From positions 19,297,501-19,361,500 of the forward strand of contig OX344749.2 of NCBI GenBank assembly GCA_947034885.2: a DNA stretch of 64,000 bases, written 5' to 3'. Below the pieces are notes generated by a model. It worked only from the letters and a program-made list of their open reading frames with translations, made no database searches and was not told the DNA's origin. The DNA is from Thuidium tamariscinum. Its lineage: Eukaryota > Streptophyta > Bryopsida > Hypnales > Thuidiaceae. How positions within the stretch are numbered: the stretch's first letter is position 1; every line of letters begins with the position of its first letter. Made by a program: the position numbers and the translations under genes. Of this stretch, positions 1 through 64,000 are shown piece by piece.

Positions 1-1290
1 ATCAGGAGCGAATGATGTCCGATTGTCGCAAATAAGGAGTCATTCCTTACTCTCACGGACATTCCTAACGACCCTGGCCTGACAGATTCATCAAATTGCG
101 CAAATCCTAAAAGTTAGATTTTTGACTTTTAATTGGAGTTACCGTAATTCCAATTGGGGCGCGCAAATGGCCTAGGAGTGAGGGGTAAGGGGTCCCCCAG
201 GCTAATTGGGGTCTTCTAAAGACAATGGCGCAGACGGTTTTCTGTTTCGAGTTGTTCCCTAAAAGATAGAGAGGGTCAGCTCTTAGTTTAACTTTTTAAT
301 CGTTAATTGCGGTTAATTAGAAGTGATTTTGGAAATATCTCTTGGAAAATCAAAGATTGGATTTGGTCAAGATCTCTTTCTTGCGTAAAAAGCCATCTTT
401 GGGCTAAAGAAGGACAATTTTCGAAATGACTTTGGATTAATTCGCAAAATATCTAGGTAGATTAGGGTTAATTCCAAAATATTTTGGGTTAAGATCTTGG
501 ATTTGATTTGGCCAAGATTTCTTTGACAAAATGGGGATGTTTTTAGAAATTTCCACCATTAAACAACTAATATTTTGGAATTACATTAGGGTAGTTTAGG
601 GTAGGAAGTAACAAAGTGTTTTCACCGGCAATTACCAAGAGGGGCCCGGCCACGGGTATATAAGGGCCCCCCTCGAGGTTGCCAGTACCCTTATTTCTCG
701 CACCGACACTTTGTTATTTCACTTAAGTGCTACCGGCGTGGCTGGAGCACTACTTGGACCAACGGTTTGGCCAAGTTTTATGTATTTTGTTGGAATTTGA
801 AGGCTTAGGGCCCCTTCAAGTGACTTTTAGTTTGCATTTAAGGATAATCTTCAATCTTTGGTTGGCTACTTGAAGTGAAAATCTCAAGTGTGAAGCATTA
901 AAGTTCGGTTTAAACACTGTCATGTGTACCTCCTTTGATTGCAAAACCTTGAAATATTGGAAATTTTGAAGACTTAAAGTGAAAGTCCGGTTAAGCACTG
1001 TCATGTGCACCTCCTTTTGCGATTAAAGTACTCAGAATACTATTGGAACCTCCTTAAACGGCGGAGCCTTGAACCTTTTACAAGAAATTTGACAAACAAT
1101 TAAACAATTGAAGTTGAAAAGCTAGCACAAGGTGGGGTATATGCTAAGAATAAGGGAAGACTTGGAATCTCACTCATAACCCTTTATTAGCATTCCCAAG
1201 TGGAAACCTTAACCACTTCTCTTGTTCTATTAAAGCGAGACGTTATGGGATCACCCAAAATGATGAGTCATTAAGTGGTGTGTCAAAACC
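1..1290 (+). mobile_element. Decayed LTR, copy 1 of long-LTR family (cut by window edge)
   Basis: Positions 1-150 match, as reverse complement, the stretch at about 7985-8110, and the part after the TATA box matches the reverse complement of about 14450-14690. This places it in the same family as the minus-strand copies at 3.0-4.6, 7.9-9.1 and 14.3-15.95 kb. A promoter-like core (GGGTATATAAGGG) lies near 657, as expected in U3/R of an LTR. The left end lies outside the window and the right end is approximate. No gag, protease, reverse transcriptase or integrase reading frame adjoins it, so it is a relic or solo LTR. Confidence 0.55.
657..663 (+). promoter_or_regulatory. TATA box of LTR copy 1
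   Basis: TATATAA sits between GC-rich flanks (CCACGGG on the left, GGGCCCCCC on the right). The diverged copy at 14.69 kb has a corresponding TATA-like motif on the minus strand, which supports this as the element's own promoter. Whether it is still active cannot be told. Confidence 0.45.
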
Positions 1291-1561
1291 CTCCTCATAT
1301 TTGGTTTAGCCCAAAAATCCTAGAGAGTTCAATTGAGTGATTAGTTAGTTTAGTTATCCAAAAATTAGTCCAAAAATCCCAAAAAAAAGAGTGAATTAGG
1401 AACCAATCCAGCACCGGAGCAGTCCAACACCGAAGGGAGACAGTCCAGCACCACCGGGAGACACCCCCCCACCCACCAGTAGCGCCGCTCCACGTGGCGG
1501 AGGGCTGACGGGGCAGGGGGAGGGGGTCTGCCCACCCACCAGCCGCCACGTGTCCCAGCGG

Positions 1562-1661
1562 GGCGGGGGAGCCAACCAGAGGGAGCCGGGGGAAGTCCAG
1601 AGGGAGCCGGGGAGTCCAAGGAGAGCCGGGGGAAGTCCAGGGAGGGAGCCGGGGAGTCCAG
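1562..1661. repeat. GC-rich minisatellite, about 20-bp units
   Basis: About five imperfect units of the type GGGAGCCGGGGGAAGTCCAG stand in tandem, inside a GC-rich patch (about 1390-1665) that contrasts with AT-rich surroundings. The proline-rich minus-strand reading frames across it result from the repeat and are not called as genes. Confidence 0.75.
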
Positions 1662-1669
1662 AATCTCAT

Positions 1670-2684
1670 TTCAATTAACTAAACCACAACTCACACTTTA
1701 CAAGTAAGTTCAAACGGTTACAAAATATTTTTGGCATTACAAACATTGAAATTTTTGACCAAATTAAAAGAAATTGGAAGGGAAATTCCCAACCTCTCTC
1801 TTCAATTTTCCATCAAAAAACTCAAAATTTGCAACATCTAAAGAGGATCCTCAATCATTGACAACTCAACCGCCATAGCCATCCTCTAACTCACAAAATT
1901 GCAACAACTTTTGCACAACAAGAATGAGAAAGAAAGAGAACTAGGGGGGAGATTAAGGTGAGGAGATTCCTAACCGTGACAAATTAGATTAAAAAACTAA
2001 TTTCTTTGGAATAACACTATAGATTGGGATTCTTTATTCTTGGGGGTTGACCTTTGGGAATAAAAAATCCATTTATTTGGAATAACACTATTGAATTTGT
2101 TCTCGGTCTTTTGGAATGTTCTACATTCTTTGGCTATTAGATTCTTAGAAGGTTTGGATTTTGCTAGTTTTGTTTTATTAGGCCTAATAAGCCAAAAGGA
2201 AAACAACAAATTGACAACCAATTTCTTTAAGAATTTTAAGGAAATTAAAATTAATTGGATTATAAAAGATTTGGTTGCAATTCTTTATTCAAATTAATTC
2301 TAAAAAGCCAAACTAATTGACAACCAATTTCGTTAGGAATTACCAAGAAATTGAATTAGTTAGGTTTGGTGATGACATTTTAATTCTAAGAAAGAAGATA
2401 AAAGAACAACTCATTACGTCGAAATTAGGTGAAATTTAATTCTTAAAATTAGATAAATTCGTAATTCAATTAATCAAAGAATAATAATACTAACAATTGG
2501 ATAGGATTTTCATTGATCATTCGAACTATTTAGTAGATTCAAAATATTGTGACATTTTCCAATTACCAATAAATTAGGAATTGAAGAGAGAATGTGCAAT
2601 TAACTCGAAACTACGTAACTTTCAGTGGCTTATTTTAATTAGGAGAAAATTTACCAACAATTGTGGACAATTACTATGGATTAG
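1670..2684. other. AT-rich stretch without a recognisable gene
   Basis: Short frames here show no domain and no good start context. A phrase about TTTGGAATAACACTAT recurs at about 2005 and 2078, suggesting a small decayed duplication. Nothing else recognised. Confidence 0.4.
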
Positions 2685-2782
2685 ATGGAGAACCGGGATG
2701 ATTTCGATGGCGAGGTCGTAGGGGAATATTTATACATGATGATGTTTGACGACGGGACCATGGAGATTTACGCAGAGGAGGT
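2685..2782 (+). other. Exon-like open segment, unknown product
   Basis: An ATG at 2685 opens a 56-codon frame. Its first 32 or so codons are acidic (starting MENRDDFDGEVV, ending EIYAEE) and less AT-rich than the flanks. The segment ends at GAG|GTAAAC, a plausible plant 5' splice site; beyond it the frame turns into hydrophobic AT-rich translation and stops at about 2853. It could be the first exon of a lost or captured gene. No family was recognised and no matching downstream exon was found before the LTR relic that follows. Confidence 0.25.
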
Positions 2783-2999
2783 AAACCGCTCACATTTGAT
2801 TTTCATTCTCATTGTTGTACTGTTAAGTTTCTTTTTACCAAACGCTTGGCATTAGATTTAGGCAAAACTATAGAATAGAGTAGGGTCACTTGGTTGCATT
2901 TTAGAATAGAATAGATAGAATTATAACCACGAAATTAGATTAGAAATATCCAAAACACGTGACTAAAAGAGTTCATTGCTTGGAAGGCTTTCTTTTTCA

Positions 3000-4590
3000 C
3001 CCAATTAGAAAGAAAACTCAATTAGACACAGGACCCGTGTGAAAAACTCTTAGCTCGAGGGTGGAGTTAGGAGCGCTCCCAATGGGCCCAATAGTACTCC
3101 CCCTAAAATGTAGGGAGTGAAAGAGAGAGAGAGAGAGAGAGAGAATGAGAAGAGAATGCTGCCCCTTTTATGTCCAAAAGGGAGCAACCCCCCCCCTTAA
3201 TCTACTAAGAAAAATTAGATAAAAAAATGAAACTAAGCCTAATATGTGGCCTTTCTCCAAATTTAATTATCTATTTAGGATCTATGTAATTTGAATTTAG
3301 AATTCAAATCTTACTTAATCCTTACAAGAACTTGTAATCTACCTACTTTACCTTCTCAAAATATACAAGTTCCCACATGGCAGTAGTTCTTATGTATTCC
3401 CACCTACTTTTCATTTCAAATTCAAATTATTTACTCCAAGCACTTGGGGCTTATACCACCTTGTTTTTAAGGATTTACTTGCTCCCATGTATTCTCAAAG
3501 CTTCCCACACGTTCCCCGTGGCCATTAGACCCCAAATCCCCCAAATTCACATTAGGGGACCTTAAACCCCATTTCTTCTAATATGTGTTGTCCCCAAACT
3601 CTAACTTTTGGAATTTGACTCCAAATTGCAGACAAATTGTGATGTTGGGTCCAGAAGGCCATAATTAGCCTATTAAAATCCCTTATCCCTTAAACTATGC
3701 TCTAAATCTCCACGAAACCTAATGTAGGTTGAAGTCAAAGTTGTGATAAATTCCCAACTTTTGGATTTTGACTTTTTGGGGCCCCATTCGTTCACCAAGC
3801 TCTCAAGTAGATAGAGTAGGATAGGAATAGACCTAAATTAGGTCCCGATCCAATACCGTACGCTCCCAATATGCTGGTCAACTTCCAATATCATCCATTA
3901 ATTTGCCAAATGTCGAGGGAGTTCGTCGATTCAGGGTCTTCTGCTTATCGAAATGCCTTGAAACTTGGAGGAGTGTTCCATTGATGTGAGAACATCTAGA
4001 AGGATTTTTAGTGGGATTTTATCGTATCTTGGGATATTTATACAAATTTCCACCCAAAGACTACCGCAATTGACTGTCCGGGAAATTATCCAACAAGACT
4101 TGGAAAATTTCCAAACTTCGGAGGGGACCTCCTATGAGATCCTCCCAAGTGGATGTGAATTCACATCTTTACTGTGTGCGCCGTAAAATAGAGAAATGCC
4201 AAGTACTTGCAATTCAAGGTTAGTATTCTACCCTGTATTCTCTTCAATGCTATGGGGAGTGGGAATCTCATCCTAAATTTTCCTATGGGGACTACGTAAC
4301 CTAATATGGCCATTTTTAGGTTTCTTATCCTAATCCCTCACAATAGAAGGGATTTAGGTAAGTTTATATTCCAAATGGGTCGTGCTTTGGTTAAACAGAC
4401 GACAAATCGAGAGTAATGGACCAAATAGCGTATTGGCATGTAGAATGCCGATACTAATTTTATCCTTTTTATGGGTTTTATGGACCTAATTGTGCATTGA
4501 ATTGTGTAGGAATCTAAAAAAAGAACCCGTAAGTCCCCAGTGACGAATCAGGGACTCACACCAGCCAAGTCTACAACTTGGCGACTATTG
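3000..4590 (-). mobile_element. Decayed LTR, copy 2 of long-LTR family
   Basis: Shares ordered blocks with copy 4 at 14.3-15.95 kb: the TTTGACTCCAAATTGCAGAC region, the block around GCTCCCAATATGCTGGTCAAC, the block GGATTTTTAGTGGGATTTTATC, and the distal block TATTGGCATGTAGAATG. Judged by the TATA position in copy 1, the sense strand is minus, giving a 5' end near 4590 (TGTAGACTTGGC) and a promoter zone near 3160. Length suggests an LTR of 1.5 kb or more. No coding remnant is attached. Limits approximate. Confidence 0.55.
3122..3144. repeat. (GA)n microsatellite
   Basis: Uninterrupted AG/GA dinucleotide run inside LTR copy 2. Confidence 0.9.
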
Positions 4591-4749
4591 TTGGTCCCAC
4601 AATGGATTTATACTACTATTGGTTGACTATTTGGAATTAGATTGGTGGAATTTTGTTCTTGATTTTTTGAAAAAATTATTAGAAGTGTATAGAAGAAGCT
4701 AAATGGCTTTGTTTTTGAAGTATATTTTGAGTCAGTATTGGTTTGAGCT

Positions 4750-5094
4750 ATGATATTTATAGTGATGGATTCACAAGACTCTAACAATTGGGAGCTATCA
4801 TTGTCTCAACTACCACTTGATTCAGATCAACCATTAACATCAAGACGGCATATTCAAGATGAAGCTAAGACTTTTGAGCGTCATGTTCAACCACATGTAG
4901 AGTTTATAGATCCATGTATTCATCAAATTGCATTGGAAAGCATACAATTCGATACAAGGGCTTTGGATATTGTTTTGAAGTCTAAATCTATTTTTTCTAG
5001 AGATCACCAAATGGTTTTTGAAGGGTGTTTTCAAAATACCACTAAAAGTCAAATAGTTAACCGCATTTCTAGTGAGGTAGGCCATTGCCTTTAG
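4750..5094 (+). CDS. Uncertain 114-codon ORF, unknown product
   Basis: ATG at 4750 (second in-frame ATG at 4765) opens a frame ending with TAG at 5092. The residues are of mixed composition (from the second Met: MDSQDSNNWELSLSQ, later QIALESIQFDTRALDIVLKS), unlike the K/N/F/I-rich translations of most AT-rich spacer here, so it may be coding or recently coding. A possible splice donor GAG|GTAGGC lies at 5076/5077, just before the stop, so it could be a first exon. It lies between an LTR relic and a TTAA-type element. I recognise no domain. It may equally be a chance frame or a transposon gene remnant. Confidence 0.3.
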   Translation: MIFIVMDSQDSNNWELSLSQLPLDSDQPLTSRRHIQDEAKTFERHVQPHVEFIDPCIHQIALESIQFDTRALDIVLKSKSIFSRDHQMVFEGCFQNTTKSQIVNRISSEVGHCL

Positions 5095-5379
5095 CTTCAA
5101 GGCCACTCAACCACCTGAGTAGAGACCAAAGGGCTAATTTCATTGTTGTGGTACTTCTTTGAATATTAGAATTTTTTTATGTATAAATTTTAGTCTTTCT
5201 TACAAAATGTTATTATGATAATTAGCTTGATTCTAAAATATATATATTGAGTTTGAATGACCACCAACTAGTTTTCAATCTCATATATGAGTTAGTAGAA
5301 AGAGTTACCTCTTTTTTAGTTGATTTTAAGGTTGTAGTTTAAAGATGAAGTTAAAATTGGGATAAGAGATAATCATACC

Positions 5380-6308
5380 TTAACCCCTAAAGGACCATTG
5401 TCCCTTTGGGGGACAAATGCAATTTTGGGCAGGTACCTACGGGCTGAATTTTTGTCCTAATTTTTTGAAACTTTTTTTAAATATAGAAAAATTGAACATC
5501 TTTGTGGGGATATAATTTTTTTTCAATCAGTGACTGGGAACAAAAGTTATGCCCAAATAACCTCAAAACAGGGGATGGCGGGCAATTCGGGCAGCAAAGA
5601 AAAATTTTGAATTTTTTTTTTTGAATTTTTTTTCTTATAGATTATATTTTTGTATATATAGGAAGCTTTGATTCATTTTATTTGGATTTGTTATGAGATA
5701 GTTATGGACATTCTTGTTTTTCGGGCAATTAGAGCATTTTCTTGAAAAAAATAACTTGTAGGATTCATTTCTAGATGCAATTTTTGCAATTTTTATTAAA
5801 AAAAAATTCATGGTTTAGTTTACTTTCTAGAACAATCTCACTATTAGGATTAGTGCATTTTAATTCCATCTAAAAGATATTAATATTTTAGATTTTCCTT
5901 CTACCTCGTACCTACTTCTACTTAACAATTTTTTTTAAGAATGAAGATTAAGTTTTTTTGAATTTATTTTTTTTCCCTAGATTCTCAACTCAATTTTGCA
6001 CTAGAAATAATTAAAGCTCAAAACTCTTTAGTACCAAATTTTGAAGTTAAAAATGTTCAAAGTCAAAAAATCCAGTCCCGTAATGTGCTGAAAAACTTGT
6101 TTTTCCCACTTTAAATGCAAGTATCTTGCAATCTGTGTGGTCAAAAATTCTGAATTTTTTTCCACAATATCTTAGACTAGTGAGGTATAAGATCCTATGG
6201 TTAGATGTGAAAAAAAATGAATTAATTTCTTTTTTTACTCTTTGCTATAAAATTGGCAGTTTTTAGTATTTTTAGGTAGAAAACAGGGCTTGGTCCTTTA
6301 GGGGTTAA
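5380..6308 (+). mobile_element. TTAA-type element, family D copy 1 (929 bp)
   Basis: Bounded by perfect inverted ends: TTAACCCCTAAAGGACCA on the left and its exact reverse complement on the right (18 bp including TTAA). The inside has no usable reading frame, so it is non-autonomous. Copies of the same element occur at 12811, 45769 and 58899, with partial ones at about 15957, 35480, 41165 and 60721. TTAA next to CCC is the piggyBac-type signature (known family feature); the superfamily assignment is inference. Confidence 0.8.
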
Positions 6309-7164
6309 CCAATAGCTTTCTGGATGCCAATGAGGGCGTGGCATGGGTTGATGTGGCCCATGTGAAGGAATAAAGGAAGGGGGTTCTCCTTCTTCCTCAC
6401 CTTTTGTTATGTTTTGAGTGTAGTATGTTGTAGTGTTTTGAACCGAGACTTTGATTGTATACTAGGTTTTGTGGAAGATGAATTTGAATATAAAATTTAG
6501 TGAATGTGTACATCTTGATTTTGCACTTCTTTTGAAAGTAATTTGACTTCATTTGGAGTTTGTATACAAAAGATGTGAGTGAGTGAGTGAAAAGTGGTCT
6601 GTTGCTACCCAAATAGAAGAGTAGAGGCTTTGTACCTCTCCTGAAGTTACAATACTTGTTGTATCAAAGTAAAATTTAAAGAAAGTGTCAATCTTATTGT
6701 TAGTTTTCCAGAAAGATATCACACTTGATATTTGTATTTATGAGTCAAAAGTTATAGGTAGTGAAGTGAAGTAGCGCAAAATGGTCTTTAGATACTTGAG
6801 TCCTAGGTTTGAAGTGTCATAAAACGTGGAGCATTTGGAGTTTGGACCTCAAATTTGGTGAAATTTTTTATGACATTTTAAGCTTTTCAAAAACTCAAGA
6901 CTCAAAGGATTTGGAACGTTTTTGTATATTTTATGGCTTATGAAGTGAATGTATGTTCAGCCGCCAAAGAATTTTGGAGCACCAACTTTGAAGAGCCATA
7001 AAAAACGTTTTGTAAGTCCATCTTTGTTGAAATTTGAAGAAAATATAGATGATGTTACTAGCTTTCTAAGAAGCTATATCATTCTTGATTTAGAGTTGTA
7101 TTGTGTCTGTGGCGTTCATTTTAGTATTGTCTCTATCTACAAGGGTTTCAAAGACTTGTAGTTT
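6309..7164. other. Spacer without recognisable gene
   Basis: AT-rich sequence with a diffuse internal similarity between about 6780-6900 and 6950-7040 (CATAAAACGT and CATAAAAAACGT phrases). The 70-codon frame at 6949 shows no known motif. No gene supported. Confidence 0.4.
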
Positions 7165-7450
7165 CATAAAAGGTTTTCTTGTCATGTTGGGAGATTGCGA
7201 GTTCCTGGACTGTGGGAACTCGTTGAAAACTATCCCAGCAGCTGATTTGATGTGGCACAGAGACTGTCACATCAGATAATAATATTTTATTAAATAAATA
7301 AATAAAAATTATTAAAAAAAACTTAAAATTTATTTTTTAATTTTTTAATTTTTTAATTTAAAAAAAAATTATTCCGACTAGTAGTGGTTGGTTCACAAAA
7401 TGGGGAACGAGGCTGAAACAGTCTCTTAATACCCCAAAAAACCTCTTATG
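7165..7450. mobile_element. CATTAG-type TIR element, family C copy 1 (degenerate)
   Basis: Ends CATAAAAGGTTTTC and AAAACCTCTTATG are imperfect inverted repeats. The subterminal block (GGGAGATTGCGAGTTCCTGGACTGTGGGAACTCG, split here by mutation) corresponds to GGAGACTGCAGGTTCCCAAACTGCC-like blocks in the copies at 22054, 24121, 45060 and 56745. The centre is A/T-only low complexity. Non-coding. Confidence 0.55.
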
Positions 7451-7930
7451 TGAATTTCTACTACAATTTAGACCACAAAATCTCCATACAAGATATATAT
7501 GACTTTTATACGGTTTGACACATATATATATATTATACATTCATACATATATGATATATAATTGTATTTTATACATGTATTATATGACTATTTGTATATG
7601 ACTTATATTTGTATTTTGTATATGGTATATACACATATTTATACTTGAATATAAATATTTTCTTTCACATTTATATACATATATCTTTCTCTATATACTT
7701 CGACTCAAGATTTATGCTTATATTGTACGTGATAGCTCAACCATCTTGTATATGAACAAGTATTCAAACATTCAAAGTGTTAGACATTTCATATAATATT
7801 CCTTATTTTTTACTGTATTTGATGACTTCTATGCATTGAATCAAACCTGGAAACAATTAGAATCCACGTGTTTTCCCAAAGATATCCATGTTTCACTTGA
7901 TATCAAGGCTTGTGAGATTATTTCACCTAC
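7451..7930. repeat. TA-rich low-complexity region
   Basis: Dominated by TATATA, TATACATA and similar alternations. No gene or element end recognised. Confidence 0.5.
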
Positions 7931-7934
7931 CCTT

Positions 7935-9125
7935 GCTAGAATTAATCGCAGCCAAAAATTTCACACTTTTCCAGGATAATTTTCTCTAACACAACTACGG
8001 TAACTCCAAAGAAAAGTCAAAAACTCTAACTTTTGAAATTAACATTTTTCAAAGATTATGTTAAGCCTAAGTCGTTAGGATTGCTTTTGGTAGTTAGGAA
8101 TGTCTCCTCATTTGCTCTGTTCGGACACCATTAACTCTTAGTGCGCTAGTCAACTTGTTGCCAAATTCTAAATTGTCATGAAATTTGATATTAGTATTGA
8201 TTCTAATAGTTGAAAATGTTGAAATGTCTTCAAACTTGATAGGGCGCTTTATTAGCATACAAAACACTATTTTAATTTTTAGTGAGATTTTATCACAACA
8301 TGTGTAATTTCAAATAATTTACAAAGATGTTAATAACTAGTTGACTTTTCATGGAGTCAATCTAGAATCCCAAAATAATAAATAATAAATTGGGTGACCT
8401 CTAGAACACTCCTAGATTCTAAAAGTAAGCTCCATGCTCACTTGTACTTGTCTAAATTTAGAAATTTAGGAATATCATTTGTCCAAAGGACAGTTTAATT
8501 CTTGATATCTAGGAATCTCGATCAATTAACGTTTTTTTAATCTCCTAGCATGCTTTCATCCTAAAAGCACCTTTCTACATGCTTGAATACCTATTCCTTC
8601 ATCATTGCTTGGATTTATACTTTGAATCTCCAAGTTCCTACAATGTTTTTAATGATCAAACCCAAATTCTTTAAGAATTGAATTTTGACTCATTGACTCT
8701 CTAGACCTAAAATAGACTCAAATATTCAGCTATTATGTCACATGCACTTTCAAAGTTCTAGTTTTGCATTGACAAAACACTAGGATTGGCTAACTCTCAC
8801 ATCCTCACTTCTCTCGGACTTGCTAACTAATCTCTCTAATTCACATTTAGATCCTAAAATTGTGAAAACATAGCACTTTATCCATTCTACAATTTTAGAA
8901 GTATTCCTCACTACTTTGGTAGGGACTTTGACCAAAATTCTCCAAAACTCTTTTTTATATCTTTCTAGTATAAAATAAACCTAAAAACTCTAAAAGACTC
9001 ACCAAAAATATATCTTGAGTTCCAACTACCATCTTGAGGACTCACAAGGATTGAACCCCGGATCGATCAATCAACTTTGACATACCAAACTAGCAAACCA
9101 AGTTCACGATTTGGCAACTGGATTG
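7935..9125 (-). mobile_element. Decayed LTR, copy 3 of long-LTR family (U3 part)
   Basis: Contains TTTTTAGTGAGATTTTATCAC, GTGCGCTAGTCAACTTG and GGTAACTCCAAAGAAAAGTC, the same ordered blocks as copies 2 and 4 and the reverse complement of positions 1-150. The end near 9040-9110 parallels the end of copy 2. It stops at about 7940, well before the promoter region, so it is truncated. No coding remnant. Confidence 0.5.
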
Positions 9126-9173
9126 AATTTTTACTCGATTTTTTAGTTTTTATCAATTAATTCATATAAATTT

Positions 9174-9325
9174 CACTACTAGAAAACTAGGCCCGAATTA
9201 ACAAAATTTTGATGTCTGAACCAACTCAAAAATGTCCGAATCAACAAAACTATGCTAAAATTGTCCGAATCAAGTTGTCCTAATCAACTATATTTCTGTT
9301 GATTCATGTGTATTTTCTAGTAGTG
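9174..9325. mobile_element. CACTA-type MITE G1 (152 bp)
   Basis: Starts CACTACTAGAAAA and ends with its exact reverse complement TTTTCTAGTAGTG. Flanking TTT on both sides (9171-9173, 9326-9328) fits the 3-bp duplication typical of CACTA transposons, though TTT in AT-rich DNA is weak evidence alone. Inside, the phrase TGTCCGAATCAA recurs three or four times. Non-coding, non-autonomous. Confidence 0.75.
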
Positions 9326-9369
9326 TTTTATTATTTTATTTTACTCTTACTATGTCGAGCCAGGAGGAG

Positions 9370-9600
9370 TGTTAAGATATGTAGTATGAATGCTCCCCAT
9401 AATATAGTGGAAGACTAGTTAATAAAGAAATAGGTGGTATTCTTTCGACAAATAGCATAAGAGTACTATTGATCATCTCTTTCTTTTTGTATATACTACC
9501 AATTTTCAATAGATGTTGGTGTATTTTTCTCTTGTGTACTTTGGTGTTTTGTATTTTGAGGTTTTGTTTTCTTTTCTTTACTCAATAGATTTTATTGAAA
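9370..9600 (+). mobile_element. Possible Copia-type LTR end with polypurine tract
   Basis: The phrase CAGGAGGAG followed by TGTTAAGATATG resembles a polypurine tract joined to the 5' end of a Copia LTR. The following sequence (short exon-like lines with CTTTTTGTATATACTACC) also reads like such an LTR. No integrase or RNase H frame lies upstream, where the G1 MITE sits. Right end unresolved. Confidence 0.35.
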
Positions 9601-10299
9601 AAAACTTAGAACCTAAGAGCATCCCTATGCTTGTACTTCAAGAGCCATATATAAGTTAATGTGGCATGTCAAGGCTATGGCACTGTCCCATGCTAGACAC
9701 ACTAAGCCAAAAAAACAACTCAACTATGTTAGAAAATAGGAAGGGCACTAGAAAATTGAGGGACTAGAATACACTTTGTTATCCCTTTTATTCTTTATTT
9801 ATGGTACATTTCAAGGGAATGTCTGACCATAAGTAGCTCATTTGAACCCTATTCATTCCAACCCATTGAAGCTAAATTCTACTTAGGCTCCCTATGTAGT
9901 TTAACAATAGTAGTCCACCTTGAAAGACATCCTTGGTAAATGGCATTGGAGTACAATCTTAGGATAGCTGAAAAATAGAGGACCTTGGCATATCAACAAT
10001 CCACACCAAATCCTTCTTAATTGGCACTTGGTGCCCCTACTTGAAGAGTCAGACATAGAGATGTAGGATAGGACAACTAGGTTTCTTGTTAATTTGAGTT
10101 TATTGTGCTAATGGGTGCCTAAACATTAGTCTATTGTACCTTCCAAGCAATGGATCTTCTTTTATGCCTAAGTTGGCTCAAAGTCACAAAAATGGCTCAA
10201 ATTGTAAATTAATTGTGTACTTTATAGGTTTTCATTGAATAAGTAAGCTATTGTAGTTTTTTAAACTAACGTAGTTAAACAAAAACTAATGTTACCATC
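9601..10299. other. Spacer without recognisable gene
   Basis: No ORF, element end or RNA motif that I can support. Confidence 0.4.
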
Positions 10300-12460
10300 T
10301 TGTAGATAATATATTTTAATTTATGAAAATGTAAAATTTTCCCAAACCCGACTTTCCTAGCTTAAATTATGAATAGATGAAGTTTCATCTTTACAAGGGT
10401 TAGTAAAACTTCATCCAAGGATTTCTCCTAGCTTCTAATTCAAAATGACTCCAAATTTTGGGGGGAACTTATAGATATTTAACTCTTATTGATAACCTAA
10501 ATTTTGTCTATATTAAGTCATTTATCTAACTTTTCATCCAAAATTAGTCTAATACTTCATCCTTTTAGAATTTTCACAATTTTAAGTCTAATCTTGAGTA
10601 GAATACACCTATGTATTTTTCTTTACTAGTTCTACAAGCCTACAATACTAATAGTTCCTCTTTCTAATCTAATTTATAAATTCTTAATTGGCATTTCTCA
10701 ATTTTTAAATCTTGGTTCAAGTATTATTAATTTATTATTTTGAATAATTTCATATCTTTTCCTTCTAATAACTAATTATAGATTTATAAATTGATATAAC
10801 ACTTGATAATCAAACTTTTCTACTAAAAGCTATGGATGGATGAAGTTTGAGTGCTAATTAGTTTTTAAAACTTCATCCACATTTTCCTTCTAATCTACAA
10901 TTCAATTTTAAGTTTTACTTTCACTTGACCATTCTATATTTTAGCCTTTCTCCAATGCGCTCAACTTGTTTCAAAATTTTGAGTTCTAACTATTTTTCAT
11001 CCAATTTGAGTTCTAAATTTCATCCACTCTAATCTTCTTCAATTTAAATTTGTTTTGTAAATTTAAGATGTTTTTGAAAACCTCTAAGTTAAAACTATAA
11101 GATTCTAAATTTAAAACTTGAGAAAAATTTAAGATAGATACACTAACTTAGACTTCTAGTTCGGCTATTTATTATAATTCTAGATTTTAGAAAATTTAAA
11201 GAAATTAGTGGAGGCTAGATTTTACCCTGGCTTAAGCTACAATCAATAGATTATTGACTACTTATTTGATAATTTTATTATTTTCCATCATCCAATGAGG
11301 TTCAATATTTTTGCCTATAGCTTAATTCTAAAGCATTTGGAATCATGTCCAGAATTAACAATTTAGAAAAAATCATTATAAAATATTGTTTGGTAGAATA
11401 TCTTGGGATTGTGATACAAATGAAAGTTGTAAATTTTGAGTTTTAGATTCCATCTGTATGGTTAGATTCTCCAATGCTTTCACAAATATTTTTCTATAAA
11501 TTTTGAAAGGAAATTTTCAAAATTCCTTCAAAATTCAATTACAAGCAAAATATTTTCATTTCAGTAAAAGGGTTTGAAATGAGGTTCTCTTCATATGGTG
11601 ATTTTTTGAAATTTTTTTGTTCTTTAATTCTATGACCTCAATTTTCCAAATTTAGTTTTGAACTACAGTCAATACAAGTCAACTACTTGAGATACTTCCA
11701 CAGTTGTAATTTTAGAAAATTATGTACTCTAGTAATACCAAATCTAACCCTTGGATAGAACAAAAATTTCATCAAGAATTTCTAAAAATTAGGATGACTT
11801 CCATCCAAGCAATAACAAGATAGAAAAGTAATTTTGAATTTGTTCATCATCTAGAAACTAGATGTCGGTGTGCTCTAGGATTAAAGTAGGATTAGATTGA
11901 CAATTGTCAAGACTTCCCAACACTACTTCATCTTTTTTTTCCCTTTTATTTTTTACTTCAAGACTATTTCAACTACATTATTATATTCAAAGGTATACCT
12001 TGGAATAATTGACTTTGAATTTCAAAATAATAATTGACCTTTCGACTCTTATCTCTTATCTTAATCAAATTATTATCTAATCTTCACTCTAATGGTTCAA
12101 ATCATTTCTCTTGAATTTTCACCTAATCTAAACTTCCAATCTTGTTAGTTATAATTCCTAATTCAAATTATACTTCCATTCTAGCTAAACTATAACTCTC
12201 CCCTCTATGTTTCTTTTAATTGAATTTGAGTTTGAGTGTAAAGACTAAAGACTACTTTCACTAAATTTGAGTATTGAAGTTTGAAGAGATTTGAAGATAC
12301 TAATTCTTCCTTTTACCTCCTTCTATTCTAACTCTAATAATTATATGTTTATAGTTTATTTTCCTATTTCTCTAAGGCACAAAAATTATATTAAAATTTG
12401 AGAGGAGGGACCTTTGTTTGAATTGTTTTACAACTTGAGTACTTGCCTTTGAACTTTCTG
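10300..12460 (-). repeat. Large AT-rich dispersed repeat, inverted relative to 18.6-21.8 kb
   Basis: Several ordered phrases are the reverse complement of those in 18.6-21.8 kb: paired AACTTCATCC/GGATGAAGTTT blocks at 10380-10420 and 10830-10890 against 19140, 19320 and 19735-19790, and the 500-bp block at 11330-11820 described separately. No protein frame survives. Probably a non-autonomous or fully decayed large element; limits unclear. Confidence 0.4.
11330..11820 (-). repeat. Dispersed repeat family I, copy 1
   Basis: Aligns as reverse complement to 21040-21540 and 44080-44540 through ordered anchors: GGATGACTTCCATCCAAG, GTCAACTACTTGAGATACTTCCAC, GAAATGAGG, ATTACAAGCAAAATATTTTC, and AATATCTTGGGATTGTGAT. 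About 70-80 percent alike by eye. Non-coding. Confidence 0.6.
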
Positions 12461-12472
12461 TCTAGTTAGAGC

Positions 12473-12484
12473 CCCCCCCCCCCC
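12473..12484. repeat. Poly-C tract
   Basis: Run of C followed shortly by a second, shorter C run near 12497. Length may be unreliable in sequencing. Confidence 0.8.
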
Positions 12485-12810
12485 ATTGTACTGCAGCCCC
12501 CCCTTACTGTATTAAAGCACTTAGCTTGCTATACCGAAGCCCTCTGCCCTTGTCACATAGTGGCCCATTATCAATTGGATGTATGCTAGTGTAGCAGAGT
12601 GAAGGGGTGGGAGGAAGTCGAAGCCACCACTTGGGCTAGCCCCCCGGCCAATTGGTTTAACTCCCCTCCAAATGGTCTAGCTTCTCCTCCAATGGTCTCG
12701 CTCCTTTCCCCAATAGTTATAGCCACTCCAAAGCCTTCTAACGTGTGATTTTTGGTTCTAGGGAAGTTGTTCTATAATTCTTCCCTTGATTTTAAATATA
12801 ATCATCTTAA

Positions 12811-13741
12811 TTAACCCCTAAAGGTTTTGACTATGTTTTCACCAAAACTGCTCCAAAACTGTCATTTTTAGGATAACTATCAAATTTTAGAAAATAAACA
12901 TTTTTAGAATAATGTGACCGTAGGATCTTAGAGTACACTAGTTTGAGAGAATGTACAAAAAATTTCAGAAAATTCCGCCATGTAGATTGTAAGATAATAG
13001 TGTTTGAAGTTACAAAAATCCCTTTTTTATCACTCCGGAAATCCGGGCAGCTGCACTTCAGAAGGCCACATTTGTATGAAAAAATATTCAAAATGGTTGT
13101 TACTCTTTGGATTCATTCTCCAATTCAAGTTGGCTACATGCTCAAAAAATTTCAAATCATTTCGAATTGTACAACATGTACAAAAAAAAAAATAAGTAAA
13201 GAGAAGTAGAGAATGATTCAAAACACTAAATGTTTAACAATTTATTTATTGAATTGAAAATTGCCAATCTCAATGGTTCAAATGTTGTAATAAACATTCT
13301 ACACCCAATTTTTTTGGTTTTTTTCAAAAATATTGAAAATTGAGTAAAATAAAGGACTTCAAAGTTTATTTTAGAGTAGAGAATCCATGACTACCCGCAA
13401 ACTAAAATTCTTCATAACTTTTGACTCATTAATCCAAATGGAATGATTCAAAGATTTCCACATATATATAAATCTATAAAACCAATCTCAAATTTTGGTT
13501 TTCAAAAAAAGTGATTTTTTCTGATCTGCCCGAACTGCCCGAGTTGAGAAACAAACAACATATTATGCAATAACTTTTCAACCATGTAGTCAAAAGTCAT
13601 GAAAATTGTTGGGCTTGAAAGATACTCCTCGTCCACACCTTCTGTTAAATTTTGGTTCCAAAATATAGAAATCTCTAGTCACACGTACCTGCCCAAAATC
13701 ACTATGTTGCCAAAAAAGCACTTTGGTCCTTTAGGGGTTAA
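12811..13741 (-). mobile_element. TTAA-type element, family D copy 2 (931 bp)
   Basis: Ends TTAACCCCTAAAGG and CCTTTAGGGGTTAA are perfect inverted repeats. The right end, read as reverse complement (ACCAAAGTGC...TTTTGGGCAGGTAC), matches the left end of copy 1, so this copy is inverted. Overlapping short frames on both strands at 12831-13221 are shadows of the element, not genes. Non-autonomous. Confidence 0.8.
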
Positions 13742-14339
13742 TATCTTTTGGAGAGAATTTTGTAACACCAAGACTTGTCTTTTTGGGTGCTAAATATTTA
13801 TACTACTACATGAAACTTTAGGGATGTTAATGACAAATTTTGAGACTCAACCATTTGGATAAACTTTGGTTTTCCAAAACAAGATTTACGAAAACTAAAC
13901 TTGGTGAGGTGGCAACAAGCACTATTTTGGGGGGATTTACTAAGACTTAAATGTGTTCGAAGCTTCATTGTGGTGATGGACAACTTCTAAATTCTACCAA
14001 CTTCTATAACATCTAAATTCAAAGCTTTGCCATGGTTTTCAAAAAAGTACACTACTATACAACAAATTCTAATGCACAAAGGCAAGGCTTTGCCATCTTT
14101 TTCCAAAACTACAAAACTCTAAGACAAATTTAAACTCATTTGAAAAGCTTCAAGATTCCAAATGGGATGTCAAAAACAAGAGACAAGAACTCAACAAGAC
14201 TCTTATTAGTATATTCACACAAGATTTTAGACAGGGTTAGTTCAATATGAAAACTAACATATATATTAGTACAAAATATGGAAACAATCTAAAACACAAG
14301 TGTTAGTACAACCAATTTAGTTCACCAAAATACTTTAAA
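13742..14339. other. Spacer without recognisable gene
   Basis: AT-rich; the phrase AGGCTTTGCCATCTTT/AAGCTTTGCCATGG recurs at about 14020 and 14085. No coding evidence. Confidence 0.4.
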
Positions 14340-15956
14340 ACAAAGCACAAGAGGTCCTTCCTAAGTGACATCACTCAAGTACGGAGGGGGATTGTCTCTA
14401 GGATTAGCACTAGTGTTAGGAACTCAATAAAAAAACTCAAAAAATAATAGAGTTAGTGCACAAAGAATTCCAACAATACATACAAAAGGTTAGTAAGCTT
14501 TGAAAAGATCCCAAAGTCCTTCAAAACTTCAACAAAGACACAAAGTTAGAGCTTAAAATGCTAAAAAAAAACATTTAGCAACTTACCTCAAACTTGGCCA
14601 AAAATCCTTCTAAATGGACAATGTGATGGTATGCCAAAATTATTGCTACAAGATGTGTTTTGAGAGGATAGGGGGCCCATTTATACTCTTTTGAGAAAAT
14701 CCACCTCTTCTCATTTTCTTGTAGTAATTTTATCACATAAGATTTTCATCCTAATCCTACCAATTTTTATTTTCTACATTGATCTATTTTTTAACTTTTA
14801 GAGATTAACTCCAAATTACAAACAAATTGAGCCTATATGGCTTAAGAAGGCCATTTTTACTCTTTAAAAACTTTCTACCCCTTTTTCTTACACTAAAAAC
14901 ACATCAAATCCTAGGGCCAATTTAACGACCCAAAAGGGTAAAAATGAAACTTTTGGAGGTTGACTTTTTTTTTAAAAATAACTAGTCCAAGGTCTTCAGT
15001 ACATATTAGGGAGTAAGAAATGACCTAAATTGAACCTTATTCTAATTCTGTGTGCTCCCAAAATGCCAATCAAACCCCATCGTAACCTTTAATTTTGTTG
15101 GTACTTCGAGAATCTTGTTAGTTCAAATATTTTTGGCTATTGAAATGTCCTAAAACTCATTTGAGATTTTTTAAAGAGAAAATAAGCTACTTTGATTTTT
15201 AGTGAAATTTTACCGCAATTTGAGTAATTTCTATGAATTTTCCGTTGAAGGTTAAAGTTGTTAACTGTCCAAAAAAGCATCTTTTGAGTGTCAAAAAATT
15301 TTAATTTTTTTTTGCGGAGTTGCCTATAGAATCCAACAAAATATTTGTAAGCCTATCTCTGGATTCTACACAATGGTCAAAGGGAAATAAAATACCACAC
15401 AATCCTTCAATTATCGAGTTTCAGAGAATCTTTCACAGAGAGGAATCTTGGCAAAGTGACTTTGCCGTTGAATTCTTAGTGTGATTTTAATCCTAAAACA
15501 CCATCCTTTAGTCGTAGTTTTCCTTCATTGGTCCATTGTGATGTTTTCCAACCTATAGACTAATAATTGGAGGTTCAACAAAAAGTGGGAATCAATTGGG
15601 GAACTTAAAACTAATATGTGAAACTATGTTCTAAGGTTCTTATCAAGCTTTTTTGAACCAATTTTAGCTAAATTCGTCTCATGCACAGTAGATAGGGCTA
15701 TTTTGGGTACTTCTACTACACGTGGGTATTATGTAGGTTTTGGTAGTTTCAAACCTCTTTCCAAGCGGAATTTTAACCTAATTGGATTAAAAAAACTCAA
15801 AATATGACCAAATACTATATTGACATGTAGTATAAGTATTTTGGTTTTATACCCTTTTGGGGGCTTTTTGTACTATTTTTCACACTATATTTTGTAAAAA
15901 ATTGAAAAAAAACACCAATGAATCGCAAGTAGTGAAATGGGGGCTCGCATATATTA
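14340..15956 (-). mobile_element. Decayed LTR, copy 4 of long-LTR family
   Basis: Best partner of copy 2: the same order of blocks (TAACTCCAAATTACAAACAAATTGAG, split by substitutions, then GTGCTCCCAAAATGCCAATC, TTTTTAGTGAAATTTTACCGC, and ATTGACATGTAGTATAAG). On the minus strand GAGTATAAATGGGCCCCC near 14690 corresponds to the TATA region of copy 1, and TTTGGCCAAGTTT occurs downstream in both. Its 5' side runs into a truncated family-D element. No coding remnant. Confidence 0.55.
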
Positions 15957-16132
15957 GGCCATAATTTTGACTCATATTTTCAAATGTCATAAATTTTACT
16001 ACTCATAAATGATAACCTTCATCCACTACTTCTATTAAATTTTGGTCACAAAATTTAGAATTCTCTAATCACAAGTATCTGCCCAAATTTGCTATATTGC
16101 TAGATTTAGGACATTGGCCTTTTAGGAGTTAA
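15957..16132 (-). mobile_element. TTAA-type element, family D, truncated copy
   Basis: Matches the last 180 bases of copy 2 (ATAATTTTGACTCAT, ATCTGCCCAAATTTGCTATATTGC) and ends GGCCTTTTAGGAGTTAA, a mutated form of the TTAA-type end. The other end is missing where it meets LTR copy 4. Confidence 0.65.
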
Positions 16133-16439
16133 ACCTTTAAAGACAAGATCCATTGTCAACTAGCCAAATATCACATCTTAGTTGAATGTAGCCTACTAGA
16201 TTGTATTTGATCATCAATCATATATGATTTTTATTATTTAAAAACTATGAATTGTATATCATTGAGAACAACTTCAATTTGTTTCTTTTGAAGAAATGTA
16301 CTTTGTGTTTGTCATAATTTTTGTTGCTAAAGTTGAAAATGAATAAGTAAAAATAGAAAAAATAATCCAAAATATTTGAAATTTTTTGAGAAGTACAAAT
16401 AGCAATCGAAAGTAATGCAAAAATTTATCGATTGGTCAT

Positions 16440-16990
16440 TTTATTTTTTTTACACCCAAAATGACTAGCAAAGACTCCTTGAAGTCAAATTCAGTTATTA
16501 AACCAAATTTATCATTTTATTTAATTAGTGGACCATAGAATTATTGCCAAAAAAATACAAACTTTCACATTTTAATTTGAAGAAAATGGGAAAAATAGTT
16601 GTCAACAAAATCAAAAATTGACCATTTGGGAAGACTTCTTCGTGATGAGGGTTGATCCAAAAAATGAGATCAAAACCATCTCTCATATTTAGAAGTGTGT
16701 GTACAAAGGAGGCCTATTTGCACAAATGTAGACAATTTAAAATAATGTATTTTTGCATTTCCTTTGGTAATAACATGTGTGCCTATTAGGAAAATATACC
16801 ACAAAAATTTCAGCTCAAAACTGTTTATTTAAATCACTTAATAGTATGAAAGACTCCTAAATGTCAAAGTGTGACAAATTAACAGAATTGACTTTTAAAT
16901 ATAAAAATATTTTTAAATTAAGAAAATACGGAGTAGAAGATATTGTTATAGATATCTAGAAATTGATCTTTATTTTTGGCATTTAGTTTA
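16440..16990 (+). repeat. Dispersed repeat family M, copy 1
   Basis: Matches the reverse complement of 37250-37660 through GCATTTCCTTTGGTAATA, AAAATTTCAGCTCAA and the Lys/Thr-free AT tail. Non-coding; element type unknown. Confidence 0.5.
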
Positions 16991-18403
16991 TAATTAAAAA
17001 ATAATAGTGTTTCAAAATTAAAACGCAACAAAATTTGCAAGTAATTCTTGCAATTACCCTTTGGAGTCCCTTCAAACCTTATCAACTTTTTTGGTACTAG
17101 TTTAGGCTTTGTTACTAGCTTGTTGATGTTATTTTGTGGTTTTGTTGAGGTTATTGTATTTGTACTAGTCCTAGAGATAACCTTTCACTATACCTTAGCG
17201 ATGCCGCTTTTGGAAGGCCTCTATTGTGATTTTTTGTTGAAGTTAATCTCATTTTGTTTACTAACTTGTTTATGTTTGAAGTTTTCTTCTAATATATGTT
17301 TTCACTAACCAAACTTATACTAATTTACGTCCATTTTGTAATGTGTGTGTTGTACTAACTTTTCTACTTTTGTTTCATCCATAGTTTAGTTTTCAAAACA
17401 TCAATGGAGACATCTTAAGTTTAGTGCTCAAAAGAAAATAATATTAGATTTCTTTCCCAAGCCAAATCTATTGTAAGTACTTAGCTTCATGCCTAATTGG
17501 CATCAATTTCCTACTTCAATTTTAAACTAGCCTCAAAATATGAGAATTCAAACATTAGCAACTAATTAGCTATAATCAAAGACTAATTAGCCAATAGAGA
17601 AGGGGTTCATTCACTAGGGAGTTGAAGGCAACTACTAAGGAGTTGGGCTAAGTCAATTGGAAACTAATTTCAATAAATTAGACTTTGAGGATAGTTACAA
17701 GCAGCCCTTTTGGGGGGGGCGATTTGGTGCCAGATTGCACCATTCCAAAATAAATGTTTACTTTTCGCCAGATAAAAGTAATCTTTTTTTGCCAGAATTT
17801 TTTCATTTGTATTCAAAATATAGATGAAATCACCAAGTTTGGATGAAAAAGTGCATGGATATGATTGAAACGTGTTTTTTTTGTCAAAAAGATGGATGGA
17901 TGGAGATATACAATGCTTCACCAAATTTTAAGTGGTCGCCATCTTGGCACTTTCTCAAAAACCCAAAAAAAAGGGTTGGTCACAAGGTATGGCCTCAATC
18001 ACTAGGGAGTCCAAAGCATAAATTTGAATGTCTAAGGCATGAACATTGAGCTCTAAGACACAATCAATTAAAAAAAGATTTAATCAATCTTAATGGTGAG
18101 GAAATTAGGTAGAAGAAAAGGGAGACAAAAGTGTACAGTTAGGGAATCCTCCTGGCATAGCCAAATCTCAACCTTTGAAGTGTGTAGGAGTTCAAGACAA
18201 GCTTGAAAAACAACAAAATTTGCATTAATTTCTACTAACTATAAGAGAGAGAAGAATTAGGGAGTTGTAAATTGAAGAATAAAGATGCATTTTGAGGAGT
18301 TGGAAAGATAGCAATTGTTAAGGGTTAGGTGGAGATTTTAGGGAGGTGTTTCAAACTATAAAAATTTGGATAAAATAATAATTGACTTGAATAGGGAATA
18401 GGA
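16991..18403. other. Spacer without recognisable gene
   Basis: The hydrophobic frame at 17048-17308 begins with TTG, not ATG, and shows no known family. About 17700-17730 has a GC-rich inverted phrase (GGCGATTTGGTGCC). No gene supported. Confidence 0.4.
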
Positions 18404-18633
18404 CACTATGAGAGAAAGGAATGTTTTAAGTATAGTCCTAGGGATAAGATTTTAAATAATGACCAATTTTAGAAAATTTGCGTAAGAATTTACTAGAGAT
18501 ACATGTCTTTGTGGTAAATTTTTAATAAAAAGATATGCATTTCTAGTATATTCTTACTCAAAATCTTCTAAAAAGTTCATTATTTAAAACCTTTTTACTA
18601 GAACTATATTTAAAATACCACTTTTTTGTAGTG
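18404..18633. mobile_element. CACTA-type foldback MITE G2 (230 bp)
   Basis: Begins CACTATGAGAGAAAGG and ends TTTTTTGTAGTG. The two halves are an imperfect palindrome (left GTTTTAAGTATAGTCCTAG, right reverse complement of CTAGAACTATATTTAAAAT). GGA directly flanks both sides (18401-18403 and 18634-18636), a clean 3-bp target duplication as expected for CACTA elements. Non-coding. Confidence 0.75.
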
Positions 18634-18639
18634 GGAAGT

Positions 18640-20788
18640 TCAAAAGTCAATTAGCATTGAAACAATTATTCATTCTAGTCAAAGTTAATGCATGAGTCAA
18701 TAAGGATTCAAATAATTGAAGTAGAATAGTAGTTAAAGAAAAGGATGAAGGGAGAGGAAAGAAAAGATGGAGTAGGAATCGAAGGACTTAAGAAGGAAGG
18801 GGAAGTAGAATATCTTAAAACTTTGTAATACAATATCAAACTTAAATAACGAACAAATATTGAAGTAGAGAACAAGATGGATCAACTAGGAGAGTTCAAG
18901 TATGCATTCATGTACCACCCTATCAAGACTCACCATTAGATATGTTATTAAAACTTCCAATTCCTCTTTAATTTGTCAAAATTAGCAAAGTCTAATTAGG
19001 GCTAAGGCCAAGATTTTAGTTAGTCTATTAGAGAAAAGTTTTAAGTCAAAATTTTATTAAAGAATCTTGTATAAGATGTTTTGAAGATTCTGAAATATAA
19101 AGTACTTAGAAAATTGAGTCAAAATAAATAAAATACATGTGGATGAAGTTTAGGACCAAAAATTAATAAACTTAGTTAAGATTATCAAAGTTGAATAAAA
19201 TTAGGAAGATAGAAAGTGGTAAAAATTTTGAAGTCAAAATTTGAAATACAATTTATTTTTGAGTTGTCAGTTGAAAGAAAATTGTGAATGCAGTTTGAGG
19301 GACCAATTAGTGGTGATACTTCATCCATGCATAACTTCCATTAGGAAAGTTCAAATTAGAAGTGTCTTAGTATTTTAGAAATATAGAATTAGCCTCTACA
19401 ACCAAAAATTATTCAAAAGTTTTAGAAGAATAAATTGTCAAAGGTAGCACTAAAATATAGAAACAAAGAGCTTTGACTAAGAACTTAAGTGAGTCAAAAG
19501 GAACAATTAAAAATATAGCTCTTAGAGATAGTTGAGAAAAGTCTATACATACTTTAAAGTCTATAAAAGATCCAAAACTCCATAAGATATGGAGAGATGA
19601 AATTCTAACACATAACCGAATGAAAGTCAAAAAAAGTGATTAGGAAAGCCCAAACTTGGATTTTAAGAATTATCAACTCCTTCAACACATATGCAAAGTT
19701 TTGAAACAAATCAAAATAGGAAATTAGTATAAAAATGTGGATGAAGTTTTAATAGCCTTTCCAAAGGCTAAACTTCATCTACTTATAATTTTTGCTAAGG
19801 AAGTCAAATTGGGTTGAGTCTTATATTTTCAAAAAGTGTATAATTTTTTTTACAATTTGAGGTGACTAAATTTGGAATGTCTATAGTTCCATTAGGTAAC
19901 CACAAAGCCTAGCTCATTTGGCTATTAACAACATTTTTTGCAATTACATTGAACTTTTTTTCCCTTTTTTTTACAATCTTGTACATACTTTGGCACTTTA
20001 AAAAGATTCATTGCTTAAAAGGCATAGAAGACCACACCTAGGCACCCACTTGTTATTAAAAAAATGAACAAAAACCTTGTTGTACTTGCCTATTTACCAA
20101 AGATGAGTAAATAAATGCTTACAACTAGTATTCGGAACTTTTTCAAAAGGAAATTATTTGAAATAAACATTGTATGAGAAATAAAGAAGCCACCAAAGTT
20201 CACTATATCTATAATCCAAAAATGTATAGTTTTTGAACATTGAAGTGCTCCTAAACATTCAAATCAAATTGGATTGACATGAAAATTGGACCACAATAAC
20301 TAAACTTCTAGAAAAACAGAACAGAACAAATTTGATTGAAACTAAATATTAGATGCAAGAGATACAAGCCACCAAGGCACCAAAGTTGCCACCATCAAGT
20401 GCAATCAGGTGAACTCAAATTAAACCTATGAACTTTAATTGGCTTTCAAAATATTAGTTCATCTTAGATCGATCTAAAAGTTTTACTACACTCACTAGAG
20501 AAGAGAGCAAAGATATTTCAACAAATTTTATTGAATTTAGACATTGGATGCAAAAGTTATAGCAATTCAAATTGGACTTCTACATTATAAATACACTTTT
20601 GGTCACGCAGGGCATTTAGGGTTAAGTCAATATACTACAAGATTCAATGTTTTTATGTACCTAAAATTAGTAGAAGGCTTCAAAATTTGGTACTTGTACT
20701 AGAAATGGCAATTTTTGAGCATTTTTGGTGAAAACATAATCAACAAATTTAATCTTGAAGTGCTCCAATGTCTAATTTCTAAATGGTG
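18640..20788 (+). repeat. Large AT-rich dispersed repeat (partner of 10.3-12.5 kb)
   Basis: Carries GGATGAAGTTT / AACTTCATC phrases at 19140, 19320, 19735 and 19785 that recur inverted at 10.4-10.9 kb, and a weaker likeness to 60.2-60.7 kb. A fragment resembling the inner end of family D (GAAATGGCAATTTTTGAGC) lies near 20703. All frames are short; no protein supported. Confidence 0.4.
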
Positions 20789-21010
20789 TGCTATAAGAGA
20801 TATGGGTGTTTTAAGTGAGTTTTTAAATATAGCCCTAGACATCAAATAATAAGTAACAACCTCTAAAACAATTTTCAACAAAAATTTACTAGGAATACAT
20901 ATTTTCCTAATAAATTTTTGCTGAAAATTGCTTTGAAGTTTGTTACTTATAATTTGATGTCTAGGACTATTCTTAAAAACTTAGTTAAAACACCCAATTC
21001 TCTTATAGTG
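20789..21010. mobile_element. CACTA-type foldback MITE G3 (222 bp)
   Basis: A near-complete palindrome: the left arm (CTATAAGAGATATGGGTGTT...CCTAGACATCAAATAATAAG) is matched by the right arm in reverse complement. The right end reads TCTTATAGTG; the left end has lost the first two bases of CACTA. Arms resemble those of G2 (TATAGYCCTAG). The two homologous short frames at 20699-20881 (-) and 20918-21106 (+) are simply the two arms. Confidence 0.7.
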
Positions 21011-21039
21011 ATGTATAAATTGAAAATCATTTTTCATCC

Positions 21040-21540
21040 TCATTACTACTTGGATGAAAGTCGTCTTAATTTGTGGGACACTCTATCAAGTTGTTGTCCT
21101 ACCTAATGGTTGGATTTGGTGTTATTAGAATACATATTTTTCTAAAGTTACAAATGTAGAAGTTTGTCAAGTGGTTGATCAAGTCAAAAATTGCATTAAG
21201 TAGTTCAAAAATAAATTTAAAAAATGAAGTCATACATTTAGACACCAATTTTTTTTAGTAAATCACCATGTAAAAAAAATCATTTCAAATCCATTCCAGC
21301 AAAATTTACTCCAAAAATGACAATATTTTACTTGTAATTGAATATAGAAGGACTTTAGAAGTTTTCTATTTCAAAGTTTATAGAAAATATTGTTGATAGC
21401 ATTGGTGAATTTGATTGTATAGATGGAATCTAGAATTCAAATTCTACAACTTTTATTTGAATGCAAATTCCAAGATATTATTCCAAATAGCACTTACATG
21501 AAGAATTTTCCCAAATCATCAACTCTAGAGAAAACTTTGG
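21040..21540 (+). repeat. Dispersed repeat family I, copy 2
   Basis: Same anchors as 44080-44540 in the same orientation: TTTGTCAAGTGGTTGA, AAAATGAAGTCAT, AATCACCATGT, ATTTCAAATCCATTCCA, CTTGTAATTGAA. Inverted with respect to 11330-11820. Non-coding. Confidence 0.65.
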
Positions 21541-22053
21541 AAATTGAGGGATTAAGGGATTCAACTCCACACCTTTTGAATGAAAATATGTAAGGATGAC
21601 TATTGAATTACATCACCATCTAAATAGATGAAATCAAACAATTAAGTAAAAGTGACATTGTGCACTTCCTATTTAAAAATTTCGGAAAAAAAAATTCAAA
21701 TAGAGTTCAAAGTAGATTATTAAAACTACATTTTCTTAGTTAAGATTTAAAACATTAAAAACCAAGAACTATGTGAAAATTCAAATTTTGACTTTCAAAA
21801 TGCCCATAGGGCTTATCATGTTGTTTAACCCTTGAACATGACAGGGGATGATTTTTCATACCTTTGATTCTAGGAGACTAGGTTCATCAAACCTTAAAAT
21901 GTTTGCATCCATACCATGGACTTCTCCAAAAGAAATGTGTCTAGATTGATGAAGTTGTTGGCTATAGATATGTATGGTGAAGAATGCAATAATCAATTCA
22001 AATTCAAGTTATATATATTTTTTTAGAATGGTCCCATCTTCAGAGCTCTTTGG

Positions 22054-22329
22054 CATTATAGGGGATTTGAGGTCTCCAAATGGCCGTTTCGAGGCTATTC
22101 CCTAAAACTCTTCCGTAACTGTTGGCCACTTTCAAGCCAGCATTTACCCCCAAAAAAATGGGTCCTGAAATATGAAAAAAAAAACCTTTAAATTTGTTTT
22201 TCAGAAAATAAATAAATTAATGATGTGGCACTCTCTCAACCACATAGGATTCCTGTTCACACGGCATAAATTGTGTTCTTGCAATCTGAGAACCCACAGT
22301 CTTCCAATGGCCTCAAGAATCCCCTAATG
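22054..22329. mobile_element. CATTAG-type TIR element, family C copy 2 (276 bp)
   Basis: Ends CATTATAGGGGATTTGAGG and CCTCAAGAATCCCCTAATG are imperfect inverted repeats. The inside holds CTGAGAACCCACAGTCTTCC, the reverse complement of the GAAGACTGTGGGTTCTCA-type subterminal block seen in the other copies. Non-coding. Confidence 0.75.
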
Positions 22330-22339
22330 TTTGTGACGC

Positions 22340-23360
22340 TTCGGGGTTAAGGGTTAACCCCTCCCCCTCCCCCTTAACTTCCCTCCTAATCAGTTCAGTT
22401 GTTCTTATTGGACCAATCATTCAATAATCATACTGCCAGCAGTCTAGTTCCATTAATTATTTCTCATCCACCTTTTGTCATCCTCTGTCCTCCTCCTCCC
22501 AGGCACGAGGCCCCTGTACCTCCATGCCAAGTGCAGTGTGCAGAAGCTGGCTCCAGGATTTCCCAATAATAACTTATAATAACTGACTTGGACTTGCTTC
22601 CGCCAGTTCGTCTTGGGAGGATCAATACAATAGCCGGATGGATATAATGGATCCCATATTATTATTTTTTCCCCTTAAAATTTGAAATTTTAGATTTCCT
22701 AACTGCTCAGATTGGAGGGTCAGTAAGGTAGTGGTGCCGATGCCCCGGTAAAAAAAGATGAATTATTATCCTGGATTATTCTGGACTTAGAATTATTCCT
22801 CTGCCGCCCGGCCCCCTCACCCCCCCCAAATTAGATCAGATGTGCTGGACCCACCGAAGTAGCTGCCACATCATCTGGCATCAAGTCTTACTTAGTCTTA
22901 CCATTGAAAAGCAACCAAACGCCCACAAATAAGAAGCTAAGTAGAATAGCGGACCCGGCAATTCCAAATAAGGCAGAGTAGCGGGCCCGGCAAGTACTGT
23001 GGTGGCCCAGTAATGATTAAAAAGTCCGGGCAGGCAATTCTTCCCCAACATTTATTCATTTGGTTCCATGAGGGAATAAAAAAGTAATACTCCGTCAAAA
23101 AAAAGGTTGGCAACGACCCTAGAAAAGTCTTTTCATCAGAAAAAGAACTGAACGTGGAAGGAATAACTCATTTTCTTTGGGGTTGGGTGACTTGGGTGAG
23201 TTGGGTCCAGTCCAGTCACGCGCTAAGCTGAGGTGGCATGACCCGTGTCACTGACCACTGATCACTGTGCTATTGGAATAATGATATTTAGTGTAAGTTA
23301 ATAACCACACTAATTGGTTGATGTCCTGGGTTGGGTGTTCAGTCAGTGACACGTAAGCGT
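22340..23360. other. GC-enriched non-coding patch
   Basis: Clearly less AT-rich than its surroundings and free of the repeat families listed. It contains a short local duplication around 22940-23000 (AGCGGACCCGGCAATTCC and AGCGGGCCCGGCAAGTAC). No frame of useful length. It may be a gene relic, a regulatory patch or an unlisted element. Confidence 0.35.
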
Positions 23361-23635
23361 CGGTGGAATGAAATGGTCATTTGTTTCGAAATAAGTAAAT
23401 GATTTATATTTTTTCATAACACCAATTAAATTCAGTTGTCCGCTAGGAATACAAACTAATCAAAACACTACAAAATCAATACTTTCTATAATGACATGAA
23501 ACAGAGCTTCACATGGAAAACATGACAATCATAAACTTTTCCTAGAAGATCCAATAAAAAAATCAAAAATATTTAACTCATTACAATCTACCTAATTTGC
23601 AAAAGCCCCAAATAAGCTCTTTAATTGCTTAGGGA

Positions 23636-23765
23636 TTAATCCAATTTGCAGAGATATACTTAAGATTACATAATGGTCCCTAAACATTGAATATTAGGGA
23701 CCAATCCAATTTACATATATATAGTTAAGATTACATAATGGTCCCTAAACATTGAATATTAATGA
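23636..23765. repeat. Tandem duplication, unit about 66 bp
   Basis: The phrase AAGATTACATAATGGTCCC followed by TAAACATTGAATATTA occurs twice in a row with matching upstream AATCCAATTTRCA; the first copy has AGAGATATACTT where the second has TATATATAGTT. Confidence 0.8.
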
Positions 23766-24120
23766 TTATGAAAGATTATAGCTAATATATTGAATATTAA
23801 TGATTCCTATAGAAAAGACTTGCTTTGAATTTGAAAAATAAAGTCTTAATTGTTATGACTTATCAAGGTTTATATTTGAATCACTAATTTGAATCACTCA
23901 AAAATTTGATAAATGCAAATAAGCAACAAAAATTCAATCATTGTTTAAAATATACAAAAACTATGACACTTGAGGATAATTCTAAAGGGTCCTAAGCCTT
24001 CAAATTTCAAATAATAAATGAAAATGAGATCATATAAGCACATTCAAATGTTTTGTTCTCCATCCATCTTTCAGTTGTAGGTTCTTAATTTAATTGTTCT
24101 AATATGTATGCATTACTAAT

Positions 24121-24385
24121 CATTAGATGAAATTTGAGGGCATTAGGAGACTGCAGGTTCCCAAACTGCCGGAACGTAGTTTTTGCCTTGTGAACTCAAA
24201 TCCTATGTGGTCGCGCCCCTGCCACATAATTATTTTTTTTTTCAATTTTTTTTGGACTTATTTTCATATTCAAGGACCCAATTTTTTATTTATTAAAGTC
24301 GGCGTGACAACGGCCAGCAACAATGGGAGCCGCTTCAGGAATAGACCCAAAACGGCCCTGCAATGCCCTCAAATTTCATCTAATG
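24121..24385. mobile_element. CATTAG-type TIR element, family C copy 3 (265 bp)
   Basis: Best preserved copy: the first 24 bases (CATTAGATGAAATTTGAGGG...) are the exact reverse complement of the last 24. Subterminal blocks GGAGACTGCAGGTTCCC and GGCCAGCAACAATGGG match copies at 22054 and 56745. The 126-codon frame at 24127 simply runs through the element and is not called. No certain target duplication is visible. Confidence 0.85.
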
Positions 24386-24808
24386 TTTCAAAAGTCTTCT
24401 ACAAAACTATTGTGTTATTCAAAAAGTTGATAAGTATGTTTCGATTCCCAAGGTGTATTTTTGAGTTCAATAAATTACCCTCCAAAAAAAATCATCATGT
24501 AAATTAAGTAAAAGTTCTAAAAATATCATGTTAAAAAATAACAATTAAGGATTAAAAGACCAAAAATCCTTGTAAAATTACTAATAGTCAATCCGCAATT
24601 GCTTTTAGAAAGGCTTTAAACTCTTTAATGCAAATATATTGATAATTGTTGATTAATAGATTAAACTATATTAGAACTAGAAACAATTTTAATCTCCCAA
24701 AACACAAAGATATATTCTATAGTAAAATTTAGAAGAATATTTTAATCATGACTTTCTTGAAGTGAGGGTTGTAAGCATGTGAGTTTTATCTCTTAAATCC
24801 ATGAACCT

Positions 24809-24985
24809 AGGCACTTATGTCATAGGCACCTTCTATAATTATAAGATATCTATGTTATAGGTACTTATATTGTAGGTGCCTATGTTATAGATGTTTGCAC
24901 TATAAGCACCTTTCATGATGTATAAGATGTACCTATGTTATAAACACCTTGGTTGTAGAAAACCTACTTACACCTAGGCTAAAGG
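24809..24985. repeat. Degenerate short-period repeat with palindromic units
   Basis: Variants of CTATGTTATAGGTGCC and its reverse complement GGCACCT...ATAAG recur at least six times in tandem and alternating orientation. No coding potential. Confidence 0.65.
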
Positions 24986-25300
24986 CTTGTAAGTTCACAT
25001 TTCTAAGCTCACATGCTAGCATCACATCAATGCTTTAAATTAGTCTATTTTTCTTTTCTTTTGTTATTAATGTTGAAATCTCTTGGACCATTCATCACCC
25101 AATTGTGTTCTTCGTACAGCCAAAAAGCCCTTAACAAGGAGTGGTGCACAAGCTTTGTTTTGTGACATTTGGACCTCCGAAATGAAAATTGTTGAATTTT
25201 AATTTTATTTCTAAAATTAAAAAATTAGGAAATTACTTTTACTTTACTTTTGATTGTAGCAATGGCACAAGGTACAAGGTACACTAGTTGCTCCAACATG

Positions 25301-25548
25301 CAAGACGTTAAATCGATCCCACGAAGCGGCTCCAGCAGGGCAAATCTCATTTTACTAGGGGTTGATAGAGGTTTGGGGTTTATGTTTTTGTTGGGTTTTT
25401 TGGTTGTGTTTATCTCTCCTTCTAAATTAATTCAGGGTCTCTGTTGTCAAATATGAATTCAGAATTTGAAATAAAAATTTATGCAAAAAAATTCAAAAAA
25501 TTCAGTGTTTACCCCTGTGGACTTCGTGGGACTGATTTAACGTCATGC
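25301..25548. mobile_element. MULE-like MITE A1 (248 bp) with 10-bp target duplication
   Basis: Inverted ends around GACGTTAAATC...CCCACGAAG (left) and CTTCGTGGGACTGATTTAACGTC (right, one indel). The 10-bp word CTCCAACATG directly precedes (25291-25300) and follows (25549-25558) the element. An 8-10-bp duplication with longish TIRs fits the Mutator superfamily. The inner block AAATATGAATTCAGAATTTG recurs in the related elements at 42734, 44566 and 56010. Non-coding. Confidence 0.8.
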
Positions 25549-25992
25549 CTCCAACATGACTTTTACAAACACAGTCAAATTGCAAGTAATCTGAAATTTG
25601 TATGAGAGTCCCATGAATTCCCATATTGTGAAAGAAACAGCAATGCACTAAATTAGCATGGCACTAAATAGTGTGGCAAGAAGCCAGGGCGGTGATTACA
25701 AGGAAATTTGAGAAGGTACAGTCTCGTACAGTAATCAGGTTTTAGGTCATGCTCTTCATCATCAGTAGGAACTCCCCTCTGCTAGGGCACATTGTTCGAT
25801 GATTTTTGAGCCCATTTTTGAGCCCATTTGGGGGCCCAAAAGTTTGAAGTTGTTATCCATGCATTTGCACTCCCTTGGCCATGTCCAGTAAACTTACCTG
25901 GACCCCATTCTCCTTTGATATCTTCTTCAACACCCTTTATTGAGGGATGAATGGGGAAGAGCCCACGTGCGAACGAAATTTCGGTGGAATGT

Positions 25993-26127
25993 GTAGTTCT
26001 ATCCTGCTAGGACCTCTCCTAAAAGAAAAATAGTGTGGGTATAAAATTTTAGAAGCCATGTAGTTCTATCCTGCTAGGACCTCTCCTAAAAGAAAAAGTA
26101 GTGTGGGTATAAAATTTTAGAAGCCAT
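25993..26127. repeat. Perfect-looking tandem duplication, unit 67-68 bp
   Basis: Two adjacent copies (25993-26059, 26060-26127) of a unit starting GTAGTTCTATCCTGCTAGG and ending TTTTAGAAGCCAT, differing by one inserted G. Near-identity implies a recent duplication. Confidence 0.9.
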
Positions 26128-26810
26128 GGAGATTCTTGTTTTTTTCCGTTCATGTAAGTTAGGCCAGGTGGAATTCTTCATTGGTACTAAATAATCCAGT
26201 GCATTCAAACTCCTCCAGACCTCCACAGTTTTATTTATTTATTCATTTATTATCTAATTGTTTTGTAGGAGTAGGCAGTTGTTTCTTCAATACTCACATG
26301 ATACTTGGGTGAGCCTTGATGATATCTCTATCAAAATTATGTGATACTTAGGTGAAATTTTGCTAAATTATAATAACAATAATTTGGCTATTTTGAACCC
26401 CCCCCCCCCCCCCGCCCCACATCTTTTAGCAAATAATATGACATTTTGTTTTCAAAATTTTGGCATGCAATGAAATTAATGTGGTTATTTTTAGATCAAG
26501 CATCTATAGAAACCATATTAATTTTAGATATCTTCCCTAAAAACTACTTGGGAGGAAGTACAAATTACAAAGAAAATATCAATGAATCAATGATATAATT
26601 TTTAAGCTAGCTTTCATCAAATCTTGATATGTATAGATGGTATGTTGCATGATTTGAGCCTTGACTCTTAGAGTTTGCAAATGCAATAAAACGTTCAGTA
26701 AAAACTAAACATGGTGAACTTCAATGATTTAATTGAGCCATATTATAAAGTGGTACCACTCATTATAATCATGGGGAAACTTCATACATGCTTATGGACA
26801 ATTGGACTTG
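26128..26810. other. Spacer with poly-C tract
   Basis: Contains a C homopolymer at about 26398-26413 followed by GCCCC. No gene or element end recognised. Confidence 0.45.
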
Positions 26811-26811
26811 A

Positions 26812-27815
26812 TGTGCAAAGATTATCTTGAGCCCTTATGAAGTTTAGTGTTGAAGTTTTTAACATGTACTATCAACCTACCTATGCTACAAGTAAGCAAA
26901 GAACAACAAGCCTTCATGTATACCACCCATGGAAGTTGAACAAAAGGCAATATTTATAGACAACGATGTAGTCTCCATCCAGTGAAGCCCCCTTTGTCCC
27001 AAGGACAATGACAAAGGTGAAACTGGCAATACAAAGTTTTGATCCCACAAGTGTATTTGGATAGAGTGATGACATATCAACATGTAAAAAAATAACATAT
27101 TGATTATGAAGAATCTCAACTATCTTTATAAACAACTTGGTTTAAGATGTAGAGATTGTCTTGAGTCCTTATGGAGTATGATGTGGAAGTTTTTAGCATG
27201 TAGTACCATCCAAGTATGCTACAAATAAGCAACAGAAAGAAATCTAGCCTCCATATGTACCTCACACATAGCCTTAACAAAAAGCAACATCTCCACACAC
27301 AAAGATGCACTCTTCATCAAGTAAAGCCCCTTTTGTTCCAAAAACAATGAGAAAGTTGGAATAGAAAATGCAAAGCTTTAATTCAACAACGGTGCTTGGG
27401 TAGGAGATTGACATACCCTCATTTGAAAAGAATCACGTATTGATTATGAGGAATCTCAACTATGTTTACAAATGACTTGACGTGTAGAGATTGCCATGAG
27501 CCCTTCTGTATAATGCTTAAAATTTGCATATATTCTTGGCCTACCCAAGCTTTGAATAACCCCAAAAGCCGAATCATGGTCCTCTATGCATTGGAACCAT
27601 GTGGGCTCCCCAAAAGCCACATTTCCACCGAAAAATGAACTCTCCTTCGAGAAAAGCCCCCTTCTTTCTCGTTCTCGTTCCTTCCGGCCTTTCCTTTCTC
27701 GAGGACAGGGACAAAGACAAAACCGACAACTCCAAGCCTGTTTCAACTCCAACAACAAGCTGTGAGCGACCTCCTCCTCTTGCCATACGGAAAAAAAAAG
27801 GAAAAAAAAGGGCAA
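26812..27815. repeat. Three-copy tandem repeat, unit about 335 bp
   Basis: Units begin near 26812 (GCAAAGATTATCTTGAGCCC), 27148 (GTAGAGATTGTCTTGAGTCC) and 27481 (GTAGAGATTGCCATGAGCCC). Each carries, in the same order, a GAAGTTTTTARCATGTA-like block, a CTATGCTAC or CAAGCTTTG block, an AGTGAAGCCCCC / AGAAAAGCCCCC block, and GACAAAGG. The units are well diverged and the third becomes GC-rich as it enters the TCP island. Minus-strand frames in each unit are not convincing genes. Confidence 0.75.
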
Positions 27816-27889
27816 AAGAGAAAAGTGAAACTCCCTTCAGGAAGGGGGGTGGCATCATAATTGGCACTCAACCAAGATTCAATGAATGA

Positions 27890-28974
27890 AATGAACGAGG
27901 AGTGAGATGGGAGGGGGAATCATACACAGAATCGAAGGGCCACTAGGGACGGAGGGGGGTACGACAGAGCCCCGCCCCAATAATAATCGTCCCGTCCGTC
28001 GCGAGGACGGACTCCCCACCCCCCAACACACGGGGTATATTGGGCCCCTGTTCCTTTTACTTTTTTTCTGCCGGGCAGACGCCAAGGGCAGTCGAATAAT
28101 GGAAGTGCCCGTCCTGACGCCCCCCAGCGAAGCAGTCCAGCACTCCAGCGTCGGTCGCGTTTGCAGCGACGATCGCTTCTACTCCGTCCTCTGCAGCAGC
28201 AGCCAGCCAGCCAGCGCCCGCATAGGCCGCGAGCGCCATCACCAGGGCCGGTTCCCCGCCAGCAGCGCCTTTGTTTTTCTAGTCCCCGCGCACTCCCGCT
28301 TTTCCTTTTCCTCACCCCGTGGATCTCGACGTTCTCGCATCGGCCCGTTTCTCTAGGGTAGCGAGCTTGCGCTAGATGAGCGTTGGGGTGCTCCGTTGGC
28401 TGGTCGTTTGGAGTTGGCAGGCATGAGGGATCCTCTTTCCATGGTCGAATCTCGGGGTTTCCGGATGCTGCGCACCAGGGGCTGTTGTTTGGGTTCCAGT
28501 TGCGGAAGCGTGGGGGTGGAGTTGGTTTCATGAGGATGATCGGCGGTGCGGGGAAAGGCGGAGCTGGCTAGGGTGCAGCGCAAGCTTCACCGCAGCGAAC
28601 GAACGGCACCATCTAGGTACGAACCAACGCGTGCAATTATTTTGGGGTACTGTATGGGTTGCAATTCTGGTTTTTGAGGGGAGAGAGCAACAAACAAGGC
28701 GAGGAGGTGGCGGTAGATCCTGATGGGGTTAGAAGCGGGGCGAGGCGCGAGGGGGGAGATTAGATGAGGTTAGATGGTGGCGGTGAATCTGTGGATTTGT
28801 CGCGGGATTTTGGGGTTCGATTTTGGGGGTTAGGGGAGAGGCGACAGGAGGATTCTTGGTTGAGGGCGTGGGGATTGACAAGCCGCAGCTGGCTGGTGAC
28901 GCAGTGGTGAGAGAGGAATTTTAGGTGGTGGAGTGAGGGGAGAATTGAATGCCGGGTCACTGGTCTCATCAGCG
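27890..28974 (+). promoter_or_regulatory. GC-rich 5' flank and leader region of the TCP gene
   Basis: Sharp change to GC-rich, non-repetitive DNA. A TATATT next to TGGGCCCC occurs at 28036-28048; TGGGCC is a site-II-type word bound by class I TCP proteins, so autoregulation is possible but unproven. An ATG at 28099 opens an 86-codon frame ending at about 28356 that would be an upstream ORF if transcription starts before it. The transcription start and any leader intron cannot be fixed from sequence alone. Confidence 0.4.
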
Positions 28975-29002
28975 ATGGCGTCGATGGGCGGACAGGGACT
29001 AG
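28949..29002 (+). other. Upstream ORF overlapping the TCP start
   Basis: ATG at 28949 (context TTGAATGCC, weak) opens an 18-codon frame, out of frame with the TCP gene, that ends with TAG at 29000-29002 inside the TCP coding start. If the mRNA includes it, initiation there would reduce translation of the main ORF. Confidence 0.35.
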
Positions 29003-29122
29003 GAGGCGGAGGGGACTCGACCTCGCTCGTCATGGCGGGGATGGGTCAGGATTACGGCGGGGCCGAAGGGCAATCCAGCGGGGGCGTGTCTGGAATGGGG
29101 AGTATGGCGGGAGGCTCTGGGG

Positions 29123-29159
<37 letters not shown>

Positions 29160-30588
29160 GCAACAACAACAGCAACAACAACAACAGCAAGCGCAGCAAC
29201 AAGTCGCTGCGGCCGCCGTGAAGAAGCAACCTCCCAAGCGCACTTCCACCAAAGACAGGCACACGAAAGTGGATGGTCGCGGTCGCCGCATTCGCATGCC
29301 CGCGTCGTGCGCGGCCCGAATCTTCCAGCTGACTCGCGAGCTCGGCCACAAATCCGACGGGGAAACCATCGAGTGGTTGCTGCAGCAATCCGAGCAGTCG
29401 ATAATTGCCGCCACAGGCACTGGCACGGTCCCCGCGCTGTCGTCCTCCATCCAGGGATCAATGCGCAGCAGTGCGAGCATGGCCGTAGCGGCTGCTGGGC
29501 GTGCTGGATTGCACGGGAGCTTGGGTTTGGCCGGTCCTGGGGGCGGGGGACCTACAGAAGCCGACCTGCGAATGCAGCAGCAGCAGGAGCAGGCGCAGCG
29601 CGGGCGCAACGAGTGGGGCGCGAGCGCGGAAGAGCGCGTGATGGAGGCGTCGCGGGCCATGGAGGCCAGTCGCCGAATGAGCTTGGGCCATGCGGATCCC
29701 GGGATGGGTCACGACGTGATGTCGTTCCAGCACCAGGACTTGGTGGGCGGGCCATCAGAAGTCGGGGAAGGCATGGAATCCAGCGACAGGTTGCGCAAGA
29801 GACCGCGGGGCTCACCTCTGCAAGGCCGCATGAAGGAGGATCCCGAGCCTGTTCGCCCCGTGCGCGCCACCGCCAGGGGATCCATAGGGCAGCAGGGTGG
29901 GCAGCAAGCGGGCGGTGGCTCGTCGAGCATGATGCCGGCGGCAATGTGGGCCGTGGCGCCGGCCGTGGCTGGCGTCTCCAGCAGCGGCCCCATGCCCGGC
30001 ACCATCTGGATGCTCCCCGTTAGCGCGAGCGGCTCCACGCCGGGCGTCATGCCGGGCCCGTCCGAGCAGCAGATCTGGACGTTCCCCACAGCCGGCGGCT
30101 CGTACCGCATGACAGCCCCCGCAGGGACGTCGATCCAACTCGGTCCTGGCGGCGGCGGAAGTGGCCAAGGGAATGCGCCCACCTCCAGCGGCGGCAGCCC
30201 CGGTGGCAGCGGGCAACAGCAGCAACAACAGCAGGGCATGGTGCCGCTCACGGCCTCCGTGCTGCCCAGCGGCGGGGTGGCGCTCATGCCGCGCATCAAC
30301 ATCCAGGGAGGTATGGGGCTCGAGCTGCAGGGGGGTCATATGGGTCATCACATGCCGCTGGGGTCGATGTTGTTGCAGCAAGGGCAGCAAATGCCTGCCA
30401 CAGGGTTAGGCTTGGGTGGAGGTGGAGGTGGGGGTGGTCCTGGTGGGGGTCCTGGTGGGGAAGGGCACTTGGGCATGCTGGCCGCTTTGAATGCTTATAG
30501 CCGCAACTTGAACCCTGACCATCAGTCTATGGGTGGGTCAGGGCACCAACAGGGCGACAGCGGCGACGATCCCACCAGTTCACAATAG
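28975..30588 (+). CDS. Class I (PCF) TCP-domain transcription factor, 537 aa
   Basis: Plant-specific nuclear DNA-binding protein; class I TCPs bind GTGGGNCC-type sites and regulate growth and cell-cycle genes (family knowledge). The TCP domain spans about residues 89-147: basic part [20 protein letters not shown], then helices with [18 protein letters not shown] and [20 protein letters not shown]. The short basic region is the class I form. Before it lies a run of 22 Gln (51-72), then AQQQ. After it the protein is long and probably disordered, rich in Gly, Gln, Ser and Met, with W motifs (MWAVAP near 324, IWMLPV, QIWTFP) and a C-terminal [14 protein letters not shown] (about 499-512), all seen in TCP8/14/15-like proteins. 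The frame continues upstream to a GTG at 28933, but ATG 28975 (GCGATGG context) is the first in-frame ATG; ATG 28984 is an alternative. No intron. Antisense and shifted frames here are shadows. Symbol not assigned because the paralogue cannot be fixed. Confidence 0.95.
29125..29202 (+). repeat. CAG/CAA repeat coding poly-Gln
   Basis: 22 consecutive Gln codons, then Ala and three more Gln. CAG and CAA are mixed, which lowers slippage compared with a pure CAG tract. Confidence 0.95.
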
Positions 30589-31030
30589 TTGCCACTTCTC
30601 ACTCACTCACTCACTCACTCACTCTTGTTCACGATGACGACGAGCACCCAAGTTTTGAATGTAATGGTACTGCTGCTGCTGCTGCACACGCGAGGCCAGC
30701 CAGACCATGGATGAGGACCCTATCATAGCGGCAGCAGTTGCACTGGCTTTGCTCTCGTCTAGATTGAGAATTTGTGTCAAATAGGCCGTTTGTGCCATAC
30801 AGGGTTACTTACTTCAACAAGAAAACCAACAACATCGGCAACGTCGACAACGACCAGAAGAAGAAGAAGAAGCTTTATGGCAGAGACCAGGTGTGGGTAT
30901 GCACGGTGCGGCTGCTGTACAAGGATGTTACATCTGGCCAGGGAGCTCCGAGTCCCTACACCGCTTGTGCCGTGCAACAAGGGAATGGAAAAACCAATCA
31001 ATCCAATAAGGTGATTGAGTTGCAATAGCA
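30589..31030 (+). other. Probable TCP 3' untranslated region
   Basis: Follows the TAG stop of the TCP gene. Holds a (ACTC)n microsatellite (about 30598-30624), a (CTG)n stretch at about 30671-30686 and an AGA-rich run at 30855-30870. Frames of about 80 codons at 30772-31028 come from these repeats and lack a domain. The poly(A) site is not identified. Confidence 0.45.
30598..30624. repeat. (ACTC)n microsatellite
   Basis: About six to seven ACTC tetranucleotides ten bases after the TCP stop codon. Confidence 0.9.
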
Positions 31031-32894
31031 ACTTGCACTACTCCAACGGGGGGTGGCTTAGATGGTCTCGCTCTGGTTCGGGTGGAGGTTAACCTTTCAG
31101 CTCAAGGTTGGAGTTTCCTCGTCCAACGCCACCCCCTTCTCCTCCTCCTCCTGTAACTCACACCCCAGGACCCGTGTTTTTATACTCATAATTCATCGGA
31201 TCCAAAGGTTCCAAAAGGTAGCCCACACAAGTATAGTTGAAACAGCAGGTTGTCAGTTCCTCCTAGTGTCACTCAGTAGGGGTCATTCTTTGTCTATGTC
31301 TTCGACAGCAGCCATTGGCGCTGTTGGGGCGTTAATAACACTCTTTTCCCGGGGTCTGGGATTTGCGCACTTGTCCCTTCCAGTATGAGCAGTTGTAACC
31401 ACTTCCCTCCTGCTGCTGCGTGGCCCGTTGTGTATTGTGTAGAGTCCATCTTTTTTCTTATAAAACAGTGCGCACCCTTCAGGGACGTTCTCTTGGGTTT
31501 TTTTGTCCTTCACTTGCCTTGCAAGTTGCAACCCTCCCTCCCCCATCCCCAAACCTTCCTTCCCTTCTCTCTTGGTATTACTATCACTAGGTCCTCTGCA
31601 TGATTTTGTAGATCTGTCCTGTGCCCACCTTCGACGACTGGGCAAGAGCTTGCATGTGTCCCATCATTGGCTGGGCAATGGTTATAAAGGAGAGCATCAA
31701 ATTCTTGGCGTGTGTCGACTTGCATCTCGTACAGATGAGGGTCTAATTTTTTCTGTCAATGGTGTGTACCGACTCCATTTATCAAGAAGCCGGTTCTCCA
31801 CTTTTAGGTTACTTCACTTGGTTCTCTCTCGAGCTTCTGCTTGGTGCTTTCCCTTTTCTCATGCACATGACCATCATTCTTGGGGTTGGGGTTGGGGTTG
31901 AGCTTGGGCTTTTGACCTAATTGGGTTGTGGTGTGGAGCTCTGTGCAGAGAGTCAGACCTAATAAATTCCAGGCAGGTTCAGTTGGGGTGGATCCATCAC
32001 GGGATCAATAACGTAGGTCTCATTGGGACCAGGGATTGACAGATTCCTTTCACCTCACTGCTGCGTGAGCGTGTGAACACCCTATCTATCCCTATCTTCC
32101 CAGTCACAACCTTTAGCATAAAACCACCTCTTAACTTCGTCTTACGGTCACCCCAGATCTCATGGTAAGTGAGCTGAAGTTTTTTCAACAGGCGGGGCCG
32201 CGGGGGGGGTGTAGGCTTGTAGTGGTACGCATTCCCATGAATTATGATAGGAGCTGATTTATGGCCGATTACTGCTCCCACGCTCTCAGTCCGTAGAATA
32301 TTCTCCCTCTCTTATTGGGTGCCGTCATCCCACTCCCATGATGCTGCTATTCTAGATTCTGTGGGATCATTCATTTCGCATGCTTTCAGGACGGACACCT
32401 TCCGCACGTTTGACTCCCAAAGGCGGAACAGAGCCTGGCGAGCTACGTGGGGGATGTTGTTGTCCCTTGTCCTGCTCTTCAAGCTCATGCCACAGTAATT
32501 TCGCAGGCGGAGTCGTAGTACTTGGTTTTCTGTGGGCGTGAGGGCGGGGCGGGGTGAATCGGGTGGCTGTGGACAGATTCAAGAGGGTACTGTAAATACT
32601 TTGGTGTAGTTAATATATGTTTCCAAACCCCGTCCGTGGAATGAGAACTTACCAGCAGCAGCTGGTCCGGAATAGTGTACATTACAATTCCACACACACA
32701 CACTTGCATTACCTTACCATTGCGAAGCTAATCACACCTAGCTGTGACACTTTTCAAGCGCTGACATAGTTTTCTATCATTAGAATTTTCCGATTCTTTA
32801 TTATTCTCGCTGCTGGAAAGCGAATCCCGACGCACCAAGGGATGCCGAGGCCATAACTTACGCAGAAGTAGTCATACTTTGGAGGTGAGGTGGA

Positions 32895-32908
32895 GTACTG
32901 TACAGTAC
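32895..32908. repeat. Perfect palindrome GTACTGTACAGTAC
   Basis: Fourteen-base perfect palindrome. A 12-base version (TACTGTACAGTA) occurs at 48426-48437 in the other GC-rich island, and TGTACAGTAC at 34971-34980. Confidence 0.9.
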
Positions 32909-33244
32909 ATTCCGTAAATCGATAAATCCTTGCTGTGCAAGAGTTTGGAGTGTCGCAGTAGGTAGGTGTTGCACATGAGGTGTAGGGTTCTTCTTTCTCC
33001 CTTGGGCGCTTCTGCAGATCATTGGCAGTTTGCGATCTCCGTAGAATACCTCGTAGCGAGGCCACCACTCGGATGCTTTGTGTATCCCTACCAAGTTACG
33101 TCTGCTGCAACGTGAGAGCGCTTCAGTCTGCAGACGGATTCCAATGATGATCATGCAGGGGAATATGAATTCTTACAGGCGAGAGCCAGTAAAGCGTGAT
33201 AAATTGTACACCGGATCCAAGCCCACTTGGATTGGGGGATTAGA

Positions 33245-33292
33245 AGCTGCTCCTGCTGCTGCTAGCTGCTGCAGCAGCAGCAGCAGCACAGC
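33245..33292. repeat. CTG/CAG inverted repeat (hairpin)
   Basis: GCTGCTCCTGCTGCTGCT is followed closely by GCAGCAGCAGCAGCAGCAC, so a single strand can fold into a hairpin with a loop around TAGCTGCT. Confidence 0.85.
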
Positions 33293-33740
33293 CCTAGCTA
33301 CTCAAGGCCCTGGGGGAGACTGTTCTTATCTATCTTAAAAACGCACAGATTTCCCAGGGGATAATAAGTTAGTCAAACTGAAAGTGTTTGGGAAAATGGG
33401 GGGCGGGGGTGTGTGTCATAATACTCTGCAAGTTCAAGCCATTCTGTTAGGCTAAGTGGGTGTCTGGGTGATTGTTGCATGCGTAAACCAGTAACTGTCA
33501 GTTGCCGCTTTTCACCACAGAGGATCTGATCAGGCGGAAGGATCAAGGATCTGTGCCGGAAAATTCCAAACTGAATTCGCTGATTGCAAGTGTGTAATTG
33601 TTGGGGACTGTACTGTACAACACTCTTCGGGCCTGGAAGTAGAGGAACTCTGCCGTAGTCGGTTGAAGCAAACTCCTCAGACTGTTGTTGGTTTCCTCTT
33701 CCAGCCCATTCTCCCTCGGGCATTGACACCTTCTAATAAT

Positions 33741-34471
33741 AACTGAGCCTAATTACTTACTATTGATAAACAGACGTTATTTTTATTAGATCTTTTTGGC
33801 AACTAAGTGGAAAAAGCATTTCAATGTACTTCAACGTACATTATTTGGACACCTAAAGTTAATCGTAAGGGAAACCCAAGTTTGAAATAGGGGTGTTAGA
33901 GGGAGGTATAATTGAGAATAATAGAAAAGAAACACAACACCAAACTCCTTTGAACCTCTGTTTTGGTGCTCTAGGGATTTGGTCTTTGTTTCTCCCAAAC
34001 TTTGTCTCCTCATTCGGCATTCCACCCACTTTATGATTAACTCTACTATATGAATAAGTTACAAATTTTATAACTATTGTGGCTTTAAGCCTATTGAAAC
34101 AACTAATATAACATTTAATAGCTGCCTTTGCTATGTATTAGATGGTGTGGAATATTTCACATCCAATAATCAATTTATTTCACTAGTAGCTAAATAAACA
34201 AGTAGACGCATGATGTGATGAGTAGGGTGCATGAAGACTATGGAATGGTATAAACATCACACTCTTGTAGACTCTCATATTTTGATTGTGTACATCTTCA
34301 GTCATCAATACCTAGGTTTATGTTGGTCCAAATATTGTAAACAAGATTGTAAGTGCCACATATTGGATAGTGCTGATTCCGTATGTATAAAAGTACATGG
34401 CTTGCACTGTGACCAAAATTAAAACTGAAGCTACCTTCAGTACTTCAATATATAGAATTTTGAGACTATTT
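33741..34471. other. AT-rich spacer without recognisable gene
   Basis: Composition falls back to AT-rich at about 33750. No ORF with a domain and no element end recognised. Confidence 0.4.
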
Positions 34472-34802
34472 TAAGGTAGAAGGCTCTTAAATGGAGTGGG
34501 TTGTAAAATGGTGCCCTACCTTAAATGTACAATATTTGTACATGTTGCTTTTTCATAGCCCTCAGCAGTGTACTAACAATGTAAATTTTTGCTAGGGCAC
34601 CATTTTAGAGCCCTATGCCCTTCCAACTTCAACATTTGATAACTAATTCCACAAAGATCCAAAAAATATAAAACAACTTGTGTTAGATGTCAATTCCACT
34701 TGTCTTTCAAGGAAAGTATACTGAAAAATATTGCAAGATGTTTCATCTTCCCAAAATTCAGTTTCAGCCCTTAGATGGGCGATTACTGAGCCTTCTACCT
34801 TA
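34472..34802. mobile_element. MITE family H, copy 1 (331 bp)
   Basis: Ends TAAGGTAGAAGGCTC and GAGCCTTCTACCTTA are perfect inverted repeats. A second copy of the same length and order is at 39251-39581, alike over the whole length (for example GCTAGGGCACCATTTTAGAG and TTAGATGTCAATTC in both). Non-coding; superfamily not determined. Confidence 0.85.
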
Positions 34803-35479
34803 GCACCGCAGTAAGGGAGACGCATACTACAGAAGAGCCCTTTTCACACGACAAGACTGCAGTATCAAAAGGGCAACCGCTTTTATCCCGTAAGCAAGCC
34901 CAACCAATAGCATCGTTTCCCTCTTTCTAGAACCTTTGAGATGTAGCCAATAGTGCGGCTGGAAGAGAAGTGTACAGTACTTCATTGACATGTCGCTTTT
35001 TCCCATATAATATAATTAAAAGATTTTCAGAACTAAACTAAGCGGACATGATATGGACAATGACTGTTTTTAGTATGGCTCTTGTTACACAAAAGTACTT
35101 TAATTTTTTTTGTTAGATCATGGTGGCATCTTAGCATGTGTTTTGAGGCCACTTGGATTGTTTAAAAAAAATTTGTTAACTTCTTCTAGAACACGATAGA
35201 TGCATCGACATAGCATTAAACTCTAATAAGAAATAATGTAGGCAGCAATCACTTACGCACACCTCTCTACTTCTTTTGTTTGTTGGTTTTGTTCCAAAGA
35301 CAAAAACTATCGCATGATCTCTATTTTGATTCTCAGTTTCTAAATCCTATATTCAACTACATTCATAGTCATTGTGTACAATTTGGCCAAGTTTTGATTG
35401 GATTGGGATGTGATTATGTTTTCTCCAGAAATGCTTCAGAACTCCCATTTCTAATACAAGTACCAAAACGCAAGGATAA
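34803..35479. other. Spacer without recognisable gene
   Basis: Mixed composition up to about 34990, then AT-rich. The 70-codon frame at 35280 has no recognised motif. Confidence 0.4.
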
Positions 35480-36023
35480 AAACATTTTTTGACACATGTA
35501 ATTATAGGATCTTGTAGAAAGTTTGTTTGAAAAGATATAGAAAAAATTTCAAAGTTTTTCATTTTCTAAATTGCAAAATATGAAAAAAAATTCAAAAATA
35601 TTAAGAATTGAATTAAATAAAGGATTTCAAACATTTTGTAGTCTAGAGATTCTATAACTATCCACAAACTACCACAATCTTCAATTCTTCATAACTTTTG
35701 ACTCATTGATCAAAATATAATGATTCAAAGCTTTTCACTTAAATATAAATTTTTAAAATCAATTTTAAAACTATAAAAAAAATTAAAAATTAAAAAAGTT
35801 TTTTTTGCTATCCAAGATGCCTACTGTGCAATGAAAAAATGCATATCTTATAAAAACTTTTCAACTATGCAGTCAAAAGTTATGAAAATTATAGGGATTT
35901 AAAGGTACTCCTTGAGAAATGTCTTATGAAAATTTTAAAGGAAAACAAAACCCTCCATTTTTATTGAAATGCCCTCAAATTGCTATGTTGCCAAAAAAGG
36001 TAGTTTGAGTAATTAGCGGTTAA
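35480..36023 (-). mobile_element. TTAA-type element, family D, partial copy
   Basis: Matches the right two-thirds of copy 2 in the same orientation (ATAACTTTTGACTCATTGAT, ATAATGATTCAAAGC, CAACTATGCAGTCAAAAG, CTATGTTGCCAAAAAAG) and ends AGCGGTTAA. The left end is lost. Confidence 0.65.
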
Positions 36024-37249
36024 ATTTGACCTAGTATTGCATTTATTAAGTTTGTTAGTATATAAGTGAATTAGAATCTAAATTATTATGGATGAATTTA
36101 GGCTCATACTTTCAATTTATTTATTCCCTTTTAAAGTGTGAAATGGTTTCTATCCAAATTACAATCACACACAAAGTTGTGAGGGTTGAAATGGCTCATC
36201 TTTTACTTGTTTGTTTATATAGTCTTTGTAGGATTCTAATAGCTTTAGTAGAGAGGATGCTAGTCCAATACTACTCAAAGCAATTGTTATAGAATAATCT
36301 AAATGATTCCTTGAGTCTATGGTAGACATACCTATTGTTGACACCCCCTCCATTAATAACAAATAGGATATCCTATTCCAAAGAAGATTGGAATGGATTT
36401 CCATTTTCTTCTTGGATTGTGTGCCTTTATACTTTTCTAAGGCTTGAACCAATAAGTTAATGACACATAAGTGAGTATAAATGTAGGAAGTAATTAGTGG
36501 GAAAGTAATCTTGAATAATTGAAATTGGATGACTCTAGATGTTGATTATAGGTCAAGTCCAACTTTTGCCTTCCAAAATTCATAGTAATTTCAATTCAAG
36601 AGATAAAATTACCAATTTTTTTTCTAATCTCCATTATTTTTGTCAATGCATCTCTAAAAATATTTGCTTTGCCTTGCACTACCGTAGATTATATCCAAAT
36701 GTGCTTATTTTATCAGTTATGGGTACTTCTATCATTTTGTCAATCAATAATCTTTGTAAAAAATATTTTTTCACTTAATTTATGTTGATAAATGTATTAC
36801 TAATAAAACGGACATAATGGTAATATAACATTTGAATGAGTTGGAAGACCATCACTTTGAGATAATTCATGTGAATGCTTAGATATAGTTATTGGAAAAA
36901 ATAACACAACAATAGTGAAGATGTTGAAAAAATAAAATGACCAGGAATAAATAGAAGAATAATTTATAACATAGAATCACTATAAATGTTGCAAATTTTT
37001 CTAATAGCCTTGGTTGTGTATCAACGGCATTTTGATTTTTGGTCCCATAAAGAGAACTTGTGGTTGAACTTAGGTGAAGTGATATCAAATAGTGTATACA
37101 AATTTTATATGAGGCCAACGTTCAATTGGTAGATTTCTAAATCCTTGCTCCAATTTCAATGTCTTTGTATTGGGTCATTGCAAGAAACAGTGATACTATT
37201 TTCCAATACAATTGAGGTATATTTTTTCATTGTTTATTATAACTTTTGA
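36024..37249. other. AT-rich spacer without recognisable gene
   Basis: Short frames on both strands (for example 36165-36452 minus, 95 codons) have no domain signature. Nothing supported. Confidence 0.4.
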
Positions 37250-37660
37250 AGTACAAATCTAGTGAACATCAAGTTTTCATTGAACATGTATAACTTTATA
37301 GTAATCAAATACCTTGTTCTTTAGAAACTAAAAAGTCATTGTTTAAAGTTTATATTTAAAATTTATTTTTGTTAAATTGCCACAAGTTGATGTTTAGGGG
37401 TTTTCACTATGTTATGAGTCTCCAAATTTAATGGTCTTGAGCTGAAATTTATATGGTTTATTTGCATAGCAGGCAAGCATATATCTACCAAAGGAAATCT
37501 AAAAATATATTATTTTATGTCTTCCTCATTAGTACAAACAACACTTCCATTGCACGCAATTTTTGAACATTGAAGATGGTTCTTAGATCATTCTTTTGAT
37601 AAAATCTCATCACCATCAACTCTCCCCAAAGGGCCAATTTTATTTTATAATTCTTTTATA
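37250..37660 (-). repeat. Dispersed repeat family M, copy 2
   Basis: Reverse complement reads GATTTCCTTTGGTAGATAT and AAATTTCAGCTCAAGACC, matching 16740-16830 in order. Non-coding. Confidence 0.5.
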
Positions 37661-38390
37661 ATTTTTCATAATTAAAATATGAAACTATAGTGATAGTAAC
37701 TATTTTTATGAGATTTTGTACTTTTCTAATTCAACTACTTAGAAAAAAATTCTATACTTTTGCTTCCCAATGTATCTTCTTCTTAAATTTTTTTATATTA
37801 AACATATTTTTCACTTTTCAAAAACATTTTTTTTCTAATTTTAAAGTATTGTTGAAGAAAAAAACAAGTATTGTAAAAAATGCTATACTTTTTGGATGCC
37901 CTTTCTTCCAATGCCCATGTTGAACATTAATAAAGGAACATATATTTATTATCTAAATTATTTGGGCACACTTTTGTAAATATCCTTGGTTTCAAATGAT
38001 CCTATAATTGACCCTAGCATTTAAAGGATCTGAGTGATATAGCAAAATGGATGAAAAACACTATATCTATCTTATTGTTATTGTATCAAGTATAGGCACA
38101 AGGTGTGTACATGTCACCCTTAGTGTGAATCTAGTTGTTTTTTCTAATTGGGTGCTTGGATCTAAAGTTATGTTGTATTGAATCTTTTTCTTTTTGATTA
38201 GGTAACAGTTGCAAAACTCCTCGTTTAGGGTTGAAATTTGGCAAGGATATATCTTTATATGATACAAGATGCAAATCTACCCATAAATTAACCATTTTAG
38301 TGTAAAAATCTCACTTTAGTTTGAATTAAGGGTTGTTGGCCTTATTATGCAAGGACCCAAAAAAAATTAAACTTTAAACATTACAATCTC
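37661..38390. other. AT-rich spacer without recognisable gene
   Basis: The Phe/Lys-rich 77-codon frame at 37690 reflects base composition. Nothing else recognised. Confidence 0.4.
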
Positions 38391-39046
38391 TTAACCCCTA
38401 ACTGCCCAAGGCACCAGAATTTGATATTTGCAAAATTTTGAAGTTAAATAAAACCTAACCAATCTGCTATTTTTAGTAGTTTGTATTTTTGGAAAGTTCT
38501 TCTAGAAGTCTAGTTTTAGTGTCAAAAATATTATTTAGAAAATGAATGATAGTGATTTTTCTATACAAGATTTTGTACAAGGGTACCCCTTGCAATCTTG
38601 ACTTTGTGTAGTGTTGAGAGCTCTTGAAAATGAGCCTCAAATACACTAGATCTTGAAGAAAAAAATCACATTCAAAATTCATTTAAAAAAATTGTAGAAT
38701 AGATTTTGAGGAGTTGTAAATTGATTGGAGTTGTGCATGTTAGGCCCTTTCACCTCATATTTTTTTGGTCTCCAACTTTTTAGATTTAACTTGCAAAAAG
38801 AGGATAAAAACACTTTACATCACTTTTGTAGTTTTAACACCCTCATGGTCAAACATTATAATCTTTCACTCTACAAGTGCTATTGTTGTATTTTCTTTTC
38901 CTATGTAATCTCTAACATGTCTAGTTTGAATTTGTACGGTTGCAATTCAAAAAAGATTGATACAAATTATCAATATGTTGGCATTTTGTTCAACTTAGAG
39001 CAAATTCTAAGAAGCTAGAAACAGGCCTTGGGCAGTTAGGGGTTAA
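38391..39046. mobile_element. TTAA-type element, family E (656 bp)
   Basis: The first 22 bases, starting TTAACCCCTAACTGCCCAAG, are the exact reverse complement of the last 22. The ends share only TTAACCCCTAA with family D, and the inside differs, so it is a separate family with the same TTAA plus CCC architecture. Internal frames (97 codons + at 38725; 69 codons - at 38473) lack transposase features. Confidence 0.85.
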
Positions 39047-39250
39047 TTTGTGCAATCAAAAATTTTGAAATTTTTCCTAGACATTCCTATAGTAATCTAT
39101 TAGAAATTTGTATGGTTGAATTTTTCATTTACTTTTTTTCTTTTCATTTTTTTTTCACAGCCCTAAAAAATGGCATTTTTTTTACAATTTTTGCCCAAAA
39201 TATGCTTCTACCTTGTACGAGATAATAATGTTATGCATGCTCCTTAGACC

Positions 39251-39581
39251 CAAGGTAGAAGGCTCTTAAATGGAACGGGTTCTGAAATGGTGCCCTATCT
39301 TAAATGTATAGTATTTGTACATGTTGCTTTATCATAGCCTTTAGCAATGTACTGATAGTGTACATTTTAGCTAGGGCACCATTTTAGAGCCCTATGCCCT
39401 TTCAACTTCAAAATTTAATAACGAATTCAAAAAAACTCAGAAAAATATGAAACGACTTGGGTTAGATGTCAATTCTATTTGTCTTTCAAGGAAAATTTAC
39501 TGAAAAATATTTCTAGAAGTTTTACCTCCGTGAAATTCTGTTTCAGCCCTCAGATGGTTCATTATAGGACCTCTTACCTCA
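39251..39581. mobile_element. MITE family H, copy 2 (331 bp)
   Basis: Full-length relative of 34472-34802, same orientation. Left end AAGGTAGAAGGCTC is kept; the right end is mutated (GGACCTCTTACCTC). Substitutions are spread evenly, as in an old insertion. Confidence 0.85.
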
Positions 39582-39607
39582 GAAGCACATACAATTTTTT
39601 TTCAGTT

Positions 39608-39673
39608 CATGGATGAATTGCACTTTACTTATGGATGAAATGTACTTTACTCATGGATGAATTGTACTCTGTC
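39608..39673. repeat. Minisatellite, three 22-bp units
   Basis: CATGGATGAATTGCACTTTA-type unit repeated three times with small changes. Confidence 0.8.
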
Positions 39674-39986
39674 CAAGAATGTTATGGGGGGACGGATGGG
39701 CAGTAGGCAACAATTCTTTTGTTGTCAGAAAAGGTCTCATTGGCTTTGCCAGTCACTTTTGTTCAGGCCTACAACTGAAGTCAGTCGTTTTTCACATGTA
39801 CTATTAAAAAAAAATGGGGGCATAAATGTAAAAAGGGAAGGAAAAAAAAATCATCCATTTGCTGAGATCACTGCAGATGTCACATACCTTTATACCTACA
39901 TGTCGTACACTGAGTTACCCACCTTCAGTTATGTTTTTGAACAGTTATCTACCAAAGTCGCACTATTTGTGGAATATTTAAATTAG
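39657..39986 (+). CDS. Uncertain 109-codon ORF, unknown product
   Basis: ATG in the last minisatellite unit opens a frame of mixed composition (QQFFCCQKRSHWLCQ early, PFAEITADVTYLYTYMSYTE later). A run of nine A at about 39807 codes for lysines. No domain, no partner exon and no conserved start context were recognised. More likely a chance frame than a gene. Confidence 0.15.
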   Translation: MNCTLSKNVMGGRMGSRQQFFCCQKRSHWLCQSLLFRPTTEVSRFSHVLLKKNGGINVKREGKKNHPFAEITADVTYLYTYMSYTELPTFSYVFEQLSTKVALFVEYLN

Positions 39987-40217
39987 TGCAGAATATAAGT
40001 ATTATTGTATTGTATCAATTTCTACAAAATAAATAGTTTTTGAGATATTGCTTGTGTAGGTGGTTATAGTAGAACTTTTCTAAAATAATACTCCCTGTGT
40101 TCCATTAAAACCCTCCAATTCAGGTAGAATTTTTATTTCATTAAAAAACTTCATTTTTATTTTGACAGTATACTAATTGTTTATTGAATTGAACAACTTT
40201 ATAGGGGCTAGTTAAAT

Positions 40218-40492
40218 AAGGTAGGTACACCCAAAATGGCACCTGACCTTAAAGCGCCATCTACAATGCGCATACATTTCCAAAATCAATCATGTACCCA
40301 CATTGTAGATGGTGCTTTCAAAAACAGACTTTGACCATTAATAACTTTTGCATATGGTATCCAAATCCTCTGTTCTTTGGTGCGTTGGAACATGCTTTCA
40401 CTCACCAACAAGACTATATAAAAATTTGAATAGCATGATAATAGGAACTAGGCACAGTAAGAATAAGTGGCGCTTTTGGATGTACCCACCTC
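40218..40492 (+). mobile_element. MITE family J, copy 1 (275 bp)
   Basis: Ends AAGGTAGGTACACCCAAAA and TTTTGGATGTACCCACCT. The inside (CACCTGACCTTAAAGCGCC, GGAACATGCTTTCACTCACC) is the reverse complement of the copy at 42859-43135. The 90-codon frame across it is an element shadow. Confidence 0.85.
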
Positions 40493-41164
40493 AATGTGGC
40501 AGCATTCTTCTAGCCTTATTAGCTGGCCTTGCCTATATGAGGCACCTTGTATTGATTGCTTCCTCAAACAATGGTATTGACAATGCATTTAGTGACCACT
40601 TCAACACTATGAAACTTTGATCATTGAGTGAGCGAGGTTTCAATATTGTCGATATTTAGGTTAGGCAATGTGTTACTAGAATCCCATTATTGCCATCACC
40701 TTTCTAAATCATCTATAATAATAGAGTTGGTAGTATTCACAAAATGTGCTAAAATACCATAATTTTCACATGAATTTGGAGTGCCTAAATACTAATTCTC
40801 AAGCTTGAGATTTTACATAGATTTATGGGACATATTACTCATTCTCAAATGCATGTATTGGAGGCACTATGATTGAAAATACAATTAATCCTTGAAGGAA
40901 GAGATTTTTGGAGGTTATTAGTGGGATTGTACTTGGGCTATATACAAACATCATTCATGCAATTACCCTTCCTAATGCAATAACCTCTCTAATGTAATAT
41001 AATGAGCTTAATTCTGGCCCTATTACTTTAGAATTATTCTACTATATACTTTTAGGTGCTTGTTGAGAAGATAAATCAAAATAGCATGAAAGGTGAATAA
41101 TTTTCTTCAAGGTTTCTAGATCATAATTTAATGAATTTTGGTATAATTGAATACATTATAAAAA
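40493..41164. other. AT-rich spacer without recognisable gene
   Basis: No supported feature. Confidence 0.4.
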
Positions 41165-41262
41165 ATGTCTTTTCAAAGGACGAAATGGATTTTGGGCAAA
41201 ATCCTAAAAACTCAACTTTGGGTGATACCTTTTGAAACTTTCTCATAAAATTAAAATATTAG

Positions 41263-41325
<63 letters not shown>

Positions 41326-42045
41326 CAATTAGTGCCCAAGAACAAAAGTTATACCATAATAAGCCTCAAATTGAATTTAGTGAATAGAAAAAAATTCACA
41401 AAAATTTGAAACAAAAGTAAAATTTTATTTTTATAGATTGTGTTTCTATCTAAATAAAATTTTATGATTCATTCCATTTGGGTTTTTAATGTGAAAGTTG
41501 TGGAGCACCTTATTTTGTAGACAATCAAAGAAACTTCTAAAAAAATAATACTTAGGATTTGTTTTTGAGCTCAACTTTTCTAATTTTTTCACAATCTTAC
41601 CATGAAGATTAATTCCATTTTGAGGTTAGTGATAATTTAGTTTTTCCTTCACTCTTGTATGAATTTATCATTTTGTTTGGAATTTTTATTCCAATACTTT
41701 CAATTCAGTGCTTTGACATAATTCTTTTTTATCAAGATAATCAATGCAAAAAAATTTAATTAAGAAGATTCAAAATTCAAATAATGTAGTCACAAAATGT
41801 GTATAAGAAGCCAATTCCTTCACTTTAAATGCAAAAAATCTTGCTATTGACAAGGTGAAAGTTTTGAAATTTCTTCCACAATTTCTCATACTAGTTTAGT
41901 GTAAGATCTTATAGTTAAATATATAAAAATAAAAATAAATTAATGAATTAATTATATATAAATATAAGGCTATTGCGCTTTGCAATAGAGATGACAATTT
42001 TAGTGGTTTCTAATGAAAAAATGCCCATGGGATTTTAGGGATTAA
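41165..42045 (+). mobile_element. TTAA-type element, family D, diverged copy with (TA)n
   Basis: Follows copy 1 in order: AAAGGACGAAATGG and TTTTGGGC at the left, ACAAAAGTTATRCC, ATAGATTGTGTTT, CACAATTTCTCATACTAGT, and TTTTAGGGATTAA at the right. A (TA)n run (about 41266-41321) has expanded where copy 1 has a short TA stretch. The left end is eroded. Confidence 0.6.
41266..41321. repeat. (TA)n microsatellite
   Basis: Pure TA alternation of about 55 bases inside the family D copy. Confidence 0.95.
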
Positions 42046-42733
42046 ATTTTTTAATTCATAATATGAATTTTGGTAACTATAAACTATCATTTCTATATCT
42101 AAACTACACAAACTAGGTACAATAACTATCTAATTGGAAAACAACAAATATTGTGTAATAGGCAACGAAGTCCTTTGCCCTTGCTTCCACACAAAACACT
42201 ATTCAAATTGATTTTTTTTCTACATTTCATTTCATTTGAAATTGATGTGTATTCAATTTATAACCCTTTTTTTGAATACGAGTATTAGATGGTCAATGTC
42301 CACATGTCAAAAATGTTTATGCAGAAGAAGTTTGAAGAAATTTGCCAAATACCCCGCCTCAAGGTTAGATTCAGCAGAAATTCATTCATTTTGGAAATAA
42401 AGTGACACGTGCTTTCTTGTGATTAGAGTGATCTAAAATGACGTGGACCCATGAGAATCTGACGTGGAAATTCAATTCAGACACTCGGGTGCCAAATCAG
42501 ACCTTCACGCCTGGTAAGCTTATTTCTCAATACAATAAACCAAGTTGTCTGCAGAAAAATATAATTTATAAATACGAAGTTATGCAATCATATTTGGGTG
42601 GACTTTGTTTGAGACGTTGTTGCCTGAGGTTTTTGATTAAATAATTTTTTTCTGCACATTGGTTGCCAGAGATTTTCAAATTATTTATTTTCTTCATTAA
42701 TTTTAATTTTTTTTCTTCTTGAGCATACATTAG
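42046..42733. other. Spacer without recognisable gene
   Basis: The 68-codon frame at 42438 has no domain. Nothing supported. Confidence 0.4.
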
Positions 42734-43279
42734 AGCAGGACGTTAAATCCTACCATCGAAGGTGGACCAAGCAGGGTAAAACTTGTATTACTTGGGGATA
42801 AAAATTAGAAAGCCCCTTATTGTGGGCCGTGTTTTTGGGTATGTTCCTCACACCACCTAAGGTAGGTACACCCAAAAGCGCCAACTTTTCATACTGTGCC
42901 TAGTTCCTGTTATTATGTTGTTCAAATTTTTTTTTACAGACTTGTTGGTGAGTGAAAGCATGTTCCAATGCAGCAAAGAACAGTGGATTTGGATACCATA
43001 TGCAAAAGTTATTAACAGTCAAAGTGTGTTTCTGAAAGCGCCATCTACAGTCTGGGTACATGACTGATTTTGAAAATGTATGCACGTTGCACAGGGCGCT
43101 TTAAGGTCAGGTGCCATTTTGGGTGTACCTACCTTACCTAGTATGGGGTCTCTGATTGCAAATATGAATTCAAAATTTGCAAAAAGAAATTGTGCAATTT
43201 TTAAAAAAAATTTAGTGTTTATCCTGGGGTAAATCCAGCCTGCTAGGTCCACCTTCGATGGTAGGATTTAATGTCCTCC
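42734..43279. mobile_element. MULE-like MITE A3 (546 bp) carrying an inserted element
   Basis: Long inverted ends: left GGACGTTAAATCCTACCATC continues through GAAGGTGGACC, and the right end carries its near-perfect reverse complement, together about 40 bp. TACATTAG flanks both sides (42726-42733, 43280-43287), an 8-bp target duplication. The inner block GCAAATATGAATTCAAAATT is shared with A1, A2 and A4. A complete family J element (42859-43135) sits inside; without it the length is near that of A1. Confidence 0.85.
42859..43135 (-). mobile_element. MITE family J, copy 2 (277 bp), nested in A3
   Basis: Ends AAGGTAGGTACACCC and GGGTGTACCTACCTT are perfect inverted repeats. ACCT occurs immediately on both sides, fitting a 4-bp target duplication. 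Same sequence as the copy at 40218 in the opposite orientation. Confidence 0.85.
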
Positions 43280-43287
43280 TACATTAG

Positions 43288-44079
43288 TTGCTTTAGATTT
43301 ATTTATATATTTATTTATTTTTAAATTTTTTGGCACAAATGAATTGCTTTAGATTTTGAATCCAACTACAGTAAGTTAAGTTGAGCATGGACGGAGGAAA
43401 TGTGGTTGAGGTGCTCTTTATTTACTTCTCCTATTATTGATGCCCTGGCAGCATATTGACAGAGTGGCAATGCAGAATGATAATTGGAGTTGGTTCTGAG
43501 CTGGAGGCTTATTAAGGTACAGCTCTGGGCACATGGTTGGGGGATCTTATTAGCAGCTGGTCTCTCACTAAGGTAGAGCAACCTATTACCACCCTGATTT
43601 GCAATGTGACTATCTTGGGGTCAATTCCAAGAGGGACACATATTTTTTGGAGGTGTGCGCAGGTTTCACAAATCAAACCCAAGTGGAGTTATAATTTTCC
43701 AATCAAAATTGTAAGTTTTGTGAAATTTTGAAGTGTGCAGCCCTAAATTACAAAAGTGTCCAAGACTAGGGCCATTAACACCCTAATAACAATCCATAAC
43801 CACTTTCTTATGTCCCTATAAGCATCTAGGTATTCACCAATCATCTATTGCCACATTATCCTAAATGACATAAATGCACTGATTTTGTCAAATTTCTAGA
43901 CAAAATTGGCTCATTTTTGGACAAATTTGGATGGTGGCATGCGTGGAAATGGGGCCAAATACAAGATGACGGAAATGGGATGCAGACAAAATTAGGTTGG
44001 TCTACCTTAATTAACCTTGGAGCACTCTGATGTCTACTTTCTGGACAATGTACATATTGAAATTCAAAGTTCTTTTTCA
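43288..44079. other. Spacer without recognisable gene
   Basis: Slightly less AT-rich at 43400-43640. Frames of up to about 74 codons lack domains. Confidence 0.4.
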
Positions 44080-44540
44080 TTACATGAAAGTCATCCTAAT
44101 TTTTAGATGAAGTTGTGATCCTATTGAAGGGTTGGATGTGATGTTACTAGAGTACATATTTTCTTAAAATTATAAATGTGGAAGTTTGTCAAGTGGTTGA
44201 CTTGCATCGACCTTAGTTCAAATTTGGAATTGCAAAAATGAAGTCATAGAATCAAAGAACACAAAAATTCCAAAAAATCACCATGTTTAGAGAACCTCAT
44301 TTCAAATCCATTCCAACAAAATTTACTCAAAACATGATAGTATTTTTTCTTGTAATTGAAATTTAAAGGAATTTTTAATTTTTCCTTTCAAAATTTATAG
44401 AAAAATATTAGTAACAACATTGGTAAATCTAATCCTGTAGATAGAATCTACAACTCAAACTCTACAACTATTATTTGCAAATCAATTCCAAAATATTCTT
44501 CCAAATAATACTTTATGATGATTTTTCCAAAATTGTCAAT
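44080..44540 (+). repeat. Dispersed repeat family I, copy 3
   Basis: Same order and orientation as 21040-21540 (GAAGTTTGTCAAGTGGTTGA, ATTTCAAATCCATTCCA, TTCTTGTAATTGAA). Non-coding. Confidence 0.65.
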
Positions 44541-44565
44541 TCTACAAATGGGTGGAAAACCAAAC

Positions 44566-44813
44566 CCAAGATAGGGTTGGGTGAATTGCCCCCTTGCTTG
44601 GCTGCTTGGAAAAATGCTGAAATTTTATATTTTCCATGCATAATACAATTTGCAAATTTTGAATTCATATTTGCAATTAAAAGCTCTAAATTAGTTGGTG
44701 AGGATGTACAAGGTAAAGTATTCAAGGACAAAATAGGAGGCTTTTCTTTAGTTGTAGTCCTAGAATGACTAAGAGGGGTTGAGTGAGGGGGCCAAGTCAC
44801 CCCATCCCCAAGG
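44566..44813 (-). mobile_element. MITE related to family A (A2)
   Basis: Read as reverse complement, ATTGCAAATATGAATTC and CCTATTTTGTCCTTG match the element at 56010-56220. Ends (AGGGTTGGGTGAATTGCCCC and its diverged inverted partner GGGGGCCAAGTCACCCCATC) differ from A1/A3. The 95-97-codon frames on both strands are shadows. Confidence 0.6.
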
Positions 44814-45059
44814 TGGCAAATAGAAACCTATGCCAAATAGTGAAATTGAGTTGCCTTAATAGTAATAAGGTTGCCTTATCCAAAAAACTTGCTTCATGAC
44901 TCCTTGCTTGTTCACATAAAAGTCCTTATGATTTTGTAAACTTAAGAAACTTAAAGTAGGCCTCCCCCCAAACACCATTTTTTTCTACTGTACCTAATTA
45001 CTATTATTGGATTAGATTTTCTTCTTGGCAAATAGAAGCATTCAATTTTTTGGGGGCCA

Positions 45060-45380
45060 TTATAAGACTATGGGTTCTTAGACTATGGAAACGCATTGGG
45101 AATGCTTAGAATTCTATTATATGAACAATCCAATGTAACTGAAAGATTACCATGTTATATAATATCGATTCATTGTTTTTATAAATTATTTATCAATTTT
45201 TAAGAAAACAAATTTAAAAAATAACAATTTTCAATTCTTTTATATGATCTAAAATTTATGAAATTTTCTTTCCTCAAAATCAAAATTTCATACCGACAAT
45301 AGTTGATTGAGTTCATAGAGAATAGTTTTGGAAAACAACCCTAAAATAATCTCTTAGGACCTTAAAAAAAACATCCAATG
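45060..45380. mobile_element. CATTAG-type TIR element, family C copy 4 (degenerate)
   Basis: Begins CATTATAAGACTATGGGTTC and continues TTAGACTATGGAAACGC, matching CTATGAGTTCTTAAACTGCGAGAACGC of copy 5 in order (compared piecewise). The right end (AAAACATCCAATG) is eroded. Confidence 0.5.
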
Positions 45381-45530
45381 GAAGTTCCATTGCACCAAAG
45401 GATGTGACATTTGGATACCATATGCAAAAGTTAGGAAGGGGCTAAATTTTTTTGGTAAAGATTCTAAAATTGTTTCTTCCATAGGGATTCATATTGATTT
45501 TGGAGATATACACAAACTAATGATGGGGTG
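45381..45530 (-). mobile_element. MITE family J, fragment
   Basis: TTTGGATACCATATGCAAAAG, preceded by GTTCCATTGCACCAAAGGA, matches the middle of the family J elements; neither TIR is kept. Confidence 0.5.
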
Positions 45531-45768
45531 GTTTTGGATTGATGGCACAATTTGAGGTACTGACCTTAGTTTGTTAGAATTGTTTTTGAGTAAGTTTAGC
45601 AACACAAATCAATTAGAAATTTTACATTGCTTTGTAGAAGTTAATTTAATTAGTGCAAGGGTTTGAATAGTGTGAGATGGCTTGAGAGATGGCTAGATGG
45701 CCTTGTACAATTTGAATGAAGTATAGATGAATGTAGTCTACATAAAATAGTGAAATTAGTAGGTTGCA

Positions 45769-46652
45769 TTAATCCCTAAAGGACCAAAGTGTATTTCTTG
45801 GTAATATAGCAATTTTGGGCAAATTCCTATGAATGGAATTTTGTTTTTTTTCTTTGAAATTTTCACACAACATTTTTCCAAGGTGTAGCTTTAAGGGCCA
45901 AAAAATTTCATAACTTTTGACTATATGGTTCAAAATTTATTGTATGATATGTAGTTTTCATTGCTTGGCAGGTAGGCTGCGCAGAAAAAAACTTCTTCAA
46001 AAATTATTATTTTGATCAATGTTGTCAAAAGTTATGAGGATTTTTTAGTTTGGGTAGTTTGTGGCTAGTTATAGAATCTCTACACTACAAAAATTTTGGA
46101 ATTCTTTATTTAATTCAATTTTTAATATTTTTGAAAAAAAAATAAAAAAATTGGGTGTAGATTGTTTAAAACAACATTACAACCATTGGAATTTTCTTAA
46201 AATTTTAAATCTACAAATAAATTGTTAATAATTTAGTATTTTGAATCATTCTTTACTTCTTTCTACTTACTATTTTTTTCCTACATGTTGTACAATTCTA
46301 AATGATTTGAAAATTTTCAAGAATGTAGCCAATTTGACTTGAAGAATGAATCCAAAGAGTTACAATCATTTTGGACATTTTTTCATACAAATGTGGCCTT
46401 CTAAAGTGTAGCTACACAAATTTTCACAATGATAAAGAATTGATTTTTGTCTCTTCAAACACTAATATCTTGCAATCTATATGGTGGAAATTTCTTAAAT
46501 TTTTTCCACATTTTTAAAACCAGTGTACTAAAAGATCCTATAGTTACATTTGTCCAAAAATGTTTTTTTCTCAAAATTAGGTAGTTGTCCTAGAAATGAC
46601 AGTTTTGGAGCGATTTTGGTAAAAACATAATAAAAAACCTTTAGTGGTTAAG
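45769..46652 (+). mobile_element. TTAA-type element, family D copy 3 (884 bp)
   Basis: Begins TTAATCCCTAAAGGACCAAA and ends AACCTTTAGTGGTTAA. Inside in order: GCAATTTTGGGCA, CATAACTTTTGACTATATGG, TTTGGTAAAAACATAAT. Full length, orientation as copy 1. Non-coding. Confidence 0.8.
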
Positions 46653-47689
46653 AATTAGTTTGCATTAAGAATTAGGTTGCCTTAAATTAAGAAAGTTAGT
46701 TTACAAGCCATCAAAGCCAACAAATATTTCTAAAAATATTTTCATTTTGTTAACCTAGAAGCTCATGAGTCCCAATTATAACAATACCTGATTCAAAAGT
46801 AGTGCACTATTGTTCAATAGTTGAAAATATTAGTGGGGGGTGACCTAATTTCACTATTTTGTGTAGATAGTCTAAAAAGATTTGGATGGGATATGGAATA
46901 AACTTGGATGGAAGAAAATATAAATAATGAAAATGGATGAAGATAAAAATAACCATAATTAGGAAGAAGGAATAATTTACCTCTTCTAAAATGTTCTCAT
47001 GCAAAGTTGAAATTAGATAACTATGGCTTAGAAACAAGAGATATTTACTAGTAAGGTTCATTTTATAAAACCATCTCTAAATGACAATAGGATCACTTAT
47101 AAATGAAACACACACATGCCAGAAAGAATACAATGAACATCCAAACAATGAAGTCACACAATGTTTTCTTTTTCTTTTTCCAAATGACTTCTCCCAATGC
47201 CTTTCTTTGAGTTCTTTTTGTTAACCAATGGAGGATTTGGAGAATTTTTTGAAGCCACCAATGGGATTTTCAAGGGGGTTTATTAATCTTGTAGGGACAT
47301 ACTAATCATCAAGGAAATCATCTTTCTTGGTACAATACAAATCATCTACTTAAAAGAAACCAAAAATACTTATTATTGAAGGCCAAATTGTTGTGCAAGA
47401 CCTCCCTTTTTTGCACCAAATTCCAAGGACAAACAATTACACTTCTATCTTATTTGGAAGGATTCTTTGTCATCCATGAGCCACTTAGTGTCTGCAATGA
47501 CATTATAGGATTAAGATGAGTTTAGTAACATATTGACTCATTCTAAACTTCAAACTTTGAAAATTCATAGAATATTTTCAAAGTGTTGAAAAATTACAAA
47601 ACAACTTGGATTCGATTTATCTCAGGCTCCCTTATACTTTCACTCCAAAAATTTCAATACAAAACTAGAAATCATACATGTCAAATAGG
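46653..47689. other. AT-rich spacer without recognisable gene
   Basis: Frames of up to 84 codons are composition-driven. No element end recognised. Confidence 0.4.
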
Positions 47690-48466
47690 AATTCAATCCG
47701 ACCAGATTTGTAAGACCAGATTAGAACGTGGCATTCTTGGCTCCTCGTCCCTTTTCCCGGCCAGTTGAGCTTCCCAGTCAGTGACTTCATCACGTCAGAC
47801 ATCTCTCGTCACCCTCCCTCCCTGCGAGTTTCCGGTAAACCCCAACTGAACAAAGCCATGACGGAACCCCACAACTGACCCAGCGCGGTGACTTTCGATT
47901 CCTTTCTTTCCCATCGATCAGTGCCAAAACTCCCCAAATAATTGCGCCTGGGGATGCTCCCGACATTTCTCCCAATTAGCAGCGACCGAGGCAAATGATT
48001 GATTGCTCCGATCCTCCGCTGCGCTCGGGTCAAAACGGAGCCTCCGCTCGATCAGTTCAAACCCAAAGTTAGGGCTAGCCGATCCCCCTCCAGTTGATTC
48101 CGTATGGAGATTGGAGAACATTGGAAAGGGCTTCCCCGAAAGCCATGAAAGGATGAAACCACAAGCTAAGGTTAGACAGCCCGCCAGGGCGCGCGCGTTC
48201 TTGGTTTGCTCGTTCGTTCGTTTGTTTGTAGATTAGGAGTGAATGTGCGGACATACTGGAGCCCAACAATTGTGGAGCGCATGCAGTGGGGCGATCCTCC
48301 CGTAACTTCAGTTCGAACTACTTCGTGGGTTTTGCCTTTCCGGCCTGCAATTCAATCAGTGCGCTAGCTAGCTGCAAATTCTTGTGGGGCCAATTGGGTT
48401 CCAAGGCCTCTCTGCAGTAGTAATGTACTGTACAGTAAGTTCCAGTTGTAGTGTACCCGGCCTGCG

Positions 48467-48487
48467 TGCCTGCCTGCCTGCCTGCCG
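48467..48487. repeat. (CTGC)n microsatellite
   Basis: About five CTGC units. Confidence 0.85.
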
Positions 48488-48711
48488 CGCCTGCCCGCAC
48501 TGCACTGCACTGCGCGCACTCCAATCATTCAGTCCGTCCCTTGCCAATGTTGGCTTCTGCACTCCCTCTGCTAAAGGAAGGGTGGCGCATGCTTTCGCTC
48601 ATCAATTAGTCTCGACAGGGAGGAGCTTTGGGCCACAAAACTAATGACATTATTGACATGATCGCCACCACATTCTCCTCCGATCCTCCGGACGGACGGG
48701 CTTACTGGGGA

Positions 48712-48735
48712 GTGGGTGGGTGGGTGGGTGGGTGG
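48712..48735. repeat. (GGGT)n microsatellite
   Basis: Six GGGT units on the plus strand; four or more G3 runs in a row could form a G-quadruplex. Confidence 0.9.
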
Positions 48736-50000
48736 CAAGCAGTTCAGTTCCCAAATCAGGTGGACGGATTCGCGCCACCACAGATTATCGATCGAGAGGA
48801 ATTTCCGTGCCGGCTGGGTCGATCTGACTTGGAAATCAGACTTTCAATTCCGAGGCTTACAGAGTCGGAGTTGGCTTCACTGAGGTTCACGATGCCTTCA
48901 TTCATTTCTCCGTGAGGAGGAGGGAGACACTACAGTTTAGTATTACGAGGAGCTTTACCTTGTTGTCAAACTCAAAGCAACCCCAATGTTCATGTTCGCT
49001 GTAAAAAGACAATTTCTCGGAAGTCAAAAACTCACCCACCCTTCTTTTCACGAGCCTAGCCTGAAATTTTTTGCCAGTCATCAGTTTTGATTGATTGTCC
49101 TCTTGGAACTATTGCACACTTGGATGTAGAATTCCATGTTTCTTTTTATCTAATAATTATGCAAAAGCTTTGACGGATTCTAGGTGCATGGAAGGCTACC
49201 CCTAACTTCTGAAAACATGTACAAACACATGGGACCCGAGATGAGCAAACTCTTCGTCCAACGCCAAAAGAGGATGGAATTCCTTCTCTCTGGTGCATTT
49301 TCCGTCACGTTCTGGGCTGTGGAAGTTGAACTGTGCAAGTGCAGTTTCGGATACATGGTGTCACATCCATATTTGTAATAAAAGGCAGCTCCTAAAACTT
49401 TGGGGCCTATTTCAAAAAGAGATCTTCATTCGTTGCAACTCGAAAGCAAAAAGGACTTGCTCTGCGCCAAATCATTGCCTCTTACATAATTTACCTTTTG
49501 AGATACAAGGAGTGCGTTCACTTCCCGAAAGTGTCGTCTCCTACTTTTCACATTTACGCCGTTGAAGTGGGCCTCCGAAATTTCAGGAAGAGTGTTTGAG
49601 TGTTACTTTGGACACTTGGCTTTTCGAGGAAGAAGGCTTTTCACCAGAGGAATACGGAGAAAAAAGAAGACTGTTTTTATCGTTCACGGATAAGAATAAT
49701 GTTGCAACAGGTCTCTGGCTAATCGAAAACGTGCAAATGTAGCCATTCGGGCAAGAGGTAAAAGTTAGTTATTTAACCAGGATTCCTTATCCCACTCAAT
49801 CTACAATAATTCGTTGACTACTCATATTAAAGAGAAAGTGGCCACGCTCACTTATTTCACTTTCCCTGTAGGGGCACATTGTATGGCTAAATGGACAAAA
49901 TAATCACTGCAGTTGTCACCATAATCACCGGAAGTGTTCAGGAGACCCTGGTTCAGGTGACCAGAAAGATGCCCACAATGCAAACAAGCATAGCTTCACA

Positions 50001-52221
50001 ACAGAATATCACGACTTCGTCTTTCAGATTCCATGAACATATTGGGTAACGCTCTCACTGATTACAAACCCCATTTTATCAGGAACTAACTTACTACTGA
50101 GGGAAGTTCTAGTTCTAAGCCAAAAGAACAGCACTAAGAAGGTGGTGAGCAAGACACAAAGGTACCTCCTCATCATTGACTTCCAGTGGGTCCCGGCTAG
50201 CCCTACTGATAGAAGCAGAATTGGACTCTTAACGTAACAGAATGATGCTGTTCCATCTAACCCGCATGAGAGCCACCACCACAGCTATACGGGTACCAAA
50301 ACACATGCAATCTTGACAGAGCAAACACGGATAGATAGAGGAAGTTGGCAGGAACTCCTTTTCAACACAACCAGTAGTGGGTTGGAATTATTATTACTGA
50401 AGGTTTATGACATTTGATACCCTCAGTTACAAATGCCAGTGAAGAAGAAACTGGCAATCAAGAACCTCAAAAGGGAAAAAAAGTCACGGTGGGATAGATA
50501 CCTGAGAGTCTCTAAATATTTACTAAATCGACAGTTATACAATTATTGCCTCTAGAGAATAAAAGGGAGGCAGAAGCAAACAATAGAGTCCACTATCATA
50601 CCAGGATGATGAGTGGGTAGGAATGCAGCAACCAGCCGGCGGTATCGTCAATCTCCCAAACTTGTTCCACAATGATTGCATAGGATGTTGGGAGCTGGCT
50701 CTTCTGTACTTTCGATTTAATTGACTCAGTGCTCGAACTCAGGGTGTGCTCAGAGGATAAAACAAAATAACCGTTTCTTCCCTGTAGGTGGAAAAGCCTA
50801 CTTCAATCAGCAATTGCTCATCAGTTCGAGAGAAAAGGGTTACTGAAACTTCACTCATTGGCAGTGAGCTCCGAACAGAATAAGAGAGATGGTACATCAA
50901 GAGTAGCAACAGCCGACCAGCCAAATCAACTGGGTATGCCAGCTACCCTGTTGATAGTGTCGTAGTAAGCTGTTGATATAATCAAGGGATTGCCTGATCC
51001 TGTATCATACTATGGCAGACATTGCAAATACTCTCGTCCGCCATGTATTGATAGCACAGACCCTCCAGGACTCCTGGCAGAATATTCTATAATTCCGTAT
51101 CAAGTCTTACATCTAGATGAAATCCCTGCATACTTTTAAGTGAAGTCCCGGATAGACAGTTCACATTAAGAACCTGAAGGAGTAGAAACTAGAAAGTGAT
51201 CAATAGGCAGCTGACCATCTCACTATACGTACCTCCGAGTAAAGTCTTGTGACACTGCACGGACATAGCAAGCCTACATTTCATAACGCTCGAGAACGTG
51301 ATAAATGATCTCTTTGTGCAGTACTACTTTGTAGGCTCTCTGAGCCATACTCGGGGTAATAATATCAAACATTGCCCGTGAGGACTATTGATTTGAAGCG
51401 TTCGGGCATCCTCTTTCCCCGTTCTGACCAAATCCTATAAAACAGAAACAGAAGATGAGTTTTGTTCACTCAATATCAGGGAAGTCACCACTCTAAAAAA
51501 CTGTACAAATCCTTCGCAATCCTTTCAATCAAGCCAGTGAATCCCACCAGTAAGCTACTCAACTCCATCAAAAGACGAACTAAAACATGCTAAGTAGACG
51601 ACAAATACAGTAATGAGGCGGAAAACAATGTTAAGTTTCATACTTAAGGCAATATGTACTAACTTATAAATTCATGTATTCATTAAATTCGAACGACACG
51701 ATAGCATATCTTCTTTTTTATGCGTGACATCATTTTCAGTAAAATTGAGAGCATGAAGAATATCAACATGTGAAACCTAGAGTACGACACACTGACGACC
51801 AATATCAGTGTGATATTTCATGTACCAATGCTACGGGGAACCGATTGTGTACGGAACAATATAAGAAAAATATCACATCATCAACCACAAAAAAAATTCA
51901 GTGACTCAAGGTGATGAAGCTTCTCACCTTATGATTTGGCAGTTCAAATAACGGTTTCTGGCACGAAATTCTAGTGGCTACCCACCGGCAGTATGATAAA
52001 GTGACGTCGCTCAAATGCAGCAACTTACGAAGAGTTCATCCATACCAACCAATTTTGCAAAATGAATAATGGTAAGAATCTCTGAATACTGCTTCAAGGA
52101 GATGCCACTTCCATTGGTGAAGCAAATGGACGTTCAGTGATGAGGAACAAGTGTTGTGGAGGCCACAAGCAGTCATTCAGCAACTGCATCCAGCTCGTTA
52201 TCAAAATATTAAAATTGAGCC
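50001..52221 (-). other. Downstream flank of the PPR-SMR gene
   Basis: Non-repetitive DNA of intermediate composition, starting right after the TGA of the PPR-SMR gene. It may hold its 3' UTR, possibly with 3' UTR introns, but no poly(A) signal or splice pair could be fixed. No ORF above about 61 codons and no domain. Confidence 0.35.
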
Positions 52222-55200
52222 TCAATGTGAATTTCGTGCTGCTGTATCCCAAAGGATGAGACGGGAAGGTGTTTCAGGTCTTAGGAGCCACCGCAGAAGT
52301 GCCTCCCCATTTGCTGTCCACCTTCCAGCATCACTTGATGTTCGAAGTGGTGCCTCAAGTTTGATCATTTCCTTTTCAATACTTGCTTTCACCTGCGACC
52401 TACCCTCTTCCTTGCTTAATTTACCCCATCCACTAACCACTGTTACGAATCTTGGAAAGGCCTTCTGTTCTTCAATCGCATCAACAGACTCATGGAGAGG
52501 CAACTCTTGGTCTTGAAACTGAGGCAAAAATGACACTTTCACTTCGACCTTTGTCACCAATTCCCCTTCAAGGTCACCGTACTCAACATCACCAAGCTGT
52601 CGAGCAGCTCCGAGGAGGTGAGCTAGCCACTGATACAAAGCTACTGTAGCACCACCAGATGAAAGACGACGCACGTCGAGCTTCCATTCGTTAGCTGTCA
52701 CCACGCAGAGATCATCGTGAATGTTGCTGTTATCACATACCCAGCCTAAAACTATCGCAGCTCGGCGATACCAACCCAATGCCCAAAGTGCGTCCAAAAG
52801 AGAGGAGCTTAACGCAGTCCACGTTTTGACATCCCCTTGTGCAATAGAACTAAAACATCTGCCAAAGAGATCCGTCACCTGCAAGCATGAAATTGATCAG
52901 ATTTGACAGAGCGATAGTTTGCAATAGAACTTGCAGGATGAAACTGATCTAAACAAAATCATGCAATCAATTAAACAGCACTTTCCCAGCGAATAAACGT
53001 TTACCTCTTGATCAGTCTTCGCACTATCAGTCAGCAAGGAATGAGAGCATTGTACGAGCTCTGAATCAAAGCCTTTCAGAGATTGAAGCAGACTCGAAAC
53101 TTCAAAATTGTTGGAGCATTTCGAACTTAGAGCTACAAGTATGACGGTACATGTTACAGAATTTGGCAAACTTGCTGCTGCTCTCATATCGTCCAAAACT
53201 CTGATCATTCCCGCAATGTTCTTTGCCTTCGAGCAATTATCCAGAGCCTCAGTATAGGTCTGTACACTACAAACAGTATTAAACTGTTTTGCCTGATCAT
53301 AAATAGATAAAGCCTGCAATACAGCAGATAACCCGACTGATCAGTACAAAGCAACACTCAAAAAAAGAACATATTTATTAAGACTTCTCATCCCATCAAA
53401 ATGTATCATTGTACTCACACGCTCTATCTTTTAACGATCAACCACATATTCGCAAACTCCAGCAGTGAACCTTGTAAAATACTAGAACAAAGAAAAAAAA
53501 GGTATGCAAATTCTTAAAGTAACGTGTGCTACATAGTCCAACTCAATTAGGCTTGATCTTCAAAAGAGTGAGACAACAGAAAAAAATAGTTTGCATTGAA
53601 GTACTCACGTCTTTAAAAGCTCCAGTCGCCTTGAAGCTGGACATAAGGACTGTAAAGGACACGCCAGTGGGCTGTAGCCCAGCTTGTACCATCTCGAGGA
53701 AAACACTTTGTGCACGACCATGTTCTCCCCGCTCAGTATACACATTAATTAAAGCATTATACGTCATGACATTTGGTTTCACACCATACTCCTTCATGGC
53801 TTCAAATATTGTCTGCGCCTCCTCAACGTGCCCACCTCCCCTACAAGCATTTATAAGTGATGTAAAAGTCTTTACATTTGGTTCGCACTTCTCTGCCGCC
53901 ATTTCACCAAATACTTGCATAGCAGATCGAAAATCTCCTGCAAAATTTGACACAACCATGAACATACGATACAATTGCTCAAACATATCATACTGAACAG
54001 CAACCATCCCCAGATGACCAACAGCATTGATTGGTCCAACTGGTTGAGAAGCGCTATTATAGTTGTGCTAATTCTCATGCGCAGCAGGACGAGACAACCA
54101 GCATATAACAGTTACCCCAAACACATGCCACTTGATCTCTAATGGAAAAGGATTCACGGTTCGAGAATGATCAAATCGATTAAACATTCTGTGAAAATAA
54201 CAGAATCCATATGGGACCAAAGTTTATATCACCAGAATCCGTTAAGAGCATCGCACGTGCTGGCCCAAAATGAATAAAATTGGGCTACAACGAGAATCCA
54301 TATACTATTATTTAACCCATGAAGCCGAATTTGAGCCGAATTTGAGCTTCTTGGTCCTTCCGGGGTGAAACAAACAAACTGTTGATATAATGAATATAAT
54401 CTCAAATACTATACTTAGTAATTAGTCCACAGGTGTCACATGAAATTCAACCACAACCTACAGTATTAGACAATGTAAGGTAAGGAAAACCCTAATCGAC
54501 ACTGACCCAAAGTCGTCACCCTAAAATCTAAGACAATGATTACATACTGATTAAAAGGATGTAGACCACCTAAACATCTGTTATACATATGTTCAAGTGA
54601 TGCAGACCACCTAAGCATCTGACGTTATTAGGTCATCTACCAATAAAACTTTGAGAATTGTAGCATTCGCTTATATGCATTCTTTGGCGCATTCACCCGC
54701 TAACGATAACATATAAAAAAATTGACCAGTCCACTAAGGGAACTAACTTACCTCTCTCTAATCCCAACAATTCACATTGCTTATCAGAAGTTGAAAAACC
54801 CTAAAATGCGAAAACAAGACACGTTAGGCCAAAAACCACGTACCCGCTTGCGCATAGACGGTAATGAGAGATGTATACGTTACAACTGTGGGTTTCACCC
54901 CGCGCTTCTTCATAGCGCCGAAAATTCGCTGCGCTTCCTTCACCCGCTCTCCCGAAGCACAAGCTGCCAAAAGAATGTCATAGGAAACCACATCTGGCTG
55001 TATCCCCAGCAGACACATCTCCTTGAATACCGAAAGCACTTTCGCCAGGCCCGTCTCGGCCTTGACATACATGTTCATAATCGTGTTATAAGTGTACAAA
55101 TCCGGCCTACACTTCTTCTCTTTCATGGACTGAAAAAGCTCTACAGCTGCATCCACCTGCCCTGCTTGACTCCGAGCGTGCAAAAGTGAATTATACAACA

Positions 55201-55756
55201 CCGTGTCTTTCTGAACCGATTCATTCATGTCCGTGAAGATCTTCTCCGCCAAATCCAAGCAACCTGAATTCCCCAGCGTGTCAATCACGGTCGTATACAA
55301 ATGCGGGTCCAGTCGACACCACCCTTGGAGCTCCATCCACTGAAAAACTTCCAGCGCCGCATTGGCGTGGCCTTGTCTTCCAAGTTCCTGCAAAACGGCG
55401 TTTACCGTTCTCGCCACTTGTTCGTAGCGAACATAGCGAACATCGGAATTCGGCTTCGATCCCAGCTTCTTCACCCAACAGCTGAGGACGTGTTTTACAG
55501 AGAGATCGTCACTGGGATCCAAAACCTGACGAACGAGTCGCGCCTTCTCGTCGTTCTCCCGAGGATGCGGATTCTCGCGAGTGAGCCAATACGGCCGGTG
55601 CGAAGAATTCACTGGAAGGGGAGAGGTTTCCTGGGAATTGAGAGGGCTGGAGTGCGCGAATCGGCGGAGACACCAGAAGCGGACCGCCGTGCGCCAGCAG
55701 TGGAACACAGACACGCAGGGGCAGGCGTGATGCACTGAGAGGCGCCATGGCCCCAT
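52222..55756 (-). CDS. P-type PPR protein with C-terminal SMR domain, 735 aa, four exons
   Basis: Probable organelle RNA-binding factor. Exons (minus strand): 55756-54844, 53937-53609, 53313-53005, 52878-52222. All introns are GT-AG (GTACGT..TTTTGCAG, GTGAGT..TATTGCAG, GTAAAC..GCTTGCAG), and the phases (1, 0, 0) join PPR motifs without a break. The N-terminus (MGPWRLSVHHACPCVSVF..., Arg- and Ser-rich, few acids) looks like a transit peptide. About eleven 35-residue PPR motifs run from about 116 to 500, e.g. VVTYTSLITVYAQAG at 291. The SMR domain is about 582-716: LDVR at 584-587 replaces the usual LDxH, SGWGK at 666-670 is the TGxG-type motif, and GRWTANGEALLRWL follows at 702-715. Length is near that of Arabidopsis SVR7 and SOT1, but I cannot fix the orthologue. 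Start chosen as the first ATG of the frame; it has a G at +4. Exon frames on the other strand are shadows. Confidence 0.93.
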
Positions 55757-56009
55757 GAGAAAACGCTACACTATGCGAGCATCGTCGGGCTCCAGAAGCA
55801 AACCCTAAAAGTCTACAAACCTAAAAAACTGAAAACCATGTAATTTACAAGGGACTGCATAAATTGAAACACTTCTATTTGGATTGAAGAGACTTCACTT
55901 GGATTGAACGGAAGAAGGTGATGACGACGAGAGCGGTTGGCGAGGCGTCGGCCACACGCAGCATCTCGGCCCTCTGCCACCGTTGCCAACTGAATTTTCC
56001 CTTCTAGAC
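55757..56009 (-). promoter_or_regulatory. Promoter/leader region of the PPR-SMR gene
   Basis: Unique sequence of about 250 bases between the PPR-SMR ATG and a family-A-like MITE. No clear TATA box was found on the minus strand close to the start, as is common for genes of this type. The 73-codon frame on the minus strand at 55895-56116 is not a separate gene in my view. Confidence 0.4.
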
Positions 56010-56220
56010 CCCTTTTTTCTGGGCAGGGAGACCTGACCCAAGTAAAACAAAAAGTCCCCTATTTTGTCCTTAATTAATTTATCTTGTACACTCCTCCTAG
56101 CTAATTTGGGGCTCATGATTGCAAGTATGAATTCTGAATTTGAAAAAAAAATTATTTATAAATAATAAAAAATTTAGGGTTTTTCCAAGTGACCAAGTGA
56201 GGGGATTGGTTCACCCCGAA
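56010..56220 (+). mobile_element. MITE related to family A (A4), upstream of PPR-SMR gene
   Basis: ATTGCAAGTATGAATTCTGAA and CCTATTTTGTCCTTA match A2 (reverse complement) and the shared core of A1/A3. The end near 56200 (AAGTGAGGGGATTGGTTCAC) resembles the A2 end; the other end is unclear. It lies about 250 bases upstream of the PPR-SMR start codon. Confidence 0.55.
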
Positions 56221-56306
56221 CTTCTTTCTTCTCTGTTTCAATATAATTTTCTTGTTTTTTACCCTCGAAAAGTCTACTTTTGGCCTATCTTTGCCAATCT
56301 TTTTTG

Positions 56307-56438
56307 TTAACCCTTGAAGGATATGGCCCCCTATGATCAAGGTGGCCATCTAAATAATAGGTGCATTCTTTGTTTCTATATCAAACAATGAAGTCATCCA
56401 TCAGACACTTTTGGTCTTCAACATCCTTCAAGGGTTAA
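56307..56438. mobile_element. TTAA-type MITE, family F (132 bp)
   Basis: Ends TTAACCCTTGAAGGAT and ATCCTTCAAGGGTTAA are perfect 16-bp inverted repeats including TTAA. A half-match (TTTAACCCTTGAACATG) occurs at 21823. Third sequence family here with TTAA next to CCC. Confidence 0.8.
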
Positions 56439-56744
56439 CTTTGAAAAGATGAGATTTATAACCAACATTCTTGAAAGTCATTCATAGAACATTTTTTGGC
56501 CTATGGAACATTTCAAGATTGATTTTCAAAGATTGTAGCCCTATCACTAAGGTATTCAACCAGAAATTATCAAATTTATGGATAAATACGTAGGTACATT
56601 GTTTGTTTCTATGGATTTCTCTTGAAAATTATTCATAGGCAATTTAGTGTTGAAGGTCTATGAGCCTTGTAGTTGTTACCGAGGCCTAAATTTTTATTTT
56701 TTTGCATTTTACTTATTTTTATAAGTATTTATAGTCAACAAGAC
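56439..56744. other. AT-rich spacer
   Basis: Nothing recognised. Confidence 0.4.
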
Positions 56745-57038
56745 CATTAGAAGAGATTTGAGGCCTCTAGAAGACTATGAGTTCTTAAACTGCGAGAACG
56801 CCAAAATTGTTGCAGGAATGTATATCTAACGTGGTTGAGAGAGTGCTACATCATCGAATTTTTCGAAAAAAATATTTAAAAATTTGGACTTTTTTTCTCA
56901 TTGGAAGACCCTAATTTTTTTAATTTTTTAAATTTTTTTAATTTAGTAATTGTTGGCTAACAATAGCCAGCAACTTTGGGAACAATATTGAGAACAAGCC
57001 TAGAATAGGCTTATTTTGCCCTCAAATCCCTTCTAATG
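56745..57038. mobile_element. CATTAG-type TIR element, family C copy 5 (294 bp)
   Basis: Ends CATTAGAAGAGATTTGAGG and CCTCAAATCCCTTCTAATG are imperfect inverted repeats. The inside has AAACTGCGAGAACGCC, AATAGCCAGCAACTTTGGG and GAACAAGCCTAGAATAGG, matching copies 1-4 in order. Non-coding. Confidence 0.85.
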
Positions 57039-58736
57039 CATACAAAGAGTGTTTACACTTGTCTTTTGTAGAAGTCCCTACAAATGTAGTGTATTAATTC
57101 TAAAAGTTTGGAAAGTGCATTAAACACTTGTATTTCTATCTTTCAGTGTCTAAATTAGATGTTAAATGGGTCATATAAGAGTTAGTAAGTGATAATGAAC
57201 TTAATGATGACAATACCTAATTTAAATTAAACACGAGTAAAAACTTTGAGTGGGAGTGTTAGACATTGAGATGATAGGAGTAGAGAAGTCAAAGTAACAA
57301 TTTGCCCTAACTCTTAGAAACATAGTCAAGAAAAAACACTTGTTATTATTTTATATAAATATAATCCTTTGGATATAGAGCATTTGCGATTGGAGGTTAG
57401 AAAGAGAGGTATTTTTACCTTAAAGACATGCTAGGAGACAAAAGTACCACAGCTAGATCAATTTGTGAAGATTCCCTAGGACATGAATGATTCACCTCCA
57501 AAGAAATTAATTTGATATGTGTTAATTTAATACCTTAATTAGAAAGTGCAAGGTACATGTAAAACTTTGCACTTAGCATTTGAGAGCTTCTAAGAAATTT
57601 CCCAAAATTTAGTAATCAATTACCAAAAATTGGCGAGCAATGGTCAAGGTTCGTGGAAATGAATATAAAATAAAATGAGAGTAGTCAATTAGGTGAATCT
57701 AGTCAACCAAATTAATTCCCCAATCAGACAAGTTGATACCCAATCAACTAGGTTGTTATTAGACAACAACTATTAAGTAGTTGCTTGATTGCCCTTATAG
57801 ATCAATTAAAATTGGAGGGGATATCCTATTGGAGAGGACCTTAAATTTTGGTATTACTTGATTCTCTAACTAAGAGCCATCCCTAGAATTGAATTTTACA
57901 AAAATTAAAAGATTGAGAGGTTTGAGAGTTCAAAAAATCAAATTTATCAAAGGTCAATTTCAAAGTGACAAATTTCAAAGAAACCTAAGTTAAAGACTGT
58001 GCGAGGTTTGAGAGTTCAAAAAACAAATTATTAAGGTCAACTAGGATTGCTTAAGGGCTCAAAACTAAATGAATGTCCAAATCAAAAATCAAGTGAGTAA
58101 ATTGAAAGTAATTAAGTCAAAGTGTTGAGAAATTGAGTACGAGAGTATGAGTGAACTCACTGAAGCCTTCGAAAGTAAGGTGGAATGGAATGTGTTAACA
58201 AGCAAGCCATTTTGACTCAATTAAAAATCCCTATCAATTGTACATATTGGATAGGCTAAATGTTAGAAGAGCTTTACTTTGGAGGTATATTCTTAACTCA
58301 AAGACACATACAAATGCACAAGAGGAGTGAAGACAAGAAATTAATTAGTACGTAGTAGTCAAAGGAAGGAGTAGAAAAAAGGTTAGAAGTGATTGTCTAC
58401 CAATCATTTGAAATTGTTGACTTTTTTTACTACATTTTAGTTTTGAATAGAAGAGAAGAAGAAAAAACAAGTAAAGGAATTGTTGAGTTTGTGGAGGTTC
58501 AAGAGATTAGTTATGAGTAGGAAAAGTTAAACAAATTTGTTTGAAGCTTTGTTTGACTTAAAAGCCATTCAACAAATATTTGGCAAATTAGATTTTAATA
58601 GATTTTATAGAATTTGGCTTTTAAAAAAACTTTTAAAAGAGAAAGAGAAAACTAGAAAGAGAAAAAAAAATTAAAATAGAATAAAAAAAAGAAGGAAGAA
58701 AGCCAAGGACGATTCCAATATATAAATTTGTAAAAT
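57039..58736. other. AT-rich spacer, possibly decayed large repeat
   Basis: No frame above 60 codons. The phrase GAGGTTTGAGAGTTCAAAAAA occurs twice (about 57916 and 58003) as part of a short local duplication. Loose likeness to 17.5-19 kb only. Confidence 0.35.
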
Positions 58737-58841
58737 ATGACTTTTAAATCCAAAGAAGTGCAAATGGAGGAGGAAGGACAACTCCAAGAATTTATGATTG
58801 CATATCATGTGAAGAAGGTTGTGGATGCGACCATTGTCAAG
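58737..58841 (+). other. Exon-like open segment with consensus splice donor
   Basis: ATG at 58737 begins 35 codons of mixed, hydrophilic composition (MTFKSKEVQMEEEG..., ending YHVKKVVDATIVK) that stop at AAG|GTAAGT, an exact plant donor consensus, in phase 0. The frame closes two codons beyond the donor. A family D element follows at 58899, as if inserted in an intron. A possible downstream exon starts at 61321. Function unknown. Confidence 0.3.
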
Positions 58842-58898
58842 GTAAGTCTATGAATTCATTGATCTATACTTGAATTTTTACCAAAAGAGTTAGAATAA

Positions 58899-59826
58899 TT
58901 TAGTCCCTAAAGAACCAAATTGTATTTTTTTAGCAACATAGCGATTTTGGGCAGCTCACTATGGATGGAGTTTTTATTTTTTTTCATTGAAATTTTCACA
59001 CAACATGTGCTCAAGGAGTAGCTTCAAGGCCCAAAAATTTTCATAACTTTTGACTACATGGTCAAAAAGTTATTGCATGATATGTAGTTTTCATTGGTCG
59101 GCGGGCAGCCCAAAAATTTCTTATAAAAACTTTTTTTTTAAAATTAAAAATTTGAAATTGTTTTTCTAGATGTACATATATGAAAAAATCTTTGAATCAC
59201 TCCACTTTGATTTGTGAGACGAAAGTTATAAAGAGATTTAGTTTGCAGGCAGTTATGGATTCTCTATTCTAAAATAAACTTTGAAAGCCTTTATTTTCCT
59301 CAATTTTAAATATTTTTGAAAAAAAACTAATACTTTGGATGTTTATTGTTTGTCACAACATTACAACCATTGGGATTGACATTTTTTAATTCTATAAATA
59401 AAATTTTAACAGTTTAGTATTTTGAATCACCCTCTACTTCTTTCTACATATTAATTTTTTCCTATATGTTGTACAATTCCAAATGATGTGAATTTTTTTG
59501 AGCCAACTTGCTGTGAAGAATGAATCCAAGGAAGCACCACCATTTTGGACATTTTTCCATAGAAATGTGACCTTGTGAAGTGCAGTTGCCCGATTTTTTG
59601 CAGGGACAAAAAAAGGGTATTTGTCAATTCAAATGCTAATATCTTGCAATCTATATGGTGGAAAATTCTGAAATTTTTTCCACATCTTTTCACACAAGTG
59701 TACTATAAGATCCTACGGTTACATATGTCTAAAAATGTTTTTTTTCAAAAATTTGGTGCTTGAAGTAGACATGGCAATTTTGGTTTGTTTTTGGTGAAGA
59801 CATAGTCTTTGACCTTTAGGGGTTAA
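58899..59826 (+). mobile_element. TTAA-type element, family D copy 4 (928 bp)
   Basis: Left end TTTAGTCCCTAAAGAACCAA is a mutated TTAACCCCTAAAGGACCA; the right end GACCTTTAGGGGTTAA is intact. Inside, GCAACATAGCGATTTTGGGC, TCATAACTTTTGACTACATGG and TTTTTGGTGAAGACATAGTC follow copies 2 and 3. Frames at 59451 (-) and 59575 (+) are shadows. Confidence 0.8.
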
Positions 59827-60720
59827 ACAATTGCATTTGGAAGTAAATTAGAATTCAACCAGTAGGAACATTTGAAAATTTGAATTTGAATCAAAACATA
59901 GTTAGAGAATTAAAGTGGCTTTTCAAAAGGTAATGCACTCAAAAAAGTATATCAAAATACAAAACAATGCTAGGATGAAAAATAGTCTCTAATTTGGATG
60001 AAAGTTAGAAAATTCATTGCAAGGAATATAGGAAAAAATATCAAATTCTTGATCAAAAGCAAAATTCAAAAATAAAAGTAAAAAGTATTGACGCATTAAA
60101 GATAAGAACTAGTTGTTTGTCAAACTTTATCCGTGAATAATTTTTTTTATAGAAAAGCCAAAAGTTAAAGTGTTTCACCTTTCTACAAAGGCAATTTCAT
60201 AAACTTTTACTTTAAAAGTACTAAAATTTAGAATTAGTATATAGGATTAAAGATTAAAAGATGTAATAAAAGTCGTAGAATAGGAAAAAAATCTTTGGAA
60301 AGAATCTTTAGAATAAATTAGGATAAAAATCTCTTAGAGTATAAAATTAGAATTCAAAAACTAGTTAAAATCTAGAAATTAGATTAGTAGTGAAGAGTTG
60401 AATGGATTTTTTTTTATTGAAATTGAAGTCCATTTAGATCAAAGTCTACTTTAGTTGACCAATTTGCCTAAAAGTCAAAATTTAAGGAGAACGATTAATT
60501 TAGAAAATAATCCTAAAACCAAAAGTTGATTTCATTAGTTATATTTGCAAAAGGTAACAAATGAAGTTCTATTCATTCAATTCAAATCCAAATTTCATCT
60601 ACAATTATCTTTTCATAGGAAAGTGGAAATTAGAAGTTCTTTATTGTTTTGGAAAGGACATTAGAAGCCCAACAAATTGTTTGATCTATTTGTCCTTTTG
60701 TTTCATTGACACTTGAAGAA
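59827..60720. repeat. AT-rich stretch, weak likeness to 19.2-19.4 kb
   Basis: AAATTTCATCTACAATTATC and AGGAAAGTGGAAATTAGAAG at 60590-60635 recall 19320-19365. No gene. Confidence 0.3.
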
Positions 60721-61320
60721 CCTAGGCCTTGTTTCTATGAAATAACACTCAAAATTGTCATTTCTATAGCAAAGAATAAAAAAGTTTGAAAATTATTTTT
60801 ATTGAACATCAAGTTGTAGGATCTTACACCTAACAATTATGAAAATTTGAAAAAAGAATTTCAAATTTTTTGACCACAAAGATTACAAGATATTTGCATT
60901 TAAAGTGAAAAAAACATAGTTTTCAATACATTGTGGAACTAGATTGTTTGACTTTGAATCCTCTTAACTTTAATTTTTTGCACTATAGAGTTTTGAGCAT
61001 TAGATATTCATGGTGTTAAATTCAATTGAGATTTAATAAAAGAAATTAATTCAAAAAGAATTATTTTCATTTTTACAAAAATTGTGAAGTAGAAGTAGGT
61101 ATGAAAAAGTAGGAAAATCTAAATTATCATTATCTCTACTATGGAATTAAAATTCACTAAACCATGTAGAATTTTTTTGAGAAATTATAAAAATTGCATT
61201 AAAAAATAAATCCTACAAGTTATTTATTCAAAAAGATGCTTAAATTGCTTGAAAAAGAAGATTGTCCATAACTTTCACACAACTTATTTAAATGAAATGA
61301 ATCAAATATTTCATGTTAGG
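60721..61320 (-). mobile_element. TTAA-type element, family D, partial inverted copy
   Basis: Reverse complement of about 5700-6300: CTTGTTTCTATG, TAGCAAAGAATAAAAAAG, GTAGGATCTTACACCTA, ATTACAAGATATTTGCATTTAAAGTG (in two blocks). The outer TTAA end is lost on the left, and the element is cut at 61320. Confidence 0.6.
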
Positions 61321-61664
61321 TGAAGAGGGTGTTGGTGTCTCTTACAGTAGATGGGGCCCTCTTGTGCCAAATATCAACAAACTCCATCTTTGACTATGAA
61401 CAATATATTATACTAAGTACAGGGAACTTCTTGTGCTTAGCATCAACTCTTAATTCCATCATAGACTTCTTTGTGAAGCATATCAAGGATGGAGTGGTGG
61501 ATAGTCCGCCAAACAAAAAACTGCGCTTGCTAGTGTTGTGCTCACCATCTTTTTGCACTCAAGAGAAGTCTGGGATTTGTAAGCATCTCCAACCCTCTTT
61601 GATGGAGGGACGCAAAGGAAGCTTTACAGAGATGCCAATTATCCAATGTCTACACCAAAAGTGA
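61321..61664 (+). other. Exon-like open segment, unknown product
   Basis: After TTTCATGTTAG, a possible splice acceptor, 114 open codons follow (TVDGALLCQISTNSIFDYEQ near the start, CSPSFCTQEKSGICKHLQPS later) and stop with TGA at 61662. The composition is clearly less AT-rich than the neighbours up to about 61900. There is no ATG at its beginning; the frame starts at GTG 61320. It is in phase 0 with the donor at 58841, so the two could be exons of one gene. No family recognised. It may be a gene fragment or transposon-derived. Confidence 0.3.
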
Positions 61665-62029
61665 AGTTCCAAGTCCATGATGAACTATGTGGGACAAATT
61701 GTTCCACTCCATGTTATTCCGCTGTGGCTTCCACATCAATGTGCATCAACTAAAGGATGAAGATTGAAGAGAAAACTTGATGGGCCATCATGTAGTTAGT
61801 CATCCACTCCAAGTTGGGACTCTTGGAAATAGAAGTCATTATAGGTACAACAAAAGGAACACATGTGTCAAGCACGGACCAATACTAAAAGGGGTACAGT
61901 CAAGGACCAAAATTTTTTAAGGCATTAGAGATGTTGAAGAGTAGGTCTCATTTATAGTAGGTAGGTTTAGAATAATAGGATAGTTTTCTTCGTTATTTTA
62001 TATTTTAAAACCACTTAGAGTAAATTCCC
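61665..62029. other. Flank of the open segment
   Basis: Similar moderate composition to about 61900, then AT-rich. Could be a 3' UTR if 61321-61664 is a real exon. Confidence 0.3.
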
Positions 62030-62970
62030 TACAAAAGCTCACAAAATTAAAGAAACACACTATGCCCATATTCCTTTGCAAACCTACTCTCATAGATTGC
62101 AGTTGACACAATATGGTATGTGAAAGTAGATTTGCAAAGGATTACGGACACAAGATATTTCTTTAATTTTCTAAGTTCTCTTGAAGCCTCTAGAATCAAA
62201 AAAGGACATAACATAGAAATGATAGGAGCTTAGAAAATTAAAGAAACATGCTATGCCCATACTCTTTGGGTCTAAACGAGGTAATAGGAGCCAATTTTGA
62301 CATAACCATTGTTTTTTTTGGACAATTATTGATTTCAAAGCTCAAATTTGAATAGATTTGTCTTAAAAAATTATGCTTTAAGAATCATAGATGGTATAGT
62401 CTTATGTTAAAGCATTTTATTATCTATTATGTCATCATCTTATTTTAATTAAGCATTAAAAACCTCATGTAACCAGTGCTTTTTAGTCCTTTGGTGAAAT
62501 TCAAAATAGAGTATTTAAGAACTTTTCTATTGAAAGTTATAATATTTTGAATAGAACTTGTCAATATTAACAACTTTGAACAATTTTTAGAATCAATTTT
62601 GATGAAATTGATGAAGTTTTTGAATAAAACATTTCTTGAAAATTTCAAAAGGACCTCCAAAAGGACCTATAAGCATGTCAAAATTGGCTCCTATTACCTT
62701 GTTTTGACCCCTTTAGCAAATCTACTCTTATAGACTACAGTTGACACATTGTAGTGTGTAAGAGTAGATTTGCCAAGGATTCCGAATACAACATGTTTCT
62801 TTAATTTTGTAAGTACTTTTGAAGTTGTCTAAATCAACACTAAAGCTGGAATTAGGGAAGGATATAGCATAGAAATTATAGAACTGTACTCTGGCTTCCT
62901 CCTTTAGAAGTCCTCTTATAGATTGCATTTTGGATAGTATGGTGTGTGAGAGTACATCTCAAGAAAGAGA
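62030..62970. repeat. Threefold hairpin repeat K, interrupted by MITE L
   Basis: Three modules each contain a hairpin: TTTGCAAACCTACTCTCATA paired with TGTGAAAGTAGATTTGCAAA (62075-62139), and diverged versions at 62711-62779 and 62901-62968. The first two share flanks with AAATTAAAGAAACAYRCTATGCCCATA and ATTTCTTTAATTTT (read piecewise). Module 2 is split by the 443-bp element at 62268-62710. Confidence 0.75.
62268..62710. mobile_element. TIR element L (443 bp), nested in repeat K
   Basis: Left end GGGTCTAAACGAGGTAATAG continues GAGCCAATTTTGACAT, and the right end is its reverse complement with about three mismatches in 36 bp. CTTT abuts both sides, a possible 4-bp target duplication. The minus-strand 71-codon frame inside has no transposase features. 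Confidence 0.85.
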
Positions 62971-64000
62971 GCAAAGCTCAATTCTATAATTTTTGTGCTA
63001 TGTTTTTTCTCAATTCTCTCTCTACTATTGATTTAGGCAGTACCAAGATTGTATTGTGACCAAGCCTTCATTCTTTGGACGCCATAATCACTTCCTTCTC
63101 CACAATCCACTTGTAGTAGTGGTGATGCCTCTTGCATAAACTTTGAGCACCATGTACTACGCAAGCAATAATGATTAATGTATAGTTTTTAGTGTCTCTA
63201 CAAAGTCACATTCCATAATATATGTACTAATACTTGTATATTCAATGGCTATTTTCTATAAATTCCAATGTTTTAAGAAAAACTTCCTTTGACATACCTA
63301 GTTTTTGTAATAGTACATTGCTTTTTTGCTTTTGTATTTAACAAAATCTACTATGTGTATAGTAAATTGTCTTTCTAGGAACTCCTATTTTCTTGGAAAT
63401 CTCCCATTTTAATGAATATGATGTTGGTTCAATTATCATCTCACACATCCCTAGTCTTTCATAATTCAATGAGAATGAAAAGATTCTTCAAATATCCCTC
63501 ACTATATTTGCATTGGGGCTTAATGGATTAAATTATATATTAGATAGAAGGCTTTATTCTTGATATTTTTAAATATTTCAACATGGTTGCTATTAAGTTT
63601 TTTTTTCTCCTAAAAATCCATTGTAGATTGATATTACTACAAATATGATGATATTGAAATCTACATTTTTTTTAATGAATGATATTCTTACAATTTTTGC
63701 AAATGAGTATGGATGAACTCTTATATACATCCTAATAGAAATATTTGATAACTTTTAAAGTAATGAACCAATGGGGCCAAAATTTATTATGAAGGTGGAT
63801 GTTATCCTTATAATTATAGAGGTTAGGTTTCAAATATTTTTAAAATTGTTTATTTTTAAAATTTTAATTTTGCTAATCCATCACTCTTATAATTTTCATG
63901 TTTTTTTAGGAATTTCAGCCCCTAAAACCCTTGTGTATGTTGTTGTCAAGAAATATTGAAACTTGAAAAATCTTGAAACAAGTATCAGTCCTACAATGCA
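62971..64000. other. AT-rich spacer to window end
   Basis: The 62-codon hydrophobic frame at 63771 is composition-driven. No gene or element end recognised. Confidence 0.4.

Follow-up and report, generated by a model that had tools for sequence, protein, structure and literature searches.

What kind of mobile element reads TTAA-CCC at one end and GGG-TTAA at the other in a plant genome? The question is raised by positions 5380-6308 of the stretch of DNA analysed here (64,000 nucleotides, in the following called the window), in which the first-pass annotation had described three sequence families of this form, D, E and F, and had read them as piggyBac-like MITEs in a plant host.

TTAA-bounded elements of the window

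The description of three such families was confirmed, with exact coordinates and with inverted ends that are perfect over 14-22 bp. The elements and their relatives in the window are the following (lengths of inverted ends include the TTAA):

5380-6308, + strand: D1-type MITE, 929 bp with both TTAA counted, TTAA-CCCCTAAAGGACCA...TGGTCCTTTAGGGG-TTAA, perfect inverted ends of 18 bp; reference copy for the strands of D1
5380-5383, no strand: left TTAA target-site copy of D
6305-6308, no strand: right TTAA target-site copy of D
12811-13741, + strand: D2-type MITE, 931 bp, perfect inverted ends of 14 bp; reference copy for the strands of D2
45769-46651, - strand: D2-type MITE, 883 bp
58900-59826, - strand: D2-type MITE, 927 bp, TTAG in place of one TTAA
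35411-36023, + strand: decayed D2-type copy, a single recognisable end, with TTAA
15951-16132, + strand: D2-type end fragment with TTAA
20682-20751, - strand: short D2-like fragment
41420-42045, + strand: decayed D1-type copy, end TTAATCCCTAAAA
60706-61306, - strand: decayed, truncated D1-type copy
38391-39046, + strand: E-type MITE, 656 bp, perfect inverted ends of 22 bp
56307-56438, + strand: F-type MITE, 132 bp, perfect inverted ends of 16 bp
20593-20625, - strand: solo end TTAACCCTAAATGCCC with inner motif GACCAAAAGTGT

The ends of D read CCCCTAAAGGACC and those of E CCCCTAACTGCCC. In the window, seven inverted pairs of 13 bases or more are bounded by TTAA, compared to a total of one over 20 dinucleotide shuffles, and four of the seven begin with TTAACCC and are the D/E/F elements. 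The D element at 5380-6308 contains no open frame of at least 120 amino acids, a search against Rfam gave no match at the gathering thresholds, and D, E and F are too short for a transposase. A count of 4-mer direct repeats beside inverted arms, which gave five cases for TTAA and four for AATT in the window and did not single out TTAA, was set aside as evidence, since palindromic 4-mers merely lengthen the arms.

The other three TTAA-bounded pairs are located at 42743-43271 and, in two cases, at 62.2-62.8 kb. The pair at 42743-43271 was rejected as a TTAA element, as a longer inverted repeat (42734-43279), with TACATTAG (8 bp) on either flank, encloses it. This longer repeat is a 546-bp element (window 42726-43287) with arms of more than 26 bp and an apparent direct repeat of 8 bp, reminiscent of hAT-type elements, and it contains a further inverted repeat (42858-43136) with TAAGGTAGGTACACCC ends, which recurs at 40217-40491. 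At 62029-62824 several inverted and direct repeats are interleaved, including a pair at 62279-62699 with 25-bp arms. Further repeats of the window comprise a family found at 34472-34802, with ends TAAGGTAGAAGGCTC...GAGCCTTCTACCTTA, and at 39252-39557 (alike at 86% in an overlap of 306 bases), which is possibly a TA-type MITE, as well as an element at 24121-24385 with 24-bp perfect inverted ends (CATTAGATGAAATTTGAGGGCATT). The latter resembles 22054-22332 (66%), part of which in turn resembles 56745-56921 (68%).

The treatment of D as a single family held only in part: its elements are real, but self-comparison of the window splits them into two subfamilies. D1 consists of the copy at 5380 and two decayed relatives, D2 of the three longer copies and the three decayed or partial ones listed above. 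Neither E nor F recurs within the window at the threshold of the self-comparison. The D2 copy at 12811 matches D1 in every terminal base compared (14 of 14 on the left, 18 of 18 on the right), while the interiors agree in 472 of 887 positions (53%); towards the other two D2 copies, the D1 ends agree in 13-14 of 14 left and 15-17 of 18 right bases. Conservation is thus much stronger at the ends of D than inside, as would be expected if a transposase selects on the ends. The motif GACCAAAAGTGT is present in the right end of F (56405-56438) as well as in the solo end at 20625, two TTAACCC ends that are otherwise different. It has no further match in the window at one mismatch or less, and 20 shuffles yielded one exact match in total. 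GACCAAAGTG is present in two of the three D2 right ends. GACCAAAAGTGT may be a second module for transposase binding.

With regard to the host, the window contains coding sequence for a TCP transcription factor (E 5.3e-32) and for pentatricopeptide-repeat (PPR) proteins, so the plant origin that had been proposed is borne out. Dynein heavy-chain sequences were matched nine times in the genome (best E 1.7e-42) and in none of 14 control genomes. Flowering plants and conifers are not known to possess dynein heavy chains, and the matches therefore suggest that the host is probably a seedless land plant.

TTAA at occupied and unoccupied sites

In order to decide whether TTAA belongs to the target or to the element, 29 D copies from 28 loci were examined along with their flanks. 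Apart from one relative at 71%, these were D1 copies at 92.9-100% identity (28, counting that of the window). Both TTAA are preserved in 25 of the 29 copies, one or both are altered in the other four, and the 15 flanking bases on either side vary among the copies. Likewise, TTAA bounds all five E copies that were fetched. At six elements of the window no direct repeat of more than two bases was found outside the TTAA.

The first-pass annotation had proposed a comparison of empty sites in related accessions; here, related copies within the genome took their place. One D1 copy (L018) is inserted in an E-family element and has TTAA on both sides. At the corresponding point, a single TTAA is present in six of six unoccupied E copies (the five fetched ones and the E of the window), whereas three more diverged E-like copies (L020, L006 and L008, 78-82% alike) read ATAA, TTAT and TAAA. 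Six other insertions gave spanning matches: for L016, L022 and L027, at least one empty copy shows TTAA with one change, and for L002, L011 and L021 the matches were too diverged to be read. TTAA is the target, and it is duplicated from a single TTAA upon D insertion, as observed at one clean empty site. The reverse arrangement, an E nested in a D1 element, was dropped, as the weak match did not stand clearly above shuffles: its joined-flank score was reached by 10, 9 and 33 of 200 shuffles for three D1 copies.

Genome-wide copies and piggyBac transposases

Searches with the family sequences, which had been suggested earlier, were carried out on 363,211,507 bases in 19 contigs, with the window being located on contig C1. 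Only the best candidates were scored, so that the first-look counts of 7197, 8854 and 4912 are not copy numbers. For D1 (5380-6308) the best 40 scored matches, including the query, are all near full length at 90-100% identity. The D2 query (12811-13741) yielded 42 rows, of which two are partial and 40 reach nearly full length, with 96-100% identity. For E the best 40 scored matches, again including the query, are near full length at 95-100%, and 38 of them span positions 1-656. D and E are accordingly repeated throughout the genome, as far as the best 40 scored matches of each tell. The elements are short (132-931 bp), non-coding and provided with inverted ends, and for D1, D2 and E, for which copies were counted, many uniform full-length copies exist, as is characteristic of MITEs.

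Matches to six window elements of these families (E up to 1e-5) make up 6272 of the 64,000 window bases (9.8%). Around 20 other D1 copies, D/E/F-like sequence amounts to 8825 of 80,600 bases (10.95%) at the same E limit, with the copies by which the regions were selected being excluded. The figure of about one tenth for the whole genome is extrapolated from these values, since the 20-copy sample is not random.

A genome search with the profile PF13843 (DDE_Tnp_1_7) gave at least 116 scored matches out of 658 first-look candidates, with a best E of 5.7e-80. The matches cover most of the profile and many are without stops, and the same search found nothing in any of 14 control genomes. The frame of locus L040 matches the structures of piggyBat 9c0f (E 1e-27) and piggyBac 6x67 (E 9.3e-23), and PF13843 is the only Pfam match over 991 of its residues. 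It has a Cys-rich C-terminus and contains the motifs VDESM, DNFF and GVDTADQ, which we take to be the places of the piggyBac D-D-D residues. With a narrow pattern, all three catalytic motifs were detected in 4 of the 21 longest frames (L040 and three others). This low number is partly due to frames that are cut or broken, and others carried variants; in L070 the DE pattern was not found with the narrow motif pattern. Nine transposase representatives show pairwise identities of 28-53%, which suggests that several old transposase lineages coexist.

Both ends could be read for seven full-size elements of 4.9-7.2 kb, and in each of them TTAACCC stands at either end. These are L040 and L041 (5096 bp each, with a 1023-aa frame), L051 (5946 bp), L056 (4896 bp), L031 (5046 bp), L033 (4954 bp) and L070 (7225 bp, with a 744-aa frame), the 5' end of the last being read in one copy only. 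A DDE_Tnp_1_7 transposase enclosed by TTAACCC...GGGTTAA, which had been named as a partner to look for, is thus present in the genome. The L070 element (L070/L072/L075, genome G000, C3:23139350-23148569) has an additional 411-aa frame upstream of the transposase frame, for which there is no Pfam match. Among 30 transposase loci, the 3' TTAACCC end was located within the flank read in 19 and was not found in 11; of seven further 3' flanks it was present in two and not found in five. Two transposases of equal score in opposite orientation, L034 (G000 C8:23933884-23934996(-)) and L035 (C8:23941055-23942167(+)), lie about 6 kb apart. No TTAACCC 3' end occurs in the flanks read for them, and they possibly represent a lineage with different ends.

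Over 3984 bases, eleven copies of the L040 type at eleven sites are identical to L041 or deviate in a single base, with flanks that are only 25-31% alike. Such near-identical copies between unlike flanks suggest recent transposition, and from their sequences the L040-type elements appear to have jumped very recently. A second copy of L070 is 99.3% identical over 2800 bases and has a different 3' flank.

Origin of the MITEs and comparison with known systems

In order to relate the MITEs to the transposases, 17 full-size ends were compared with those of D, E and F. Within the first 11 bases behind the TTAA, a single mismatch separates F from the 3' end of L070, and two separate each of D1, D2 and E from the nearest of L070, L051, L054 and L056. 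Over 22 bases, 15-19 positions agree with the nearest full-size ends, and for D1, D2 and E the agreement is 16-19. According to the excerpt of PMC4455052 at hand, the Repbase naming rule for non-autonomous elements allows at most one mismatch over positions 1-11. F lies within this limit, whereas D and E fall narrowly outside it with the 17 ends at hand. No full-size element was found whose ends equal those of D, E or F, and the nearest of the 17 ends differ at one or two of the first 11 bases. The MITE interiors show no clear tie to full-size elements: D2-like and F-like pieces adjoin two of them, and the sole other interior match with E below 0.001 is that of two D copies to the far 3' side of L038 (71% over 90-95 bases). 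The full-size element L042 terminates at the TTAA next to a D2-like end. Any pairing of a particular MITE with a particular transposase is an inference.

Termini of the form 5'-CC(C)...(G)GG-3' are named as a piggyBac criterion in the accessible parts of PMC10045372 and PMC12732532, and D, E and F have such termini. D, E and F are called piggyBac-type because the TTAA target, the CCC termini and the co-resident PF13843 elements with like ends come together, and the piggyBac-like reading of the first-pass annotation is supported in this sense. We therefore consider it very probable that D, E and F belong to the piggyBac superfamily, as non-autonomous MITEs hosted by a seedless land plant; most likely, they were moved in trans by the transposase of the full-size elements. 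The piggyBac transposase of a full-size element would bind to the CCC... ends of the MITEs, which would then be cut out by the piggyBac cut-and-paste route and joined into another TTAA. Such movement could have amplified the MITEs to about one tenth of the sequence sampled.

Three other origins have to be weighed against this explanation. Kolobok elements also duplicate TTAA, and D, E and F might be Kolobok MITEs. However, the Kolobok ends described in the excerpt of PMC6004289 have TTAA followed by AGGRR (TTAACCCCTAAAGG-type), whereas those of D, E and F start with CCC, and the TTAACCC-ended full-size elements that were read carry PF13843, which makes a Kolobok origin very improbable. It could also be that the MITEs belong to PIF/Harbinger, with a 3-bp duplication, or to Tc1/mariner, with TA, and that the flanks complete TTAA by chance. 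TTA, TAA and TA are all contained in TTAA, and the part of the review PMC10004981 that was available describes Tourist and Stowaway MITEs with such duplications in plants. A TA or 3-bp duplication would, however, leave the outer base free to vary, whereas 25 of 29 D copies and five of five fetched E copies carry the full TTAA on either side, with differing flanks, and a single TTAA stands in the unoccupied E copies; we regard this origin as extremely improbable.

Finally, TTAA might be part of the inverted end of the element, with another target duplication or none. The first-pass annotation had cautioned that TTAA is palindromic, so that a single copy cannot discriminate between these arrangements. 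Against TTAA as part of the end speak the lack of any direct repeat above two bases outside the TTAA at the six window elements and the one TTAA that is kept by the six unoccupied E copies, and we give this arrangement hardly any credence. The piggyBac origin with a TTAA target is thus the explanation that we follow.

The earlier view that piggyBac is little described in land plants stands in one respect and needs qualification in another. A full-size, recently active land-plant piggyBac was not found in the titles and partial texts searched, but its presence in land plants has already been listed (PMC4438587, PMC6890710, PMC10004981; excerpts). In the portion of PMC12732532 at hand, piggyBac is widespread in animals, fungi and protists and occasional in plant genomes such as those of red algae, and a common-bean paper, as excerpted, does not count it among the six superfamilies that occur in plants (PMC4093653). 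A literature survey, in its accessible part, counts PiggyBac among the superfamilies of all groups studied, land plants included (PMC4438587), a table of a fern genome gives 1230 PiggyBac-labelled hits with 122 kb (PMC6890710, excerpt), and passages of two further papers touch briefly on plant piggyBac (PMC10813416, PMC10794571). No description of piggyBac from a moss or another bryophyte was found in the titles and beginnings of abstracts searched; matches for Niphotrichum were discarded, as they contained only the word "piggybacking".

D, E and F together with the full-size elements are a known kind of element, unusual for its host and for its abundance. We lean towards the further view that a diverse and currently active piggyBac fauna exists in a seedless land plant, with several transposase lineages that are only 28-53% alike, large full-size elements, one type whose movement is recent enough for eleven nearly identical copies, and MITEs that are fed by them and make up about one tenth of the genome. 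If this is true, piggyBac would for the first time be well documented as a leading, living DNA transposon of a plant, and piggyBac elements would account for a large share of the repeats of this genome. piggyBac ranks among the major genetic tools. Its natural range as an active element would be widened by a plant that has abundant MITEs alongside intact full-size elements of recent movement, and native plant transposases and ends would serve seamless plant engineering.

Compared to known systems, the elements resemble piggyBac (IFP2) and piggyBat in the TTAA duplication, the CCC...GGG termini, PF13843 with DDD motifs and the Cys-rich C-terminus. They differ in their host, a seedless land plant, and in size: piggyBac has 2472 bp according to the excerpt of PMC10813416 and 594 aa according to its protein chain, whereas the elements described here have 4.9-7.2 kb and frames of up to 1023 aa. 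The Pokey MITEs mPok1 and mPok2 of Daphnia and MITEs of two corals are likewise non-autonomous and TTAA/piggyBac-related, as stated in the available parts of PMC4912750 and PMC2872659, but their hosts are animals, and Pokey also targets a specific rDNA site. Kolobok T2-MITEs of Xenopus are alike in the TTAA duplication and the MITE form and differ in their AGGRR ends and in belonging to another transposase superfamily (PMC6004289, excerpt). The PiggyBac-class MITEs of angiosperms are small piggyBac-type plant MITEs that are named in a review, which in the part seen lists PiggyBac as one of seven superfamilies assigned by TIR/TSD similarity (PMC10004981); here, by contrast, full-size elements are present in the same genome.
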